Translations under genes and position numbers: made by a program
Shown: in pieces, positions 1 through 64,000 of the stretch
Numbering within the stretch: the first letter of the stretch is position 1
Layout of the letters: each line of letters begins with the position of its first letter
Origin: Prochlorococcus sp. AG-363-O06
GTDB taxonomy: Bacteria > Cyanobacteriota > Cyanobacteriia > PCC-6307 > Cyanobiaceae
DNA length: 64,000 bases
Direction of reading: 5' to 3'
Assembly: GCA_003280085.1 (NCBI GenBank)
Contig: QCFY01000001.1
Location: forward strand, 62,001-126,000
Notes under the pieces: generated by a model
The model's database searches: none
What the model saw: the letters and a program-made list of their open reading frames with translations, nothing else
What the model was told of the DNA's origin: nothing

Positions 1-1
1 C

Positions 2-1969
2 TTTTCTAATGATCGCGCCTTAAGGCTTAATGCAGCCAATTGCATGAGAGCGATGGGTAGTTGGGGAAAAGCCAAAAAAATAATCGAAACTCAACTTAAA
101 CATGAACCAGACCATCCTGAATTACTTCAAAGTCTTGCTGATACAGCATTAGCATCAGGTAATTTAAAAGAGTGCACTGAAGTAATTAATAGATTAATAA
201 GAAAAGACAAAAATATTTTAGAAGCTTGGTTAACATTAGGTATATGTGAAGCTAAACAAGGTCATCTAGAAAAATCACTCCAAGCATTTGAAACAGCACA
301 AAAAATCAATCCAGAAGATTTTAGAATCACCGCCAATATAATAACGATTCTCAAAGATTTAGGGCGTTTTGAACTATGTGAAAAAATCATAAATGAATTA
401 CCTGAAAATGGTCATAAGAACTTTGACGTCAAAACTGCTAAAGCAGTTTTATTCATGGCACAGGGGGAAATGGAAGAAGCCTCTATCTTATTATCTTCTA
501 TCACCAAAGATGAGCCTGAAAAGGCAATGAATTGGCTCAATTGGTCAGCATGCCTTAAAGCCCTAAAATACTCTATAGCTCCTCTAACTCTTTTAAAGAA
601 AAGTCTACTCTGGAATCCAAGAAATGCGGATCTTCGTTTGGCTCTTGGCCAAGCACTAGTTGATCTTGGACTTTTACAGCAGACAAAGAATCTTTGGACA
701 TTAAATGAATTAGAAAATATTAAAATAATAGAAAATGATGTGCAAGTATTCAACAAACAGTTTATTGGAATGAGTACTGGATTAGTAGAATTAGATGAAC
801 TCCAGCAGGCATCCAGGCAATGGGAAAAAAAGAAAATAAAAGAAGGTGTTGGTGAATTGTGGCAGGACCACATATTTGAACCATTACAAGCAAGGCGGCT
901 AAGAGTTGGATATTTGTCTGCAGACTTTTGCAATCATCCTGTATCAAAGTTTATGATTCCGATTCTAGAAAATCACAATCATAATTGTTTTGAAGTCTTT
1001 GGCATTAATGCTGGTCCACATAAAGACCTAATGACAGAGCGTGTTAAAGCATCATTTGACCAATGGGTTGATATCCAATTTATTAGCGATTTCCAAGCTG
1101 CAAGAGTTATTGCAGATCTGAGACTAGACTTAATTATCGAATTAGGTGGATTCACTGGCAATAACCGACTTGGATGTCTAGTCCACAAACCTTCTCCTAT
1201 ACAACTAAGTTACCTGGGTTATCCTGCGCCAACATATCTTAAATGCATTGACGGATGGATAGGCGATGAATGTCTATTTGGCGATCTTGAGATAATTGAT
1301 AAAAATGCACATCAATTAATAAATATCTTAGGAGGATACATGTGTTTCTCGCCTGGAGATAATCTACCTATTAAAGAAAGATCATTTACTTCTAAAGTCA
1401 GATTTGGTTCATTTAATCATGCAAGGAAATTAAGTGACCTTACAATCAAGCTTTTTACAGAAGTAATTAACTCAGTCCCAAATTCAGAACTGGTATTAAA
1501 GAGTATTAGCTTTCATGAAAAGGCAGAGCAAATAAGAGTCCAAGAAAAGTTTATAAAAGCTGGCCTAAATAAAGAGAAACTTATAATATTAGATTGGGAA
1601 GAAATGAGTAAAGATCATATGCTGAGATACTCTGAAATTGATATTGCTTTAGACCCTATTCCATATGGCGGAGCAACAACTACTGCAGAAGCTCTTTGGA
1701 TGGGTGTTCCTGTAATTGCAATGGCTGGCAAAGGAATGGTCGGCAGGCTAGCTTCTAGTATTTTAAATGGGGCTGGGCTCAATGAATATGTAGCCTATTC
1801 AATAGAAGAATATGTTCACAAAGCAAAAGCCTTAGCCTCCAAAGGTACTAGAAAAATTCCTTCTAGAGAATCTCTTAGAAGGCAAATTGTAAATTCAGAC
1901 TTTGGAAATGCAAAAAGATTGACTACTAGGCTTGAAGAAGAATACTTACGGCTGGCTAAGAAAATCTAA
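2..1969 (+). CDS. TPR-containing GT41 (SPINDLY/OGT-like) protein O-glycosyltransferase, 5' end outside the window
   Basis: The reading frame stays open to the left edge (14 codons before the first ATG at 44), so the gene is cut at its 5' end and the ATG at 44 is probably internal. Counting from that Met, residues 1-220 form helical TPR-type repeats and residues 286-600 form the GT41 catalytic region. Visible signatures are the ADFCNHPVSKF motif with the family histidine at 298, ELGGFTG, QLSYLGYPAPT, FGSFNH at 454 and PYGGATTTAEALWMGVPV near 541. GT41 enzymes transfer GlcNAc or a related sugar from a UDP-sugar to Ser/Thr of cytosolic proteins. It runs tail-to-tail with a second GT41 gene, sharing four bases at the stops. 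Family assignment is firm; the substrate is unknown, but the RTX-like protein nearby is a natural candidate. Confidence 0.93.
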   Translation, partial: FSNDRALRLNAANCMRAMGSWGKAKKIIETQLKHEPDHPELLQSLADTALASGNLKECTEVINRLIRKDKNILEAWLTLGICEAKQGHLEKSLQAFETAQKINPEDFRITANIITILKDLGRFELCEKIINELPENGHKNFDVKTAKAVLFMAQGEMEEASILLSSITKDEPEKAMNWLNWSACLKALKYSIAPLTLLKKSLLWNPRNADLRLALGQALVDLGLLQQTKNLWTLNELENIKIIENDVQVFNKQFIGMSTGLVELDELQQASRQWEKKKIKEGVGELWQDHIFEPLQARRLRVGYLSADFCNHPVSKFMIPILENHNHNCFEVFGINAGPHKDLMTERVKASFDQWVDIQFISDFQAARVIADLRLDLIIELGGFTGNNRLGCLVHKPSPIQLSYLGYPAPTYLKCIDGWIGDECLFGDLEIIDKNAHQLINILGGYMCFSPGDNLPIKERSFTSKVRFGSFNHARKLSDLTIKLFTEVINSVPNSELVLKSISFHEKAEQIRVQEKFIKAGLNKEKLIILDWEEMSKDHMLRYSEIDIALDPIPYGGATTTAEALWMGVPVIAMAGKGMVGRLASSILNGAGLNEYVAYSIEEYVHKAKALASKGTRKIPSRESLRRQIVNSDFGNAKRLTTRLEEEYLRLAKKI

Positions 1970-4125
1970 TTACCAGAATGCAGCTTCTCCTGATACATTT
2001 CAGTAAATGCTTTTTCCAGATCAAACATCAACGACTTAGCATTACCTAATGGACTCTCAAGAATTTTCTTGCGCCAATCAAGGCGATTATTTCGCAAATT
2101 TTTCACATCTAACGCAGCATTAGATGCAATATCAATATAAGAAGATATATCTTGTGCTACCCAAGATTCTAAGCCTGCTCCCATAAGCACAGCAGTGCTC
2201 ATTCGGCTTACATAATTAGAACCCGCCAATGTAACAACTGGGACGCCCATCCAAAGAGCTTCTGCAGTAGTCGTGCACCCTCCATTAGGCATAGGGTCTA
2301 AGGCTATGTCAATATATCTATATTGCAATAAATGATCCTTTGAAGTAGGTGCAAGGGGCAACCATTCAACTCGTTCAGGGTCTAAACCTGCTCTCAGCAT
2401 TCTTCTACGTAACAAAATCTGAGTAGAAGGATCATCAGGGGAATTTGCCTTTAAAACCAATCGAGATTTGGGTACTTTTTGTAAAATCAGTCCCCAGATT
2501 TTTAATGTCAAATCTGAGAACTTCCTATTGTGATTAAATGAACCAAAGTGAACTTCACCGAACGGCGATTCAGTGACATTTATAGATGATTCAGGTAAGA
2601 AATTACATGGTTGCCAAGCTAAAAATGGTCTTTTTAATCGCCAAAGCTTTTCAGTATGCCATTCATTAAATTGAGCAGGAAACAGATGGTTGTCTCCAAG
2701 CCAATAATCCATATTCAATATACCTGCAGACGCGAAGTAACCTAAATAATTAACTTGTACAGGAGCCATTCTTGCTATAAAGCCAGGTATGAAATTACCT
2801 CCTGTCCAACCTGATAAATCAATGGCAAGATCAAACTTTAATGATCTGATCGCAGCCACTTTATGATGATCAATTTGACTAGAAACATCAACAAATTTTA
2901 TATCTTTAATTCTTTTACATTTATCCGCCCAAGATTCTGTTCCATGATCGGTCACACTAACTACATAATGTTCATGAAACCTTTGCCCTATTGAGGCCTC
3001 CAAAAAACTCAATAAAAAGCGACTAACCGGGTGAGGGCAAAGATCGCCAATCACCCAAGCAATTCGGAGAGGATGAGAAGACTGATGATTTTGAATTCTT
3101 GGGACTCCTGAACCAGCATTTTTATGCAATTTGTATGAATTAGTTTTTTCAACAGATGAAAGAAAATTCTCAATATGTGCTTTATAACCTGGTGCTTCAA
3201 CGCTCGCCAATTGCATGGTCATATTGCTATTTAGTAAGCAATGCTTAATTGGATCAGCAGTGACCTCATCATGAGTCCACTGCAACCAGTCAGAGTGGCC
3301 ACCCATGTCATAAGTACAAAGTTGGTTGGCTAGATTTACTTTGACGGGCCTAATAGATCCCCAAACTTGTTGCAAAAGGGCAGAACGCCTAGCTAAAGCT
3401 GGTTGACGCTGAAAAAGCTTTACTGTTGTTACATGGCATAAAAGTTCTGGGAATTCACCATGTCTGCCAAGTGCTTCCCGTGCAGTGGGGACAACTAATG
3501 GTGAACTACGCGCATCAATAACCGCTTCAAGTAATTGGGTCCAAAAATGTCGATCATTAGCAGCTCTACCAGATAAAGGCTGAAGCAAATCCAGAGCTTC
3601 TTTATGACGAGACTGCATCGCCAACATTCTTGCCTTCAAACGAAAGGCCTCAAGCGGCCAAGGTTTGGGTAAAGCATTTAGAAGGTCCTCTGCAGCAGAG
3701 AACCTTCTAACTTGCAATTGTGCTGCAGTATGAGATAAGAGTAATAAAGGGAATTGATACTGATCACGCCAAAAACCTATACCTTGTTCATCCAAGGTCT
3801 TCAAGTCCTGAAGTTGTAATTGAAGCTGCGCAAATAACCAACGAATTTCTGGTGGAGTTGGGTTCTCAGCCCAAAGAGATTCAACTAAAAATTGAAACTC
3901 TCCAAATCTGAGCTGAAGCCACCTGATATGAGCTAGAAGAATGCGATATTCATGCGAACTCGAGATCTGGGCCAAAGCAATTAAACAATTTGCTTCTGCA
4001 ATATTCCAATTCCCAAGCTTTATTTGTGCTGCTATCCACTCTGGAGATTGTGCAACTCCTTGAATACGTGAAAAGAACTTTGGATCTTTAATTTCATCTG
4101 GCCATGCCAGTAGCAACTTGTACAT
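1966..4125 (-). CDS. Second TPR-like GT41 (SPINDLY/OGT-like) glycosyltransferase
   Basis: A 719-residue protein. A longer frame to 4308 exists, but its first 61 codons would read back through the terminator and into the neighbouring RTX-like gene, so I use the ATG at 4125. Residues 1-300 are alpha-helical, degenerate TPR-like. Residues 352-700 are GT41: GDLCPHPVSRF with His365, DLSGWTGGNF, FGSFNHNRKFSD at 527 and PNGGCTTTAEALWMGVPV at 613. Where the first GT41 protein has GYPAPT, this one has GYFASA near 463, so the acceptor or donor pocket may differ. It lies directly downstream of the RTX-like gene in the same direction, separated by a strong terminator. It probably glycosylates Ser/Thr of a protein; the partner is inferred, not shown. 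Confidence 0.92.
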   Translation of the reverse strand: MYKLLLAWPDEIKDPKFFSRIQGVAQSPEWIAAQIKLGNWNIAEANCLIALAQISSSHEYRILLAHIRWLQLRFGEFQFLVESLWAENPTPPEIRWLFAQLQLQLQDLKTLDEQGIGFWRDQYQFPLLLLSHTAAQLQVRRFSAAEDLLNALPKPWPLEAFRLKARMLAMQSRHKEALDLLQPLSGRAANDRHFWTQLLEAVIDARSSPLVVPTAREALGRHGEFPELLCHVTTVKLFQRQPALARRSALLQQVWGSIRPVKVNLANQLCTYDMGGHSDWLQWTHDEVTADPIKHCLLNSNMTMQLASVEAPGYKAHIENFLSSVEKTNSYKLHKNAGSGVPRIQNHQSSHPLRIAWVIGDLCPHPVSRFLLSFLEASIGQRFHEHYVVSVTDHGTESWADKCKRIKDIKFVDVSSQIDHHKVAAIRSLKFDLAIDLSGWTGGNFIPGFIARMAPVQVNYLGYFASAGILNMDYWLGDNHLFPAQFNEWHTEKLWRLKRPFLAWQPCNFLPESSINVTESPFGEVHFGSFNHNRKFSDLTLKIWGLILQKVPKSRLVLKANSPDDPSTQILLRRRMLRAGLDPERVEWLPLAPTSKDHLLQYRYIDIALDPMPNGGCTTTAEALWMGVPVVTLAGSNYVSRMSTAVLMGAGLESWVAQDISSYIDIASNAALDVKNLRNNRLDWRKKILESPLGNAKSLMFDLEKAFTEMYQEKLHSGN

Positions 4126-4131
4126 AACAAC

Positions 4132-4159
4132 AAAAAAAAGGGGGGCTAATGCCCCCCCC
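4132..4159 (-). terminator. Strong rho-independent terminator after the RTX-like gene
   Basis: On the minus strand, 21 bases past the RTX-like stop codon, a G8 run, a short loop and a C6 run form a very stable GC hairpin (4140-4159). It is followed at once by eight U (A-run 4132-4139 on the plus strand). This is the clearest intrinsic terminator in the window. It lies just before the ATG (4125) of the next minus-strand gene, so it separates the RTX-like mRNA from the GT41 gene or sharply reduces read-through. Confidence 0.9.
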
Positions 4160-4180
4160 TCCTGAAAATAAACCAGGTTA

Positions 4181-6349
4181 TCAACCGAGACCTGTGATTG
4201 CAGAGGATGCAACTGTGGTCCATGTGATACCCAATGTGGCGAAGGTAGGCTTGGAGTTACCAGCCACAAAGATGGTTCTCTGATCTCCACCTGAACCAAT
4301 TGATACAAGTGAGGTGAGGTTATTCCAGGTCACTTGAGCTCCAGTAGTACCGAACTCAGAGTCAAGAGCAACGGTGAAGTTCAGTGCCGTTGTAGACGCC
4401 ATTGAGAAGTTCAAGGTGTCGTTACCAGAGTTGAGACCGAAGAAGTAGGTGTTCGTCGCAGCATTGGTGTTGGTGTAACCACCACCAGCGAGGTTGATGT
4501 AGTCGTTACCGGCACCACCCTTAATAGAAGTGCTAGTTCCTACAACACCGAAGCTGATTGTGTCATCACCGTCTCCAGCAGTAACTAGAGAACCAGTTAC
4601 ACCATTACCGAACAAGAATGAATCATTACCAGAACCACCAATCAAGGTTGTGTTGTTGATTAGCTTAGTGGAGGTTACTAATCCTGCGGAATCAGAACTG
4701 CCAATAACGGAAGATGCATCAATCTGCGCTGTGAATGAAAGGGTGTCAGACCCAGTTCCACCCCTAATGGTGCTGTCGTCGTTGATTGCGCCACCGAACT
4801 CCAAGGAGTCAGTACCGGCTCCACCAGTAATGGAAGCGTCTTTGGTTGCACCACCAAACATAAAGGTGTCTTTACCGGCTCCACCAATGATGGTTGCCTT
4901 AGTAAGAGTGGCAGCACCTGTAACCCAGTTAGCGCCAGAACCTGTATCAACGGTAGAAGTATCAACTCCTGTGCCTAGTGCCAAGGTGTCGTTACCAGCT
5001 GCTCCGTAAACGTTTGCAGAGGTAAGGGTTCCGACCAATAGAGAATCTTCTCCGCCAGCGGTATCAGTTGCACTGTCATCGCCGAATACGGAACCGCCCC
5101 AAAGCTGTGAGATAGAGATACGGTCAGTACCGCCAGCACCGTAGAAGGCAGCTTCTGAGTTTCCGGCTGTACCTTTGGAGTCGATGATGATGGTGTCATT
5201 ACCCGTTCCAGCGTTAACCGTGCTGCTAACCATGGAACCCATGACGGTCACAAAGTCAGCGCCAGCAAAAGTCTTGATCTGGTTAGAGATCAGCTGACCT
5301 GTTGCAATGCTACCGACCTGGAGAGTGTCAGCACCAGCGCCACCATAAACAGTACTTGTTTGAACTGTTTCAGCCTGAATGTTGATGGAGTCATCACCAG
5401 TAATAGTTCCGGTGCTATCAGAACCATAGATAGTGGAACTCAATACAGCATTGGTATTGCTAAGGAAGAGAGTGTCGCTACCCAAGTTTCCTTGAACTGT
5501 TGAGGTAGCAAGTGAACCTGCACCAGTTACAAAGCTAATGGAGTCAGCACCTTGGCCGCCATATATGGTTGAAGCAGAAATCTTAGAGCCGTGAACGTAG
5601 ATGCTATCTCCGCCACCGTTACCCTGGGTCCAAGATTTACTGATCTCACTCTTAAATTGAATTGAATCAGCACCATCAAGAGAGGTGTCGTTAAAGGAGC
5701 CACCGTAAACAGATGTTCCGCCTTTAACCTTGTTGCTCAATTCGATTGTGTCCTGGCCTAAGTTGCCAGCAACAGTTGCTGCAGTGGCACTTGAAGCAAG
5801 GGTGACCGAGTCATTACCCTGACCGCCATATACGGTTGAGTCAGTAGTAACTATTCCAGCCACATGAATGGTGTCCTTGCCACCATTACCTTGAAGAAGG
5901 CTGGCAGAAGCTGAGCCACTGATGCTGATTGAATCAGCACCGTCTGTACTTGTGGCATCACTAAGGTTTCCACCGTAAATGCTAGATGAAAACAGATCGT
6001 TTGCGATGTTGATGGTGTCATTTCCAGCTGAGCCGCGAAGCACTGCAGCTGTTGTTGACTTGGTTAACGAAAGGGTGTCATTACCTGAACCACCATCCAT
6101 CGTTGAGCTATTGAAGCTAACTGTGATGGCAAGTGAATCGTTACCAGTGCCTCCAAATACGGAGGTTGCATCAGCGTTGGAGGTGAGATTAATTGAGTCG
6201 TTACCTGCGCCAAGATCGACAATGTCACTTGGGCCAGCGCCAATTACTTCGTCTTCGCCCCCGAGGGCAATGATTGAGTCTGCACCTGTTTGGCCAAGCA
6301 GGGTGTTGGCAGTATCCGTGCCTTGGATGTTGTTGTAGCTCGATGTCAT
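4181..6349 (-). CDS. RTX-like beta-roll repeat protein, probable secreted surface protein
   Basis: A 722-residue protein made almost entirely of short repeats. Units of about 18-21 residues contain one RTX-type nonapeptide (GGxGxDxLx, for example GGSGNDTLS, GGQGNDSVT) followed by a Ser/Thr-rich strand. Repeats run from about residue 45 to 640, then a non-repetitive tail of about 80 residues ends in ITGLG. I see no cysteine and no N-terminal signal peptide. In RTX proteins this pattern goes with Ca2+-dependent folding outside the cell and a C-terminal type I secretion signal; no secretion genes are in this window. The gene is richer in G+C than its neighbours (31 of 60 in 4201-4260) and uses C-ending codons, which fits high expression. 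It has its own promoter and terminator. Being an S-layer or cell-surface protein is inference. Confidence 0.88.
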   Translation of the reverse strand: MTSSYNNIQGTDTANTLLGQTGADSIIALGGEDEVIGAGPSDIVDLGAGNDSINLTSNADATSVFGGTGNDSLAITVSFNSSTMDGGSGNDTLSLTKSTTAAVLRGSAGNDTINIANDLFSSSIYGGNLSDATSTDGADSISISGSASASLLQGNGGKDTIHVAGIVTTDSTVYGGQGNDSVTLASSATAATVAGNLGQDTIELSNKVKGGTSVYGGSFNDTSLDGADSIQFKSEISKSWTQGNGGGDSIYVHGSKISASTIYGGQGADSISFVTGAGSLATSTVQGNLGSDTLFLSNTNAVLSSTIYGSDSTGTITGDDSINIQAETVQTSTVYGGAGADTLQVGSIATGQLISNQIKTFAGADFVTVMGSMVSSTVNAGTGNDTIIIDSKGTAGNSEAAFYGAGGTDRISISQLWGGSVFGDDSATDTAGGEDSLLVGTLTSANVYGAAGNDTLALGTGVDTSTVDTGSGANWVTGAATLTKATIIGGAGKDTFMFGGATKDASITGGAGTDSLEFGGAINDDSTIRGGTGSDTLSFTAQIDASSVIGSSDSAGLVTSTKLINNTTLIGGSGNDSFLFGNGVTGSLVTAGDGDDTISFGVVGTSTSIKGGAGNDYINLAGGGYTNTNAATNTYFFGLNSGNDTLNFSMASTTALNFTVALDSEFGTTGAQVTWNNLTSLVSIGSGGDQRTIFVAGNSKPTFATLGITWTTVASSAITGLG
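4432..6217 (-). repeat. RTX-type repeat region within the 722-residue protein
   Basis: About thirty degenerate protein repeats of GGxGxDxhx type, each followed by 9-12 Ser/Thr-rich residues ending in a pattern such as STVYGG. The DNA is similar but not identical between units, so the repetition is selected at protein level and is not a DNA satellite. Boundaries are approximate. Confidence 0.8.
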
Positions 6350-6365
6350 GAGTAGGGACTGCTTG

Positions 6366-6408
6366 TGGTGGGTGAGTTGCTTGGTATCTCCTCACATCCG
6401 ACCCACCA
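6366..6408 (-). promoter_or_regulatory. Hairpin in the 5' leader of the RTX-like mRNA
   Basis: Plus-strand arms tggtgggt (6366-6373) and acccacca (6401-6408) are perfect 8-bp complements. A further inner match, gtgag (372-376) to ctcac (391-395), partly overlaps them. In the mRNA the structure lies between the predicted start point and the ATG at 6349, which has no Shine-Dalgarno sequence close to it. It could stabilise the message or control translation; no known riboswitch class is recognised. Confidence 0.5.
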
Positions 6409-6449
6409 GGGGGCGGCGTGTAACTGCGCACACTATACGCAGCGGCATA

Positions 6450-6478
6450 TTTATACAGGAGAACACACCTAATGCCAA
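6450..6478 (-). promoter_or_regulatory. Sigma-70-type promoter of the RTX-like gene
   Basis: Read on the minus strand: -35 TTGGCA (6478-6473), a 17-base spacer and -10 TATAAA (6455-6450), each hexamer one base off consensus. Transcription would begin near 6443, giving a leader of roughly 94 bases. It sits downstream of the stop of the preceding GT4 gene (6522), so the RTX-like gene can be transcribed on its own. Confidence 0.65.
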
Positions 6479-6521
6479 GTACTTTTGCCGTACAAAGTGG
6501 CAGTTTCCTGACTGAATCCTT

Positions 6522-7742
6522 TCAAGAGGTTGCCTGAAATCCCTCCAAAAGTATGTTCCAAGCAGCCAAACCTCTATCAGAGCTATAAGCAAACGCCGCC
6601 AATTTTGCAGCTGCTCCAAAACGTTGTCTTAATTCAGAATCATCTAACAAAGACCCAATGGCTTCTGCTTGAGCATTTGGCTCGAAAAAGTCGACCAGTA
6701 AAGCATTTTCGCCATTCCTAAGCACCTCCTGAACTGGGGGTGTTGCACTGGCAACAATGCTGCAACCAGCGGCCATAGCCTCTAGAAGACTCCAGCTCAA
6801 TACAAAAGGAACAGTGAGATAAAAATGCACATCACTAATTGCTAGAAGCCTCCAATAATCAACGTCTTGAAGCATTCCCAACCAATGAGTTCTTACAGGA
6901 TCCAGGCCAATTTCAGTTTTCGCCCATTCCCCCCAAGTCCTGCCATCACTACGATTGGCGCCATAAGCAACAATGTCCGCACCAGCAACCAAAACATGCA
7001 AAGAAGGCCTTTTTTTCTGTAAAAGCGCTATTGCTTCCATTGCTTGTGGGAACCCTCTGTATTCTTCAAAACCACGGCTTACATAGGTTAAAACCTCAAT
7101 ATTTTTAGATTGAGGCAAACAACTAAATGGCTCAAAAGTCTTCTCTCGCAAGGCTCCTAGAGTATCCACGTCGATACCTTCATGAATAACTTGAAGCCTG
7201 CTACGAAGATGCTGTGGAAATTGGCTCAATTGCCAATCAGTAGGAACCACTCCTGCATCACAGTGGGCAAGTTCTAAAAGTGTCTGTGCATTCCAAGTTC
7301 GTAATCGCATTGCCCTATCAGGCTCAACTGCACCCCTTCTTAAAAAATCAACATCAGAACCAACAGCGTTGTAATACCACTCAAATAAACATATTCGGCG
7401 GGCAAGGGGGAAAACATCTGAAATGTATAAACCATTCCCAAAGCCAACATGATTAATCACACAATCTGGCTCCCAGCCCTCAGCTTTCAACTTGCTACAT
7501 GCACGATATGCCGCCTGTCCCGCTAAAACTGCAGAATCCATACGGCGTAAATAAGGGTGAAGACTCTCACCACCTCCTCCTCGATGTGGGTGATATCCAA
7601 GAAGTCGAATCTTATGGGATTCAGGCGCATGCCATTCAAGCGCTTGAGCCAAAAAAACAACTTCATGACCAGCCTCAACTAAAGCTGGTGCGAGACGTCT
7701 GAACTGTGCAGGATAATTATGATGTGAAATAAGAATGCGCAA
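6522..7742 (-). CDS. GT4 glycosyltransferase (Glyco_trans_4_3 N-domain plus Glycos_transf_1)
   Basis: A 406-residue GT-B enzyme. It starts MRILISHHNYPAQFRRLAP, the usual first strand of this GT4 group, and the C-terminal nucleotide-sugar half carries SWSLLEAMAAGCSIVAS with the conserved acidic residue. The start codon is TTG (7742). No ATG lies upstream in frame before the neighbouring gene, and the protein sequence shows this is the true N-terminus. It is the last gene of a four-gene minus-strand run (10511 to 6522). It is clearly paralogous to the gene at 17795-18997, which also starts with TTG. Donor and acceptor cannot be told from sequence. It likely acts at the cytosolic membrane face in surface-glycan or glycoprotein assembly. 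Confidence 0.92.
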   Translation of the reverse strand: MRILISHHNYPAQFRRLAPALVEAGHEVVFLAQALEWHAPESHKIRLLGYHPHRGGGGESLHPYLRRMDSAVLAGQAAYRACSKLKAEGWEPDCVINHVGFGNGLYISDVFPLARRICLFEWYYNAVGSDVDFLRRGAVEPDRAMRLRTWNAQTLLELAHCDAGVVPTDWQLSQFPQHLRSRLQVIHEGIDVDTLGALREKTFEPFSCLPQSKNIEVLTYVSRGFEEYRGFPQAMEAIALLQKKRPSLHVLVAGADIVAYGANRSDGRTWGEWAKTEIGLDPVRTHWLGMLQDVDYWRLLAISDVHFYLTVPFVLSWSLLEAMAAGCSIVASATPPVQEVLRNGENALLVDFFEPNAQAEAIGSLLDDSELRQRFGAAAKLAAFAYSSDRGLAAWNILLEGFQATS

Positions 7743-7753
7743 GACAACGCTAA

Positions 7754-8683
7754 TTAAGATGCTTGATTTAAAGCTTGGGCAAATAGCTCTTGATAGAGAT
7801 TAAATAGCCAAGGACTTAGCTTCGTTTCTGCTCCTTCAACTTGCATAGTGCCTGGCAAGTAAAACAACATTGCAATAAGGAATGCATTCGTAGCTCCTGG
7901 CGTCCCAAAACCTCCATCTTGAGAAGGTTGAAGCTTTGTAGTAACTGATTGTTTAATTTCTGTCTCAACAGCATTTAAAGATTGATTTTGCAATCCACTT
8001 CTAACCATTGCCGCATAGCGATCTCGTAATTCAGTTGACCAAAGCTGCTCAAGTTGATCTTCAGGGCAATTTTGTATTGCTTTAGCGAAAGCGATACGTA
8101 CATCTCGCAATTCAAGGAGGATCTCCTGATCCTCAGGGTCAATGTAATAAAGATTTGAAAGACCCAACATTCGATTTAACTGAACCCGATCACCAATTAA
8201 TGACTGCAATGTTGCTGGGAAAGGACCAAAGTTTAAATCTGGAGGTGTAACTGCAGGTTGAACAATTTGCTTAGCTGTTGATTGACTTGGCTGGCTTCCA
8301 GGTTGCGATTGTGATTGTTCGTATAAATCTAAATAAGCAGGCAAAAGCCAAGTAGGCAGATTTTCTTCAGGACTAGCTATTCGCATAAGACCTGGAGGAG
8401 AGAACAACCAATTAGCTAGACATAGTTGAATTGCGCCAGGACTTTTAAATCCAGCCTGAAGTTGATTGCCGATTGCGTCTCTCAAAGCGACTTGATCAGA
8501 AGAAAACTTTGAGTCAGGTGTTAACTGCTTTACAAGAGCACAAGTGGATTGTCCTAACCCTGATGTGTTCCATAAAGATTCCAGAAGATCGTCAGGGCAA
8601 GCCAGCCAAAATCTTGCCAATAAATCACGTTGTCCTAAAGAACTACATTCAGCTGCAGACCAAGATTGTGAGGGAAGCTCCAC
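7754..8683 (-). CDS. Uncharacterised protein with an internally duplicated domain
   Basis: A 309-residue protein I cannot assign to a family. It contains two related copies of a helical domain of about 100 residues. The first (about 25-125) has ARFWLACPDDLLESLWN, a middle helix, PGAIQLCLANWLFSPPG and LPTWLLPAYLDLYEQ. The second (about 198-305) has AKAIQNCPEDQLEQLWS, PGATNAFLIAMLFYLPG and LSPWLFNLYQELFAQ. A Gln/Ser/Pro-rich linker separates them near residue 130. There is no signal peptide or membrane segment. The start is GTG at 8683; the frame is closed by a stop just upstream. It lies between two GT4 genes in one operon, 12 bases before the next, so a helper or scaffolding role for glycosyltransfer is possible but unproven. 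Confidence 0.8.
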   Translation of the reverse strand: MELPSQSWSAAECSSLGQRDLLARFWLACPDDLLESLWNTSGLGQSTCALVKQLTPDSKFSSDQVALRDAIGNQLQAGFKSPGAIQLCLANWLFSPPGLMRIASPEENLPTWLLPAYLDLYEQSQSQPGSQPSQSTAKQIVQPAVTPPDLNFGPFPATLQSLIGDRVQLNRMLGLSNLYYIDPEDQEILLELRDVRIAFAKAIQNCPEDQLEQLWSTELRDRYAAMVRSGLQNQSLNAVETEIKQSVTTKLQPSQDGGFGTPGATNAFLIAMLFYLPGTMQVEGAETKLSPWLFNLYQELFAQALNQAS

Positions 8684-8712
8684 TGGAAAATTGAATTTCT
8701 ACTAATTAATTA

Positions 8713-8955
8713 TCACCTGCGGCGCACCTTTTTAAATTCTTGCTGAGCGAGCCAAAAAGTAACCAACGCCAAAACACCCCCCATAAAGATAGGCGCCATC
8801 ATGATTTGAGCAATCCATATCAATCCTGCAAAAAGCATCCAAATAACACAAGCCACATAAGGCAGTATGCAGATCGCGGGGAAAAGCCAATTTTTCCAGC
8901 GACTTTTGATCAATGCATGCTTTATACGTGTTAAGCGTGGAGGGTTCCAACTCAT
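8713..8955 (-). CDS. Small two-helix membrane protein
   Basis: An 80-residue hydrophobic protein with a basic N-terminus (residues 1-22), two predicted membrane segments (about 24-44 and 48-70) and a basic tail QQEFKKVRRR. Its ATG overlaps the stop of the upstream GT4 gene in an ATGA arrangement (8952-8955), implying translational coupling. An overlapping 94-codon frame on the same strand is a shadow. No known family is recognised. Its place suggests a membrane anchor or partner for the neighbouring glycosyltransferase. Confidence 0.72.
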   Translation of the reverse strand: MSWNPPRLTRIKHALIKSRWKNWLFPAICILPYVACVIWMLFAGLIWIAQIMMAPIFMGGVLALVTFWLAQQEFKKVRRR

Positions 8956-10511
8956 AGATGTTTACTTGCGATGTCTTTTTGAAGATTGTTTTTAAGAGCA
9001 GATGGTACAGAAGCAAGCATTAATTGCCACAATTGTAATCGCGCTTTTTTCAAAGCTTCTGGTAAGGCATCAAGAGTCATTGTATGTTCGCTAGAAATTT
9101 TTTCATTGCTTGGATAGCCAGAAAATGCCCTAACAGGATCCAGAGTAAGTGTTGTTTTTTGAGATAAATGCTTTGCCGATGGTGCGGAAGCACGGATTTG
9201 ATCTAATTCCTTAAACAACTCTCTATAAGAAGAAATGACCACTGAAGCTTCGAAGCAAGATGCTGCCCTAATAGATGCAGCTCGTCCCATTGCAGAACGC
9301 AATGCAGGTGAAGCAATAAGTGCCATTAATGAACTAACTGCCTCATCAAAATCGACTTGAACCAATTGCCCCAAAGCACCAGATATAGCTGGGAAGCTTT
9401 GAATAGCAGTGAACTGTTGCCAACCCAATGAAAATGACAAATCAAGGGCAGATTTGCTCCATTTAGTCGGTATTAAGAACCCATCTACCCCATGACGAAC
9501 AAGATCTCGATAACCATCCCAATTACTTGCGAGAACAGGAATGCCAAGACTCATTGCCTCTGCAACAGCCAATCCAAAAGTCTCCTGAATATTGTCTACT
9601 AATGAAATCGCAACATCAGCTGCTACAAGCGCTTTTATCTTTAATGATTCCGAAACAGGATTTTTCCCACCAAGCCTGACAAATCGAATATTCGGACACA
9701 ATTTTCTTAATGATTCCAATGAAGCTTCATTTTCAGCTCCATCATCAGGACCACATTCAATAAACCAAATTTCTTGATTTAACTCATAGGCAGCTTTCTC
9801 CAAAACCCTATAGGTGAACCAAAGGTCAGCCTTAGTTAAATATGAAAGGCGGCCCAACCAAATAACTACAGAAGCATCTAATGGAATATTGATTTCTTGA
9901 CGAGCCTGATTTTTAGTTGGCGCTGCATCCTGCATTTGCCTTACCCCTAAAGGTAAAGGAATGATTGGAAGCTGAGGCTTATGGCTTTGCAGGAAAGAAG
10001 CATTACCTTCACTTCGTCCGATTAATTGTTGTTGACGATCAGCAATCAAATTCTCAACAACATCTCGCCCCGCCGTACTACTGCAAATCAATGCATCCCA
10101 TTCATGAATAGGTTCAGTTACCAGTTCAAATACATGGCCTAAAGCAGCCGGTGTAGACAACGTATGTATTTGCCCAATTAAAGAAAAGGAAGCGGGCCCA
10201 GCTATTTGTCGCCACTGTGCCCATCTACCAATAGAAGGATCAGGAATAAATAAACCACCCCATGGTGCAATCTTTCTTGGATTCAATAAACCTATTGGCT
10301 TCAATGGACCTTTAAAGCCATATTCTCTTAGGGTAGGGAGCAACCCTTCTAACCATTGCGTATTAGCACTGGCCAACGCCATTGGAGTAGTAGATGCAGC
10401 TTCGCACCAATGCCGCATTAAGGTCCCACCCGCCCAACGCCTGCCATTCAGCGGTCCTCCTGCAGGAAGCAAGTCGGAACTTGTAAGAAGTACTGGGAGA
10501 GTGTCTGTCAA
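8952..10511 (-). CDS. GT4 glycosyltransferase, long form
   Basis: A 519-residue GT-B protein. The C-terminal domain has VIWLGRLSYLTKADLW and the donor-binding stretch QETFGLAVAEAMSLGIPVLA, followed by NWDGYRDLVRHGVDGFLIPT. It is a paralog of the protein at 27376-29043, with the same order of motifs and a similar C-terminal extension beyond the catalytic fold. The only usable start is TTG at 10511; the frame upstream holds no ATG before a stop. It is first in the run of four minus-strand genes and overlaps the small membrane-protein gene by four bases. It faces the GT4 gene at 10569 with 57 bases between starts. Substrate unknown. Confidence 0.9.
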   Translation of the reverse strand: MTDTLPVLLTSSDLLPAGGPLNGRRWAGGTLMRHWCEAASTTPMALASANTQWLEGLLPTLREYGFKGPLKPIGLLNPRKIAPWGGLFIPDPSIGRWAQWRQIAGPASFSLIGQIHTLSTPAALGHVFELVTEPIHEWDALICSSTAGRDVVENLIADRQQQLIGRSEGNASFLQSHKPQLPIIPLPLGVRQMQDAAPTKNQARQEINIPLDASVVIWLGRLSYLTKADLWFTYRVLEKAAYELNQEIWFIECGPDDGAENEASLESLRKLCPNIRFVRLGGKNPVSESLKIKALVAADVAISLVDNIQETFGLAVAEAMSLGIPVLASNWDGYRDLVRHGVDGFLIPTKWSKSALDLSFSLGWQQFTAIQSFPAISGALGQLVQVDFDEAVSSLMALIASPALRSAMGRAASIRAASCFEASVVISSYRELFKELDQIRASAPSAKHLSQKTTLTLDPVRAFSGYPSNEKISSEHTMTLDALPEALKKARLQLWQLMLASVPSALKNNLQKDIASKHL

Positions 10512-10568
10512 GCTAAGTGTGATGGGAGTGCTCCAAGCCTATGAAGTCAGCAGAGCTTCAGTGAAGCC

Positions 10569-11750
10569 ATGAAAGTTCTTTTGATTACAAACCTTTATCC
10601 ACCTCAGGAATTAGGTGGTTATGGGAGATGTATGGCTGATTATGCATGGGGTTTACTTCAAAAAGGACATTATGTTGAAGTTATAAGTAGTGATGCAAAA
10701 TATCTAGGCAACTCTGGACATGGCCCAAACGGAGAAAAAGTTCATAGAATACTCACTCTTAAAGGTAGTTTCGAAAGGGGAGTAGAAATATGGAGTGACA
10801 AAGAAAAGTGTAAGCTTGCCGATGAAAATAATAGGAAAGTATGCAATTGGTTAATCAACAAAGAAAGCTGGGATAGCATACTCATAGGAAACATAGATTT
10901 AATTAGCATAGATATTCTTTCTTTATTACTAAAAAAAGGTTTACCAACTGTGCATCATATAGGCTTTGTAGCGCCACCATACCCTCCACATTACTATCCA
11001 AGGGAAGGGAATTATAAGCTTGTTTGTGCTAGCAATGCAGTAAAAAAATCATTAATATCGGAAGGCTTACCAGTTTCAGACTCAGAAGTTATTTATCCAG
11101 CAATCCGAGAAGATTTATTCGGCATAAAAGGAACCAATCGAGAACTCCCAGAGCCTCTAAATAATAGAAAATTAGATGAAGAGTTAGGGACAAGGAGACT
11201 ACCAATAAGAATAGGCTTTGCAGGACTTCTGATGGGCAGTAAAGGTGTTCATAATGTTGTGGAAGCAATGTGCATCTTGAAAAATAAAGGAATAGAAGTT
11301 ACTGGTTATTTAGCTGGTGATTCATTCCAAGTTGGCTATAAAGAAGCTTTAGAGAATATACTTATAAATAATGGACTAAATCACACAGTTAAGTTCGTAG
11401 GAAGACTTACAAGAAGTCAACTTGCAAGATTTTATGTATTACATCATATAGTAGTTTTCCCGTCGATATATCCTGAAGCATTTGGGATTGTTGCTGCAGA
11501 AGCAATGGCCAGCGGAATAACACTTGTAAGTAGCGGAGTAGGAGGAGCATCGGAGGCATTCGTGGATGGCTTTTCAGGCCTAAAATTCAAACCTGGTGAC
11601 TCAGAAGACTTAAGTAATGTCATCTGTAATATCATGAAGGAGCCTCAAAAACTAATCGATATTTCTTGTCAAGGCCAAAAATATTGCCTCGAGAACTTTA
11701 GCTCAAGTGTATATACGAGTAAATTAGAAAAGTTACTCGCAAAAGAATAA
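10569..11750 (+). CDS. GT4 glycosyltransferase
   Basis: A 393-residue GT-B enzyme starting MKVLLITNLYPPQELGGYGR, the classic GT4 N-terminus with a glycine-rich loop. The donor-site motif is PEAFGIVAAEAMASGITLVSS (split around residues 300-320), where the two glutamates contact the nucleotide sugar. ATG start; the length is normal for the family. Divergent from the TTG-started GT4 gene to its left. The next gene on the same strand is a GT10 enzyme about 140 bases on. Likely retaining; sugar unknown. Confidence 0.92.
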   Translation: MKVLLITNLYPPQELGGYGRCMADYAWGLLQKGHYVEVISSDAKYLGNSGHGPNGEKVHRILTLKGSFERGVEIWSDKEKCKLADENNRKVCNWLINKESWDSILIGNIDLISIDILSLLLKKGLPTVHHIGFVAPPYPPHYYPREGNYKLVCASNAVKKSLISEGLPVSDSEVIYPAIREDLFGIKGTNRELPEPLNNRKLDEELGTRRLPIRIGFAGLLMGSKGVHNVVEAMCILKNKGIEVTGYLAGDSFQVGYKEALENILINNGLNHTVKFVGRLTRSQLARFYVLHHIVVFPSIYPEAFGIVAAEAMASGITLVSSGVGGASEAFVDGFSGLKFKPGDSEDLSNVICNIMKEPQKLIDISCQGQKYCLENFSSSVYTSKLEKLLAKE

Positions 11751-11890
11751 ATTAGAACAAATCAAAAATTGATAAAAAGATGTAAATGGATATAAACGGA
11801 GCTTGCATTCAAACAATTCTACAATAAAAATCGATCATAGCTTATAATTTGATTCGAAACTCTATTAAAAAAATATCATCTGACAGGAAA

Positions 11891-12787
11891 ATGAAAATAG
11901 CCTTGCAAAACACGAGCTGGGGGGAAATTTCAATCCTAAGGCAAACTTCACAATATTCAGGACTAGTAAAGAATGGAAGTTATCTTATTAACAAAAGCCA
12001 ATTCCAAGTAGCAGATTATGGGATGATAAATAATATAGATTCAGATTTTCCCGAAATTAAAAAGGAAAGAAGAGTATTTATTTATATGGAGAACCCAATT
12101 ATATGGATCCCTGATAAAGAACTAATTGCTAATTGTGGATACTTTATATCACCATTTGATCTTTCAAGTCAATTACCCAAACACGTAAAGTTTATAAGAA
12201 GTCAACCTTGTGTACCTTGGTTTTATGGTATTGATTTTTGTACCAATAGTGGCCTTATACATAAACCTTTGCGCTCAAAAATTGAACTTGATAGAATTGA
12301 AAGCTTAGAGCCTCCCAGGAAAAGTAAATTGCTATCAATAATTGCAAGTGGGAAAGCAGGAACTCCAGGCCATGCCTGGAGGCATGAAATAGCGAATAAT
12401 GTTAAAAATTATTTTGGAGATAATGTCGATATTTTTGGATTTGGGCATAAGCCAATTCCAGACAAAAGAATAGCTATTGATCCATATTATTTCTCAATTG
12501 TTATTGAAAATATCGAAGAAGATTTTTATATTACAGAGAAAATAGCTGATGCTTTGATTGGCTGGTCAATGCCAATATATGCAGGGGGGAAAAAGGTTAA
12601 TGACTTATTAGAAAGAGAAGTGCCTAATATAAAATTTGGCTGCTCAGTGGAAGAGGCGATATTGGCCATCAAAGCAGCTATTTCTATAGGAGTCCCCCCT
12701 CATCATGAATTAAAGAAAATGCGAGACAATGCTATTGACCGGCTAAATCTCTTTACAGAGATGCCCAGGATCCTTAATAGCCAATAA
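11891..12787 (+). CDS. GT10 family glycosyltransferase (alpha-1,3/4-fucosyltransferase type)
   Basis: A 298-residue protein when started at the ATG at 11891, which follows a purine-rich aggaaa; an in-frame TTG at 11849 would add 14 residues and lacks such a site. Residues 199-222 hold the GT10 donor-binding signature FSIVIEN...EDFYITEKIADAL, followed by PIYAGG. GT10 enzymes usually transfer fucose from GDP-fucose to GlcNAc or glucose, but bacterial members vary. No GDP-fucose synthesis genes (gmd, fcl) are in this window. It precedes rfbG and rfbH on the same strand, so a different deoxysugar donor cannot be excluded. Confidence 0.85.
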   Translation: MKIALQNTSWGEISILRQTSQYSGLVKNGSYLINKSQFQVADYGMINNIDSDFPEIKKERRVFIYMENPIIWIPDKELIANCGYFISPFDLSSQLPKHVKFIRSQPCVPWFYGIDFCTNSGLIHKPLRSKIELDRIESLEPPRKSKLLSIIASGKAGTPGHAWRHEIANNVKNYFGDNVDIFGFGHKPIPDKRIAIDPYYFSIVIENIEEDFYITEKIADALIGWSMPIYAGGKKVNDLLEREVPNIKFGCSVEEAILAIKAAISIGVPPHHELKKMRDNAIDRLNLFTEMPRILNSQ

Positions 12788-12914
12788 AAATTTTTAATTG
12801 AATTTAGTTTCTTTTAACGTCCAAATCAGGAGAAATTTGATTGATGAATGACTTATAATGGGTAGAGTAGCTTGAAATGGTTTAGGGATTTATTTACTTC
12901 CTTGAGACTGTTAA

Positions 12915-12961
12915 TTCGCATAAGCGAAATAGTGCTAAGGAATCTAATCATATGATTCCTT
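12915..12961 (+). promoter_or_regulatory. Two adjacent hairpins upstream of rfbG
   Basis: Within the 216-base gap between the GT10 gene and rfbG there is ttcgc-ataa-gcgaa (12915-12928) and then aaggaatc (12937-12944) with its perfect complement gattcctt (12954-12961). No U-run follows either, so they are not clear terminators. They could be 3'-end structures of the GT10 mRNA or part of the rfbG leader. Confidence 0.35.
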
Positions 12962-13003
12962 CTACTAACAAGCCAAAGTTGTGCATCAAGATTCATTAGA
13001 GCC

Positions 13004-14101
13004 ATGCATTTAACAGCCCATAATTTTTGGAAAAGTAAAAGAGTTCTTATAACTGGACATACAGGCTTTAAAGGCTCATGGCTATCTATATGGCTAAAAG
13101 AGTTAGGTGCAGAAATATGCGGTTATTCCCTAGAGGATTACACCAAAGAAATGCTATTTAATAAAATAAAAAATCGCCTTATTAAAGATAAGGTGGATGG
13201 TCTTAGCTTTTCTCATAAGATTGGAGATATAAATGATTTCTCTAATCTTAGCAGTGTAGTTGAGAATTATCAGCCCCAATTTGTATTCCACCTTGCTGCA
13301 CAGTCACTAGTTAAAAGAGGGTATGAAAAACCCATCTTAACTTGGGAAACGAATACAGTTGGTACAATAAAATTATTAGAATCTCTAAAGTCTTTGCGAG
13401 AAAGGTGTATTGTAATAGTTATAACAACTGATAAGGTTTATGATAACAAGGAATGGGCCTATGCTTATAGAGAGATTGACCAGTTGGGAGGGAAAGACCC
13501 ATATAGTGGAAGCAAAGCAGCCGCTGAATTAGCAGTAAAAAGCTGGCGAGATAGTTTTTGTGGAGATAAAAAACACCAAACTAAGTTTCTGAAAGTTGTT
13601 AGCGCTCGGGCAGGTAATGTAATTGGAGGAGGCGACTTTGCTGAGGACAGAATTGTACCAGATGCAATCAAGGCAATTGAATTAAAGGGAAAGTTAAAAA
13701 TAAGGAATCCAAAATCAACGCGACCCTGGCAGCATGTGCTGGAACCCTTAAATGGTTATTTAATGCTAGCGGAGAAGTTATATAGAGAAGATGATTTTTA
13801 TGGCAAAAGTTTTAATTTCGGACCTAGTTCGGATAATGAAAGATATGTCTTAGACTTAATTAAAGCTATATATAGTCATTGGGAAGGTTCATGGGAAGTC
13901 TATGACTCATCAGCCGAGCCACAAGAGTCAAGATTACTCAAGCTGGATTCAAGCAAAGCATTTGAAGAACTTGGATGGAAAGCTAAATGGGACTTCAAAA
14001 CTACTGTTAAAAAAACGGTTGAATGGTATAAAGATATCGCCAATGGTCAAGATCCATATGAAAGGACCCTGAAAGATGTGTGCTCATACAAAGCAGAGTA
14101 A
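13004..14101 (+). CDS. rfbG: CDP-glucose 4,6-dehydratase
   Basis: A 365-residue extended short-chain dehydrogenase. The NAD-binding GHTGFKGSW loop lies at about residues 18-26, and ITTDKVYDNKEW with YREIDQLGGKDPYSGSK gives the active-site Tyr/Lys pair (YxxxK). These are hallmark sequences of RfbG/DdhB. It converts CDP-D-glucose to CDP-4-dehydro-6-deoxy-D-glucose, the first committed step to CDP-3,6-dideoxyhexoses. rfbH follows 33 bases later. The enzyme that makes CDP-glucose (RfbF) is not in this window and must lie elsewhere, or the pathway differs. Confidence 0.93.
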   Translation: MHLTAHNFWKSKRVLITGHTGFKGSWLSIWLKELGAEICGYSLEDYTKEMLFNKIKNRLIKDKVDGLSFSHKIGDINDFSNLSSVVENYQPQFVFHLAAQSLVKRGYEKPILTWETNTVGTIKLLESLKSLRERCIVIVITTDKVYDNKEWAYAYREIDQLGGKDPYSGSKAAAELAVKSWRDSFCGDKKHQTKFLKVVSARAGNVIGGGDFAEDRIVPDAIKAIELKGKLKIRNPKSTRPWQHVLEPLNGYLMLAEKLYREDDFYGKSFNFGPSSDNERYVLDLIKAIYSHWEGSWEVYDSSAEPQESRLLKLDSSKAFEELGWKAKWDFKTTVKKTVEWYKDIANGQDPYERTLKDVCSYKAE

Positions 14102-14134
14102 ACTAAAGTTTAAACATATGTCGAATACCAAACT

Positions 14135-15646
14135 ATGAATAATAATCCCAGTGAAATAAAAGCCAAAATACTCGAATTAACAAGGCAATATTCACATCTT
14201 ACTCACTCGCAATACAGAGCAGGGAATGACCTATTAAGAAAAAAATGGGTTAAAGGCAATCCAATCCCATATGCTGGAAGAGTTTTCGATGAAGATGAAG
14301 TTGAAGCCGCAGTTAGTGCAACGCTTGATTTTTGGTTGACACTTGGGAAAGAAGGAGTTTGTATGGAAAAAGAGTTGGAAAAGTTTCTTGGTATTAGCAA
14401 TTCGTTATTAGTTAATTCAGGATCTTCTGCCAATTTAATAGCTATAAGTTGTCTAACCTCCAACAAGTTAGATGATAAAAAAAGAATAAAAAAGGGCGAC
14501 GAGATTATCACAGTTGCCTGCGGTTTCCCAACAACAGTAGCTCCAATCATTCAAATTGGCGCAATACCAGTATTTATAGATGCTAATCCAATTACTGGCA
14601 ATCCTAATTGTAGCGAGCTAGAAAATGCATTTAATGAAGGCAAAACAAAAGCCGTAATGATGGCCCACGCACTTGGGAATCCATTTGATTTATATAGTGT
14701 TCTATATTTTTGTAAGAAACATAATCTTTGGTTAATAGAAGATAATTGTGATGCTCTTGGCTGTGCATATTCAATGCCAAAGAGCAAAGCTGCTGACTTA
14801 GGAATACATGAAAACAGTCCAGGATTATCAGATGGTTTAGATAAAGTAATTAGATGGACTGGAACATGGGGTGATATAAGTACCCAAAGTTTTTATCCTC
14901 CACATCACATCACCATGGGAGAAGGAGGTGCTGTAAATATAATTAGAGATAAAAAGCTCAAAAAAATAGCAGAGAGCTTTAGAGACTGGGGGCGGGATTG
15001 CTGGTGCCCAAGTGGGACAGATAACACTTGTGGCAAAAGATTTAATTGGAAGTTAGGCGAACTTGAATATGGTTACGATCATAAGTATACATATAGCCAT
15101 CTTGGTTATAATTTAAAACCTTTAGACATACAAGCTGCTATTGGCTGCATACAAATAAGAAAGCTGGAGTATTTTATACAAGCAAGAAAACATAATTGGA
15201 ATATTCTTAGAGAGAAATTGAATGACCTAAATCAATTTTTTGAATTCTGCTTGCCTACTCATGCTACTAATTGGACAAAAGAAAAAGGTTTTGAATGGGA
15301 TGATAGTGGTTGCAAATCAATCTGTTCTTGGTTTGGTTTCAAATTAACAGTCAAGGATAATGCACCTTTCAGCCGAACCGAACTAGCGGAAGTCTTAGAC
15401 AAAAATAAAATTGGCAACCGAATGATGTTTGGAGGAAACCTAATTAAGCAACCGGCATTTGTTAACTTACAAAAGGAAGCGCCTGGAAGTTTTAGAGTGG
15501 TTTCAGAGTTAAAAGGTTCAGATTCAATTATGATGAATACATTATTTCTAGGTACCTACCCTGGATTAACATCTGAAATGATTGATTTCGAGGTGGACAC
15601 AATCAAGCAATTTGTTGAACAGAAATTAAATGAAAATAGTATTTAG
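14135..15646 (+). CDS. rfbH: CDP-4-dehydro-6-deoxyglucose 3-dehydratase (E1), DegT/StrS family
   Basis: A 503-residue PMP-dependent enzyme of the sugar aminotransferase fold. The PLP-binding lysine is replaced by histidine in SFYPPHHITMGEGG (His257). Clustered cysteines at 289, 291 and 299 (RDCWCPSGTDNTCGKRF) match the iron-sulphur feature special to RfbH/AscC E1 dehydrases. It removes the C3 hydroxyl of CDP-4-dehydro-6-deoxyglucose; the family needs a reductase partner (E3), which I do not see here. It forms a pair with rfbG. Products downstream could be paratose, abequose, ascarylose or a branched sugar. Confidence 0.92.
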   Translation: MNNNPSEIKAKILELTRQYSHLTHSQYRAGNDLLRKKWVKGNPIPYAGRVFDEDEVEAAVSATLDFWLTLGKEGVCMEKELEKFLGISNSLLVNSGSSANLIAISCLTSNKLDDKKRIKKGDEIITVACGFPTTVAPIIQIGAIPVFIDANPITGNPNCSELENAFNEGKTKAVMMAHALGNPFDLYSVLYFCKKHNLWLIEDNCDALGCAYSMPKSKAADLGIHENSPGLSDGLDKVIRWTGTWGDISTQSFYPPHHITMGEGGAVNIIRDKKLKKIAESFRDWGRDCWCPSGTDNTCGKRFNWKLGELEYGYDHKYTYSHLGYNLKPLDIQAAIGCIQIRKLEYFIQARKHNWNILREKLNDLNQFFEFCLPTHATNWTKEKGFEWDDSGCKSICSWFGFKLTVKDNAPFSRTELAEVLDKNKIGNRMMFGGNLIKQPAFVNLQKEAPGSFRVVSELKGSDSIMMNTLFLGTYPGLTSEMIDFEVDTIKQFVEQKLNENSI

Positions 15647-15836
15647 CCAGATTAATAAGCTGAAGTTGCAAGAAAATTATAATAGAAACAAATCAGGTTA
15701 ATTAAATAGAAGAAACAATTAATCCATAGATTTACCTCTACTCAAGAATCTATCTTAAATCTATATATTCTATATATATAATAAAATTTTGATTACTTCT
15801 ATATTTCAGCCATAGGTTTTATCCATCTTGCTCTGG

Positions 15837-16718
15837 CTATAAAGTCAAAGTAGAAAAATCTAAAGCTTTATACCAATCATACAATTCTGATATTCCCTGA
15901 TAAAGTTTGGTTTTTTGAATAGAACCTATTTCTTGCCTTAAGCGATCTGAAGAGCCAGAGTATTGGTAATCACAAGGAGTGTTATCTACTAAAATAACTT
16001 TACTTCTATCAATTCCAATAACATCAGCGATAGTATTCATAATAACCTTAAATTTGATTGTCGTGCCAGTACAAAGATTATAAGTATTGAACATTGGCTT
16101 TTCTAAAGTAATAAATCTTTCTAAAGAGTCTAAGAAATCAGAGACATATAAGAAATCAAAGGAAATATCTCTTTGGTATAGTAGAGAAAGGCCATTTAAA
16201 TGTCTAACTATGTTATTAGATATTAATCTTCTTGTGAAATCTTCATACTTACCATATACACCAAACAAACGAAGATTATATATATTGGAACAATTAGAGT
16301 GCATGTGCAGCCTTGAAATAGAATATTTAGAAAGGTTATATTCATCATCATGATTCTCAATTACTGGAGCAGAAAAATTATCCATAAAATATTCCTCCCT
16401 CATCAAAGGCTTATAATTTTGTTTCAAATACTCTACTCCTGAGCCAAGCATTACGATTCTTTCTACATAAGAGGAGCATTGCTCCAAAGCAAAATACATC
16501 CTCAGATTTTCTTCGAGATTTGTATATGAAACAGCAGCATGAATAATATAGTCAGGTTTAATTTCTTTTACATACGAAGTCAACGCATCGGCATTTGTCC
16601 AATCTAATTGCGTTCTTTCGATTGGATAAACTTTATAGTCAGGTGAAACATCATGAAAGTATTCAACTAAATTCCTACCTAAAAAACCGTTAGAACCTGA
16701 CACTATTATTTTCTTCAT
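15837..16718 (-). CDS. NAD(P)-dependent sugar epimerase/dehydratase-type SDR
   Basis: A 293-residue extended SDR. The cofactor loop GSNGFLGRN is at residues 8-16, and a YNLSK active-site pair falls near the middle. It reads towards rfbH, with a 190-base AT-rich gap between the two stop codons. SDRs of this size next to rfbG-rfbH commonly reduce the 4-keto group of the CDP-3,6-dideoxy sugar (abequose or paratose synthase type), so that role is the best guess. Sequence alone does not separate reductase from epimerase. Confidence 0.8.
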   Translation of the reverse strand: MKKIIVSGSNGFLGRNLVEYFHDVSPDYKVYPIERTQLDWTNADALTSYVKEIKPDYIIHAAVSYTNLEENLRMYFALEQCSSYVERIVMLGSGVEYLKQNYKPLMREEYFMDNFSAPVIENHDDEYNLSKYSISRLHMHSNCSNIYNLRLFGVYGKYEDFTRRLISNNIVRHLNGLSLLYQRDISFDFLYVSDFLDSLERFITLEKPMFNTYNLCTGTTIKFKVIMNTIADVIGIDRSKVILVDNTPCDYQYSGSSDRLRQEIGSIQKTKLYQGISELYDWYKALDFSTLTL

Positions 16719-16858
16719 ACTAAGAAACTGAATATGATTTTATACAAGGATTATAAATCTATAGCTGATCGCTTTCAAGCTCGACCTAATGAGCAGCCAT
16801 AAATAGAAAGGCGTTCAGAAAAATCAATAATATATTTGTACATTCTTTTCTAAGCAAG

Positions 16859-17734
16859 TTAAGCAGTCTTATGGACTTCTCCACTAGATACTTCGAATTT
16901 ATGAGATAAATGATCATAAGCTATCTCATCTAGAATGAATAACCCATTTTTACGTAGCATAGAAACCCAATATAAAAGTGGGGCATCTCCAAATCTATAT
17001 CTATGTATAACACCAGAATTATTAATCAATTTCGCAAAAATGTTAAATTCTTTTGAGCTAATTAATCTATCTATATTGTATAGGGTTAGGTTACTATAAA
17101 GCATTGGTGAGTTTTCATGATAGGCATCATTCCATGAATCCTGAAAGGAAAGCTTTGTTAACTCAAGAAATTTAGGTAGGCGCTGATTAGTAATTTCATG
17201 AGATTCTTCAAATCTAGATGGTGTTGCTAAAAGGAATTCCTTGTTATCTAACAGGCAATTTAATTGATCTAATGAGCTCTTTATAAGGCAATCCTCGTCA
17301 ATTCTAAATGCATAATTAAACCCAAGTTGATGCATTTGAAAAATACATGCAATAGCATAGTAATGACACATATTTCTATAGCCAGAAGGCCACCCTTTAA
17401 TTGCACCAATTTCAAATCGATAACCCTTAACTTGAAATGAATTTCTAGGCCCAATTGCTATTTCGAAAGGATTGACATCATTCCATCCAGTATATAAATC
17501 TTTAATATCAATATATTTAATATCTAAATTAGATACTCTATTAATCTCAATTTGATGAGAAATCAAAATATTTCCTTCATGGGCTAAAAGGAATTGGATA
17601 TCAAAGTATTTTTCTATGCTAGATATCTGTTTAGCAATTGCGAGATTACGGTGAATCAACACAAGATAATCATTTAATTCATAATACCCTCTTGTAAGAG
17701 AAAATATTGCAAGTTTAGGTTTTTGCCAATCCAT
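16859..17734 (-). CDS. GT15-like (Kre2/Mnt1-type) glycosyltransferase
   Basis: A 291-residue protein whose motifs fall in the order known from fungal alpha-1,2-mannosyltransferases: SGYRNMCHYYA at 117-127, YAFRIDED at 141-148 (acidic metal site) and HRYRFGDAP at 244-252. The length is a bare catalytic domain without the N-terminal membrane anchor of the yeast enzymes. GT15 enzymes transfer mannose from GDP-mannose; whether this donor applies is unknown. It lies 60 bases after the TTG-started GT4 gene, on the same strand. The assignment rests on motif order and I hold it with moderate confidence. Confidence 0.7.
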   Translation of the reverse strand: MDWQKPKLAIFSLTRGYYELNDYLVLIHRNLAIAKQISSIEKYFDIQFLLAHEGNILISHQIEINRVSNLDIKYIDIKDLYTGWNDVNPFEIAIGPRNSFQVKGYRFEIGAIKGWPSGYRNMCHYYAIACIFQMHQLGFNYAFRIDEDCLIKSSLDQLNCLLDNKEFLLATPSRFEESHEITNQRLPKFLELTKLSFQDSWNDAYHENSPMLYSNLTLYNIDRLISSKEFNIFAKLINNSGVIHRYRFGDAPLLYWVSMLRKNGLFILDEIAYDHLSHKFEVSSGEVHKTA

Positions 17735-17794
17735 AATTATAGAAAAATTCTTAATCGTTGCATTTTAAATTGAGGGTTGTACAAAAATTATAAA

Positions 17795-18997
17795 TCATAA
17801 TTCTTCGATAATTTTAACAGTTTTAGGCAATACTAACTTGTGATCGTAGTTCATAGCTCTGCTTCTAGCATTATAAGAAATACTTTGTCTCAAAACATTA
17901 TTTGCCAATAAATTGCCAACGGCATTTGCTAATTCTTCAGGCGAATTAATAGATACAAGCAAGCCCTCTATTCCATTAGTAATAACCTCTTCAACTGGCA
18001 TGCCTTTGCTTGCAACTATTGAGCATCCACATGCCATTGCCTCAAGGAGACTCCATCCCATCACAAAAGGATAGCTCAAATATACATGCACCCAACTCGC
18101 TTGAAGAATGGCAATCAATATAGGGTGTGGAACTCTTCCTAAGAAGTGAATTCTTTCTAAGTCTAACTTCCCAGAAAGTTCCTCAAGCATAACTTCACGT
18201 AATGGCCTGCCAGATGGATGCATGCCTCCATATCCAACCTCACTATCTCCAACAATAAGAACCCTTACTTCCTTACTAATTCCTTGTATTATTGGCAAGG
18301 CTCTCATGAAAACATCAAAACCTCTTAGCCTTTCTAGATTTCGATTTACAAAGGTTATTGTTGGAACACTTTTATCTATAGGAATATCTCTTATAATATA
18401 TTTTACCTGATCATTAGGTTTAGCAAGTTCAGTATCTATGCCTTCATGGATTACATTTAATTTAGAACTTTGAAAGATTTTAGGCAAACTATTTGCTTGA
18501 TGCCTTGTAGGTAAAATCCATGAGGTTGCGGACTGCAATGCAACACTAGTCAATGAGTTCCTACCCAACTGCTCAAGTTTCATATCAAGTTCGGCTTCTG
18601 TCTTTAATGGATCCACCCCATAACCTCCATGTAGAGGAAGAATCCAAAGTTCTGGCCATAATATTTGAGGTACTGAAGGCCAAACCTCTTTGATCCCTAA
18701 AGTCTCCCCCCAGCCAGTATGAGCCAAAATACGGTCAGGGATCCAACCCTGACTATCAAGCTCTGAGCATATCTTTGCTACTAAAGTTGCCCTTTCCAAA
18801 CCCTCATGCCACAAAGACGTGCCTAATGAAACACCCTCAGCTTTAGAAGGTTCTTTATATCTAATTACCTTGCCAAGCAAAGCAACCTGTCGCTCATGAG
18901 AACAAATGGCAATCAACTCATGCCCCAAACTCTCCAAGTAGGGAGCAAGCTGACGAAATTGCCCAGGAAAATTTTGGTGGATGAGTAGTATCCGCAA
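17795..18997 (-). CDS. GT4 glycosyltransferase (paralog of the gene at 6522-7742)
   Basis: A 400-residue GT-B enzyme starting MRILLIHQNFPGQFRQLAP. It is closely similar in plan to the protein at 6522-7742, with the C-terminal donor motif GWSLLEAMACGCSIVAS. The start is TTG at 18997, because the preceding in-frame codon but one is a stop and the N-terminal match to the paralog begins exactly here. The start is only 10 bases from the ATG of the divergent gene at 19008, leaving no room for a promoter between them. It is followed by the GT15-like gene. Donor unknown. Confidence 0.9.
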   Translation of the reverse strand: MRILLIHQNFPGQFRQLAPYLESLGHELIAICSHERQVALLGKVIRYKEPSKAEGVSLGTSLWHEGLERATLVAKICSELDSQGWIPDRILAHTGWGETLGIKEVWPSVPQILWPELWILPLHGGYGVDPLKTEAELDMKLEQLGRNSLTSVALQSATSWILPTRHQANSLPKIFQSSKLNVIHEGIDTELAKPNDQVKYIIRDIPIDKSVPTITFVNRNLERLRGFDVFMRALPIIQGISKEVRVLIVGDSEVGYGGMHPSGRPLREVMLEELSGKLDLERIHFLGRVPHPILIAILQASWVHVYLSYPFVMGWSLLEAMACGCSIVASKGMPVEEVITNGIEGLLVSINSPEELANAVGNLLANNVLRQSISYNARSRAMNYDHKLVLPKTVKIIEEL

Positions 18998-19007
18998 CGA
19001 TTAGACC

Positions 19008-20093
19008 ATGGAAAACAATTTTTCTCGCTGGCCACTATTTACAGAAGACCTAGATTTTGCTCAAAAATGGATGAGAGCAAAGCTAGCCAATCCAAATATA
19101 GTGCGCTCATGGAGAGATGATGCTCATACAGCTATAAGCATAGGTTTAAAAAAAGAAGTTTTAGAACTTCTAAGCTCATCATTCGCAAAAAGTGTACCCT
19201 CTCACGTTAATGATCAACTGAAATTTAGATTAGCACGTATGAAACATGATCCATGTCTGTATGAAAAGCTAATCCCACAAGAAATTGACAAAAGTATTAA
19301 TAAAACAATCAATCTTTGCCTTGCTAAAAAAATACCAATTGAAATCGAATTATTTGGAGGCATTGGAGATCATCTAGAGATAATAAGCCTTCTTCTTCCT
19401 TGGGCAAAAAAAAATAATATTAAGCTGAATCTAAATATTAGTGCAGGTAGAAAAGTACAATTAAAAAGAGTAATGCAACCTTATCAATTTATTCATCTAA
19501 TCGAAGGGTCAAAGGGACTTTCAATGATGGGTGTAAGAGGATGGATTCGATCAAGAACAAATCAAAATTATTTATCATGGATTGAGATACCTAATATAGT
19601 CCATAATAATAACTATATAGTTTGTTGCTGGAAAGCAGAAGGTCGTTACGACCCTTTCTCGGCTTTTTGTCGTTCAATCCCAAGTCAAATAGTTCAGAAT
19701 ATAATCAATAAGTTGAATGAAAGATTGCCTGGTATAAAAATAATAGATATTTCGAACTGGTCTCCATGGGAAAAGAATCAATTAGCAGAAAAAGGAGTGC
19801 TATTTAAGGATCCTCAGAAAACCGACCTGTACAATATAGGAGAATTAATCAATCAGGCATCCTGCATTATCACTATTGACACTGCACTTGCACATCTTTG
19901 TGCAGCAATGAATAAAGAAGCAATATTACTTCTACCTAAATTTCATGATGAGCGCTGGCACGAAATTCACAATAAAAACTCAAGTTATGGAGAAAATCTT
20001 TGCATAATTAAAAATCAAGACTTTGGTTCATGGAAAAATATTGTTGAAACATTAACAAGGGAAGTCATTGGGTCTCTTCGGAATTTGGCTTAA
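19008..20093 (+). CDS. GT9-like (heptosyltransferase-fold) glycosyltransferase
   Basis: A 361-residue protein. Its C-terminal third has SCIITIDTALAHLCAAM, the GT9-type donor-site pattern (DT/S...H...A), followed by a Pro-rich strand LLLPKF. The N-terminal half shows IELFGGIGDHLEIISLLLPW, the usual acceptor-domain opening with a G-D pair. ATG start, tightly divergent from the GT4 gene at 18997. The 3' end overlaps the opposing gene at 20065 by 29 bases. GT9 members add heptose or other sugars to lipopolysaccharide-like acceptors; the actual sugar here is unknown. Confidence 0.8.
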   Translation: MENNFSRWPLFTEDLDFAQKWMRAKLANPNIVRSWRDDAHTAISIGLKKEVLELLSSSFAKSVPSHVNDQLKFRLARMKHDPCLYEKLIPQEIDKSINKTINLCLAKKIPIEIELFGGIGDHLEIISLLLPWAKKNNIKLNLNISAGRKVQLKRVMQPYQFIHLIEGSKGLSMMGVRGWIRSRTNQNYLSWIEIPNIVHNNNYIVCCWKAEGRYDPFSAFCRSIPSQIVQNIINKLNERLPGIKIIDISNWSPWEKNQLAEKGVLFKDPQKTDLYNIGELINQASCIITIDTALAHLCAAMNKEAILLLPKFHDERWHEIHNKNSSYGENLCIIKNQDFGSWKNIVETLTREVIGSLRNLA

Positions 20094-20985
20094 TATAGCT
20101 TGGAAGTTCTTCAACATGTTTAGGAAGGTGTATTTCCTTTCCTAATAAACAATGAAATGATCTTCCCCAATGCTGCAATTCAAGCCAAGATGCTTGTCTT
20201 ATGTTTGTCTTAAATAATCTAAATGTCTTTGCAATACCAAGAGTAGCTGCACTCTCTAAAGGTGAAACCCACACACTCTCTTTATCTTGCCAATAAGATT
20301 GCGCTCGCCAAAAGCTTAATTGTGAGTGACTTAAGAAAAAACAGCCTGCATGAGGATTACTAGGAGATTCAAAAGTCACTTCTCCTCCAGGCCATTGAGC
20401 TGAAATACTTTCAGGAGGATTGGGAATAATATATCTAACATGTTCCTCAAGCATTGGTCCATCAATATAAAATCTATCTAATCCAGTTGGATAAGAAGGT
20501 AATTCCATTCGATGAGGTAAAAGCAGACAATTATCTCCAGTTTCTCTCCTAAACCAATCAATTTTGTTAAAAAACCAAGGATCATTAATAATCAAATCAT
20601 CTTCCATATATCCATAAAGATCATAGTTTTCTTTTAATCGACTTCCTAAAAATGCTTGCGCTTCAAACCCAAGATGCATTGGTGTCTTAGGTTCACTAAT
20701 GACCATCTGGAACAAACCTTTGTAAATCTCATCGACCTTGTCAAGTAGATGATGTTTGCCATCCGTAATGATCTTGATATCAATTTCATGCTGCACATCT
20801 TGATTAGCCTGATCGGCACGCATCTCAGCCATATTGAGCTGGGCTTGCCTTAAACCCAGTCTTTGAAAGGCTAGTAGCTGCTGCTGCAAGGCCTGTATCC
20901 GAGGCGCAGGGTCTTTACGGAGCGAAGAATGACCACCGCCACCCTCAGGATTCCAAAAATGAACAATGGCAAGCAGAATGCGCAT
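20065..20985 (-). CDS. Probable GT-A-type glycosyltransferase, family not assigned
   Basis: A 306-residue protein beginning MRILLAIVHFWNPEGGGGHS. A stretch YDLYGYMEDDLIINDPWFF near residues 118-136 resembles the metal-binding acidic motif of GT-A enzymes. Later parts (CFFLSHSQLSFWR, SPLESAATLGIAKTF) match the general layout of bacterial glycosyltransferases acting on surface glycans. I do not recognise a numbered GT family. It overlaps the 3' end of the GT9-like gene by 29 bases and, head-to-head, the 5' end of the GT90 gene by 20 bases. Glycosyltransferase activity is inferred from the motif and the setting. Confidence 0.62.
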   Translation of the reverse strand: MRILLAIVHFWNPEGGGGHSSLRKDPAPRIQALQQQLLAFQRLGLRQAQLNMAEMRADQANQDVQHEIDIKIITDGKHHLLDKVDEIYKGLFQMVISEPKTPMHLGFEAQAFLGSRLKENYDLYGYMEDDLIINDPWFFNKIDWFRRETGDNCLLLPHRMELPSYPTGLDRFYIDGPMLEEHVRYIIPNPPESISAQWPGGEVTFESPSNPHAGCFFLSHSQLSFWRAQSYWQDKESVWVSPLESAATLGIAKTFRLFKTNIRQASWLELQHWGRSFHCLLGKEIHLPKHVEELPSYIKPNSEETQ

Positions 20986-21970
20986 TAATGAAAGAAAGAC
21001 GGTTCAGGATCCAATGCTTTCTTTGAGCATGGGTTGGTTTCCTTGGCCTAAGGGGCCTCAGAACTTTGTATTGGCTCAAAGTGAATCTGTCAACTTAATC
21101 GAAGTACAAGCTGAGGCTGGAGAACCAACAAAAATAATTATTCCCAAAGAAGGTCCTATCTCTGGCCCAAGGTTTGAAGCGCTACTCAAGTTTTGCATCG
21201 GAGCTGGTTCCTTACTGGCACAAAAAACATCTATAAAAAAATTCAATGTGCAATTAAATGATGAATGTCCTGCAGATTATTGCTTTAGATTTGATGCTCC
21301 ACTACAAAACGATAAGGGAGGACCATTAATTCCTGATCCATACTGTTTAATGAATGGAGCATACATTCAATTCAGGAAATTCATAGAAAGAAATCCATTA
21401 CCTAGATGGGAAGGAAGAATAGGAATAGCATTTTGGAGAGGATCAAGCACAGGGATAACAGAATTGTGTTTGGAAAATTTAAAAAATAATAAAAGGTATA
21501 AACTGTGTTTGATGGCACAAAAGATGACCGGGCTAATCGATGCAAAAATTACAAATATTGTTCAATCCAAAAACTTAAATAGCTATCAAGATATAAAAGA
21601 AATATTAACCAAAGAATCATTACTTTCTTCCAAGGTCGATCCTTGGAATCAAGCACTACACAAGTGGATTATAGAGATTGATGGTAATGTCAATTCCTGG
21701 GGATTCTTATGGAAGCTGATTAGTGGTTCATGTATACTGAAAGTAGAAAGTAAGCGAAAACAGTGGTTTTATAAAAGACTAATTCCATGGACACATTTTG
21801 TACCTATTAAATCAAACCTATCTGATTTAGAGGAAAAGCTAATCTGGTGTCGAACTCATCAAAATGAATCTCGCATAATAGCAAGTCAAGGGAAAAATAT
21901 AGCCAAAGATATCATAAATGAAATAGGATTAGATCTTCTATTAGCTACTAAACAATATAAACAAATATGA
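20966..21970 (+). CDS. GT90 (CAP10/LpsA-like) glycosyltransferase
   Basis: A 334-residue protein. FWRGSSTG at residues 156-163, then IEIDGNVNSWGFLWKLISGS near 234 and WTHFVPIKSNLSDLEEKL, match the CAP10/POGLUT/LpsA fold of GT90. Members transfer glucose, xylose or galactose to protein or capsule acceptors. The chosen ATG (20966) overlaps the start of the divergent gene; an ATG at 20978 would shorten it by four residues and still overlap. Its stop shares four bases (ATGA) with the start of the next gene, so translation is probably coupled. Confidence 0.82.
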   Translation: MASRMRINERKTVQDPMLSLSMGWFPWPKGPQNFVLAQSESVNLIEVQAEAGEPTKIIIPKEGPISGPRFEALLKFCIGAGSLLAQKTSIKKFNVQLNDECPADYCFRFDAPLQNDKGGPLIPDPYCLMNGAYIQFRKFIERNPLPRWEGRIGIAFWRGSSTGITELCLENLKNNKRYKLCLMAQKMTGLIDAKITNIVQSKNLNSYQDIKEILTKESLLSSKVDPWNQALHKWIIEIDGNVNSWGFLWKLISGSCILKVESKRKQWFYKRLIPWTHFVPIKSNLSDLEEKLIWCRTHQNESRIIASQGKNIAKDIINEIGLDLLLATKQYKQI

Positions 21971-23184
21971 GCAACAAATCTAATTATTCTAACGACTTCC
22001 CACCATCTAAATGGATTAACCTAGGGAGTAATCTTCTTTCAACCGATCCAAAACTTGCTCAAAGATTCATAAGCAATGGTATTAAAGATTTACCAAGGGA
22101 GGCTATTGGGTATTTCAACCTCGGAATCGGTCTACATCAACAAAAGAAAATTAAATCAGCAATAAAAGCATATAGAAAATGTCTATCCTTAGATGGTGGC
22201 AAGGAGGTTGAAATTTCAGCTAGCAACAATTTAGCCCAAGATCTTTTACTAATAGGGCAATGGAGAGAAGGTTTAAAGCTTTATGAAAAAAGATTTGAGA
22301 GGAAGCCCGGGAATTATCCTCGCTTTAAGTCGTTATTTGGTGAAGCACACCAAGGTCAATTCAAACTAGATCAGAAGATAATACTCATGAATGAGCAGGG
22401 TTTTGGTGATACATTGCAGTTTTCTCGATTAGCTCTTCTTTTACAAAATAAAGGTCATAATATAACCCTACTATGCCAACCCCAATTAGTAAGGCTTCTC
22501 AAAGAAGGTGCTGATCTAAAAAATGTAGTAGATACAATAGATGGTAATTTGGAATTAAATAATAAGGTCAGTTGGCTGCCCTTATTAAGCCTTTTAAATG
22601 AATTAGAAATAAATCCTGAAAATATTCCTTACCAGGATTCCTATATTAAAATAAATGATGATCTAATAATAGAGTGGCGTGCGAAATTAAAGAGAAAAGC
22701 AAATAAACATCTTATTGGCATTCACTGGCAAGGAAGTCCAGGTCACGAAAAAAGTTTATACTCTCGAGGTAGATCAATGAATTTCGAAGATTTATTATTC
22801 CTAAAAAAGTTAAAAGGTTTTGAATTCGTATCTTTACAAAAAGGACACGGGAGTGAGCAACTTAAGCTAGAAGATAGTTTGCCTTTTATAGCTGGTCAGG
22901 ATCTAGTTAGTAAGTCATATGATTTCTTGGAAACAGCTGCAGTATTAGCAAATTGTGATCTCTTAATAACAGCTGATAGCGGAATAGTTCACCTAGCTGG
23001 TGGGATGGGGGTGCCAACACTACTTGCTCTTAGATGGATTCCTGAATGGAGATGGGGACTAAATAGTAATAAAACGCCATGGTATAATAGTGTGCAACTA
23101 ATTCGACAAAAAGCAGATGGAGATTGGGAGTCAATAAAAGATACTATTTGTGAAAAAATAGCTAATTACGAGTTCAGAAAATGA
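21967..23184 (+). CDS. TPR domain plus GT9-like glycosyltransferase
   Basis: A 405-residue protein. Residues 15-105 contain TPR-like helices (AIGYFNLGIGLHQQKKIKSA, KLYEKRFERKPG). Residues 130-400 carry a GT9-like domain: LMNEQGFGDTLQFSRLALLL, GIHWQGSPGHEKSLYSRGRS, LITADSGIVHLAGGMGVPTL and EWRWGL. Proteins of this design are common in cyanobacterial glycan islands and their acceptors are unknown. It overlaps the genes on both sides by four bases (ATGA) and is followed by a clear paralog, so the three plus-strand genes at 20966-24452 form one translational unit. Confidence 0.82.
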   Translation: MSNKSNYSNDFPPSKWINLGSNLLSTDPKLAQRFISNGIKDLPREAIGYFNLGIGLHQQKKIKSAIKAYRKCLSLDGGKEVEISASNNLAQDLLLIGQWREGLKLYEKRFERKPGNYPRFKSLFGEAHQGQFKLDQKIILMNEQGFGDTLQFSRLALLLQNKGHNITLLCQPQLVRLLKEGADLKNVVDTIDGNLELNNKVSWLPLLSLLNELEINPENIPYQDSYIKINDDLIIEWRAKLKRKANKHLIGIHWQGSPGHEKSLYSRGRSMNFEDLLFLKKLKGFEFVSLQKGHGSEQLKLEDSLPFIAGQDLVSKSYDFLETAAVLANCDLLITADSGIVHLAGGMGVPTLLALRWIPEWRWGLNSNKTPWYNSVQLIRQKADGDWESIKDTICEKIANYEFRK

Positions 23185-24452
23185 AGTTCAATGAACTTGA
23201 AAATAAGCTGGAGGGTATAGAGCTAAGCAAGGCTGAATACTATATTAAAAAGCAACTAATAAAAGAGCCAAAATCCACAAAGTTACTTGGGCTTTTAGGT
23301 ATAGCAATGCATAAGAAAGGTAATATCGAAGGTGCAATTAAATGTTATCGGCAATGTCTCCAAGGGAAAAGTCATCTCAATAGAGAAATCATTGACTTCT
23401 TATCACAAGATCTTCTAATCAAGCAGTACTGGGCAGAAGGATGGATTTTATTCGAGCAAAGAAAGAGTAGGCGCTATTGGCAGATTGAACAATTAAGCAA
23501 GCACCTAGGAGAGAAATGGAATGAAGACATAGGAAACTCATGCGAAATATTACTTTTAGCAGAGCAATGCTATGGAGATACTATTCAATTTATAAGGTAT
23601 GCAATTAAATTAAGAGAGTTTGGATTTAAAGTAATAGTTTACTGTCAACCTGCACTCGTAAATCTTATAAAACAACAGGCTTCATCTGAACTTGAGGTTA
23701 CAGACTCAATTACTATAATTAATGCTGCCAATGAAACTTTATTTTTTGGGCTGAAAAATCCTGGAGAAAGTAATGAAGAGGCATATGAAAGGTGGCAATC
23801 AACATCTCCGATAGGAATCACAAAGGCTATTAAATGGTTTCCTCTAATGAGCTTGGCTCGAGTATTCCAAAAGATAGGCCTACAATTTACCTTAAACAAA
23901 GGTTACCTTATCAACTGTAAAAGTAAAACAGAGTATTGGAATAGAATAGTCAAGAAAGGTCAGAAAGAACTTCTAATTGGTTTACACTGGCAAGGTAATC
24001 CTAATCATGAAATCTCTACATATTCAAATTTTGGGAGATCAATGAATTTCAAGCATTGGTTAAGTTTAAAAGATTTAAAAGGATTAAACTTCATCTCACT
24101 TCAAAAAGGAGCTGGTAGTGAACAACTGGAGATGCATCGAGGGCTCAAAATAAATGATGGACAAAAACTATTTTCAGAAAGTTATGATTTCCAAGACACA
24201 GCTGCTGTGATATTGCTATGTGATTTAGTCTTAACAAATGATACATCTATTGCTCATTTAGCGGGTGCATTAAATAAGCCTGCTTGGATTTTACTTTCTA
24301 AAATACCAGAATGGAGATGGGGATTGTCGGATCCAAATTCATTATGGTATGAAAGTCTCAAGCTATTTAGGCAGAAAGAACAAGGCGATTGGCAAAGTGT
24401 AATTCAGGAAATAAAAATACGTCTGAGGGAAAAAATCAGCCTAATGATATAA
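23181..24452 (+). CDS. TPR domain plus GT9-like glycosyltransferase, tandem paralog
   Basis: A 423-residue protein with the same plan as its upstream neighbour: N-terminal TPR (LLGIAMHKKGNIEGAIKCYR), then LLLAEQCYGDTIQFIRYAI, GLHWQGNPNHEISTYSNFGRS, VLTNDTSIAHLAGALNKPAW and EWRWGL. An insertion near residues 175-195 distinguishes it. In the motif that reads ITADSGIVHL in the neighbour, this protein has LTNDTSIAHL, so the two probably differ in donor or acceptor. Tandem duplication followed by divergence is the simplest origin. Its 3' end overlaps the opposing GT47-like gene by 12 bases. Confidence 0.82.
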   Translation: MKFNELENKLEGIELSKAEYYIKKQLIKEPKSTKLLGLLGIAMHKKGNIEGAIKCYRQCLQGKSHLNREIIDFLSQDLLIKQYWAEGWILFEQRKSRRYWQIEQLSKHLGEKWNEDIGNSCEILLLAEQCYGDTIQFIRYAIKLREFGFKVIVYCQPALVNLIKQQASSELEVTDSITIINAANETLFFGLKNPGESNEEAYERWQSTSPIGITKAIKWFPLMSLARVFQKIGLQFTLNKGYLINCKSKTEYWNRIVKKGQKELLIGLHWQGNPNHEISTYSNFGRSMNFKHWLSLKDLKGLNFISLQKGAGSEQLEMHRGLKINDGQKLFSESYDFQDTAAVILLCDLVLTNDTSIAHLAGALNKPAWILLSKIPEWRWGLSDPNSLWYESLKLFRQKEQGDWQSVIQEIKIRLREKISLMI

Positions 24453-25415
24453 AGCAAGTCTTTTAAGAGCATGTGAGATTTGTTTCTTCCATTTCTGCTT
24501 TACATCAACCCAAAATTCAGTTACTAATTGCCTATCTTTAGAATATTCGCCGGTATCTAATAAATTCTGACATTGAATTCTCGCATCTTTCCAGGACATA
24601 GCTAAAACAAATGGCAAGGGCCGATTAGTTTTGAAAATATTTGACCAGTAATTAAAATCGCTATTAGTGGGCATTGCATTTATCAAGGTGACAGGAATAG
24701 AACCTGCTTCCATAGCCTCGTATAAACGAAAGGTTTCTAAGTGCATCCAACCCGAAGGGGAAAGAGTAAAAATCGATTGTTGAAGAATATTCCAATAACT
24801 ATTATCATTCAAACCATTCAATCTATGTTCTTCAGGTTCTAAGCCATCATTAGCTAAATGCAAAAAACCACGGTCTAATAGGCAGAATTCCTTTAATGCT
24901 GCACTTCTTGTATCTTTCCGAGCACCTATAAAATTCCAAACATACCTTTCTCTATCAAACAAACTGTCTTCAAAAGGGTGACTCCTAGAAGCCCCATGCC
25001 ATCCTAATCCAATAGAAATAAGCTTATCAGAGTTTCCTGATGCCCTGGCCAGGTGAGATACAAACGGATGCCAATATTCTCTTGCTACGAAAATACATTT
25101 ATCACTAATAATATATCCCATAAAATCTTCCAATCGTTCATCTCCAAGAATAACTAAGCCATAATAAATCTTGTGTCTCTCACAATATGAAACCAAACAA
25201 TGTTCTTGATTAGGAAAGGCAATTAGTAGAATAGGTAATTTCGTTGTTCTAGTGGACTCAAATTGTGATGGTCGGTATGAATTACAATGCTCCGATGTAA
25301 AACCAAAAAGTTCTGTAAGCCAAGGTCTCCATAAATCTGGGCTAAGCTGTGAAAATATTTCAATGCCATCAACTAAATGATGATCAAAATCTCGATTTGC
25401 TAAATTATTAATCAT
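24441..25415 (-). CDS. Exostosin-like (GT47-type) glycosyltransferase
   Basis: A 324-residue protein. The C-terminal half holds SIFTLSPSGWMHLETFRLYE followed by AMEAGSIPVTL, the pattern conserved in exostosin/GT47 proteins (a Pro-Gly step, then RLxEAxxxGxIPV). The N-terminal part is less conserved. Its ATG overlaps the stop of the upstream GT4 gene (25412-25415), so the two are coupled. Bacterial exostosin-like proteins transfer diverse sugars; heparan-type activity should not be assumed. Confidence 0.76.
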   Translation of the reverse strand: MINNLANRDFDHHLVDGIEIFSQLSPDLWRPWLTELFGFTSEHCNSYRPSQFESTRTTKLPILLIAFPNQEHCLVSYCERHKIYYGLVILGDERLEDFMGYIISDKCIFVAREYWHPFVSHLARASGNSDKLISIGLGWHGASRSHPFEDSLFDRERYVWNFIGARKDTRSAALKEFCLLDRGFLHLANDGLEPEEHRLNGLNDNSYWNILQQSIFTLSPSGWMHLETFRLYEAMEAGSIPVTLINAMPTNSDFNYWSNIFKTNRPLPFVLAMSWKDARIQCQNLLDTGEYSKDRQLVTEFWVDVKQKWKKQISHALKRLALYH

Positions 25416-26539
25416 AAATCTTTCTTCTTTATATATGTCAAGATTGACCTTGAATAATCATTCCAGGTATTAAGCTTTCTATCTAAAAGTTCTTTTTGTA
25501 ATTCAAGTAATATCTTAGTATCTTCCTGCAAAGCCGATAATGCAATTGCTATTAAGTGCCAGTCATTAGTATTGAAAGTCATGTAACCACCCTGGTGATT
25601 ATCATCCATTACTACCGGTAAGTTCAAATTAGCAAAACAAGGCCGGCCTAACCACAAACTTTCCAACACAGGTAAGCCATAACCTTCCTCTAAAGAAGGG
25701 TAGAAAGTAAAGTGACAGAATTGATAATACTTAAATAATGCCTCATCATCAGCATTAACATCCCAATCAATATCCAAGCCTAGTGACTTTGACCTTTGAA
25801 CACTTTCTAGAACTGATGGATCATTAGCCCAACCAACTAGTTGCAAATGATAATTGCACTTTCCTTGAGCAGATAACCAAGCCAATGCCTTAAATAAAGC
25901 AAGATGGTTTTTACGCTTTTCTAAGGAAGATACGCATAAGATATTTAACTTACCATCAAAGCAGTTTTTTATCTGATTAAGATCTGGCATTTGACGAGGA
26001 AATCCAGATACTTCTGCCGGCAAAGGCAAATGAGCAATATGATCCTTAAACACCAAGCCTTTGCTTGTCCAAAAATTCTCAAGTTCTTTTCTTACATTTT
26101 TTGAAATTGGTAAGACCAAATCATAATTTACAAGGCCCTTCATATAAATAGAATGGTATTCAGCAGATATACCAGACCATTTCAATGGAATTGCGTCATG
26201 AAATATCCCTGCAATTGACCAACCATATTTTTTTGAAAGCTCAAATAACTTTTCTTGTGTAGGCTGATATGGACCACTAATTAATTCAAATATTAATAAC
26301 CAGCTGCTAGAGGGAGGAAACTGTAAGTCCCAAGATTCTATAGGCGGACCATTCCAATGAGATAAGTTACGTAGATCCGCTTTTGATGCAAGAGCAAAAT
26401 CATTGGTTTCTTTTTCCCATACCAAAGGTGCAATTGACTCACCTAATTGATTGAGAGAACGTCCTGTAGACCTTAAGCAGCGCTGAATTCCAGTATTTCT
26501 TTTAAACTTACTTGTATGATTGACATAAATACCTATCAT
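25412..26539 (-). CDS. GT4 glycosyltransferase
   Basis: A 375-residue GT-B protein of the WbpX/mannosyltransferase-B type. MIGIYVNHTSKFKRNTGIQR gives the N-terminal loop, ILCVSSLEKRKNHLALFKAL the inter-domain strand, and FYPSLEEGYGLPVLESLWLG the donor site with its paired glutamates. ATG start. It is first of a two-gene unit with the GT47-like gene. The 136 bases upstream (26540-26675) hold no gene. Family firm, substrate unknown. Confidence 0.9.
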   Translation of the reverse strand: MIGIYVNHTSKFKRNTGIQRCLRSTGRSLNQLGESIAPLVWEKETNDFALASKADLRNLSHWNGPPIESWDLQFPPSSSWLLIFELISGPYQPTQEKLFELSKKYGWSIAGIFHDAIPLKWSGISAEYHSIYMKGLVNYDLVLPISKNVRKELENFWTSKGLVFKDHIAHLPLPAEVSGFPRQMPDLNQIKNCFDGKLNILCVSSLEKRKNHLALFKALAWLSAQGKCNYHLQLVGWANDPSVLESVQRSKSLGLDIDWDVNADDEALFKYYQFCHFTFYPSLEEGYGLPVLESLWLGRPCFANLNLPVVMDDNHQGGYMTFNTNDWHLIAIALSALQEDTKILLELQKELLDRKLNTWNDYSRSILTYIKKKDL

Positions 26540-26660
26540 CTAATCAAAGCTTGGAAAAGTGTTGTCGAGAAAAGCTCGGATTATTTTGTAGTATAGATAT
26601 TATAGCGGTATTCAGTTAATAGAGTGTGAAATAAAATTATTTTATAAAGTTGTGCACAAA

Positions 26661-26684
26661 TCATTTTAGATAAACCTAAAATGA
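26661..26684 (-). terminator. Possible weak terminator over the methyltransferase stop codon
   Basis: A perfect 9-bp inverted repeat (tcattttag 26661-26669 with ctaaaatga 26676-26684, six-base loop) overlaps the TAG stop of the minus-strand methyltransferase gene. Only three U follow it in that direction, so it may end transcription weakly or merely protect the 3' end. Confidence 0.35.
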
Positions 26685-27362
26685 CAAAAAGCCTCGAGGG
26701 GTAAATGAAGCCATGGTTTGAGTTGGATGTCCATAATCAGGAACAATTCTCATTGTAAAACCAGCTTCCCTAGCTATTTTTTTTAAAAGTTGAAAATGAT
26801 AATGATAAGGATCTTTGGATGGATAGGTAATAGTATCATGTCCCCATTTATTTCTAACACATCTATCTAGCCAAGAACTTTTAGATTCTAAATTAAAGAA
26901 AGTAGAAAAATAGATACCCTTAGGACTTAGAACTTCTCTAACTTTAAGCAAACACATCAAGATTGAATTAATATTTAAGTGGCTAAATAAAGAATTTGAA
27001 AAAGCAATATCAATCGGCCTATCTATTAGCGAAAGATCAAAACCTTCAGAAGAAAACAAAGTATAATTAGCTGACTTATTGATTTCTGCTTCTCTTAAAA
27101 CTTCTTCTCCATACTTTAATGTTTCTGGATTAATATCTTGGCCAAAGTACCATCCATTTCTTAGTTTTGGAATTAATTTAACTCCTAATCTCATAGGACC
27201 ACAGCCTAAGTCGAGAACATTAGATTCCTCAAGAAAACCATGTCTTAAAAGAAAAGAATACTGCATTTCTTGATGATTTCGCCATAGCACTTCCTCGTCT
27301 CGATTAGAGGAATTTCTAAGGTCATACAAAAACACATGCTCACGATAATCATTTTCTTCCAT
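26676..27362 (-). CDS. Class I SAM-dependent methyltransferase
   Basis: A 228-residue protein from the ATG at 27362; a TTG at 27407 would add 15 residues and overlap the upstream gene. The SAM-binding loop VLDLGCGPMRLG is near residues 47-58, followed by an acidic strand end and IDIAFSNSLFSHL as post-motif. Its setting between two glycosyltransferase operons suggests O-methylation of a glycan or a sugar intermediate, but a different small-molecule target is possible. Confidence 0.85.
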   Translation of the reverse strand: MEENDYREHVFLYDLRNSSNRDEEVLWRNHQEMQYSFLLRHGFLEESNVLDLGCGPMRLGVKLIPKLRNGWYFGQDINPETLKYGEEVLREAEINKSANYTLFSSEGFDLSLIDRPIDIAFSNSLFSHLNINSILMCLLKVREVLSPKGIYFSTFFNLESKSSWLDRCVRNKWGHDTITYPSKDPYHYHFQLLKKIAREAGFTMRIVPDYGHPTQTMASFTPRGFLSF

Positions 27363-27375
27363 ATCGCTCAGAAAA

Positions 27376-29043
27376 TCAGATAATTGATTTCCATTGTATA
27401 AGGCCAAGCTTGGCCAACCAAGTTATTCCCATCAATAGGTGCTGATATCTGTCTTCGTCAAAATGGATCAGTAGATCTTTAAGTGAACATACCTCATATG
27501 ATGAAAGCCTTGTTATTAGAGCTTTTAATTCCTCTTTATCTGCATGACAACCATGATAAAAATTATCTAGAATTAAAGGACTATCTATAGTAATAATTGC
27601 ATCTTCGCATTTTACTGATAAAGCAAGGCATAAATTGAGATCCATTTGATCTGTAGCAAAATCAGAAAAGTCAGCGAATGGGTTCCCACGTAAGGGATGC
27701 ATCAATCTGGGGTGTTGCTTCAATTCATGTGATCTACGATTGGATAACTCAACAAATAATTCATGATACATACCTGCTATAACTGGCCAATCAAATCTTT
27801 CTTTGACATTTTTTTTGCCAGAATCACCCATTCGAAGACGTAAATCTGGGTTCTCAGCAAGTCTTGCCAAAGCTAATCCGGCCTGCTCTGGATCAACAGC
27901 TACATGCTGTGAAACTGACCCAACATAATCTTGATAACTCAATAATCCAAGAGAGTGACGTGCGGCAAGTTCGTCACCTATTCCACCATCAGGGCCAATT
28001 AAAGTTGATATTAAAAATCCATCAATGCCATCACGAACTGTATATCGATATCCATCCCAATCACTTACTACAACGGGAAGACCTGCCGCCATTGCTTCGA
28101 CTGGAGATAGCCCGAAAGTTTCCTGAGGATTATCAACTAGCGATAAGAAAATATCCGAAGCGGCCCAAGAACTTTTTACTAATGCCTGATTCCTACCATC
28201 AAGGAAATGAACATTGACTGAAGGACAGTAATGACTGGATGCCTCAAAATAGAGCTTTTCATCTTGCTTCCCACCAGGGAACCAACCAACCATAACGAAA
28301 TGAATATTTGTTCGAGTTTTTTTAGCAGCTTGTTCAAGTGCAATAAACATTGATTGAGGGAATGCTTTCTCATAAAAAGACAATCTGCCGATCCAAAGAA
28401 CTAATACATCCTCATCTACTAATCCTAAATAATTTCGCAAATCTCTCCTTGCTTGCTGATCATTAGAAAAAATATCCTGAGTTTTAAAATCAACTCCTAA
28501 TGGAATTAAAGGCAATTCAGGTAATGTAATCTTTCTCGCATCAAAACGCTGCCTTAAAAAACCAACCCATCCATCTAACATTTTCTCAACAGCCTTTTTT
28601 ACACTTGGAGATGTACAAATAAGTGCATCCCAAGTCTCTAAAGGTGAAATAGCAACTTTGCCAATATCTTCCCTAATGGCTGGGGGGGCCAAAGTATGTA
28701 TTAATCCAACAAGGCTATAAGCGGAAGTTGAACGAAATGCACTTCTAATCCATGCCAATTCGTCTAAGTAAGGCTGGCCTCTTAGAAGTACTCCACTCAG
28801 GCATGGAGAATAAAGATCCAAAAGATCACTAGTGCGTAATTTTGTACCACCACCATTCGGTAAAAGCGCATTTTGTAATTCTTGAGAATCTATAGCCTCT
28901 GCAGTCAGTAAAGCCAATTCTTTGAAGCCTCCATGCTGAGCCAATGCTCTATATAGTCCAAGATTGGCTACATCTTTACCAAAAGCATCTTTAGGTATTG
29001 CCAAGCCAGAAGCTGGAGCATAAATAGCAATTTGATCGATCAC
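27376..29043 (-). CDS. GT4 glycosyltransferase, long form with extra C-terminal region
   Basis: A 555-residue GT-B enzyme paralogous to the one at 8952-10511. Shared stretches are VLWIGRLSFYEKA, QETFGLSPVEAMAAGLPVVV, SDWDGYRYTVRDGIDGFLIS and a start in an aspartate/proline-rich N-terminal strand. About 100 residues after the catalytic fold (roughly 445-555) are poorly conserved and look helical. The start is GTG at 29043 because the codon before it is a stop. The methyltransferase gene follows 13 bases later if its ATG is used. Confidence 0.88.
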   Translation of the reverse strand: MIDQIAIYAPASGLAIPKDAFGKDVANLGLYRALAQHGGFKELALLTAEAIDSQELQNALLPNGGGTKLRTSDLLDLYSPCLSGVLLRGQPYLDELAWIRSAFRSTSAYSLVGLIHTLAPPAIREDIGKVAISPLETWDALICTSPSVKKAVEKMLDGWVGFLRQRFDARKITLPELPLIPLGVDFKTQDIFSNDQQARRDLRNYLGLVDEDVLVLWIGRLSFYEKAFPQSMFIALEQAAKKTRTNIHFVMVGWFPGGKQDEKLYFEASSHYCPSVNVHFLDGRNQALVKSSWAASDIFLSLVDNPQETFGLSPVEAMAAGLPVVVSDWDGYRYTVRDGIDGFLISTLIGPDGGIGDELAARHSLGLLSYQDYVGSVSQHVAVDPEQAGLALARLAENPDLRLRMGDSGKKNVKERFDWPVIAGMYHELFVELSNRRSHELKQHPRLMHPLRGNPFADFSDFATDQMDLNLCLALSVKCEDAIITIDSPLILDNFYHGCHADKEELKALITRLSSYEVCSLKDLLIHFDEDRYQHLLMGITWLAKLGLIQWKSII

Positions 29044-29116
29044 CTATTTCCTCTACAAGAGTTATCTAAAGACTATTGTGGAAGACGAAGGAAGTTTTGG
29101 TGTAAAGATTAAAGAA

Positions 29117-30235
29117 TCAAATATGTTTTCTAGGGGAATTACCAATTCGTTCTCCAGAATAACCAGAGGTCTTGCAAACTTGAATACACCAATCAAGATT
29201 AGATAAGTACCAGTCAACGGTAATAGACAAGCCTTTTTGAAAATCAAATGAAGGATGCCAGCCTAGTTCATTGGAAATTCGGGTTGCATCAATCGAATAA
29301 CGTCGATCATGACCTGGTCGATCACGCACCTTTTTCACTTGCTTGAAATAAGGAGAAGTTTTTGGCTTTTTTTTATCCAAAATCTTACAAATTTCCTGAA
29401 CTACTTGTTCATTAGTTCGCTCACCATAACCACCAACACAATAACTACGTCCTAAATCTCCCTTCAACGCAGCTAATAACAATGCATCAATATGGTCTTC
29501 TACATAAAGCCAATCACGAACATTTTCTCCATCTCCATAAAGGGGTATCTCTTCTCCAGCGATTGCTTTCAAAATGACAACTGGTATTAACTTCTCAGGG
29601 AATTGCCAAGGGCCATAATTATTAGAGCAATTAGTTAATATAACTGGCAAGCCATATGTGTGATGCCATGCATTAACAAGATGGTCACTAGCAGCCTTAC
29701 TTGCTGAATATGGACTGCGCGGATCATAAGAAGTGGACTCATTAAAGCGACCACTTGAGTCCAAAGATCCAAAGACTTCATCAGTACTGATGTGATGAAA
29801 TCTAAACCTTGATTGCCTATCGTCCGGCAATGATTCCCAATGGTTACGGACAGCCTGGAGAAGATTAAAAGTACCAATTACATTACTTTCTAAAAAAACA
29901 TTTGGAGTGTCTATAGATCTATCAACATGGCTTTCAGCAGCAAGATGGAAAACCAAATCTGGATTAGCTCTCTCAATTGCTTTGTTGGTTGCATCTATAT
30001 CAAACAAATCAACAGGCAGAAATTCATACCTAGCCCTGCAAGAAAGTTCCGGCATCATTAAAAGCTGTTCAATACTCTTTTGATCACTGGCATAACCACA
30101 TTTATCTAAATTTAAAACCTTTGCATTGGAATAACGCAATAATCTGCGTACTAAAGCACCACCTATAAAACCAGCCCCACCAGTAACCAAAATTCGGTCA
30201 CATGATTCTCCCAATAGAGATGCAGGATCAATCAC
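29117..30235 (-). CDS. rfbB: dTDP-glucose 4,6-dehydratase
   Basis: A 372-residue extended SDR. RILVTGGAGFIGGALVRRL at the N-terminus binds NAD, STDEVFGSL gives the catalytic Thr-Asp-Glu, and YSASK the Tyr/Lys pair. It makes dTDP-4-keto-6-deoxyglucose from dTDP-glucose. The start is GTG (30235); a stop lies four codons upstream and no ATG is available. It is last in the order rfbA-rfbC-rfbD-rfbB, all minus strand, the standard set for dTDP-L-rhamnose. The ADP/UDP alternatives are excluded by motif identity and context. Confidence 0.95.
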   Translation of the reverse strand: MIDPASLLGESCDRILVTGGAGFIGGALVRRLLRYSNAKVLNLDKCGYASDQKSIEQLLMMPELSCRARYEFLPVDLFDIDATNKAIERANPDLVFHLAAESHVDRSIDTPNVFLESNVIGTFNLLQAVRNHWESLPDDRQSRFRFHHISTDEVFGSLDSSGRFNESTSYDPRSPYSASKAASDHLVNAWHHTYGLPVILTNCSNNYGPWQFPEKLIPVVILKAIAGEEIPLYGDGENVRDWLYVEDHIDALLLAALKGDLGRSYCVGGYGERTNEQVVQEICKILDKKKPKTSPYFKQVKKVRDRPGHDRRYSIDATRISNELGWHPSFDFQKGLSITVDWYLSNLDWCIQVCKTSGYSGERIGNSPRKHI

Positions 30236-30281
30236 AGGTATTGGTCACAAAATTTTTGAATATTTCTAATTGAGGAGCTCT

Positions 30282-31187
30282 TCAACCTCGAGGGTTAAAG
30301 CAATTTTGTAACACATTTGCTAATGCTGCTCGCCAATCAATCTGATCCAAACCAAGACCATTGCATGTAGATGTGCAGTCCAGTAAAGAATAACTTGGTC
30401 TCTTTGCTGGCGTGGGGTAATCAAATGTAGAAATTGGTTTCACAGCTGCTGCCGCCTTAAGCAATCCAATCTGCTCACCAATCTCACCGATTGCTACCGC
30501 AAAATCATGCCAACTAGCAAAACCTGCATCACACCAATGAAGCTTTCGGTGTCTTTCAGCCATACCCTCCAAGGCAATGGTCTGCCAACAGGCTTTTGCA
30601 AGGGTATAAGTGGCAGTAGGGCATCCGATTTGATCACTTACAACCTTTAAAGACTCATTAGAAAAGGCTTTCTCTCTATGCAAGCGAAGCATTGTCAAAC
30701 AAAAGTTCTTTCCAACTGGACCATAAAGCCAACTAGTCCTCAAGACCCTGGACCCAGGATGGCGTAAGGCTGCAACCTCCCCCTCAGCCTTAGTAAAACC
30801 ATAAACACCTAAAGGATCTATATGATCATTCGGCAAATATGGAAATTTATTGCGGCCATTAAAAACAAAATCAGTACTAATTTGAAGCAATCGTCCACCA
30901 ACTTCAAATAAAGAGTCAACAAAAGCTGCTGGGGCATCTGCATTGACAGCATAGGCAAGCAGAGGTTCACTTTCCGCCTTATCTACTGCTGTATAAGCCC
31001 CTGCATTAATAATCCAATCTGGAGAGTAACGCTTAACGATTTCCTTACATGCTTTGGCGTTTGACAGGTCAAGTTGATTACGAGTCAAAGCAAGTAGCTC
31101 AATATGCGATTTATTTAGGTTTAAAGGCTTCTGTGCTATTAATTGCTGACCAAGCTGGCCAGAGGCGCCAGTCAAAAGAACTTTCAT
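30282..31187 (-). CDS. rfbD: dTDP-4-dehydrorhamnose reductase
   Basis: A 301-residue SDR with GASGQLGQQ cofactor loop, the YGFTK active-site pair, and the RTSWLYG motif typical of RfbD/RmlD. It reduces dTDP-4-keto-L-rhamnose to dTDP-L-rhamnose with NADPH. ATG start overlapping the rfbC stop (31184-31187), implying coupled translation. Confidence 0.95.
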   Translation of the reverse strand: MKVLLTGASGQLGQQLIAQKPLNLNKSHIELLALTRNQLDLSNAKACKEIVKRYSPDWIINAGAYTAVDKAESEPLLAYAVNADAPAAFVDSLFEVGGRLLQISTDFVFNGRNKFPYLPNDHIDPLGVYGFTKAEGEVAALRHPGSRVLRTSWLYGPVGKNFCLTMLRLHREKAFSNESLKVVSDQIGCPTATYTLAKACWQTIALEGMAERHRKLHWCDAGFASWHDFAVAIGEIGEQIGLLKAAAAVKPISTFDYPTPAKRPSYSLLDCTSTCNGLGLDQIDWRAALANVLQNCFNPRG

Positions 31188-31774
31188 AAGAAAAAGTCCT
31201 CCTCAGTTAATTCTGTATAAAAGGGAGCCAAAGAATCCTTTTCAGAAACCTTTGGATTGCTAATAGTTCCAGGCCAATCTATTGCCAGAACTGGATCATT
31301 CCATCGGATTGCTCTTTCACATTCAGGGCTCCAAAAATCAGTAGTTTTATAAAGGACTTCTGCATAACTGCTCAGGGTAAGAAAACCATGAGCAAATCCA
31401 ACTGGAATCCAAAATTGATGATGGTTATCCGAACTTAAATAAGCCGTAAAAGATCTACCCTTAGTTGGTGAGTTAAGTCTAATATCAATGGCTACATCAA
31501 AAATCTCACCAACTACACACCGCACCAACTTCCCTTGAGAGTGTGGCGGCAATTGATAATGAAGGCCCCTTAGAACTCCTATTTCAGACTTTGAATGATT
31601 GTCTTGAACGAACTCTAAATCCTTCTGATTTTGTTCACTCAAAATATTTTGCCATGTACGTTGATTCCAACTTTCGAAAAAATATCCACGGTCATCTCCG
31701 AACAGGGTGGGTTTCAAAAGCAAAGGCCCAGCAAATCTCGAATTAGAAGTCTTAATTAGGGCTTCAACTTGCAT
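31184..31774 (-). CDS. rfbC: dTDP-4-dehydrorhamnose 3,5-epimerase
   Basis: A 196-residue cupin-fold enzyme from the ATG at 31774; a TTG at 31786 would add four residues. The sequence shows [34 protein letters not shown] with the catalytic His, and [11 protein letters not shown]. It epimerises C3 and C5 of dTDP-4-keto-6-deoxyglucose. It overlaps rfbA by 11 bases and rfbD by four. Confidence 0.95.
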
Positions 31775-32663
31775 TAAATTCTCCAAATGAAGGATTTTCT
31801 AACAATTGGAGGAGATATTCTCCATAACCACTCTTTTTGAGAGGCTGAGCCAAGAGAGCTAACTCCTCATCAGTGATCCAACCTTGTCTCCAAGAAACTT
31901 CCTCCGGACATCCAACTTTAAGTCCCTGGCGATGCTCAAGGGTTCTTATATAAGCTCCGGCCTCATGCAAAGAATCACAGGTGCCAGTGTCAAGCCATGC
32001 CATGCCACGACCCATCAATTCAACAGAAAGAGCACCTTCTGAAAGATATTGACTATTGATATCTGTAATTTCAAGCTCACCTCTTGCAGATGGCTGAACT
32101 TTACGGGCCCTATCTACGACCGTATGATCATAAAAATAAAGACCTGTTACTGCATATCTACTCTTTGGATTAGATGGTTTTTCTTCAATCTTCAAAACCT
32201 TGCCATTAGCTGCAAATTCAACAACTCCATAACGCTCTGGATCCTGAACAGGGTAGGCAAAAACTTTAGCTCCAAGACATGAGGTATTACATGAAATCAA
32301 CTGCGGTATCAGTTCATGACCATGAAAAAGATTGTCACCTAAAACCAAGGCAGCAGATGAACCACCTAAAAAAGTTTCACCAATGAGAAATGCCTGAGCT
32401 AATCCTTCTGGGCTTGGTTGAATAGCATATTGAATATCAATTCCAAAATTATTTCCATTACCTAGGAGTCTCTGAAAAGCCGACTGGTCCTTTGGAGTTG
32501 TGATGATAAGAATTTCCCTAATTCCTGCAAGCATCAATGTGGTCAATGGGTAATAAATCATGGGCTTGTCATAAACAGGAAGCAACTGTTTACTGACTGC
32601 GGTTGTAAGTGGATTCAACCTGGTCCCACTGCCACCTGCGAGAATAATTCCCTTACGCGTCAT
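31764..32663 (-). CDS. rfbA: Glucose-1-phosphate thymidylyltransferase
   Basis: A 299-residue nucleotidyltransferase. [16 protein letters not shown] at the N-terminus binds d[19 protein letters not shown] and [11 protein letters not shown] are family hallmarks. It makes dTDP-glucose, the first step to dTDP-L-rhamnose. First gene of the minus-strand rfb operon; the ATG is 42 bases from the start of the divergent acetyltransferase gene, so both promoters must share that space or reach into the coding regions. Confidence 0.96.
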
Positions 32664-32705
32664 AATGAAATTTCACTGAGAGGATGCTGCCATGGAGCGA
32701 GTGCA

Positions 32706-33173
32706 ATGGCAGAAATTAAATTAATTCACCATGCGAAAGGCGCACCAGGCCTCCGCTTATTTGGCTTAGGCCCTCGAATGAGGCCTCTAAAGGGAATGTT
32801 AAAACTAAAGCGATTGCTTGATGACCATGCCTTCTGGGCACATGGTAGAAGCAAAAAAGACTTGGAAACTATTCTTGCCAATAGCTCAGTAGTAGTGAGC
32901 TTATGGAAAGAAGACAAAATGATAGGGTTTGGACGTGCTACTAGTGACAGTATTTACAGAGCTGTTCTCTGGGACATAGTTGTGGCAAATGAATACCAAA
33001 GCAAAGGACTGGGAAGCAAAATTGTAAACGCCTTACTAGATTCTCCTTGTATTAAGAAGGTTGAACGTGTTTATCTGATGACCACGCATTGTTCAAACTT
33101 TTATCTTCAAATGGGCTTTAAAGTAAGTACCCAACAGACACTTCTCATAAAAGAAATAGAAGAGAATAACTAA
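32706..33173 (+). CDS. GNAT-family N-acetyltransferase
   Basis: A 155-residue protein with the acetyl-CoA loop WDIVVANEYQSKGLGSKIV (Q-x-x-G-x-G type) near residues 93-111 and the C-terminal FYLQMGFK. A short basic N-terminal extension (residues 1-45) precedes the fold. It may acetylate a small molecule, an amino sugar or a protein; context does not decide. Similar small GNAT genes occur widely in marine picocyanobacteria. Confidence 0.82.
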   Translation: MAEIKLIHHAKGAPGLRLFGLGPRMRPLKGMLKLKRLLDDHAFWAHGRSKKDLETILANSSVVVSLWKEDKMIGFGRATSDSIYRAVLWDIVVANEYQSKGLGSKIVNALLDSPCIKKVERVYLMTTHCSNFYLQMGFKVSTQQTLLIKEIEENN

Positions 33174-33342
33174 ACTATCCCTTATTAAAGAAATTGTAGA
33201 TTTAGCAGAACCTAGAAATGCTTATCCTTAATAATTTACTTACCAAATAATCTTTTTAGGCTCAGCAAGCCCCATGAAGATATACAATAGCAATACATCA
33301 TCATAAATAAAGCAACAAAATCCTATTAATTCATTGAAGTCT

Positions 33343-35190
33343 ATGAAAATACGTTTATCAGATTATGTCGCTCAACGATTTAACGAAATAGGTATAAAGC
33401 ATATATTTCTTGTTACTGGAGGTGGCGCAATGCACCTGAATGATGCTTTTTCTAGAAATAAAAATCTTTCAGTCATTTGTTACCATCATGAACAAAGTGC
33501 AGCAATTGCAGCGGAATCTTATTCTCGAAGCTCTGGGAAACCTGCCGTACTCAATGTTACAAGTGGTCCTGGAGCTATTAATGCGCTAAACGGTGTATAT
33601 GGAGCTTATGTTGATTCTATAAGCATGATAGTAATATCAGGCCAAGTCAAGCGTGAGACATTAAGTTCCAATTGTCATCAACCAATAAGGCAACTCGGCG
33701 ATCAAGAGGTTGATATCGTTTCAATAACCAAACCTATTGTTAAATATTCAGCCACTATTGATAACCCTGAAGATATTTTTAATATTCTAGAGAAAGCAAT
33801 CTACGTTAGCAAATCTGGTCGTCCAGGACCAGTTTGGATTGACATTCCTATAGACGTTCAATCTGCAATAATAGAAACAGATGGCAGACAAGTGTGGAGT
33901 CCAAATATAAAAGATCTAGCAGATGATAAAAATATTTCTAAGAATACTCATATGGAATTTAATCTTGATTCCAAGGAGAAAGTGAATCAAAAGATTTCGA
34001 CTATTATAGAACGGTTATCTTCTTCCAAAAGACCAGTAATTTTTGCAGGGACAGGGGTTCGGCTGTCTAATACTAATAAACTATTCATAGATCTAATAGA
34101 AAAACTACAAATACCTGTTGTTACCGGATGGAATGCACATGATCTTTTATCTTATAGGAATAATTATTACGCAGGAAAACCAGGCACAGTTGGTGATCGA
34201 GCAGGTAACTTTACTGTACAGAATTCGGACTTTATTCTAGTTCTTGGTTGTCGTCTAAATATCAGGCAGATAAGTTACAATTGGAATAGCTTTGCTTCAA
34301 ATGCATGGAAATGCATAGTTGATATTGATTTGGCGGAACTTTCAAAGCCTACACTGTCGGCTGACCTAAGTGTACATACAGATTTAAGAACTTTTATTCC
34401 AGAACTAATTAATCAGTTATCTGATTACATTCCACAGGTTTCTCATCAATCATACCTAAAATGGTGCAAAGAGCGTGTTCTAAAATATGATCCTTTAAAT
34501 GATATAAATGCTTCATCTTCATTGATCAACCCATATTCCTTCCTGGACAAATTTTTTCATTTTTTACCATCTAAATCAATAGTTGTTTGTGGGAATGGGT
34601 CTGCATGTGTGATGGGATTTCAATCAATGAAAAATAAGGAGTCACAACAAATTTTTTCAAATTCTGGCTGTGCTTCAATGGGATATGACCTTCCTGCTGC
34701 TATTGGCGCTTATTACGCTAATCCCTATAAAAATATTATTTGTTTAACTGGTGATGGGAGTGTAATGATGAATATACAAGAACTTGCTACGATTGCAGGT
34801 AATAATCTGCCAATAAAAATCTTTATACTTAATAACGATGGTTATTCATCAATTCAACAATCTCAAAAAGCATATTTCCCTGATAATATTTTTGGGACAT
34901 CATCAGAGAATGGACTATATTTACCAGATTTTACACATATCGCATCTGCATTTGGAATTAAGTCATATAAAATTTCTGAATCAATAGAATTAACAAATGA
35001 ATTCTTTTTTACAATTTTTGAATCAAATCAACCTATTCTAATAGATATTAAAGTTGATCCAAATCAACCATTTATGCCAAAACTAGCATCCCGCAAACTA
35101 GACGATGGAACCATGCTTTCTCCAAGACTAGAGAATATGTGGCCATTCCTTACAGATGAGGAATTTCAAAGCAATCTATTAATAGAATAA
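33343..35190 (+). CDS. Acetolactate-synthase-like thiamine-diphosphate enzyme
   Basis: A 615-residue protein from the ATG at 33343 (a TTG at 33334 adds three). The cofactor glutamate is Glu50 in CYHHEQSAAIAAESYSR, and the TPP/Mg2+ motif is GDGSVMMNIQE at 470 ending in NN at 497-498. The middle domain (about 205-340) fits the FAD-type domain of acetolactate synthase. In sugar clusters such enzymes attach a two-carbon unit from pyruvate to a keto sugar, as YerE does in CDP-yersiniose synthesis. With rfbG/rfbH in the same island that is plausible, but ordinary acetolactate synthase or another decarboxylase role cannot be excluded. First of three plus-strand genes. Confidence 0.85.
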   Translation: MKIRLSDYVAQRFNEIGIKHIFLVTGGGAMHLNDAFSRNKNLSVICYHHEQSAAIAAESYSRSSGKPAVLNVTSGPGAINALNGVYGAYVDSISMIVISGQVKRETLSSNCHQPIRQLGDQEVDIVSITKPIVKYSATIDNPEDIFNILEKAIYVSKSGRPGPVWIDIPIDVQSAIIETDGRQVWSPNIKDLADDKNISKNTHMEFNLDSKEKVNQKISTIIERLSSSKRPVIFAGTGVRLSNTNKLFIDLIEKLQIPVVTGWNAHDLLSYRNNYYAGKPGTVGDRAGNFTVQNSDFILVLGCRLNIRQISYNWNSFASNAWKCIVDIDLAELSKPTLSADLSVHTDLRTFIPELINQLSDYIPQVSHQSYLKWCKERVLKYDPLNDINASSSLINPYSFLDKFFHFLPSKSIVVCGNGSACVMGFQSMKNKESQQIFSNSGCASMGYDLPAAIGAYYANPYKNIICLTGDGSVMMNIQELATIAGNNLPIKIFILNNDGYSSIQQSQKAYFPDNIFGTSSENGLYLPDFTHIASAFGIKSYKISESIELTNEFFFTIFESNQPILIDIKVDPNQPFMPKLASRKLDDGTMLSPRLENMWPFLTDEEFQSNLLIE

Positions 35191-35208
35191 TATTATGGGT
35201 AAAAAAGA

Positions 35209-36345
35209 ATGACTATTTTAAACACCTGCAGTACGGCTCATCCAAATTCTTTTTCTGCATATCGAGCTAACAATATTCTATCATCTAACAAATTTATTAT
35301 TTATGGATATGGTGAAGGTTTTACGGCATTAAAACGAACGGTTTTATTGCCATGCTCCTTAATTCCTATTCTAGTTGTAGATCAACAGTTTGATTCTAAA
35401 CCAGCTGATAATAGTATAAGATGCCTCTCTACAGAGCAATTCTATTTAAAGTCTAAGGAATATATGAACACACCAATTGTCATAACAATTGGCAACCGAA
35501 TGACTGCAAATAAGATTATTGATAACTTATCGAAATTAGGGCTTAAAAAGGTAGTTTGGGCACCTGACATATACGAATTCTCATTGCATCATTCTAATGA
35601 GAAACTTCTTGCTGATCCCGAAGAATATTTCAAATCTCATGAGAATTCAATTCAAAAAGCCTTCACACTTTTATCAGATGAATTAAGTAGAAATACATTT
35701 GCAGCAATTCTAACTAGATATCTTACTGCCTACCCATTAGAGATTCCATCACTACCATTTAAGGATCAATATCTTCCTTATGATATACCAATGGCAAAGA
35801 AGCCTTCACATTATGTATCTTGTGGAGCATTTAATGGAGACTCTATTACTAAAATTTTTAATGCTTTTGGCAAATTCGAAACTATTTATGCTTTCGAGCC
35901 TGATCCAAACAATTTTTCCGAATTAAATAAAACAATATCATCCTATTCTTCATCACTTGGGAAATCAATCATATCAGTTCCTTGTGGAGTTCATTCAAAA
36001 ACTGGATTACTTAACTTTAGCTCTGGGAATGGCCTGAGCAGCAGTGTCGACCCAATGGGTCAATCATATGTACAGGTAATAAGATTAGATGATTTTATAT
36101 CTACAGACTGTCTTACATATATCACTATGGATGTTGAAGGGTCTGAATTAGAAGCACTTGCCGGTGCTACTAATATTCTTGAAAAGAACCAACCTGATCT
36201 TGGCATAAGTGTGTATCATTACCCTCATCATTTGTGGGCAGTGATTGATTTAATAAACAATTTAAATCTAGGCTATAAGTTCTATCTGAGGAATTATTCT
36301 GGATTTACATATGAGACTGTTCTATATGCGACAATAGCCAAATGA
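35209..36345 (+). CDS. FkbM-family methyltransferase with N-terminal Rossmann-like domain
   Basis: A 378-residue protein. Residues 1-110 form a nucleotide-binding-like fold (FIIYGYGEGFTALKR at about 29-43). Residues 200-370 are FkbM: HYVSCGAFNGDS for SAM binding, YAFEPDPNNF, and YITMDVEGSELEALAGA. FkbM enzymes O-methylate sugars or related hydroxyls. It follows the TPP enzyme by 18 bases and overlaps the next methyltransferase by four, so all three are likely one operon. Confidence 0.86.
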   Translation: MTILNTCSTAHPNSFSAYRANNILSSNKFIIYGYGEGFTALKRTVLLPCSLIPILVVDQQFDSKPADNSIRCLSTEQFYLKSKEYMNTPIVITIGNRMTANKIIDNLSKLGLKKVVWAPDIYEFSLHHSNEKLLADPEEYFKSHENSIQKAFTLLSDELSRNTFAAILTRYLTAYPLEIPSLPFKDQYLPYDIPMAKKPSHYVSCGAFNGDSITKIFNAFGKFETIYAFEPDPNNFSELNKTISSYSSSLGKSIISVPCGVHSKTGLLNFSSGNGLSSSVDPMGQSYVQVIRLDDFISTDCLTYITMDVEGSELEALAGATNILEKNQPDLGISVYHYPHHLWAVIDLINNLNLGYKFYLRNYSGFTYETVLYATIAK

Positions 36346-37484
36346 AAAAGTCAAAGACTTGCCGTTGTTGCGGTTATGAATTGCAAGGTACTGCTATACT
36401 TTCTTACCAAAATATGCCAGCAATTGCCCAATTACTGCCTGAAAATATTGAAGATGCAATAAAACAAGATGTATCCCTTGAGATATTTGAGTGCTCTTCA
36501 TGTCATTTAATTCAGCTTTCAAATAAGTATATAGTCCCTTATTATCGAGATGTACTTCGTTCCAGCTCTGTATCTGAAGAAATGAATATCTTTAGACATA
36601 AACAATTCAATAAATTTACAGTCGATTTTAATCTTAAAGACTCAAACTATCTTGAAGTCGGTTGTGGTTGCGGTGAATACCTTTCGATTATGAGCCAGTA
36701 TATTAAAAACTCCGTAGGCTTAGAGAATAGAAAAGAATCAGTTGATTATTGTAATTCAAACTCTATGAAATGCATCCAAGGATTTATCGGAGAATTTCCT
36801 GGTCTAGAGAAGGGATCATTCAATAGTTTTGGCATGTATAATTTTCTAGAACATATACCTGACCCTGTTGACTTTCTGCGTAGACTTAAAACTTATCTAA
36901 GCCCTAATGCAATTGGATTAATAGAGGTTCCAAATTTTGATATTATGCATACTGATGGTGTGTATTCAGATTTTTCATCTGAGCATTTATCGTACTTTAC
37001 CACTCATACTCTTTCAACATGCTTAAAGATTAGTGGATATAATATTCTTGAAATTAAACCAGTTTGGTATGATCATATCCTTTCAGCTAGAGTATCAATC
37101 TATCCATCATTGGATAAATCAATTTTTGAAGACAAATTAAAACATAATTTTAATACTTTCTCTAGTCTGATTGATGAGTACTCTCAGGAGGATGTTGCTT
37201 TATGGGGTGCAGGCCATCAATCAATGGCTTTAATCTCGCATCTTAAACTAAGATCAAAAATCTCTTTTATAGTTGATTCATCACCCAAAAAACAAGGTAA
37301 GTTTACGCCATCTAGTGGCATACCTATTCTATCCCCAGAAGCACTAATAAAATCAAAGGTCAGATTATTAATTATTAATGCTTCAAGCTATGCGCATGAA
37401 GTCGCATCTACAGTTCTTAAGAAATATGCATTTATAGAAAATGTGTATATTGTAGATAATACATCAGTTATAAAGGTTAAATAG
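36342..37484 (+). CDS. NDP-deoxysugar C-methyltransferase (TylC3-like)
   Basis: A 380-residue, three-part protein. An N-terminal zinc-binding domain carries CRCCG at 7-11 and CSSC at about 51-54. The SAM domain has LEVGCGCGEYLS at 104-115. The C-terminal Rossmann-like domain shows VALWGAGHQSMAL at 285-297. This is the Methyltransf_13/Methyltransf_14 architecture of enzymes that put a methyl branch on C3 of a 4-keto-2,6-dideoxy sugar nucleotide. It overlaps the FkbM gene (ATGA) and runs tail-to-tail with the SDR at 37477, overlapping by eight bases. The sugar is unknown. Confidence 0.86.
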   Translation: MKKSKTCRCCGYELQGTAILSYQNMPAIAQLLPENIEDAIKQDVSLEIFECSSCHLIQLSNKYIVPYYRDVLRSSSVSEEMNIFRHKQFNKFTVDFNLKDSNYLEVGCGCGEYLSIMSQYIKNSVGLENRKESVDYCNSNSMKCIQGFIGEFPGLEKGSFNSFGMYNFLEHIPDPVDFLRRLKTYLSPNAIGLIEVPNFDIMHTDGVYSDFSSEHLSYFTTHTLSTCLKISGYNILEIKPVWYDHILSARVSIYPSLDKSIFEDKLKHNFNTFSSLIDEYSQEDVALWGAGHQSMALISHLKLRSKISFIVDSSPKKQGKFTPSSGIPILSPEALIKSKVRLLIINASSYAHEVASTVLKKYAFIENVYIVDNTSVIKVK

Positions 37485-38532
37485 ATTTCATTACAGATAG
37501 TTGAAACTGAATTGTATTTATTATAGCTGTTCTTAATTCTGTCCACTCCTCAAGTCCTAAACGTCTAGCCTTTGTTGTATCTGGTATATATCGATGTGCT
37601 GCGGCTGAATTAGATCCAGAATGATCGATTTGCTCATTCATTATCGATATATCAATATCAGGATTTACTATCTCTTTTACCAAGATGGCTAATTCTTTAA
37701 TGGTTATTTCTCTTTCAGAGCCTACATTATATGCATGTCCATCAAGGCCATTAAAAAGCAAGAAAATTAACCAAAGTGCTAAATCATAGGTATACATATA
37801 CGATCTAATTGCTTTACCATCACTCTTGATCAAAATCCTTTTTTCATAAAGTGAATCTCTGATGAAGTTCCCTATAGAGTAATTGATATCTAAAGGCATT
37901 CCAGGGCCTATAAAGGAAAAGCATCTTGCTATTGTATAGTCAAAATTATCTTTATTCGCATATATCTTATGCAGTAATTCGGCAGATCTTTTACCTTCTG
38001 AATAACAAGCTTCGGGATCATTTAAAACATCTGGAGCTGATGTAAAATCCTCTTTAATATTTAGACCAGAAGATGGCTTTCCATAAACTGATCCAGAGCT
38101 AATATATAAAAGCTTTTTTACGTTATTTATTCGCGCAATATCTAATATATTTCTACTTCCTTCATATATAACATTGAAGCGCTCCAACTCACTTGCCCCT
38201 GAAAATTTTTCTTTGTTTGATACCGAAGCACCATGGATTATATAATCTAGATCTCCTATAAATTCAAAATTCCTAACATCACCTTCTATGAAGATTATAT
38301 CGTCTAGATATAAATCAATTAATCTACTTTTTGCTTTAAATATATCTCGAGTTAGTACAAATAATTTGCCATGGCATGAATTTGATTTCCTATAAGTAGT
38401 AATTAAATCTATGACTGGTCTGCCGAAAAATCCAGTCATTCCTGTAAGCAAAATATCGTGATTATTAAGATTATGCAAATACTTATTAGCCTTAATCTGA
38501 TAAATATTCGAATGACTTTTATAATTAAACAT
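37477..38532 (-). CDS. Sugar-nucleotide SDR (epimerase/dehydratase/reductase type)
   Basis: A 351-residue extended SDR from the ATG at 38532; an in-frame TTG at 38541 would overlap the upstream gene by four bases. ILLTGMTGFFGRPVIDL binds NAD(P), YISSGSVYGKP gives the catalytic Ser, and CYSEGKR the Tyr/Lys pair. RSYMYTYDLALWL and YNVGSEREITI are typical of the NDP-glucose dehydratase and UDP-glucuronate decarboxylase group. It ends a four-gene minus-strand cassette with a radical SAM enzyme, an aldolase and a phosphatase, and may reduce or epimerise the product. Confidence 0.86.
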   Translation of the reverse strand: MFNYKSHSNIYQIKANKYLHNLNNHDILLTGMTGFFGRPVIDLITTYRKSNSCHGKLFVLTRDIFKAKSRLIDLYLDDIIFIEGDVRNFEFIGDLDYIIHGASVSNKEKFSGASELERFNVIYEGSRNILDIARINNVKKLLYISSGSVYGKPSSGLNIKEDFTSAPDVLNDPEACYSEGKRSAELLHKIYANKDNFDYTIARCFSFIGPGMPLDINYSIGNFIRDSLYEKRILIKSDGKAIRSYMYTYDLALWLIFLLFNGLDGHAYNVGSEREITIKELAILVKEIVNPDIDISIMNEQIDHSGSNSAAAHRYIPDTTKARRLGLEEWTELRTAIINTIQFQLSVMKSI

Positions 38533-38537
38533 TTTAT

Positions 38538-39203
38538 TCAATTTATACTTTTGGAATCGATATATGCCTTATAAATACTTGAATATTTATAATAGGGGGT
38601 ACCAGAAAATCTACAATCTAATTCCTCATATCCCAAAGAATGGTGGATATAGTCTATTTTTGCTAGCTTAGCAGTCTCTGCATCGATATTACTATCACCT
38701 AAGAAGATACAGTCTTGTTTATCTGCCTCCAACCTCTCTACAATAGAAATGAGCATATCTTGATGTGGTTTCTTGATAGTAAGACTATCTCCGCCGAGTA
38801 CTAGATCAAAGAATCTATCTATATCTATTTCCCTCAGTACCTTGATGCAAAGCAAATGAGGCTTATTACTACAAATAGCCATTCTCTTTTTATCCTTCTT
38901 AAGTTTGATCAGCAATTTCTTTACATCTTTATAAATTAATTCTTTACCAGTCTTTTGCTTCTTATACAAAAATCTAAATTCATCAACAACTTTATAAATA
39001 TTCTCTCCATAAAAATGCTTTTTTGCCATGCATTCTGCTCCTTTACTGATTTGATCTATAACATCCTTTCTGGTTAATAAAGGTTGACTACGAGCAACTT
39101 TCATTTTATTCAAGACTAACAAATTGATGCTAGCGCTGTCTACAATCGTACCATCCAGGTCAAAGATAAAAACATTATATTGCGACAGAACTTCTTTAAT
39201 CAT
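38538..39203 (-). CDS. HAD-family phosphatase
   Basis: A 221-residue protein from the ATG at 39203, chosen because it overlaps the aldolase stop as ATGA (39200-39203); an ATG at 39227 would add eight residues. The nucleophile motif is FDLDGTIVDS (Asp15, Asp17), motif II is CSNKP, and KKPHQD and LGDSNIDAETA are motifs III and IV. A helical cap lies between. The phosphoglycolate-phosphatase group acts on small phosphorylated metabolites; here a sugar phosphate made by the adjacent aldolase is the likely substrate. Confidence 0.86.
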   Translation of the reverse strand: MIKEVLSQYNVFIFDLDGTIVDSASINLLVLNKMKVARSQPLLTRKDVIDQISKGAECMAKKHFYGENIYKVVDEFRFLYKKQKTGKELIYKDVKKLLIKLKKDKKRMAICSNKPHLLCIKVLREIDIDRFFDLVLGGDSLTIKKPHQDMLISIVERLEADKQDCIFLGDSNIDAETAKLAKIDYIHHSLGYEELDCRFSGTPYYKYSSIYKAYIDSKSIN

Positions 39204-40000
39204 ATATTTCCTTCTAAGACATTCCATCTTGATTCAAGTACATTAATTCTTTCGGCATCTTCCTCGCCTAGATAATGATAATAAGATTTTTTATTAATAA
39301 GCCATAATAGTTCAAATTTAACGGCGAGTAGTAAGCCTTTTTGAATCTCGCGATTCTGTAAGTTCGAAGCATCGAAAATAATTTTTCTTGTTTCATACCT
39401 ATCAAGTCTAATTTTCTGGACCTCTCTTAAGAAATCTATTGCATAAAGTGATACACTACCGCCAAGTATCAGCTCCAGGTTTCTTTGTTTACACAGCTCA
39501 GAAACAGTTTTAACTGCTATAAGTATTTCTTTTGAATTAGCTTCATCTCTAGGCATCCCCATTGATAAAGCAAAGTCCACTCTTCCAAAAACTATACCTT
39601 TTAGAATATCCGACTTTTGAGCAAAACTAGATAATTTTTCCGCTTGACTCAAGCCTGTTTTTGTTTCAATATTAAATAAGACCTGTGGGAGCAAATCATC
39701 ACTAGTATATGTTCTTTGAATAGAAGAATGATATTTTTCTAAAGCATATTGACTTTCAATCATTGGTGCTATTAAATAGTCTACACCAATCTGTTTTGCA
39801 TCTAAAATATCCTTAATTGCTTCGCAACCACCAATTTTTATTCCAAGCTTAACGCCTGCAGTCTTAGTAATATCTACTAGTCGCAAAAGCTCCTCTATCC
39901 TTGTTCCCTCCGCCTCAAATTCTGCCTTTACACCAACGCATCCATAATCAGCTTTCAACCTGACTAGAATTGCCAACATTTCTTGTTCTCTTTTATTCAT
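39200..40000 (-). CDS. HpcH/HpaI-type aldolase (class II, pyruvate-type)
   Basis: A 266-residue TIM-barrel protein. NIETKTGL and FGRVDFALSMG give the metal-binding Glu and Asp in the order of HpcH/HpaI and citrate-lyase-beta enzymes. YLIAPMIESQYALEKY and ILGGSVS are further barrel strands. Such enzymes split or join pyruvate (or acetyl/oxaloacetate) units and aldehydes. In a glycan cluster beside a phosphatase it may build a longer-chain keto sugar. Its usual substrates in catabolism are aromatic-degradation intermediates, for which there is no other sign here. Confidence 0.78.
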   Translation of the reverse strand: MNKREQEMLAILVRLKADYGCVGVKAEFEAEGTRIEELLRLVDITKTAGVKLGIKIGGCEAIKDILDAKQIGVDYLIAPMIESQYALEKYHSSIQRTYTSDDLLPQVLFNIETKTGLSQAEKLSSFAQKSDILKGIVFGRVDFALSMGMPRDEANSKEILIAVKTVSELCKQRNLELILGGSVSLYAIDFLREVQKIRLDRYETRKIIFDASNLQNREIQKGLLLAVKFELLWLINKKSYYHYLGEEDAERINVLESRWNVLEGNI

Positions 40001-40046
40001 TGTTGCTTTCCTTTGTTGGTTTCATTTTATCTAAAGTCAAAATCGA

Positions 40047-41153
40047 TTAGGGCATCCATTTTTCTGCCTTTGCCTCAGTCACAAAATCTGACTTATCAAA
40101 TACTAATTGATAGGGAACTGGCTCTTTGGAGGCCCAAATTCTTGGCATATATTTCTGAACAAACTCATCATCCTTATTGCCAGAAAGACAAGTTCTTTTT
40201 TGTTCATATGAAAAATGTCTTAAATCCAAACCCCTTTGCAATATAGTATCCAGTCTCTCTTCAAATATATTGCCAATTGAAGTCTGAATATAAGGACATG
40301 GCATGACATGCCCATATTTAGTGATTGTTATGTTTCTCTTTACGGCTATGCATCCACTTTTATTACCATATTCCCCCCAAAACCTAGTCGAAAAAGGATA
40401 CTTTTCATTTAGCTCTTCTAAATGCTTGATATCTTTGTCTCCACATACTGTATCTAACTTCCCCGCCCAAGCTCCTATTGGCTTTGCCAAGGTTACATAG
40501 ATTTGAACATCCTTACTCTTCCCAAATTCCAATAATTGGATAAATTCTTCTGACCATGCTCTTTGTTTCGTGACACATGTCATTATCAAGACTTGTAGAC
40601 CAGCCGACTTAGCGGAATCAATTGCTCTCATTACTCGATCATATGCGCCATCCTTATTTCGAAACTGATCATGCTCTTCTCTTATAAAGCTATCAAGAGA
40701 TATCTGAACTTTATCAAGACCAATGCTCCTTAAATGTTTAGCCTTTTTGTCATTGAGAAACCAGCCATTGGTATCAGCTGCTATCCAAAATCTTTCTGGT
40801 CCAATAGCTTCTACAACCTGATCAAAATCTGGATAGCTTAATGGTTCACCTCCTGAAATTGCTACGTGAGATAATCCCAAAGAATGCGCTTGGTCGAACA
40901 AATCTCTAACACTCTCAGGATTTAAGAATTTTCTCTCAAGGGATTTTTTTCTATCTTCTGCTGTCTTAATCATCAAATTATCAGAGCTGCAATGTTCACA
41001 TTTGAAATTACATATATACTCATAATTTAAGGTGATCATCGCAATGCTCTTTCCCTGAGCAGCTATATCTGGCTGTTTTAAAATTTTGTCTAAAACAATG
41101 GGCTTGCTTTTCCTGAGCTTATCTCTTCTTTTCTCCTCAACCTTGGTTAACAT
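40047..41153 (-). CDS. Radical SAM enzyme with C-terminal auxiliary cysteine region
   Basis: A 368-residue protein. The [4Fe-4S]/SAM motif is ICNFKCEHCSS with Cys48, Cys52 and Cys55 (CX3CX2C). AISGGEPL binds SAM and VQISLDS lies on the barrel. After residue 265 come GCIAVKRNITITKYGHVMPC and a later Cys-Leu-Ser-Gly, like the SPASM/twitch region of MoaA/PqqE relatives. The reaction is not predictable from sequence; sugar-modifying radical SAM enzymes (epimerases, dehydratases) exist. It heads the cassette with the aldolase, HAD and SDR genes, 46 bases before the aldolase. Confidence 0.86.
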   Translation of the reverse strand: MLTKVEEKRRDKLRKSKPIVLDKILKQPDIAAQGKSIAMITLNYEYICNFKCEHCSSDNLMIKTAEDRKKSLERKFLNPESVRDLFDQAHSLGLSHVAISGGEPLSYPDFDQVVEAIGPERFWIAADTNGWFLNDKKAKHLRSIGLDKVQISLDSFIREEHDQFRNKDGAYDRVMRAIDSAKSAGLQVLIMTCVTKQRAWSEEFIQLLEFGKSKDVQIYVTLAKPIGAWAGKLDTVCGDKDIKHLEELNEKYPFSTRFWGEYGNKSGCIAVKRNITITKYGHVMPCPYIQTSIGNIFEERLDTILQRGLDLRHFSYEQKRTCLSGNKDDEFVQKYMPRIWASKEPVPYQLVFDKSDFVTEAKAEKWMP

Positions 41154-41324
41154 AGTCTGGTTGCTAAAGACCTAGTATAGATCCTTAGTTGTTTAGAGTA
41201 AATGTCATAGACAAAATTTATTAAATTACTCAGATCGCGTTAGGTTTATAGGCTAACAATATTTTAAATACGGAAATTTCTTCTAAAGCGAAATTTGATG
41301 ATTTTATAAATGGAATAGCGGTAG

Positions 41325-41654
41325 GTAATAAGGCACGATTCACCACTTGATATCTCTGGCACTCAAATATCTCAAAAACATCCGTCAACTGATAGTGCAA
41401 AGGATAAGGTTTTTCATAAATTAAAAGCCCCTGCAGGTTCTTTAATTGTATGGACAGGCTCTACATGGCATAAAACAACTGCCAATAATTTAGACCATGA
41501 AAGAGTCTCTTTACTATGCTGCTTCTGCAATAGTGTATTACGAGAATTCTGTCTGGAGGAAAATTATAACCAAATATATTCTAGAGAAAAACTAGAGAGT
41601 ACTTCTGATTATTTAAAGAATATAATGTCATTTGAGCATAGTATTTATTCCTAA
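41325..41654 (+). pseudogene. Decayed phytanoyl-CoA dioxygenase (PhyH)-type gene remnant
   Basis: An open frame of about 110 codons without a start encodes GTQISQKHPSTDSAKDK, then KAPAGSLIVWTGSTWHKTTAN and NLDHERVSL, ending TAA at 41652-41654. The pattern (G-T/S-Q or H, a Gly-Ser-Leu strand, W-H, A-N, a later Arg) is the C-terminal half of Fe(II)/2-oxoglutarate PhyH-type dioxygenases, with the last iron-ligand His in WHK. Just upstream another frame reads FINGIAVGNKARFTT before a stop, suggesting a frameshift. The N-terminal half, with the first iron ligands, is not visible. It lies in a 672-base gap between the radical SAM gene and the GT61 gene. Confidence 0.66.
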
Positions 41655-41825
41655 TAATAAAGTTTTTAACTTACTAGAGTACTGTTCACTGATTAAACCT
41701 ATTGATTTAAGCTAGAGTTTAAAATGTAAAGCAAATCATTACTTGAATTAGTTGATCAAGTTGTGGAATATCCTTAAAGAGTTAGATGGAGATTAATATA
41801 TAAAATCTCAAAGTATTAGCTAGTA

Positions 41826-43112
41826 TTAAAAAGTCATTATTTGAGGTTGATGTAGATTAAATAATAATTTTTTCAATTCTTCTACTGAATAATTAGAAAC
41901 GCTTAAAGGACTTCCATCTCCAGAAAACTCTTTTTGTCGTTTCCCCCAGATTTGATAAAAGTCTGGACTTGTAAAATTCTCAGGATGACAACGCATTAAT
42001 GCCAACCAAAGATGCTTCTCCTGAATTGCATTTGGGTCTGAAAGGACAATTACAGAAGAATTATCAGCACCAAATATTACAGAATTCATTTGTGAACTAC
42101 CTTCAACAACTGAAACCCTTGCGTTAGAAAATAAGTTTACTTTTTCAGAAATACTAAGCTCATCAGGGTAAATAACTATTCCATTATTCATACCTTGAAC
42201 TAAACTAATGATTTCTTGCCTATTACTTACTCTTGCGGCACTCTGACCCTTTCTATCGCAAAAGATTGTATAGCTTTTACCCATATTCGCTGTATTAGCA
42301 TAATAGTTACTAAATTTCTTACGGATCTTATTCTTTATTAGTGTATTTGAGACACCATAATTAGAAGAGATTCCCAAGCTTAACTCCTTGAAATGTAGGC
42401 TAATATAATTACTAGGGAATTGCCCTTCAATATACTCAAGAGGTATTGATTGTAGGTCAAGAAATTCTTTTTGCCAGGGTAATATTGGGTCAAAGCAAAT
42501 TGCCTTGCCCTCTCCTGTAAAAGACTTCTCACAAATCAGCAAAGGAGCCAAAACCTCTTGCAAGAAATGTGTATAATTCGATGTCATTGGCGACCAAACT
42601 AGGTCAGAGGATTTAAGAGGAATCTCAAATTGAGGTACTTTTATTTCCATTGACCCATCATTATTTTTCTTCATATGATTACTAAAAGAATAATCCCACA
42701 CTGAATTATTTTCATGTTCTATTAAATAGCCTTCATTGGTAATAAGAAAATATCGTTTCTCGCCTGTAGGCCATATCACCATTAGGACCTTGCAATCCTT
42801 AAATAATACCTGATAAATAATCTCTTCCTGTAGCATGTCTGACCTCAGAAGTTCTTTTATATCCGGCATTGGAACTTCGATTCTATCTATAATTTTATCA
42901 ATGTTGCTTTTATCTACAAATTGATTCAGGCGCTCATAATAAACAATCTCAGCAGAGCCTATTTTCTTTACTTCTTCAAAATGATAGGCTCGTTTCTTGA
43001 TATGGAAAGAATTATTTTGAGGTTGGTAGCAGGGTATTTCATGCAATGGCATCGTTTGTATGAAACAAAGTGTTTGATCCGCTAAAAACTTTAATTCAAA
43101 AAAATCTTTCAA
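41826..43112 (-). CDS. GT61-family glycosyltransferase (DUF563 type)
   Basis: A 428-residue protein. The middle holds WSPMTSNYTHFLQEVLAPLL, the GT61 opening with the conserved aromatic and acidic positions. The C-terminal part holds SNARVSVVEGSSQMNSVIFG, matching the GT61 G-G/S-x-N/S stretch. The start is TTG at 43112 or ATG at 43052; the frame is open for about 38 further codons upstream without a start codon, so the exact N-terminus is uncertain. GT61 covers plant beta-1,2-xylosyltransferase and EOGT-type enzymes plus many bacterial members. It is the last island gene before core genes resume. Confidence 0.8.
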   Translation of the reverse strand: MKDFFELKFLADQTLCFIQTMPLHEIPCYQPQNNSFHIKKRAYHFEEVKKIGSAEIVYYERLNQFVDKSNIDKIIDRIEVPMPDIKELLRSDMLQEEIIYQVLFKDCKVLMVIWPTGEKRYFLITNEGYLIEHENNSVWDYSFSNHMKKNNDGSMEIKVPQFEIPLKSSDLVWSPMTSNYTHFLQEVLAPLLICEKSFTGEGKAICFDPILPWQKEFLDLQSIPLEYIEGQFPSNYISLHFKELSLGISSNYGVSNTLIKNKIRKKFSNYYANTANMGKSYTIFCDRKGQSAARVSNRQEIISLVQGMNNGIVIYPDELSISEKVNLFSNARVSVVEGSSQMNSVIFGADNSSVIVLSDPNAIQEKHLWLALMRCHPENFTSPDFYQIWGKRQKEFSGDGSPLSVSNYSVEELKKLLFNLHQPQIMTF

Positions 43113-43506
43113 GCGAGGATTTAAGCATCTCTTTATAGTATGAATTTGTACTTGATTTTCAATAAAGAATATAGTGTTAATTATAAAAGAGACAAAGAAG
43201 AAATTGGGCCAACTGGAAAGTAATTCGACTTACAATATAAAATCTGATGTACTAATATTGAAACGAACTTGAAGTATTAGATCAAAGAATAACCTGCTGG
43301 AGAAACTCCATTTTCTATCTATTCGCTTTTGTCATTTTAAATTGTGAGATAGAGAGACCTAGTTTGACTAGTGATCAGTCTTTTTATCACACAAGGAAGC
43401 TAGTAAATCCACCCAAAGGTCAAGAGAGGTGATTCTATGCAAAGTTAGGAAGATTACTCAAGGTTAAAGAAACCGATATTGCCATTCATTTCTAAGATTT
43501 TTAATA
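43113..43506 (-). other. Gene-free stretch before tRNA-Gly
   Basis: About 394 bases with no supported reading frame or known RNA. A short hairpin (tggag-aaa-ctcca, 43298-43310) followed by tttt is visible on the plus strand, and another weak stem with a T-run lies near 43370. These are too weak to call. This is the boundary between the glycan island and conserved core genes. Confidence 0.5.
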
Positions 43507-43578
43507 AGCGGATGAAGAGATTCGAACTCTCGACCCTCTCCTTGGCAAGGAGATGCTCTACCACTGAGCTACATCCGC
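43507..43578 (-). tRNA. tRNA-Gly (GCC)
   Basis: Reading the minus strand from 43578, a 7-bp acceptor stem GCGGATG/CATCCGC encloses a D-arm (GCTCAGTGGTAGAGC), an anticodon loop TTGCCAA (anticodon GCC) with a 5-bp stem, and a T-arm with TTCGAAT. The discriminator base is T, and CCA is not encoded. It marks the start of the core block next to the end of the glycan island. Confidence 0.96.
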
Positions 43579-43651
43579 GAATCTGGGTTGAATTAACAAG
43601 CCCATCTGGACAGCATGCACTACCGAAGGGTAGATGGTCAATTAACTTTTA

Positions 43652-44146
43652 CTAAGACGAAGAATTTAAGGAGTGCAGCACCGACATCAAGGATCCCATT
43701 TCCAAGGCTTGTAAAGCAAAATTCCAGCCAAGATTGCTTTTGATACCAGCTCGCTCCAAGGCTTGCTGCATCGTGTCAGTAGTTAAGACGCCAAAGATAA
43801 CTGGCACGCCTGTCTCCCTTGCAACGGATGCAATGCCTTTACTTGCTTCATTAACCACAACATCAAAATGAGGAGTATCCCCCCGAATTACTGCCCCCAG
43901 AGTAATGACCACTTGATAACGACCACTTTTGGCCAGGTTCTTAGTGACAAGGGGTAATTCAAAAGACCCTGGAACCCAAACCAGATCCAATTGGTGACTA
44001 GCTTCGGATGTATTAACTCCATGCCTTGCGAGGCAATCAAGACATCCACTCAATAACTTAGAGGTCACTAAATCATTGAAGCGAGCTACGACAACAGCTA
44101 TTTTTAAGCTGGTCGAATCTTTAAAGCAACCTTCAAATGTAGCCAT
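43652..44146 (-). CDS. ribH: 6,7-dimethyl-8-ribityllumazine synthase
   Basis: A 164-residue protein of normal length. [38 protein letters not shown] with the catalytic His near residue 97 and [17 protein letters not shown] are all RibH signatures. It joins the ribityl-amino-uracil and dihydroxybutanone phosphate in riboflavin synthesis. ATG start. Psbz-like gene upstream on the same strand, with a strong hairpin between them. Confidence 0.97.
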
Positions 44147-44217
44147 TTAATTCGCTATTTAATAACAAACTCCTCCTACCGTAGAAGATATACGGTTATA
44201 AATCCATGAATACACAT

Positions 44218-44264
44218 GCAGAAGCCTTATAGGTACTTATTTAAGAACCTATAAATGCTTCTGC
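44218..44264 (-). promoter_or_regulatory. Long hairpin between psbZ and ribH
   Basis: Arms gcagaagc (44218-44225) plus ttataggt (44227-44234) pair perfectly with acctataa (44247-44254) plus gcttctgc (44257-44264), giving 16 bp interrupted by a 1/2-base bulge around a 12-base loop. In the minus-strand direction it is 38 bases after the psbZ stop. No U-run follows, so it may be an mRNA-end stabiliser or attenuator more than a classical terminator. Confidence 0.6.
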
Positions 44265-44302
44265 AGAGGACTTTCTAGAAACTAAAAAGTACTTTCAAGA
44301 AG

Positions 44303-44527
44303 CTAGAAGGAAACACCATCAATTTGGTGTGCAATGTATTCGGCAATGAAACCGTTGAGAAGAACTAGGTGGAACCAAACTCCCCCAATAATCTCAATCC
44401 TTTTGATTTCAGGATTACGCCTGTCTTCGGGGTTTTTTTGTGTCATATAAAGCACTGGTACCCCAACTACCAAAATCAAGGAAGCGAACAGAAGGGCGTT
44501 CGCGAGTACGGCACTAATGAACTGCAT
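44303..44527 (-). CDS. psbZ: Photosystem II protein PsbZ (Ycf9)-like
   Basis: A 74-residue protein with two membrane segments, about residues 4-28 (LANALLFASLILVVGVPVLYM) and 47-65. The stretch LILVVGVPV at the end of the first helix, followed by a hydrophilic loop, is typical of PsbZ; the loop here is longer and more charged (KNPEDRRNPEIKR) than the usual 62-residue form. PsbZ sits at the edge of the photosystem II core, near CP43. Adjacency to ribH supports the call. Divergent from mutS. Confidence 0.75.
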   Translation of the reverse strand: MQFISAVLANALLFASLILVVGVPVLYMTQKNPEDRRNPEIKRIEIIGGVWFHLVLLNGFIAEYIAHQIDGVSF

Positions 44528-44683
44528 GGGGATTCAGCGATGGAGCAACGGCTCTCAACATGTACAAATTCTCCCACGAAGTGGTGAAGTCTTTTCACAA
44601 GCTTGCAATTGGTGTAGCGAGGCTTCACATGCAAAAACAATTAATACTCCTACGATGCTGCCAAATTAGAAGCAAATTAGGCT

Positions 44684-47476
44684 ATGCCTGACGAGGCTGA
44701 ACTACTGCAGGGCAACCTTTTTGGGGATTCTGACAAGGAACCCCATAAGAGGGAAAGCCCAATCTCCACTCCTTCGAGCATTGAGTTTTCTGAACAAGAA
44801 CTAATTCAAGATGCAAGAGCAAGACCTCGCAAAAATCAAAAAAATAGCCTTGACCTTAATCAAAAAGACAGAAGCAATTCCTCTAATAAGCAAAATGAAG
44901 AAAATCGAACAGACGTTTCAAACCATAGTCTCGTCGAAAAAGACCTCCTCACTCCAGTTCTTCGGCACTATGTGGACTTAAAGGAAGCAGCGCCTGAAAG
45001 GATTTTGCTTTACCGGCTTGGAGATTTCTTTGAATGCTTTTTTGAAGATGCAATTGAACTTTCCAGACTTCTTGAATTAACTCTTACGGGGAAGGAAGGC
45101 GGGAAGGCAATTGGCAGAGTACCTATGGCAGGCATCCCTCATCATGCAGCTGAAAGATACTGTGCAGAATTAATTAAAAAGGGATTCAGCATTGCCATAT
45201 GTGACCAATTAGAAGTGACTGCTGAAAAAGGCGGTCTACTTAAAAGAGGAATAACAAGAATACTCACTCCAGGAACAATCATTGAAGAAGGGATGCTTAC
45301 TGCAAGGCGAAATAACTGGCTTGCTGCGGTTGTTATCAATAAAACATTGACTGAACAAAAATTTAAATGGGGCCTTGCAAATGCTGATGTTAGTACTGGT
45401 GAATTTGTAATTACACAAAATGAAGGAGAGGATTCTCTGCTACTAGCTTTATCAGAACTAAACGCCTCGGAGATTATTTGGGATGGGAATGACGAGGGAA
45501 TAAAAAAGATATGGTGTCCTGCCAACACACATCTAGTAAATGCTGGCAAAACACTGTTCTCACTACATGAAGCTGAAAATTCGTTAAAAAAACACTTTAA
45601 AGTTCATTCAATTAAAGGTTTTGGGCTGGAAGATTTACCATTTGGCATGAGAGCAGCTGGTGGTCTAATTACATATTTGAAAAATACAAAGCCACTAAAG
45701 CAAGACGACTCAATAGATCTTCCAGAGTCAGTTCAAATTTCTCTAGATCTACCAAAAATTAGATTTACTGGTGATTCATTAACAATTGATTCTCAAACAA
45801 GACGAAATCTAGAGCTTACTACCACGCAAAGAGATGGACTATTTCATGGATCACTCTTATGGGCATTAGATAGAACTTATACTGCCATGGGTGCTCGATG
45901 TCTAAGACGTTGGCTTGAGTCACCATTAGTAGAAGAATCAGAGATTCTCTCTAGACAAAATTTAATTAGCAATCTTGTAAAAGAAAAATCTATTCGAAAT
46001 TCTATTAGGAAATTACTAAAAGCAATGGGCGATCTTGAACGTCTTTCAGGACGTGCAGGAGCTGGGCAAGCAGGTGCCAGAGATATCATTGCAATTGCTG
46101 ATGCCCTGAAACGGCTTCCGAAATTATCAAAAGAGATTGAACCAATAATAAGCAGTGAATCGGATTGCATAATTGAACTGCGTGAAATAAATCCAGAATT
46201 ATCAAAGCTTGAATCACTTATTAGGCATCAATTGGTAAGCAGTCCGCCTTTAAGCCTTAATGAAGGAGGGATTATTCTTGATAACGTCGACCCCCTTCTT
46301 GATGGTCTCAGAAATAGATTAGATGATCACAATAAATGGCTAAAAGGTCAAGAAGATGCAGAAAGAAGGCTTAGTAAAATTACCAACTTAAAATTACAAT
46401 ATCATCGAACATTTGGATATTTTTTATCAGTCAACAAATCCAAGTCTAATGATGTTCCTAATCATTGGATAAGAAGACAAACTTTATCTAATGAAGAACG
46501 CTTTATAACTCCTTCATTAAAAGAGCAAGAAGGCAAGATCTTTCAAGCCAAAGCTCGCACAAATCAAAGAGAGTATGAAATTTTCTCCAAGTTAAGAGAA
46601 GACGTGGGCAAGCACACAAGGGCAATACGTAAGGCTGCGCGAGCAGTCGCCTGTCTTGATGCATTAGCAAGCCTTGCCGAGATTGCAGCAACTAACTCTT
46701 ATTGCTGCCCTAAGATTATTGGTCCTAAATCAAAAGATCAAAGAAATATAATCATAAAAGGCTGTAGGCATCCAGTAGTAGAGCAACTTCTGGTAGAAGA
46801 AGCTTTCCAGGAGAATGATGTCAAATTAGGCTCTGAAACTGATCTGATTATTCTGACAGGTCCCAATGCAAGTGGGAAAAGCTGTTATCTACGTCAAATA
46901 GGTCTTATACAAATTTTAGCCCAAATAGGCAGCTGGGTGCCTGCTAGAGAAGCTGAATTGAGTATCACTGACAGAATATTTACTCGTGTTGGTGCTGTAG
47001 ATGATTTAACTGCTGGACAGTCAACTTTTATGGTTGAAATGACAGAAACAGCTTTAATACTCAATCAAGCTACTGACAAGTCATTAGTTCTTCTTGATGA
47101 AATTGGAAGAGGAACAGCAACATTTGATGGGCTATCAATTGCCTGGGCAGTGAGTGAATGTTTAGCCAATGAAATAAAAAGCAGAACAATATTTGCAACT
47201 CACTATCACGAATTAAATACTCTTTCAGAAAAAATGAATAATGTTGAAAACTTTCAAGTTCTAGTTGAGGAAACTGGTGATGATCTGATCTTTCTACATA
47301 AAGTTGCGCCGGGAGGAGCAAGTAGAAGTTATGGGATCGAAGCAGCTCGCTTGTCAGGCGTTCCAATAACTGTCATTAAAAGAGCAAAAGACTTGCTCTC
47401 AGGTTTAGAAAATAAAGAACTTATTATTAATAATGAAGAATCTGAAACCCATAAGCTTATTAGAGCTGCTGCATGA
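44684..47476 (+). CDS. mutS: DNA mismatch repair protein MutS
   Basis: A 930-residue protein. After an unusual N-terminal extension of about 85 residues, rich in Lys, Gln, Asn and Ser, comes the mismatch-binding domain ([14 protein letters not shown]). The clamp and lever follow, then the ATPase with [13 protein letters not shown] (Walker A), [14 protein letters not shown] (Walker B) and FATHYHEL. It binds mismatches and starts repair with MutL. ATG start at 44684, no gene overlap upstream. Its stop is three bases from the stop of the opposing cobH. Confidence 0.97.
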
Positions 47477-47479
47477 CAT

Positions 47480-48121
47480 TTAAGATACACAAGCCCGCAT
47501 TAATGCATTAATAGCTGCTGCTGCTAGAGAAGCACCTCCACGTGAACCTCTAATGCAAATATGTGGTAAATCACTTTTAAAAAGATTTTCTTTACTTTCT
47601 TGGACGCCTACGAAACCAACTGGCATGCCGATTGTCAAGCTAGGCAAAGAATAACCTTTGGAAACCAACATTAATAACACTTCTAAGGCCGTGGGGGAAC
47701 TACCAATGACTACTATTGGGGAGCATTTTTTGGAATATTTTTTTGTCAGCTCATTCCATGCTAAATCCATTCCAATAGAAGTCCTTGTCAAATTTCCAGA
47801 AACTTGCTTAGGTGCCCATTCAATCATTGATAAAACCTTGGCGTTAATTGTCCTCGCAGACATAGGTCTTACAGCAGCAGCAGCCATCTCTGTATCTGTA
47901 AGAATTGGTGCTCCTCGCATCAATGCATCTATTCCTAATTCACAGGCATTTGAACTGAAGGACAAATAATCTTTAAGGCTAAAATCACCACTACTATGGA
48001 TTACTCGTTCCAATACTTGTTGCTGCAATGCATTTAATCCTGTATACCCCAATTCAGCTTGGATTAATTGAAGACTGCGCCGAAAGATTGGATGGTCAAG
48101 AGAACTCATATGGGCAATCAT
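47480..48121 (-). CDS. cobH: Precorrin-8X methylmutase
   Basis: A 213-residue protein. ERVIHSSGDFSLKDYL carries the catalytic His; RGAPILTDTEMAAAAV and PVGFVGVQESKENL are CobH/CbiC signatures. It moves a methyl group to form hydrogenobyrinate or cobyrinate in B12 synthesis. The first ATG is used; an internal ATG four codons in is an alternative. Convergent with mutS and divergent from holA. Confidence 0.96.
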   Translation of the reverse strand: MIAHMSSLDHPIFRRSLQLIQAELGYTGLNALQQQVLERVIHSSGDFSLKDYLSFSSNACELGIDALMRGAPILTDTEMAAAAVRPMSARTINAKVLSMIEWAPKQVSGNLTRTSIGMDLAWNELTKKYSKKCSPIVVIGSSPTALEVLLMLVSKGYSLPSLTIGMPVGFVGVQESKENLFKSDLPHICIRGSRGGASLAAAAINALMRACVS

Positions 48122-48173
48122 AAAACTAATTCGTTAAAAGTTGACCAAAAACCAACCTAAAGATTATTACCAA

Positions 48174-49184
48174 ATGCCAATACATTTAATCTGGGGTGAT
48201 GACTCTACAGCTATAGAGCGTGAGACAAAAAGATTAGTAGAAACAATCGTTGATTCGTCTTGGGCAAGTATCAACCTATCCCGTCTTGATGGAGCTGATC
48301 TAGGACAAGCAAAACAAGCGTTGGAAGAAGCTCGAACTCCAGCATTCGGAAGTGGGGGAAGATTAATTATAGTTAAGAGAAGCCCCTTCTGTAATAATTG
48401 CACAGTCGAAATCAGCCATTTATTCGAAGACAGCTTAGACCTAATACCAGATAATTCTCATCTTGTATTAATAAACTCAAGCAAACCAGATGGCAGGCTT
48501 AAAAGTACCAAAGTTCTAAGAAAATTAATTAAATTCAATCAATGCCTGGAGAAAAGTTTCTTGCTTCCAGCTTTCTGGGATCAGCAATCTCAAAAAGAAT
48601 ATATAAATAAAATGGCTGACGAATTAGGATTATCCTTAGAAGAAAATGCTGCAGTAAGTCTTGTTGAAGCTATAGGAAATGATAGTTCTAGGCTAAGGTC
48701 AGAACTGGAAAAACTAACCTTATATGCGAGCATAGGAAATGAAAGCAACCAAGATTCAAAAGAGTTAAAAATTACCAATGAAATGGTTAATCTATTAATC
48801 GATGGGGTATCGACAAACTCATTAAAAGTAGGCGACTCTTTGTTATCTAATGATTGGGGTGAGGCTCTTGAAAGATTGGATACGCTTATAGATTCAGGAG
48901 AACCTGCGCTGAGAATATTAGCGACTCTCATTGGTCAAGTTAGAGGCTGGCTCTGGATCACCCTATTAGAAGAAACAGGTGAAAGAGATGTTGCAATTAT
49001 TGCCAAAGCCGCAGGCATTGCAAATCCAAAAAGAATTTATATTTTACGCAAGCAAATTCAAGGTAAACCCCCTAGTCACTTCCTTATGCTACTAAGTAAC
49101 TTATTGGATATCGAAACAGCAATCAAAAGAGGCGGAGGCGCAAAAGACGCTTTTAAAGATGCACTAGTTAAGAAAATTACCTAA
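48174..49184 (+). CDS. holA: DNA polymerase III subunit delta
   Basis: A 336-residue clamp-loader subunit beginning MPIHLIWGDDSTAIERETK; an upstream TTG at 48141 would add 11 residues with no family support. Residues 1-130 form the AAA-like domain, and the C-terminal collar has LATLIGQVRGWLWITLL. It opens the beta clamp. Sequence divergence is usual for HolA, so the call rests on the overall pattern and gene order. Confidence 0.9.
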   Translation: MPIHLIWGDDSTAIERETKRLVETIVDSSWASINLSRLDGADLGQAKQALEEARTPAFGSGGRLIIVKRSPFCNNCTVEISHLFEDSLDLIPDNSHLVLINSSKPDGRLKSTKVLRKLIKFNQCLEKSFLLPAFWDQQSQKEYINKMADELGLSLEENAAVSLVEAIGNDSSRLRSELEKLTLYASIGNESNQDSKELKITNEMVNLLIDGVSTNSLKVGDSLLSNDWGEALERLDTLIDSGEPALRILATLIGQVRGWLWITLLEETGERDVAIIAKAAGIANPKRIYILRKQIQGKPPSHFLMLLSNLLDIETAIKRGGGAKDAFKDALVKKIT

Positions 49185-49230
49185 AAATGACGCCGCACTG
49201 AAATAATCAGAACCTACCTAGTGGAAATAG

Positions 49231-51006
49231 ATGGCTTTATTAGTCCAAAAATTCGGCGGCACCTCAGTAGGAACCGTCCAAAGAATAAAAGCTGTCGCTA
49301 AAAGAATTGCAGAAAGCAAGGATATCGGCCATGAAATTGTGGTGGTTGTTTCTGCCATGGGGCAAACAACAGATGAGTTAACTGCTCTAGCTAAAGGAAT
49401 TAGCAGCAATCCCCCGCAAAGGGAAATGGACATGTTGCTATCTACTGGGGAACAAGTCTCAATTGCATTACTGTCAATAGCTCTGAATGAACTTGGCATT
49501 CAGGCAATATCAATGACTGGCTCACAAGTTGGAATTGTTACCGAATCTTCTCATGGAAAGGCTCGAATCCTAGAAGTGCGAACTGAGCGATTGCGAAAAC
49601 TAATTAATGAGGGACTAGTTGTTGTTGTGGCTGGATTTCAAGGGACAAGCCTCAGTAGCGGAGGCACTGCAGAAATCACGACACTTGGAAGGGGTGGCTC
49701 AGACACTTCAGCGGTGGCTTTGGCAACAGCACTTAACGCAGAAGCATGCGAAATCTATACAGATGTCCCTGGAGTTTTAACAACCGACCCAAGAAAAGTC
49801 CCAAACGCACAGCTAATGGAAAAAGTTAGTTGTGATGAAATGCTTGAACTTGCAAGTCTTGGAGCTGCGGTATTGCACCCCAGAGCAGTAGAGATTGCAA
49901 GAAACTATGGAGTCAATCTTATTGTTCGATCAAGCTTGAGCAATGAGCCTGGTACAACATTAACGAGTAGCAGTAAACGCCCATTGGGTCGAGAAGGACT
50001 TGAACTTGGCAAACCTGTAGATGGATTAGAACTCGTAGAGGATCAAGCGGTCGTAGGGCTTTCGCATGTTCCGGATCAGCCAGGAATTGCAGCACAACTT
50101 TTCGAAAATCTTTCCCAAGGAGGCATCAACGTTGATTTAATTATCCAAGCAACACATGAAGGCAATAGTAATGACATTACCTTCACTGTAAGTAATCAAG
50201 ATCTAGAAAAAGCAAAAGATCTTTCTGAAAAACTTATTCAAAGTCTTGGTGGTGAAATCTCAACACAAAAAGGAATGAGCAAAATTAGTATTAGTGGGGC
50301 AGGAATAATGGGGAGGCCTGGTATTGCCGCAACTCTTTTTGATACACTTTCAAGAACAGGAATCAATCTTCGCCTAATTGCAACCAGTGAAGTCAAAGTA
50401 AGCTGTGTAATTGATTCGAAACTAGGTGTAAAAGGAATAAGAGCGATTAGTGAAGCTTTTGAACTAAGTGAAAGCCAAATTAATATTAATCCAAAAAATA
50501 AAGGCATAGGTGAACCAGAGGTTCGGGGAGTTGCATTAGACCCAGATCAAGCTCAGGCTAGTGTGCGAAAAGTGCCTGACAAGCCTGGAACGGCAGCAGC
50601 TCTTTGCGCTGCTTTAGCAGATGCTGGTATAAGTCTAGATGCAATTGTCCAGTCTGAAAGAATCAATAATGGTGGTAGTCGAGATATTAGTTTTACTCTA
50701 AAAAAAGATGATAGAAATAAAGCTGGTAATGCACTGGTGCCATTGTTGGCACAATGGCCAGGGGCAACACTTGAAGATGGACCACCTGTATCAAGAATAA
50801 GTGCTGTTGGTGCAGGAATGCCAGCAACTGCAGGCACTGCTGGACGCATGTTCCGGGCTCTAGCCGATGCAAAAATCAATATAGAAATGATTGCAACTAG
50901 TGAAATAAGAACAAGCTGTTTAGTATCAGCTAATGATGGTGTCAGAGCTCTCCAAGCAGTTCATAAGATATTTAATTTAGATAGGAATAACAAGGCAAAT
51001 TCCTAA
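49231..51006 (+). CDS. lysC: Aspartate kinase with four ACT repeats
   Basis: A 591-residue protein. LLVQKFGGTSVG starts the kinase, GRGGSDTSAVALATAL and YTDVPGVLTTDPR complete it. After residue 270 two pairs of ACT domains follow (VGLSHVPDQPGIAAQLFENL; ISGAGIMGRPGIAATLFDTL; VRKVPDKPGTAAALCAAL; ISAVGAGMPATAGTAGRMFR). Two tandem pairs are the usual cyanobacterial form and probably bind lysine and threonine for feedback control. It makes aspartyl phosphate for lysine, threonine and methionine. Functions with asd and dapA further on. Confidence 0.96.
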   Translation: MALLVQKFGGTSVGTVQRIKAVAKRIAESKDIGHEIVVVVSAMGQTTDELTALAKGISSNPPQREMDMLLSTGEQVSIALLSIALNELGIQAISMTGSQVGIVTESSHGKARILEVRTERLRKLINEGLVVVVAGFQGTSLSSGGTAEITTLGRGGSDTSAVALATALNAEACEIYTDVPGVLTTDPRKVPNAQLMEKVSCDEMLELASLGAAVLHPRAVEIARNYGVNLIVRSSLSNEPGTTLTSSSKRPLGREGLELGKPVDGLELVEDQAVVGLSHVPDQPGIAAQLFENLSQGGINVDLIIQATHEGNSNDITFTVSNQDLEKAKDLSEKLIQSLGGEISTQKGMSKISISGAGIMGRPGIAATLFDTLSRTGINLRLIATSEVKVSCVIDSKLGVKGIRAISEAFELSESQININPKNKGIGEPEVRGVALDPDQAQASVRKVPDKPGTAAALCAALADAGISLDAIVQSERINNGGSRDISFTLKKDDRNKAGNALVPLLAQWPGATLEDGPPVSRISAVGAGMPATAGTAGRMFRALADAKINIEMIATSEIRTSCLVSANDGVRALQAVHKIFNLDRNNKANS

Positions 51007-51007
51007 A

Positions 51008-51571
51008 CTATTGATTAGTATTTTGATTCAGCTTTTGATACTCTAAGGCTCTAAGTAGAAGCACTAAAACAGCTTTAGGCCTATTTTGATTCAAATAAGC
51101 TTCTTGCTCTTGTAAAGAGGTATATTGCTTAAATGTACTTTTAGAAGACTGCAAGCCTATAGGAATAACAGCTTTCAGATCACCATTTAAATGCTGTAAA
51201 ACATGAATAAATTCATGCGTAATTAACTGACAGAATACTTCTGGGGTCATAGGCCTTTCCTTAAAAATGATTTTACCTATTCGCCCTCTAAATGCTTCAT
51301 AAGTTGCGTCTTTACCAGGCAATAAAGGCTGCCCTGAGGCAACTTCTACACCAAGTTTCTTACCTAACGACAAGATGTCAGTGGCCAATCCAGGATGATC
51401 ATCACAAGTAACCTGAAAAGAACCTACGGACGCATTAATAAGATCTAGATTCAATTTGACGAATTTTTCAAATTTTGTTTGCGATTCAAGGGCATATATA
51501 GCATTATTATTCAGACTAGCAAAAGGCAAAATAATAGAAATATATAAAATAAACCGAATTAGTTTGAACAT
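51008..51571 (-). CDS. Secreted protein with HExxH motif, function unknown
   Basis: A 187-residue protein from the ATG at 51571; a TTG at 51580 would overlap uvrB's stop. An N-terminal hydrophobic segment (FKLIRFILYISIILPFASL) with a following ALES looks like a signal peptide. Residues CQLITHEFIHVLQHLNGDLK contain HEFIH, an HExxH zinc-metallopeptidase pattern. No further zinc ligand can be named. Downstream of uvrB in the same direction, only a few bases apart. A peptidase role is inference. Confidence 0.72.
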   Translation of the reverse strand: MFKLIRFILYISIILPFASLNNNAIYALESQTKFEKFVKLNLDLINASVGSFQVTCDDHPGLATDILSLGKKLGVEVASGQPLLPGKDATYEAFRGRIGKIIFKERPMTPEVFCQLITHEFIHVLQHLNGDLKAVIPIGLQSSKSTFKQYTSLQEQEAYLNQNRPKAVLVLLLRALEYQKLNQNTNQ

Positions 51572-51576
51572 TCGAT

Positions 51577-53616
51577 TCAAGAATGGCCAGAAAGTTTTTT
51601 TCTCAAAGATCTAATCTTATCCCTAAGACTAGCCGCTTGTTCAAAGTCCAAATTCTTAGCAGCTGAATTCATTTTTAACTCTAATTGATCAATCAGCTCT
51701 GGCAATAATTCTATGCTCAAATCTTTAGAACCAGAAGTCATCAAGGCTTTTACAGCATCACCTGCAAGATCCAGGAAATCCTCATTATTTTCTTCCTTTT
51801 GGAGTTTGCGGGAAAGTTCTAAGAAAGAAAGAATGGAATTCGTTGGCTTTTTACCTGCTGGTTTAGGAATAATTCCATGTTTTTTATTATATGCAATTTG
51901 AATTTCGCGCCTCCTATTTGTCTCCTCAATAGCCCTTATCATTGAATCTGTCAATTTATCTGCATACATAATTGCTAGCCCCTCAACATGTCGAGCAGCT
52001 CGTCCAATAGTTTGAATTAAAGATCGCTCAGCACGCAAAAAGCCTTCTTTATCTGCATCTAAAATCACTACAAGAGAAACTTCTGGCAAATCTAATCCTT
52101 CTCTTAACAAATTCACACCAACCAGTACATCATATTCCCCTATCCTAAGGTCTTGAATAATTTCAATCCTTTCAATAGAGTGAATCTCAGAATGCAAATA
52201 ACGCACACGAACTTTATTCTCTGCTAAGTAGTCTGTTAAATCTTCAGCCATTCTTTTAGTTAGGGTTGTAATTAAAACGCGTTCTTTCTTAATAGCTCGA
52301 ATTCTTATCTCACCTAACAAATTATCAACTTGTCCTTCTGTAGGGCGAACCTCTACGATTGGATCTAAAACGCCCGTTGGTCTAATTACTTGCTCAATTA
52401 TCCCTCCTTTACTTTGAGTTAATTCCCACTCGCCAGGCGTGGCACTAATAAAAACTGTTTGCGTTGCCTTATTCCAAAACTCAACACTCTTTAAAGGGCG
52501 ATTATCTGCTGCACTTGGAAGTCTAAACCCATGCTCAATTAAAACCTTCTTTCTTGCTTGATCTCCATTGTACATTGCTTTTAATTGCGAGCAAGTTACA
52601 TGGCTTTCATCTACAAATAATAGCCAATCTTTCGGGAAGTAATCTATAAGGCATTCTGGAGGTGTTCCTTCTTCTCTTCCGGAAAGATGTCTCGCATAAT
52701 TTTCAACACCATTACAATATCCGACTTGCCTTAACATCTCTAAATCATAATTCGTACGCTGCTCTAACCTTTGTGCTTCTAAGAGCATTCCATTATCATT
52801 GAAAAAATCTAAGCGATCATCAAGTTCGCTTTTTATTGCCTTTATTGCATGATCAAGTCTATCCTTTGGTGTAACAAAATGCTTAGCTGGGTATATATTA
52901 ATTGAGTCTAGAGTTTGAAGAATTTCGCCAGTAATTGGATCAACATATCTAATGGCTTCAATCTCATCCCCAAAAAATTCTATTCTCACTAATCTGTCAT
53001 CATAAGCAGGGCCTATTTCTAAAACATCTCCCTTAACACGAAACCTGCCTCTTGTTATCTCTAGATCATTTCTATCATATTGATTATTTACCATTTCTCT
53101 TAGTGAATTCCTGATATCTATATTTTCCCCTACATTAAATTTAACGGAAGCCTTTAAATATTCACTTGGTATTCCTAAGCCATATATACAGCTAATCGAA
53201 GCTACAACAATGACATCTCTTCGCTCAAAAAGAGAGCGTGTAGCCGAATGACGCAACATATCAATCTCCTCATTGATTGAAGCTGTTTTCTCTATATAAG
53301 TATCACTTACAGGTACATATGCCTCTGGTTGATAATAATCATAATAAGAGATAAAGTATTCAACTGCATTATTAGGAAAAAATTCTCTTAACTCATTGCA
53401 TAATTGCGCTGCAAGAGTCTTATTATGAGCTAAAACCAAGGCTGGCCTGCCTGTCTTGGCAATTACATTTGCCACTGTAAATGTCTTACCTGTGCCTGTT
53501 GCCCCTAAAAGAGTTTGATAACGCTTTCCATCATTTAAACCATTGATTAAATTCACTATTGCAGTTGGTTGATCTCCCTTAGGAAAATATGGTGCCTCAA
53601 GAGAATATTTAGACAT
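51577..53616 (-). CDS. uvrB: Excinuclease ABC subunit B
   Basis: A 679-residue protein of normal length. [16 protein letters not shown] is Walker [13 protein letters not shown] is the beta-hairpin that inserts into damaged [20 protein letters not shown] and [10 protein letters not shown] are helicase motifs; the C-terminal UVR domain reads [18 protein letters not shown]. It verifies lesions and loads UvrC. ATG start. The 184 bases upstream contain a strong hairpin and no gene. Confidence 0.98.
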
Positions 53617-53721
53617 TTAAATCTTCGAGCTTAAGCATCAGAATTAATTGATAAATAGATTATTTGTGGAGAATTCAATAGAAAAAGAATCCTCATAGAT
53701 GCTTCTTTCTATTAATTGGCA

Positions 53722-53755
53722 AGCTTTAAAGACCATCTGGAAAGTCTTTAAAGCT
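53722..53755 (+). promoter_or_regulatory. Perfect 12-bp inverted repeat in the uvrB / ycf23-like gap
   Basis: Arms agctttaaagac (53722-53733) and gtctttaaagct (53744-53755) are perfect complements around a 10-base loop. On the plus strand a T-rich stretch (cttggttttggtttg) follows. On the minus strand it lies 46 bases after the stop of the ycf23-like gene but without a U-run. It could end that transcript, or close a small RNA on the plus strand. Strand is therefore uncertain. Confidence 0.5.
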
Positions 53756-53800
53756 CTTGGTTTTGGTTTGTAGATCCATTTAGAACAAGCGCAATATTAT

Positions 53801-54586
53801 CTAACTCTTTACTGAATCCACAGTAAAGGTACTAGCAGAATCGACTGCTATGCGTAAACGTTTAACAACAGCAGACATTGCCAACTCACTTTCCAGCCTA
53901 TTAATTGCAGAGCCAATACCCACTCCATTTGCGCCAGAGACAAGCGCCATTGGAACCGTTACCGAAGTCAAACCAGAGGAGCAGATAATCGGGGTTTGCA
54001 AATTAGCTTCTCGAAAAGCCTCTGAAATAGTTTGAACTGCAGCCAGGGTTGGTGCGGCTTTTTCGATTAAGCCCAAAGTGCCCGAGCTTACCGGCCTAGA
54101 AACAACTCCCCCTTCAGTCTGAATAAAATCAGCTCCTTCTGCTACAAGATCAAATGCCAATTGACTCTGCTGATCTAAAGGTAAAACATGTGGAACAGTC
54201 ACTGACAACAAAATTTCAGGAAAGAGTTGGCGCGTTTGAATTGTTAAAGCCAAAACTTCATCAGCATCAAAAAAGCGTCCTTGAGGATAAAAAGAATCGA
54301 AATTTCCAATTTCAACCATAGAAGCACCTGCAGAAATAGCAGGGCCAAAAAGATTAGGTTCCACCGCACTGACGCATACAGGGAGCCCAGAAGCTTCAAT
54401 GGCTAAATTGACCAAATCAGGACTGCAAGCAACGTCCAAGAAATCCGCATCCCCGACACTTGCCGCTCTGGCAACACGGGCTACAGAAGAACTGTCAAAA
54501 TTACTTAAACCTGAAATAATCTTGAGTAGAGAACGCCTTTGCAAGCGATCCTGAAACTTTCTTGGGAAAATATGCAAACTTGTCAT
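53801..54586 (-). CDS. DUF561/Ycf23-like protein
   Basis: A 261-residue TIM-barrel-like protein from the ATG at 54586; a GTG at 54622 would add 12 residues but lacks support. The chain has barrel strands such as DADFLDVACSPDLVNLAIEA, SMVEIGNFDSFYPQG, LSVTVPHVLPLDQQ, DFIQTEGG and SGANGVGIGSAIN, in the order of the plastid Ycf23/DUF561 family. Function of the family is not established. Divergent from tilS. Confidence 0.82.
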   Translation of the reverse strand: MTSLHIFPRKFQDRLQRRSLLKIISGLSNFDSSSVARVARAASVGDADFLDVACSPDLVNLAIEASGLPVCVSAVEPNLFGPAISAGASMVEIGNFDSFYPQGRFFDADEVLALTIQTRQLFPEILLSVTVPHVLPLDQQSQLAFDLVAEGADFIQTEGGVVSRPVSSGTLGLIEKAAPTLAAVQTISEAFREANLQTPIICSSGLTSVTVPMALVSGANGVGIGSAINRLESELAMSAVVKRLRIAVDSASTFTVDSVKS

Positions 54587-54673
54587 TAAAAGACCAACGA
54601 ATAATTTGATTGTGCCATCCACAAGCGCAAAGATCTAACAAACTAAATACAAAAGAGGAATAAGCCCAAAACA

Positions 54674-55693
54674 ATGGCTAGTTCAACTAAAGCCTCAATG
54701 CCCTGGAGCCATTGGCATGAAAGGCTTCATAAACGACTCAGAGATAATCCAAAGCTACTTCCTCAAGGTGCTTCACTCCTTTTATCTATATCGGGAGGGC
54801 AAGACTCAATGGCTTTGTTAAAGCTAATAGTTGATTTAAAAAGAATTTATTGCTGGAATCTAAACATTTGGCATGGTGACCATGGGTGGCACGAGCACTC
54901 TGAAGAAATCAGGAAAGAGCTTCAAAAATGGTGCAGAGGACAAGATTTGAACTTCTTCTATGACCACACTGATAAAAAACAAACTAAAAGTGAATCTTTA
55001 GCAAGAGAATGGCGATATAGTCAACTTACTAAATTGGCCGAGAAGCTAATAACTAATGAACCACAAAGTAATTGTATATATATCATTACTGGTCATACCA
55101 GTAGTGACAAAGCAGAGACCTTGATTATCAATCTTGCTAGAGGAGCACACCTTGCAGGGCTAAGTAGCCTGCAAGAAAAGCGAATGCTTGGGGACAAAAT
55201 TGAATTAATACGCCCAATGCTTGGCTTTAGCAGAAATGAAACATCCCAAATTTGCAATGAAATGAAGCTGCCAATTTGGCTAGATCCAAGCAACCAAAAT
55301 ACAAGCCTAGTTAGAAATAAAATTCGCAAATATGTAATTCCTGTTCTAGAAGAAAACTATCCAGGCTGTAGTATCAGAATTGCAGCGATGTCTCAAAGAC
55401 TGAGTAAATACAAAGATGACCAATATGCCCTGGCTTCTTTAGCTTTAAAAAGCTTACAGTTATATGATGGGCTCAACCGAAAAGAGCTGAACAAGCTAAC
55501 ACTAACTGCAAAAAATACAATAATAGAAAATTGGCTAAAGCAAAATGGTGTCGAATCAATCTCTGCTAACAAGCTGGAAAACTTAAGTCATAGACTTGAT
55601 ACAGGCAAGTCACCTGGCAGTCAAGAGATAGGAGATGGATTGAAAATTGTTTGGGAAAAGGAAATAATTAAAATCCAACCAACTAAAAATTAA
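54674..55693 (+). CDS. tilS: tRNA(Ile)-lysidine synthase
   Basis: A 339-residue PP-loop ATPase. LLLSISGGQDSMALLKL carries the SGGxDS ATP-binding loop, IWHGDHGWHEHSEE the substrate region, GHTSSDKAETLI and LDPSNQNTSLVRNKIR are hallmark motifs. It converts C34 of tRNA-Ile(CAU) to lysidine, needed to decode AUA. Short cyanobacterial form lacking the long C-terminal domains of E. coli TilS. Convergent with rnj. Confidence 0.96.
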   Translation: MASSTKASMPWSHWHERLHKRLRDNPKLLPQGASLLLSISGGQDSMALLKLIVDLKRIYCWNLNIWHGDHGWHEHSEEIRKELQKWCRGQDLNFFYDHTDKKQTKSESLAREWRYSQLTKLAEKLITNEPQSNCIYIITGHTSSDKAETLIINLARGAHLAGLSSLQEKRMLGDKIELIRPMLGFSRNETSQICNEMKLPIWLDPSNQNTSLVRNKIRKYVIPVLEENYPGCSIRIAAMSQRLSKYKDDQYALASLALKSLQLYDGLNRKELNKLTLTAKNTIIENWLKQNGVESISANKLENLSHRLDTGKSPGSQEIGDGLKIVWEKEIIKIQPTKN

Positions 55694-55725
55694 AAGACAA
55701 GTCCTTTGGCCCAAACTTGAACTAA

Positions 55726-57744
55726 TTAAGCGACTGCAGAGCGACGTCTTCTAGTGCGTCCTGCTGGCATCTCTGATTGAGGATCATTATTAGAAGTCTT
55801 AGAAGCAACATTAGTTCCAGAATTTGCATTAGTCTTGTCCTGAGATGAAGCAATTTCTGAACCTCCATTATTTTTTTGTGAGTTAATTGCAGCCTTGTTA
55901 TTGCGAGTAATAGGCATATCCCTACTTCGTGAGTTTTTCGAACGAACTTCTATATCTTCTTCTGCACGAACTTTATAAGCAGGAGTGCCTCCTGGAGCTG
56001 GTTGAACTAAGCAAAGTATTAAAGGCTCTACTTGCATCTCACGACGCATTCTCCTAGCCAAACCAACTTCAACCTCCCGTTGAAGTCCCATCCAATCCAC
56101 TTCTACGGCCTTACCGCCAGACTGTCTTGTTAATTGATTCCATCGATTTTCTAACACCCAAGATATTTCTCTCTCAGTCCAAAGAGACATTTTCTTTGCA
56201 TCAACAGTTGTAACTACACCCCTTAAGTTAACTCTTGGAGGAGCAACCATTACTCCATCAGTACTGACTGCTGCCAGAACAGTGACGACGCCATCTTCAG
56301 CTAATTGTTGGCGTTCTTTGAGCACACGTGAATCAACAATCCCATTTCTAGATGCATCAAGTAATTCAATACCAGCTTTAACAGAATCACCTTTACTTAT
56401 CGAATCAGCAGTTAGCTCTACCACATCACCATTATCGAGAATTAAAATATTCTCAGCTGGAACGCCCATTGATTGAGCACTCCTACTATGACAAATCAAC
56501 ATCCTATGTTCACCATGAACAGGAACAAAAAACTTTGGCCTAGTTAGAGCAAGCATCAACTTTTGATCTTCCTGAAAACCATGCCCAGAAACATGAATAC
56601 CTTCACCTTTGCCATAAACAACTTTTGCTCCAAGCATCATCAGGCGGTCAATAGTATTCACTACAGAAATAGTATTCCCAGGGATTGGACTAGCTGAAAA
56701 GATGATCGTGTCACTAGATTTAACTTGTACATGTTGATGTTCACCTCTTGAAATCCTACTTAATGCAGCCAATGGTTCACCTTGGCTACCTGTCATTAAC
56801 AACAGTGTCTCTCGATCAGGCATATCGCGAATCTGCTTAATTGGTACAAAAAGGTCATCAGGTGCCCTCATATAGCCCAGCTCTCGGGCCTTTGCAATTA
56901 CATTAATCATTGAGCGACCTAACAAACCGACTTTTCTTCCATTCTTTAGAGCTAATTCCAAAATCATTGAGACTCGATGAATTGAACTAGCAAAAGTTGT
57001 CACTATTACTCGGCCCTCAGCTTGGGAAATATGTCGATCTAAAGCAGGGAAAACGGAGCGTTCTGGGGGGCAGAACCCAGGCACTTCAGCATTAGTTGAG
57101 TCACTAAAAAGACAAAGTACACCTTGTTCACCATAGTGAGCTAAACGTGCGAGATCAAAATATTCACCATCTACAGGAGTGTGATCAAACTTGAAATCAC
57201 CAGTAAAAATTATCGTCCCTTCAGGAGTAGTTATTGCTAAAGAAAAACTATCTGCCATCGAGTGCGTATTACGAATAAATTCGACACTAAAATTCTGACC
57301 AACCTTGACTACTTCTCTAGGAGAAACAGTTTGAATAGTAGTGCAATCAGTAACACCTGCTTCTTCCATTTTTCCTTGAAGCATCGACATTGCAAGACGA
57401 GGTCCATAAATGATTGGGATATTGAAATGCTTTAAATGATGAGGAATGCCACCAATATGATCTTCATGGCCATGAGTAACAATCATTCCCCGAATGCGTT
57501 TTTGATTCTCACGTAAATAACTTGTATCTGGCATAACAACATTGACTCCATGCATGCCATCGCTTGGGAAAGCAAGCCCTGCATCCACAAGCATTATTTC
57601 GTCGCCATATTCAAAAACACAGGTATTTTTCCCAATCTCATGCAGACCGCCTAGCGGGATAACTCGCAAGCAAGACTGCTTGCCTTTTTTGACTGAACTG
57701 GAAGTAGTCATGGAAACGTTTGAATTAATTGTGCTTGTCATCAT
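55726..57744 (-). CDS. rnj: Ribonuclease J
   Basis: A 672-residue protein. The metallo-beta-lactamase site is THGHEDHIGGIPHH, with TGDFKFDHTP and SGHGFQEDQKL; KFFVPVHGEHRML is in the beta-CASP part. The last 90 residues are low-complexity (Asn/Ser/Lys) and end in RTRRRRSAVA, a feature seen in cyanobacterial members. It degrades and matures RNA as endo- and 5'-exonuclease. It follows dapA by 83 bases on the same strand. Confidence 0.95.
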   Translation of the reverse strand: MMTSTINSNVSMTTSSSVKKGKQSCLRVIPLGGLHEIGKNTCVFEYGDEIMLVDAGLAFPSDGMHGVNVVMPDTSYLRENQKRIRGMIVTHGHEDHIGGIPHHLKHFNIPIIYGPRLAMSMLQGKMEEAGVTDCTTIQTVSPREVVKVGQNFSVEFIRNTHSMADSFSLAITTPEGTIIFTGDFKFDHTPVDGEYFDLARLAHYGEQGVLCLFSDSTNAEVPGFCPPERSVFPALDRHISQAEGRVIVTTFASSIHRVSMILELALKNGRKVGLLGRSMINVIAKARELGYMRAPDDLFVPIKQIRDMPDRETLLLMTGSQGEPLAALSRISRGEHQHVQVKSSDTIIFSASPIPGNTISVVNTIDRLMMLGAKVVYGKGEGIHVSGHGFQEDQKLMLALTRPKFFVPVHGEHRMLICHSRSAQSMGVPAENILILDNGDVVELTADSISKGDSVKAGIELLDASRNGIVDSRVLKERQQLAEDGVVTVLAAVSTDGVMVAPPRVNLRGVVTTVDAKKMSLWTEREISWVLENRWNQLTRQSGGKAVEVDWMGLQREVEVGLARRMRREMQVEPLILCLVQPAPGGTPAYKVRAEEDIEVRSKNSRSRDMPITRNNKAAINSQKNNGGSEIASSQDKTNANSGTNVASKTSNNDPQSEMPAGRTRRRRSAVA

Positions 57745-57827
57745 TGGAAAAGGTTATAAAAAAGTTAATTGAAAAATTTATTGCGCTAGTTCAGAACGCA
57801 AAGCCTAATACTTCAGGCGCTAAGGCA

Positions 57828-58736
57828 TCAAGTCTGATGCAAAGCCACAAGTATTGAAGATAATTGATTTTTCATTTCATTGTTAAGAGGAAGCAAGGGG
57901 CTTCGAGGTGGTCCGACGTGCCAGCCAGTTAGCTCAAGTGCTGCTTTGACAGGAATGGGATTTGTAGTAGCAAATAAAGCCTGAAAAAGTGGTTGCATTT
58001 GCTCATGATGACTCAAGGCAACTGAAACTTGCCCACTTAGGAAAGCCTCAATCATCGCTTTAATCCGTCTTCCTACAATATGACTAGCCACACTAACTAC
58101 TCCTACTGCTCCAACAGAAAGCATAGGCAATAGCAAAGCATCATCTCCGCTATAAATTGCCAGCCGAGATCCACAATGGGCTCTCAACTGAGTCACCTCG
58201 TCAGTCGTGCCAGAAGCAGCTTTAAAACTAGTCACATTCGAGTATTTCATTAGGCGTGAAGCCGTTTGTGGAGACAGTGAACAACCTGTTCTTCCAGGAA
58301 TGTTATAAAGCATCAACGGTAATTCAGGTGCAGCTTTAGCAATAGTGCTGAAGTGAGCTTCTAAGCCTTCTTGTGGAGGCTTGTTGTAATAAGGAACGAC
58401 AACTAAAGCGCCATCAACCCCAGCGGCGGCGGCCTCACACGTGGCTGCTACAGCCTCAGAAGTGCTATTACTGCCAGTTCCAGCCAAAACCTTCACAGAA
58501 GAGCCTACTGATTGTCTAACGGTCTCTATGAGTTGATGCTGTTCTCGCCAACTCAACGTTGGGGATTCTCCTGTGGTTCCACAAACAACAATCCCTTCAG
58601 ACCCTTCGGCCACTAAATGACGCGCCAAGCGTCCAGCAAGAGCAAAATCAACATTACCTTCATCATCAAAAGGAGTAACCATTGCAGTTAACAATCGTCC
58701 AAAAGGTGCAGGAGATAATTCAGCAGAGGAACTCAT
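57828..58736 (-). CDS. dapA: 4-hydroxy-tetrahydrodipicolinate synthase
   Basis: A 302-residue TIM barrel. [41 protein letters not shown] and TSFKAASG (Schiff-base Lys) are the DapA signatures. It joins pyruvate and aspartate semialdehyde in lysine synthesis. Its ATG overlaps the asd stop by four bases, so asd and dapA are translationally coupled and act in sequence. Confidence 0.97.
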
Positions 58737-59764
58737 AAGGTAGAGAGCAAAGATTCGGCAATTTGAATTGCATTTAAAGCAGCACCTTTACGAATTTGAT
58801 CTCCACACAACCAAAGCTCTAAAGCATTTGGATTACTGATGTCCTTACGAATTCGTCCCACAGCCACCTGATCCCTATCTGTAACATCAATAGGCATAGG
58901 AAATCGATTAGAATCAAAATCTTCAATTAATTGAACTCCAGAAGATTTTGATAAAATCTTGCGAGCTTCTTCTACTGGAAAAGGTTCTTTAAACTCAATA
59001 TTAACCGCCTCAGAATGAGCTCTCAAAACAGGTACTCTTACGCAAGTTGCTGTAAAAGGCAATTCAGGAATCTGAAGGATTTTTCTTGTTTCATTCACCA
59101 TCTTCATTTCCTCCTCGCAATAACCATTAGATTCCAAGGGTGAATTATGAAGGAAAAGATTAAATGCTAATGAATAGGGTAATACTTCGCTCTTAGGAGT
59201 GAGTCCCTCGAGTACCTGCTGACTTAAAGATTTAAGTTCATCCATAGCCCTAGAACCAGCTCCACTAGCAGATTGATAGGTTGATACAACGACTCTTTTG
59301 AGCGGTAAATGTTTAGCTAAAGGAGCCAAAACTAACGCAAGTAAAATTGTTGTGCAATTTGGGTTTGCAACTATACCTTTATGCATTAATGCAGCCTCTG
59401 GATTAACTTCTGGCACTACCAATGGAACATCATCATCCATTCGAAAGGCACTTGAGTTGTCGATCATCAATGCACCTGAAGCTTTAATTGCATTGCGCCA
59501 TTGTTTAGAAATCGAACCTCCAGCTGACGCCAAAACCAAATCCACTCCTTCGAAACTAGATTCACTTGCTTCCAAAATCTTTATATCTTGGCCTTTCCAA
59601 ACCTGATATTTTCCAGCTGATCTTGAAGACGCTAACAAACGCAGTTCTTTAATTGGAAAGTCGCGTTCTTCTAAAAGCTTAAGGATTTCCAACCCAACAG
59701 CTCCGCTGGCTCCTAACACAGCAACAGTGAGTGGTTGATTTGGCAATAGGGATTTGATTCGCAA
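58733..59764 (-). CDS. asd: Aspartate-semialdehyde dehydrogenase
   Basis: A 343-residue protein. [17 protein letters not shown] binds NADP; the catalytic Cys is in [26 protein letters not shown] is a family motif. The start is TTG (59764), as no ATG precedes the conserved N-terminal strand before a stop. It reduces aspartyl phosphate to aspartate semialdehyde. Divergent from tig across 168 bases that must hold both promoters. Confidence 0.97.
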
Positions 59765-59932
59765 GCTTTTTAGTCAGCTATAGACAACAAAGAAAAGGTT
59801 GATCTCAATTTAGATAAGCAACCCTGGCTATAAGCGCTACAAATTGATGTAGGCCGATATTTCAGCCACAATAAGCTGCGATAGTTTTCGTGCCATTACT
59901 TATGGTGATGTACTGCTTGAATTAGCTGATTC

Positions 59933-61327
59933 ATGAACGCTCTTGCATTGACTATAAAAACTGAGCCACTACCTAACAGCCGAATGGCTGTGGAAATTAA
60001 TTTGCCTATCGAGAAATGCAAAGCAAGCTATGAAGCTGCCTTGTCTCGCCTGAGCAACTCAGTAAAACTACCGGGTTTCCGAAAAGGGAAGGTGCCAAAG
60101 TCAGTACTTCTGCAGCATTTAGGCACAGTTCAAATCAAAGCCCATGCATTAGAAAAACTTCTAGATTCTGCATGGAAAGAAGCTATTAAAGAAAAGTCTA
60201 TTGAGCCTTTATGCGAGCCTGAACTCCAAGGAGGCTTCGAAGACCTGGTACAAAGATTCAATCCAAGTGAGTCATTGACTTTTACGCTTGAAACAGATGT
60301 GGAACCATCGCCAAAGCTGAAAGCCTCAAAAGGTCTTAAAGTTGAAGCTGAAACAATCTCCTTTGACCCTTCGAAAGTAGATGAACTCATAGAAGATTCA
60401 CGAATCCAACTTGCAACTTTGGTCCCTATAGAAAACAAAGCCGCAAAAATAGGCAACGTTGCTGTAATAAGTTTCGAAGGAAAGTATAAAGATAATAATC
60501 AACTCATAGAAGGGGGGAGCTCTGATTCAATGGATGTAGACTTAGAAAAAGGTAAAATGATTCCTGGTTTTATAGAAGGAATAATTGGCATGAAAGTAAA
60601 TGAAGAAAAAATAATAGAATGCGAATTCCCTAAAGACTATCCACAAGAAGATTCTCGAGAAAGAAAAGCTGAATTTACAATCAAATTAAAAGAGCTAAAA
60701 AAAAGAGAGTTGCCAGAGCTTGATGATGCATTTGCCAAGCAAGCTGGAGACAAAAGTAATATGGAAGAACTTCGCGAAGACTTAACCAAACGCCTCAAAG
60801 CAGATGCAGAGCGTCGTAATAAAAGTAATCGTGAAGAAGCATTAGTCGAAGCCCTTGTTCAAGAGCTTGAAGTGAGTTTACCTAAAACACTAATAGATCA
60901 AGAGGTGCGTGCAATAGTCGAGCAAACAGCGAGTTCCTTTGCACAACAAGGAATGGACGTTAAATCAATGTTTACAAAAGATCTTGTTCAGTCATTGATG
61001 GAGTCTTCTAGGGAAGATGCAGAAAAAAATCTTCGTAAAAAACTTGCCTTAAGTGCACTTGCATCTTCAGAAGGAATAACCGTAGATGATGATCTATTAG
61101 ACAAGAAGTGTAAAGAAGTTGAGAAAGAGCTTGCTGATGAAAAAAATATTGATCCTAAGCGCTTAAAGGCAGCTGTTTCAGAAGACCTTCTACATGAAAA
61201 ACTGTTCGAATGGTTAGAAGTAAATAATGCAATTGCAGAAAAAGCTCCTGAAAAAAATCTGAAAAAAACAAAACCCAAGGGAAAAGCAAAGAAAAGCACT
61301 AGTGAATCTAATCAGTCAGAGAATTGA
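59933..61327 (+). CDS. tig: Trigger factor
   Basis: A 464-residue ribosome-associated chaperone. LPGFRKGKVPKSVL in the N-terminal domain is the GFRxGKxP ribosome-docking signature. Residues 160-250 form the FKBP-type peptidyl-prolyl domain, then a helical arm domain, then a Lys-rich tail. It shields nascent chains. First of tig-clpP-clpX on one strand. Confidence 0.97.
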   Translation: MNALALTIKTEPLPNSRMAVEINLPIEKCKASYEAALSRLSNSVKLPGFRKGKVPKSVLLQHLGTVQIKAHALEKLLDSAWKEAIKEKSIEPLCEPELQGGFEDLVQRFNPSESLTFTLETDVEPSPKLKASKGLKVEAETISFDPSKVDELIEDSRIQLATLVPIENKAAKIGNVAVISFEGKYKDNNQLIEGGSSDSMDVDLEKGKMIPGFIEGIIGMKVNEEKIIECEFPKDYPQEDSRERKAEFTIKLKELKKRELPELDDAFAKQAGDKSNMEELREDLTKRLKADAERRNKSNREEALVEALVQELEVSLPKTLIDQEVRAIVEQTASSFAQQGMDVKSMFTKDLVQSLMESSREDAEKNLRKKLALSALASSEGITVDDDLLDKKCKEVEKELADEKNIDPKRLKAAVSEDLLHEKLFEWLEVNNAIAEKAPEKNLKKTKPKGKAKKSTSESNQSEN

Positions 61328-61386
61328 CTCTCAACTGAATACTCCCAATCCAAGCAGATCTCATTAATTCCTCTGAAAAAATCAGC

Positions 61387-62034
61387 GTGATTCAAAACAA
61401 AACCAACCACCCAGTTAAGAATCAATGGCAAACTCCTCTGCCTAATTCAGTAAATGGGGTCTTGCCTACAGTTATTGAACAATCCGGAAGAGGTGACCGT
61501 GCATTTGATATTTATTCACGTCTATTACGAGAAAGAATCATTTTCCTTGGCACTGATGTAAATGATCAAGTCGCAGATGCACTTGTTGCTCAAATGCTTT
61601 TTCTTGAAGCAGAAGATCCCGAAAAAGATATTCAGATATACATCAACTCACCAGGAGGGTCTGTTACAGCAGGCCTGGCCATCTATGACACGATGCAGCA
61701 AGTGGCTCCTGATGTTGTGACTATCTGTTATGGACTAGCTGCAAGTATGGGAGCATTTCTTCTGTCAGGTGGTGCGAAAGGTAAACGATTGGCACTCCCA
61801 AATTCAAGAATCATGATTCACCAACCACTAGGTGGCGCTCAAGGGCAAGCGATTGAAATCGAGATTCAAGCCAAAGAAATACTATTTCTTAAAGAAACTC
61901 TAAATCGCCTTCTTGCAGACCATACAGGGCAGCCATTAACAAAAATTGCTGATGATACTGACAGAGACCACTTCCTTTCGCCGCAAGAAGCGGTTGAATA
62001 CGGCCTGATCGATCAAGTGGTAACCAGTCTTTAG
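61387..62034 (+). CDS. clpP: ATP-dependent Clp protease proteolytic subunit
   Basis: A 215-residue serine protease. [31 protein letters not shown] (catalytic Ser) and [13 protein letters not shown] (catalytic His) are family motifs. GTG start at 61387. An N-terminal propeptide of about 25 residues precedes the conserved region. It forms the chamber served by ClpX just downstream. Confidence 0.97.
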
Positions 62035-62147
62035 AAAACAGGAACATTACGGATGGCTGACGAAGTAGTTATCTCGGACGATCCTGGTAAAGAAGACTGA
62101 CAACATTCGTCAGATCCTGTTCCCTTTATTGAGCTGCTTAAAAGCCG

Positions 62148-63509
62148 ATGGCAAAGTTCGATGCTCATCTGAAGTGTTCCTTTTGTGGCAAGTCCCAGGA
62201 TCAAGTCAGAAAGTTAATCGCAGGCCCTGGGGTCTATATCTGCGATGAATGCATAGATCTATGCAATGAAATTTTGGATGAAGAGCTATTAGATGGCCAA
62301 GGTAATCCTCGAAATAGTAATGATCCACATCGCAAATCAACTTCAGAAGCTGCTTCAACAAACAAGCCTGCGCCCACACTTGCGTCGATTCCAAAACCCC
62401 TCGAAATCAAAGGTTTTCTTGATGAACAAGTAGTTGGTCAAGAATCAGCCAAGAAAGTACTTTCAGTTGCCGTATACAACCACTACAAACGGCTTGCTTG
62501 GCAAGGTGATGGAACTGGAGAAATTGAAAAAACTGCCACCAAGCTCCATAAATCGAACATTCTTCTTATTGGGCCAACTGGTTGCGGCAAGACTTTGCTT
62601 GCTCAAACACTTGCTGAAATGCTTGATGTACCTTTTGCAGTCGCAGATGCAACAACACTCACAGAAGCAGGCTATGTAGGTGAAGACGTAGAAAACATTC
62701 TTTTAAGACTCCTGCAAAAAGCAGATATGGATATTCAACATGCTCAAAGAGGAATTATATATATCGATGAAATCGACAAAATCGCAAGAAAAAGTGAAAA
62801 CCCATCAATCACAAGAGACGTCTCAGGTGAAGGGGTACAGCAGGCACTTCTGAAAATGCTTGAAGGGACTGTTGCGAATGTCCCTCCTCAAGGCGGAAGA
62901 AAGCACCCATACCATGACTGTATTCAAATTGATACAAGTCAAATCCTTTTCATATGCGGGGGAGCATTTGTAGGACTAGAAGATGTTGTTCAAAGAAGAT
63001 TGGGAAAAAATTCAATTGGTTTTATGCAAAGCGAACAACGAGGACGGAGCACGCGTAATCATCGTGACATCGACGCCAGTGAAGTTCTCAAGCACCTTGA
63101 ACCTGATGATCTTGTTAAATATGGACTAATTCCTGAATTTATCGGCCGCATGCCTGTTAGTGCTGTCCTAGAGCCATTAGATGCTCAAGCACTTGAATCG
63201 ATTCTCACCGAACCGAGAGATGCACTGGTCAAACAATTCAGAACCTTAATGAGCATGGATAATGTGAAACTAGACTTTGAAGCCGATGCTGTTCAAGCAA
63301 TAGCTCAGGAAGCACATCGTCGCAAAACAGGCGCACGCGCTTTAAGAGGCATAGTTGAAGAATTAATGCTTGATCTTATGTATGATCTGCCATCTCAAAA
63401 AGATGTTCAGAGCTTCACTGTAACCAGTGCAATGGTTGACAAACATACTGGCACCAAAGTTTTGTCACTTCCTCCAAACGAGGAAATTCAACAACAAGAG
63501 TCGGCATAA
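62148..63509 (+). CDS. clpX: ATP-dependent Clp protease ATP-binding subunit
   Basis: A 453-residue AAA+ unfoldase. The N-terminal zinc domain shows CSFCGKSQ and [25 protein letters not shown] is Walker [13 protein letters not shown] Walker B, and [18 protein letters not shown] the C-terminal sensor II part. Residues 59-79 are an extended linker. It feeds substrates to ClpP. The 113 bases before it carry only a 15-codon frame with no support. Confidence 0.98.
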
Positions 63510-63512
63510 ATT

Positions 63513-64000
63513 ATGGCTGCTGCAGATCACCTGCAGGTTCTTCGACAGCATGGCCTTTTCTATCACCATGGAATAGACCTAGGAGATGGTTCAGTAGCCC
63601 ATTACCTTGAAGGTCGTGAAATCTTAAGAAGCCCAGTAATTGATTTCTGTAAAGGGCAAGATATCGAAGTTATCAATCATGCAATAGCTTCATCTAAATC
63701 AACAACTCTAAGGCGAGCCATGAGTCGCATAGGCGAAAAGAACTACAACTTACTATTCAATAATTGTGAACATTTTGCGAATTGGTGCAAGACAGGCTTG
63801 CACCATAGCCAACAAATGGATCAATTTATTCAAACTGGAATGTTAGGAATAACAGCTATGAGTAAGTTACTTCCATTAACGGCAATATCAAAATTACAAA
63901 ATATAGTAACCCAAACTTTTTTAGATGAAAAGTCAAAAGATAATGCAAAGAAAGAACTTGAAAAGCTAGAGGAACTTCGGATTAGATTATTTAAAAAGCT
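63513..64000 (+). CDS. LRAT-domain (NlpC/P60-superfamily) protein, 3' end outside the window
   Basis: The ATG at 63513, three bases past clpX's stop, opens a frame to the right edge (162 codons visible). The N-terminal 100 residues match the lecithin-retinol-acyltransferase-like domain: HHGIDLGDGSVAHYLEG with the paired His region, and FNNCEHFANWCKTG with the catalytic Cys. LRAT-type enzymes are thiol acyltransferases or hydrolases, often on lipids. After residue 120 the chain is helical and Lys/Glu-rich. The immediate position after clpX suggests cotranscription. Its exact function is unknown. Confidence 0.8.
   Translation, partial: MAAADHLQVLRQHGLFYHHGIDLGDGSVAHYLEGREILRSPVIDFCKGQDIEVINHAIASSKSTTLRRAMSRIGEKNYNLLFNNCEHFANWCKTGLHHSQQMDQFIQTGMLGITAMSKLLPLTAISKLQNIVTQTFLDEKSKDNAKKELEKLEELRIRLFKK

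What the first reader, a model, noticed from the sequence alone, without database searches (positions are those of the whole stretch)
2..6349. RTX-like Ser/Thr-rich protein next to two GT41 enzymes: candidate glycosylated surface-protein system
The window shows a 722-residue, cysteine-free RTX-like protein, followed at once by two GT41 protein O-glycosyltransferases and preceded by a GT4 operon. GT41 enzymes modify Ser/Thr, and this protein has Ser/Thr-rich strands in every repeat. Established knowledge: S-layer and RTX proteins can be glycosylated. The pairing of enzyme and substrate is inference.
Basis: partly seen in the sequence, partly recalled or inferred. Interest (0 to 1): 0.75.

Follow-up and report, generated by a model that had tools for sequence, protein, structure and literature searches.

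The report
Candidate sugar-coated surface protein cassette
A block of about ten genes, kept together in some marine cyanobacteria, appears to make a calcium-binding surface protein, attach sugars to it inside the cell and export it; some relatives carry a different pair of protein-sugar enzymes in the same slot, which helps to tie the enzymes to the protein.

Summary
The 722-residue RTX protein (4181-6349, minus) is Cys-free and modelled as a beta-solenoid closest to the Marinomonas antifreeze adhesin 3p4g (Z 29.7, rmsd 3.0, 283 residues). One GT41 gene follows on its strand; the second is convergent and starts 200 bases outside the window. Beyond that edge lie a TPR-GT9-like gene, a PpiC-like gene and HlyB/HlyD type I exporter genes. 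Orthologues of the adjacent GT41 occur in 18 of 400 family genomes, beside an RTX gene in 18 of 18; eight other GT41 loci had none. In 5 genomes a related RTX gene is followed instead by two Maf-like enzymes (flagellin O-glycosyltransferase family), with NeuB within 21 kb in 4 of 5; NeuB is absent from 5 near-complete GT41-type genomes. A terminator ends the RTX gene in 20 of 21 such loci (control 0 of 105), suggesting much coat protein and less enzyme. Best reading: a modular cytoplasmic O-glycosylation and type I export cassette for a surface coat. Against it: interrupted RTX frames in 2 of 18 loci, and similar RTX loci without either enzyme. Donor and attachment are unproven.

The parts
4181..6349 (-). 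RTX surface-protein gene, 722 aa, Cys-free; predicted beta-solenoid with calcium-type loops on one side and Ser/Thr-rich turns on the other
   Evidence: RTX gene beside GT41a in 18 of 18 loci
4134..4163 (-). intrinsic-terminator-like hairpin plus T-run between the RTX stop and the GT41a start codon
   Evidence: an element of this kind in 16 of 16 intact GT41-type and 4 of 5 Maf-type loci, 0 of 105 control gene ends
1966..4125 (-). GT41a, about 719 aa, glycosyltransferase family 41 with a divergent N-terminal half
   Evidence: PF13844; nearest solved 5djs and SPINDLY; HPV and RK motif positions kept in 17 of 17
1..1969 (+). GT41b, TPR plus GT41, 722 aa; its first 200 bases lie before the window (L005:15801)
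   Evidence: PF13844 and TPR; nearest solved SPINDLY; HPV and RK motif positions kept in 17 of 17
6522..7742 (-). GT4 glycosyltransferase (PF12000 + PF00534)
   Evidence: found in 16 of 17 loci with the ORF filter used
7754..8683 (-). 309-aa protein of no Pfam family, predicted all-helical
   Evidence: in 17 of 17 loci
8952..10511 (-). GT4-type glycosyltransferase (PF00534)
   Evidence: match over 40% identity in 11 of 17 fetched stretches
10569..11750 (+). GT4 glycosyltransferase at the far flank, on the other strand
   Evidence: match over 40% identity in 11 of 17 fetched stretches

Best explanation
The region is one end of a dedicated surface-glycoprotein cassette. The RTX gene is transcribed strongly and mostly stops at the hairpin behind it; read-through gives less GT41a. 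While the RTX chain is still unfolded in the cytoplasm, the GT41 pair (GT41b with clear TPRs) attaches sugars to some of its many Ser/Thr residues, and the GT4 and TPR-GT9-like enzymes probably extend or vary the glycan. The PpiC-like protein may keep the chain export-competent. The HlyB/HlyD exporter, with an outer-membrane pore encoded elsewhere, moves it out in one step, and it folds in calcium-rich sea water into a long beta-solenoid that coats the cell. Shown: gene content, order, conservation, predicted folds and families, terminator pattern. Inferred: RTX as substrate, cytoplasmic timing, Ser/Thr linkage, export by this exporter, surface location, relative expression. Unknown: donor sugar and the role of the 309-aa protein.
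For: RTX next to GT41a in 18 of 18 loci, and GT41b, TPR-GT9-like, HlyB and 309-aa genes in 17 of 17 loci not cut by a contig end. Exporter genes in the block. RTX and GT41a distance matrices correlate at r = 0.86, the highest RTX value, though other block genes reach 0.80-0.85 and GT41b 0.72. Five genomes have two Maf-like enzymes in the same slot behind a related RTX gene (5mu5 match 3.6e-25). Terminator behind the RTX gene in 20 of 21 GT41/Maf-type loci, 0 of 105 control ends. HPV and RK motif positions kept in 17 of 17 of both GT41s. Precedents: FlmG of Caulobacter, a cytoplasmic OGT with a flagellin-binding N-terminal domain (PMC7591256, abstract and section 10); SwmA 'appears to be glycosylated' and oscillin is highly glycosylated, both cyanobacterial RTX proteins (PMC3034196, passages).
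Against: No glycan or proteomic data. In 2 of 18 loci (Synechococcus WH7803, L093/L082, and G083, L096) the RTX frame is interrupted while both GT41 frames are open; in G063 (L091) the RTX frame is open and GT41b is split in two. G066 has two GT41b-like genes with the exporter genes at a contig end (L138) and a large RTX gene on another contig (L137). Fourteen of 15 third-type exporter loci have an RTX gene and no GT41 or Maf-like gene was recognised in them, so export does not need these enzymes. Ser/Thr excess is moderate (26.6% vs 21.4%) and the loci are related, so its P value overstates. HlyB and HlyD fall below the curated NCBIfam cut-offs (671 of 725.55; 181.3 of 208.65). RTX-HlyB distance correlation is weak (0.41).
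Confidence: 0.68

Rival explanations
1. The GT41 and other glycosyltransferases build a soluble or lipid-linked polysaccharide (LPS or capsule) and the RTX gene sits among them only because this is the cell-envelope island.
For: The rest of the window is rich in sugar genes (GT90, GT61, GDP-mannose-dehydratase-type, nucleotidyl transferase) and several GT4 genes flank the block.
Against: GT41 is a family of protein glycosyltransferases (recalled; nearest solved relatives are SPINDLY, 5djs and OGT). The RTX-GT41a adjacency holds in 18 of 18 loci, the slot is filled by Maf-like proteins in five others, and the terminator layout is shared.
Confidence: 0.15
2. The GT41 pair acts as N-glycosyltransferases (HMW1C type) on Asn-X-Ser/Thr sequons of the RTX protein.
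For: Sequons number 296 against 187.2 (sd 11.2) in shuffles of the 16 orthologues.
Against: The RTX motif itself (G-N-D-S/T) makes sequons, and 13 RTX proteins without GT41 show a similar excess (126 vs 85.2; Maf type 49 vs 37.2). The NGT equivalog model scores 16.9 bits for GT41b against a cut-off of 1000 and is not listed for GT41a; the solved proteins listed for both are SPINDLY, OGT and bacterial OGT-like entries.
Confidence: 0.08
3. The RTX protein is an unglycosylated structural coat (S-layer-like) exported by the neighbouring exporter, and the GT41 pair modifies the exporter or other cell proteins.
For: Third-type loci carry a similar RTX gene and exporter with no GT41 or Maf-like gene recognised (15 loci read).
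Against: Many third-type loci still carry GT4 and TPR-GT9-like genes. GT41a lies directly behind the RTX gene in 18 of 18.
Confidence: 0.09

Closest known systems
SwmA of Synechococcus WH8102 and oscillin of Phormidium (cyanobacterial RTX surface glycoproteins; PMC3034196, passages of section 30)
   Same: RTX repeats, cyanobacterial, outer layer, reported as apparently or highly glycosylated; a passage of PMC7522525 puts a beta-glycosyltransferase in the swmA island
   Different: The enzyme family is not named in the passages read; SwmA could not be compared by sequence because no held genome could be identified as WH8102
FlmG flagellin O-glycosyltransferase of Caulobacter crescentus (PMC7591256; abstract and section 10 read)
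   Same: Cytoplasmic OGT-type enzyme with an N-terminal substrate-binding domain that modifies a protein before export
   Different: Substrate is flagellin; donor is pseudaminic acid, whereas 5 near-complete GT41-type genomes here have no NeuB match
Maf flagellin glycosyltransferases (PF01973; 5mu5, which the PDB calls 'uncharacterized protein', named Maf from recall)
   Same: Two Maf-like genes fill the GT41a slot in five related loci, with NeuB within 21 kb in four of the five
   Different: No GT41 there; the acceptor is inferred to be an RTX protein, not flagellin
TibC/TibA (4q1q, 'TibC-catalyzed hyper-glycosylated TibA', Foldseek rank 11, E 0.0042)
   Same: A beta-solenoid surface protein heavily glycosylated by a dedicated enzyme (recalled)
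   Different: Autotransporter and heptosyltransferase; no RTX, no type I exporter (recalled)
RsaA S-layer of Caulobacter (PMC3034196 section 29 read; 6p5t)
   Same: RTX, type I exporter genes beside the structural gene, very high expression; the review says S-layer proteins lack Cys
   Different: Section 29 mentions no glycosyltransferase pair; anchored through LPS
MpAFP antifreeze adhesin of Marinomonas (3p4g; species name recalled)
   Same: Beta-solenoid with calcium loops; best sequence match (3.7e-19) and best fold match (Z 29.7, rmsd 3.0 over 283)
   Different: Ice binding; linked glycosylation genes not looked for

Membership tests
RTX proteins (PF00353) | glycine/aspartate-rich calcium-binding repeats over the curated cut-off | tested here: met
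   40.4 bits, cut-off 23; commonest motif spacing 20, not 9 or 18
RTX proteins (PF00353) | export by a type I system with an uncleaved C-terminal signal | not testable with these tools
   HlyB/HlyD-type genes in the block; similar C-terminal ends in six orthologues; export untested
GT41 | PF13844 match over cut-off | tested here: met
   129.4 and 117.4 bits, cut-off 25
GT41 | N-terminal TPR superhelix | tested here: inconclusive
   GT41b: TPR_19 77.8 bits over cut-off 25; GT41a: 18.6, under it
GT41 | catalytic His and Lys positions (named from recall of OGT work) | tested here: met
   HPV and RK motifs in 17 of 17 of each; the Lys and a His align with SPINDLY
HMW1C-type N-glycosyltransferase (NF049992) | equivalog cut-off 1000 bits | tested here: not met
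   16.9 bits for GT41b, not listed for GT41a
Type I secretion ABC/MFP (TIGR01846, TIGR01843) | curated NCBIfam cut-offs | tested here: not met
   671 of 725.55 and 181.3 of 208.65; both are the top NCBIfam models for these proteins, so it probably works like one; PF00664, PF00005 and PF13437 are over cut-off
Maf glycosyltransferases (variant loci only) | PF01973 over cut-off and match to a solved Maf | tested here: met
   against full membership: PF20157 19.1 under its cut-off of 23.5, PseD model 28.7-43.3 under 670
S-layer protein | two-dimensional lattice on the cell | not testable with these tools
   acidic, Cys-free, terminator behind the gene are only consistent with it
SwmA orthologue | sequence orthology to SwmA | not tested
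   no SwmA sequence on hand; one search covered 34 genomes of one genus without identifying WH8102

The most novel reading that the evidence does not exclude
Picocyanobacteria carry a modular coat system in which one RTX/type I export chassis accepts interchangeable pairs of cytoplasmic protein O-glycosyltransferases, either two GT41 enzymes using an ordinary nucleotide sugar or two Maf-like enzymes using a nonulosonic acid, so that the cell's protein coat is glycosylated before type I export and can be re-sugared by swapping a gene pair.
Probability: 0.45. Interest if true: 0.76.

Novelty: new variant of a known kind. Interest (0 to 1): 0.62.

Why it matters
Glycosylated RTX surface proteins of cyanobacteria are in print, but in what I read the enzyme families were not named. 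This locus offers enzymes, candidate substrate and exporter in one block, also in Synechococcus, which can be cultured, and an unusual natural experiment: GT41 and Maf-like pairs in the same slot. If true it would tie protein O-glycosylation to type I secretion in some of the most abundant photosynthetic cells, with possible consequences for phage and grazer recognition, and would give GT41 enzymes a natural acceptor to test.

Tried and rejected
Search of the RTX protein alone in genome contigs found no relative; the GT41a alignment then gave 10 named loci. Sequon excess as a sign of N-glycosylation was rejected because RTX proteins without GT41 show it too. Ser/Thr richness alone was rejected as decisive for the same reason. 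Nonulosonic acid as a general donor of the GT41 type was rejected: NeuB has no match in 7 of 18 such genomes, 5 of them 99% complete (G075, G080, G103, G229, G268), and in 0 of 18 does it lie on the same contig within 21 kb of GT41a (in several drafts it is on another contig). The 309-aa protein: no Pfam match under 0.01 in its first member, and only scattered weak ones (best 0.057) among 21 members; no Foldseek match under 0.001; best VIA row Z 5.8, rmsd 6.8 over 156 residues, below the level that the tool calls meaningful, so its fold is undecided. TPR-GT9-like enzyme as a TibC-type heptosyltransferase: the PDB matches shown fall on its TPR part (best 60 of 231); GT9 and LPS-heptosyltransferase models match it only under their cut-offs; undecided. 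GT41a outside the family: in 194 class genomes (some of them family members) 7 matched at 1e-80, two of these being G000 and G083; the other five matched in the catalytic part only.

Labels that rest on weak matches: 'PpiC-like' on a NifM-model match of 27.5 bits (cut-off 168.2) and on recall; 'GT9-like' on PF01075 at 19.1 bits (cut-off 22); the cyclic-nucleotide-type domain of HlyB on PF00027 at 23.8 bits (cut-off 27.5).

Coverage limits: the 400 family genomes are drawn evenly from a larger group. The HlyB profile had 8 of 12 rows of the GT41 type, so its scores lean that way. Third-type ORFs were compared by blastp with the window's proteins and, except L140, with four Maf-like proteins, not with Pfam; none of these 15 genomes has a PF01973 match. 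Two of the 15 were not used in the RTX statistics (L159 cut, L161 without RTX in the stretch). G020 was left out of the 17-locus comparison (contig edge); the interrupted RTX frames of G083 and G268 were left out of RTX comparisons. RTX-profile hits without a GT41a orthologue include G077 (RTX at a contig end; GT41b and exporter at another contig end), G181 and G266 (contig ends), G341 (a 1032-aa RTX with no glycosyltransferase nearby), and the variants G134 and G066 with GT41b-like pairs. The control of 105 gene ends requires a co-directional neighbour; third-type RTX genes need not have one, so their 12 of 12 is weaker evidence. The general scan counts 9 terminator-like sites against 7.2 (sd 3.2) in shuffles; five of the nine are nested forms of the one hairpin described.

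Literature: searches (open PubMed Central library only) listed no paper that I recognised as describing this locus. I read passages of PMC3034196, PMC4949707 and PMC7522525, section 29 of PMC3034196, section 10 of PMC4949707, and the abstract and section 10 of PMC7591256; the rest are listings. One search remained unused.
Full report
What is there. The window lies in a 1.42-Mb draft genome (77% complete, 38 contigs) as C1:62001-126000. The ten named loci with a related GT41a are eight Prochlorococcus single-cell records, Synechococcus WH7803 and a Vulcanococcus MAG, so it is a picocyanobacterium (inference). The RTX ORF 4181-6349 (minus) is real: 722 aa, no Cys, PF00353 over cut-off. GT41a follows it on the same strand after 55 bases. 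GT41b is convergent with GT41a and its first 200 bases lie before the window. Upstream on the RTX strand are a GT4 gene, a 309-aa protein of no Pfam family and another GT4-type gene. Beyond the left edge, on the minus strand, lie a TPR protein with a weak GT9 match (591 aa), a PpiC-like protein (245 aa; weak NifM-model match), an HlyB-type ABC transporter (1012 aa, with a sub-threshold cyclic-nucleotide-binding match at its N-terminus) and an HlyD-type adaptor (430 aa).

Conservation. With an alignment of six GT41a proteins I searched 400 family genomes. 18 have an orthologue over most or all of its length (E below 1e-160); the next matches are at 1e-84 and weaker and cover the catalytic part, being GT41b or other GT41s. 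In all 18 the neighbour of GT41a is an RTX gene. Leaving out G020, whose contig ends inside GT41a, 17 of 17 carry convergent GT41b (split into two frames in G063), the TPR-GT9-like gene, HlyB and the 309-aa gene; the PpiC-like gene and the GT4 gene next to the RTX gene were found in 16 of 17 and HlyD in 9 of 17, the fetched stretch ending before or within HlyD in the other 8. Eight GT41 loci of other subfamilies in the same family had no RTX neighbour in the stretches read (one had an ORF with three such motifs). Mean identities among loci are RTX 40% (15 loci), GT41a 38%, GT41b 42%, HlyB 66% (17 each). RTX and GT41a distances correlate at 0.86, but other block genes reach 0.80-0.85, GT41b 0.72 and HlyB 0.41, so this shows co-inheritance more than a specific pairing.

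Structure of the RTX protein. AlphaFold2 with a 16-row alignment gave mean pLDDT 86.8 and pTM 0.80, a long beta-solenoid. The best solved match is 3p4g, a calcium-dependent beta-helical antifreeze protein, by sequence profile (3.7e-19), Foldseek (3.5e-05) and VIA (Z 29.7, rmsd 3.0 over 283 residues; next row 18.8). The commonest motif spacing is 20 residues (54 of 214). Ser/Thr crowd the turn before the second strand and its first residue (43, 51, 53 and 67% at positions -7 to -4). The same positions hold 36, 20, 23 and 61% in Maf-type and 34, 28, 50 and 53% in third-type RTX proteins, so the pattern is stronger here but not unique. Overall Ser/Thr is 26.6% in 16 GT41-type, 22.2% in 5 Maf-type and 21.4% in 13 third-type proteins.

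The slot swap. RTX-profile hits led to two genomes, G007 and G024, where the RTX gene is followed not by GT41 but by two proteins with PF01973, the domain of Maf flagellin glycosyltransferases (family use recalled). One matches the solved protein 5mu5 at 3.6e-25, and the flagellin-modification model PseD matches weakly. A PF01973 search of 400 family genomes gave 13 with a match, 11 over the cut-off, 8 of them strong. In five (G007, G024, G142, G163, G287) a pair follows an RTX gene; an HlyB gene lies on the same contig in 5 of 5, and PpiC-like and HlyD genes were seen in 4 of 5, the stretch read for G142 ending inside HlyB. In two more (G093, G320) a single one follows a roughly 790-aa Cys-free protein (DUF4214 found in one of the two); then come an unassigned ORF of about 250 aa, HlyB, HlyD, and a dehydratase and aminotransferase of the kind used for pseudaminic acid (Pfam checked in L150 only). 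G222 has a single one, with no RTX or HlyB gene seen in the stretch. NeuB lies within 21 kb of a Maf-like gene in 7 of the 8 genomes (not G163), against 0 of 18 GT41-type genomes for GT41a on the same contig; 7 of these 18 have no NeuB match at all, 5 of them 99% complete. Both enzyme kinds are known for direct O-glycosylation of flagellin in the cytoplasm (Maf: abstract of PMC11339370 in the listing; FlmG: PMC7591256, section 10), and that section notes that Caulobacter uses FlmG where it has no Maf. The swap is therefore the strongest argument that this slot holds enzymes that modify the RTX protein.

Third type. Fifteen further exporter loci of intermediate HlyB score were read. Fourteen have an RTX gene in the stretch (423-589 aa in the 13 used), usually with GT4 and often with TPR-GT9-like or TPR genes; no GT41 or Maf-like gene was recognised beyond short TPR matches, and none of these genomes has a PF01973 match. 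This is the main argument that the GT41 pair is not needed for export.

Expression layout. A hairpin with a T-run lies between the RTX stop and GT41a. A scan for such an element within 110 bases after the RTX gene finds one in 16 of 16 intact GT41-type and 4 of 5 Maf-type loci (0.09 of 21 expected from shuffles), against 0 of 105 other gene ends with a co-directional neighbour within 200 bases in the same stretches, and in 12 of 12 testable third-type loci, where the next gene is not always co-directional. In several GT41-type loci the T-run touches the enzyme's apparent start codon. This fits an abundant structural protein with enzymes made by read-through, or from a separate start not seen here.

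Enzymes. GT41b is a TPR-GT41 protein nearest to SPINDLY among solved structures; GT41a is nearest to 5djs and SPINDLY, which tie. The two are paralogues over most of their length (hhalign 8.6e-73). HPV and RK motif positions are kept in 17 of 17 of each. The donor is open: proximity to SPINDLY, an O-fucosyltransferase by recall, makes GDP-fucose a candidate beside UDP-GlcNAc, but this was not tested. The N-glycosyltransferase model does not fit.

Doubts. There is no biochemical evidence. In WH7803 and G083 the RTX frame is interrupted while the GT41 frames are open, and in G063 GT41b is split while the RTX frame is open; these could be sequencing errors, recent losses or phase variation. G066 has GT41b-like and exporter genes at a contig end and its RTX gene on another contig. 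SwmA, the obvious comparison, could not be tested. The exporter proteins fall under the curated NCBIfam cut-offs, though these are their top models.

Verdict. The finding is real, and its interpretation is the best reading at about two in three. It is a new variant of known kinds (RTX surface glycoproteins; cytoplasmic flagellin-type O-glycosylation), with the exchange of GT41 and Maf-like pairs on one type I export chassis as its most interesting feature.

Noticed in passing
L134, L141, L152, L153, L154: Two Maf-like (PF01973 or blastp-related) genes directly behind an RTX gene in five genomes, in the slot held by GT41a in the window's type of locus.
   Followed up: yes
L150:6536-18431, L151:6243-18105: A roughly 790-aa Cys-free protein (DUF4214 in L151) followed by one Maf-like gene, an HlyB/HlyD exporter and dehydratase/aminotransferase genes of the pseudaminic-acid kind (Pfam checked in L150).
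   Followed up: partly
window 7754-8683: A 309-aa protein with no Pfam or NCBIfam match, predicted all-helical, present in 17 of 17 loci beside a GT4 gene.
   Followed up: partly
window 4134-4163: Terminator hairpin whose T-run lies just before the start of the downstream enzyme; the same layout in nearly all related loci.
   Followed up: yes
L093:5571-10429, L096:7736-10490, L091:11768-13919: Interrupted reading frames: RTX in Synechococcus WH7803 and G083, GT41b in G063.
   Followed up: no
L101:3446-19901 (G134), L137 and L138 (G066): Variant loci with a much larger RTX protein (1484 and 2138 aa) and two GT41b-like genes with a GT4 gene between them.
   Followed up: partly
L135:5732-7753 and 11729-13450: A protein with SWM_repeat (PF13753) and a similar-looking second one (not scanned) near an RTX gene and a 309-aa-like gene in G266.
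   Followed up: no
window 15837-43112: Large envelope-sugar island (GT4, GT90, GT61, nucleotide-sugar enzymes, methyltransferases, a radical SAM protein) between the cassette and mutS.
   Followed up: no

Follow-up and report, generated by a model that had tools for sequence, protein, structure and literature searches.

What do four closely spaced minus-strand genes in a Prochlorococcus genome, encoding a radical SAM enzyme, an HpcH/HpaI-type aldolase, a HAD phosphatase and an SDR, make together? A first-pass annotation proposed that they constitute a new sugar pathway. Based on comparisons of the genes and their neighbourhoods in the window, i.e. the whole stretch of 64,000 nucleotides of Prochlorococcus sp. 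AG-363-O06 that was analysed, we suggest that, most likely, all four contribute to a larger pathway for a bacterial surface sugar, the partner genes of which lie outside the four-gene interval, at 33334-37484 on the plus strand and at 13004-16718.

The four genes and their surroundings

The four reading frames are intact, retain the residues typical of their families and lie where they were first annotated (Table 1). An ATGA overlap couples two of them, as had been noted; it is found at one junction only, between the aldolase stop and the HAD start, given that the HAD protein starts at the ATG at 39203. This start is likelier than that of the longest reading frame (38538-39227, 229 aa), in which the ORF caller set the start at 39227. 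The HAD and SDR genes overlap by TTGA, unless translation of the SDR begins 9 bases further, at an ATG, and 46 bp separate the radical SAM and aldolase genes. Promoter and terminator scans gave results at chance level, so that the operon is proposed from spacing alone.

Table 1. Genes of the window considered in the proposed pathway
Feature	Position	Strand	Properties
Radical SAM enzyme (RSAM, c16)	40047-41153	-	368 aa; Pfam PF04055 Radical_SAM 7e-23, PF13186 SPASM 3e-6
HpcH/HpaI-type aldolase (c0)	39200-40000	-	266 aa; PF03328 HpcH_HpaI 5e-10, 39 bits
HAD-IA phosphatase	38538-39203	-	HAD_2 2e-28; likelier start ATG 39203
SDR, Epimerase family (c10)	37477-38541	-	354 aa from TTG; PF01370 4e-30
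SAM-dependent C-methyltransferase, nucleotide-sugar type (c23)	36342-37484	+	Methyltransf_23, Methyltransf_14
FkbM-family methyltransferase	35209-36345	+	PF05050 2.5e-15
YerE-like ThDP carboligase (c1)	33334-35190	+	best solved match 8rph, E 9e-109
SDR (c9)	15837-16718	-	48% identity to c9 of L052
RfbH, CDP-4-keto-6-deoxyglucose 3-dehydrase	14135-15646	+	NF011936 630 bits, cut-off 423
RfbG, CDP-glucose 4,6-dehydratase	13004-14101	+	TIGR02622 469.6 bits, cut-off 278.45

The genome also encodes RfbF, on a different contig (G000:C9:18068-18835), and RfbF, RfbG and RfbH all score above their equivalog cut-offs; together they are the gene set for CDP-4-keto-3,6-dideoxyglucose. On contig C9, RfbF adjoins a split transketolase pair (L078 9566-12205), away from the RfbG and RfbH genes of the window. 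The proposed pathway genes within the window are scattered across 28 kb on both strands and RfbF is on a separate contig, which weakens the case for a single common product. The same island holds four genes that, read from their ORFs, resemble the dTDP-rhamnose set RmlB, RmlD, RmlC and RmlA (29117-32663).

The aldolase and its ThDP-dependent partner

The aldolase is a remote member of the HpcH/HpaI family, far from characterised enzymes, and a search of the PDB with the single sequence gave no significant match. A profile of its family matches best the 2-keto-3-deoxy sugar aldolase YfaU (2vws) and the hydroxyketoacid aldolase SwHKA (6r62), and the structural model (pLDDT 94) is an aldolase/citrate-lyase-type barrel that matches the barrels of SbnG, SwHKA, HpaI and CLYBL. 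E112 and D142 are invariant across 39 sequences and align with the metal-ligand positions of YfaU and HpaI, and the class features, i.e. the barrel fold and the metal-binding Glu and Asp, are thus present. The likewise invariant K55 may, in our own placement rather than by the profile alignment, lie where Arg70 of HpaI is expected and substitute for this active-site residue. 4-hydroxy-2-oxo acids are products of pyruvate aldolases, and we propose that the aldolase is the source of a 2-keto-3-deoxy (4-hydroxy-2-oxo) acid that serves as a donor. The HAD protein carries the motifs DLDGT, SNK and GDSNID, has phosphoglycolate phosphatases as its nearest solved relatives, and is proposed to dephosphorylate the aldol product.

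Searches for relatives of the aldolase gave hits in 14 other genomes out of 197 related ones, at 21 loci of other bacteria and in three plasmid records. The 38 aldolase loci tabulated were collected by similarity and pattern searches rather than sampled at random, and the comparison loci are mostly MAGs. A YerE-like ThDP gene lies at most 5.3 kb from the aldolase gene in 25 of them; the pairing spans Melainabacteria, Elusimicrobiota, Nitrospirota, Thermodesulfobacteriota and Bacillota as well as the family of the window itself, and most pairs have genes for RfbF, RfbG and RfbH (glucose-1-phosphate cytidylyltransferase, CDP-glucose 4,6-dehydratase and RfbH), complete or partial, beside them. 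The other 13 loci have no ThDP gene within the stretch read, as in Ilyobacter, where the aldolase gene lies beside aconitase. At L054-L057, two adjacent distant aldolase paralogues lie near an LdpA-like gene, without a ThDP gene, a case in which the aldolase family is used differently.

The ThDP enzyme of the window matches the solved structure 8rph far better than AHAS, the next match (E 3e-68), and shares only 33% identity with its paralogues in the same genome, which rules out a housekeeping acetolactate synthase; in a tree, it groups with aldolase-linked homologues. 8rph is JanthE, a YerE-like enzyme (PMC12188165). CDP-4-keto-3,6-dideoxyglucose is the known acceptor of YerE and ErwE. According to a review (PMC12247030), YerE takes pyruvate as donor, and ErwE instead attaches a hydroxylated 2-oxo acid to this acceptor, with a preference for donors such as 4-hydroxy-2-oxo acids. 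We propose that the ThDP enzyme of the window decarboxylates a keto acid and attaches it at C-4 of a 4-keto sugar. Because this enzyme is the aldolase's partner and RfbF, RfbG and RfbH provide the sugar backbone, the chemistry would be that of the known YerE/ErwE class of branched 3,6-dideoxyhexoses.

The proposal of a new four-gene pathway thus stands only in part. The ThDP gene, usual partner of the aldolase, lies outside the interval and the backbone comes from RfbF, RfbG and RfbH, which rules out self-containment; for the combination itself we found no description in the literature consulted. Similarly, a neighbourhood search for the four genes, suggested with the annotation, detected them all together at no locus other than that of the window, but the aldolase, HAD and SDR c10 genes recur as a trio in L036 and L039, and L090 has a radical SAM gene with SDR c10, ThDP and C-methyltransferase genes.

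The window contains two linked candidates for side-chain ketoreduction. Homologues of SDR c10 (36-39% identity) are encoded close to the ThDP enzyme and the aldolase in L029, L036 and L039, with a weaker one in L034, and SDR c10 adjoins the radical SAM gene in L090. SDR c9 is common in aldolase/ThDP clusters, being found in L020, L022, L026, L028, L032, L035 and L085. We propose SDR c10 as the side-chain ketoreductase, with SDR c9 as the alternative candidate. The C-methyltransferase, in which the N-terminal zinc domain is weak, has homologues near the ThDP enzyme in L050, L052, L085 and L090 and is proposed to be a tailoring enzyme. The FkbM-family methyltransferase probably acts in tailoring as well; FkbM-type genes are also present in the L085 cluster. 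We conclude that the module is real, conserved and biosynthetic, and that its parts are ordinary.

Proposed exchangeable donor modules and the radical SAM enzyme

Among the 25 loci with both aldolase and ThDP genes, a HAD gene (HAD-IA or HAD-IIA) is present in eight and an AroB-like gene in 12, none has both and five have neither. A Fisher test of this mutual exclusion, uncorrected for kinship, gives p = 0.0016, and in the ThDP tree the donor-module variants cluster partly by descent. The AroB-like gene is TIGR04425-like and usually comes with an SDR gene; AroB-like plus SDR in place of HAD is seen in L028, L029, L031, L033, L034 and L035 and, within the family of the window, in L044 and L047-L050 (L047, L048, L049 and L050). 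These clusters may make carbocyclic branches. Literature searches returned no description of the combination aldolase/AroB/YerE.

A third arrangement occurs in three genomes (G255, G681 and G201), in which a NeuB-like synthase and a protein of 190-214 aa are encoded upstream of the ThDP gene; at this locus, members of the aldolase family described above were not seen. The small protein of G255 and G681 matches NT5C (HAD superfamily) weakly, with a score under the curated cut-off, and shows HAD-like motifs on visual inspection; that of G201 is its homologue. The cassettes at L090, L085 and L103 consist of a NeuB-cupin fusion (the NeuB-like gene of L090 contains a masked stretch), an NT5C-like protein and a YerE-like enzyme, and RfbF and RfbH adjoin those of L085 and L103. 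The window's own genome (77% complete) contains only a weak partial match to the NeuB-like synthase, outside the NeuB domain.

These variants agree with the first-pass annotation in its view that the gene order follows the condense-then-dephosphorylate logic of ulosonic-acid synthesis: HAD proteins of two classes or an AroB-like protein accompany the aldolase and, in the three related clusters, a NeuB-like synthase is followed by the weakly matching NT5C-type HAD protein. They also bear on the possibility that the ThDP enzyme takes plain pyruvate, as YerE does (PMC12247030), to form a yersiniose-type sugar, for the reduction of which SDRs are present, and that the aldolase and HAD phosphatase act on something else or at a later point, e.g. 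to lengthen the side chain once it has been coupled. Given that a different ulosonate-type synthase and a putative phosphatase take the place of the aldolase beside the same ThDP family, we hold this to be unlikely and favor the model that aldolase and HAD phosphatase supply the donor.

The radical SAM protein has C48, C52 and C55 in a Cx3Cx2C motif and C268, C286 and C322, all invariant in eight sequences. That the auxiliary cysteines are three only makes the auxiliary cluster twitch-like rather than a full SPASM, suggesting that the enzyme carries a twitch-type cluster. Its AlphaFold model (pLDDT 80) is closest in fold to SkfB, MoaA and PqqE; the sugar-acid decarboxylase BlsE comes lower in the list.

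Homologues with 44-47% identity are present in all three NeuB-variant genomes. In L090 (G681), the homologue (45%) lies between the C-methyltransferase and SDR c10 genes with the ThDP gene nearby, and in the window, too, the C-methyltransferase and SDR c10 genes flank or neighbour the radical SAM gene; in L085 (G255), the homologue is inside the NeuB-variant cluster, and that of G201 lies apart, on a short contig; linkage to the cluster is thus seen in two of the three genomes. Constant membership in the aldolase cassette is ruled out, given that the radical SAM gene is present in only one of 16 aldolase-bearing genomes tested outside the window's family. Within that family, more distant relatives (33-34%) are at loci other than that of the aldolase (G006, G019 and G119), and a class-wide search for closer relatives added none. 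A radical SAM gene of this family lies beside genes for a FabG-like SDR and a split transketolase in L067 (7512-11151), L068 (6837-10479) and L086, and in L067 LuxC-, LuxE- and AMP-binding-type genes follow this stretch.

Alternatively, the island could be a patchwork in which horizontal transfer assembled the four genes without a shared pathway, and in which the radical SAM gene above all is unrelated. The GC content of the stretch is low (0.32-0.34, compared with about 0.37-0.41 in the flanks), the four genes are not found all together elsewhere, and the distant radical SAM relatives in G019 and G119 accompany SDR and split transketolase genes. However, the reading frames overlap, the radical SAM gene is linked to ThDP, C-methyltransferase and SDR genes in L085 and L090, and the aldolase cluster L052 contains a different radical SAM/SPASM gene; we therefore regard a patchwork as quite improbable. 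Returning to a shared pathway, the radical SAM enzyme may, judging from linkage only, tailor the branched sugar by a dehydrogenation, an epimerisation or a deoxygenation.

A proposed pathway and its counterparts

Combining the above, we consider it rather probable that these genes serve the synthesis of a CDP-linked 4-C-branched 3,6-dideoxyhexose with an aldolase-built side chain; gene identities, linkage and module swapping are observed, and every reaction, the step order, the aldehyde and the product are inferred. In this pathway, (i) RfbF, RfbG and RfbH would generate CDP-4-keto-3,6-dideoxyglucose, (ii) the aldolase would condense pyruvate with an aldehyde, probably a sugar phosphate, to a 2-keto-3-deoxy (4-hydroxy-2-oxo) acid phosphate, (iii) the HAD phosphatase would strip off the phosphate, (iv) the YerE-like enzyme would decarboxylate the keto acid and link the acyl carbanion thus formed to the ketone at C-4, (v) the SDR at 37477 or that at 15837 would reduce the ketone formed by coupling, (vi) the radical SAM enzyme and the C-methyltransferase would tailor the sugar, and (vii) glycosyltransferases of the island would transfer it to a surface glycan. 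The assignment of aldolase and HAD to donor supply, of the ThDP enzyme to coupling and of an SDR to reduction is proposed from the donor preference of ErwE and the side-chain pattern of caryophyllose.

More tentatively, and with a little less than even confidence, we suggest that YerE-like branching is a modular chemistry with swappable donor modules, in which aldolase and phosphatase would give open chains, aldolase, DHQ-synthase-like cyclase and SDR carbocyclic branches, and NeuB-like synthase and phosphatase ulosonate-derived branches, and that the variant of the window adds a radical SAM step and gives an undescribed sugar. From the AroB-like and NeuB-like swaps, one would expect bacterial surface sugars with carbocyclic and with ulosonate-derived branches, and the side chain of such a sugar could be predicted with the help of the neighbouring donor module.

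In NeuB/KdsA-type ulosonic acid synthesis, as proposed for the window, condensation is followed by dephosphorylation to a 2-keto-3-deoxy acid; the synthase there is PEP-dependent, whereas the window encodes a pyruvate aldolase, and no CMP-activating enzyme was found in the window's genome (77% complete), in which the acid is proposed to be a substrate of the ThDP enzyme. That a free ulosonic acid (Kdo- or nonulosonate-like) is the product of the aldolase and HAD phosphatase, to be activated with CMP and then used as such, independently of the ThDP enzyme, is very unlikely despite this shared order of steps and the profile match of the aldolase to YfaU, since the aldolase is strongly linked to the ThDP gene and no CMP-sugar synthetase scores above the PF02348 cut-off in this incomplete genome, compared with 11 of 14 control genomes that have one, which disfavours a CMP-ulosonic acid as end product.

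The proposed branched-sugar pathway also has counterparts in those of three known sugars. The synthesis of yersiniose A has in common with it RfbF, RfbG and RfbH, ThDP-dependent coupling at C-4 and reduction by an SDR, but YerE acting on pyruvate needs neither an aldolase nor a phosphatase and the window has both. Caryophyllose of Mycobacterium marinum carries a 1,3,4,5-tetrahydroxyhexyl branch at C-4 in the account given in PMC5706390, i.e. a 1',3'-dihydroxy, 2'-deoxy pattern as expected from a reduced pyruvate aldol donor, and the enzyme, MMAR_2332, has an ErwE-like donor preference according to the review (PMC12247030). The text on ErwE and on the caryophyllose enzyme in these two sources leaves the origin of the donor unnamed. 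The linked aldolase and phosphatase offer a concrete, testable origin for the hydroxylated 2-oxo acids that these enzymes use, suggesting a source of the unusual building blocks in branched bacterial sugars. The counterpart in erwiniose synthesis in Pectobacterium atrosepticum is ErwE, which according to the review (PMC12247030) resembles the proposed system as a YerE-like ThDP enzyme that acts on CDP-4-keto-3,6-dideoxyglucose with a 4-hydroxy-2-oxo acid donor.
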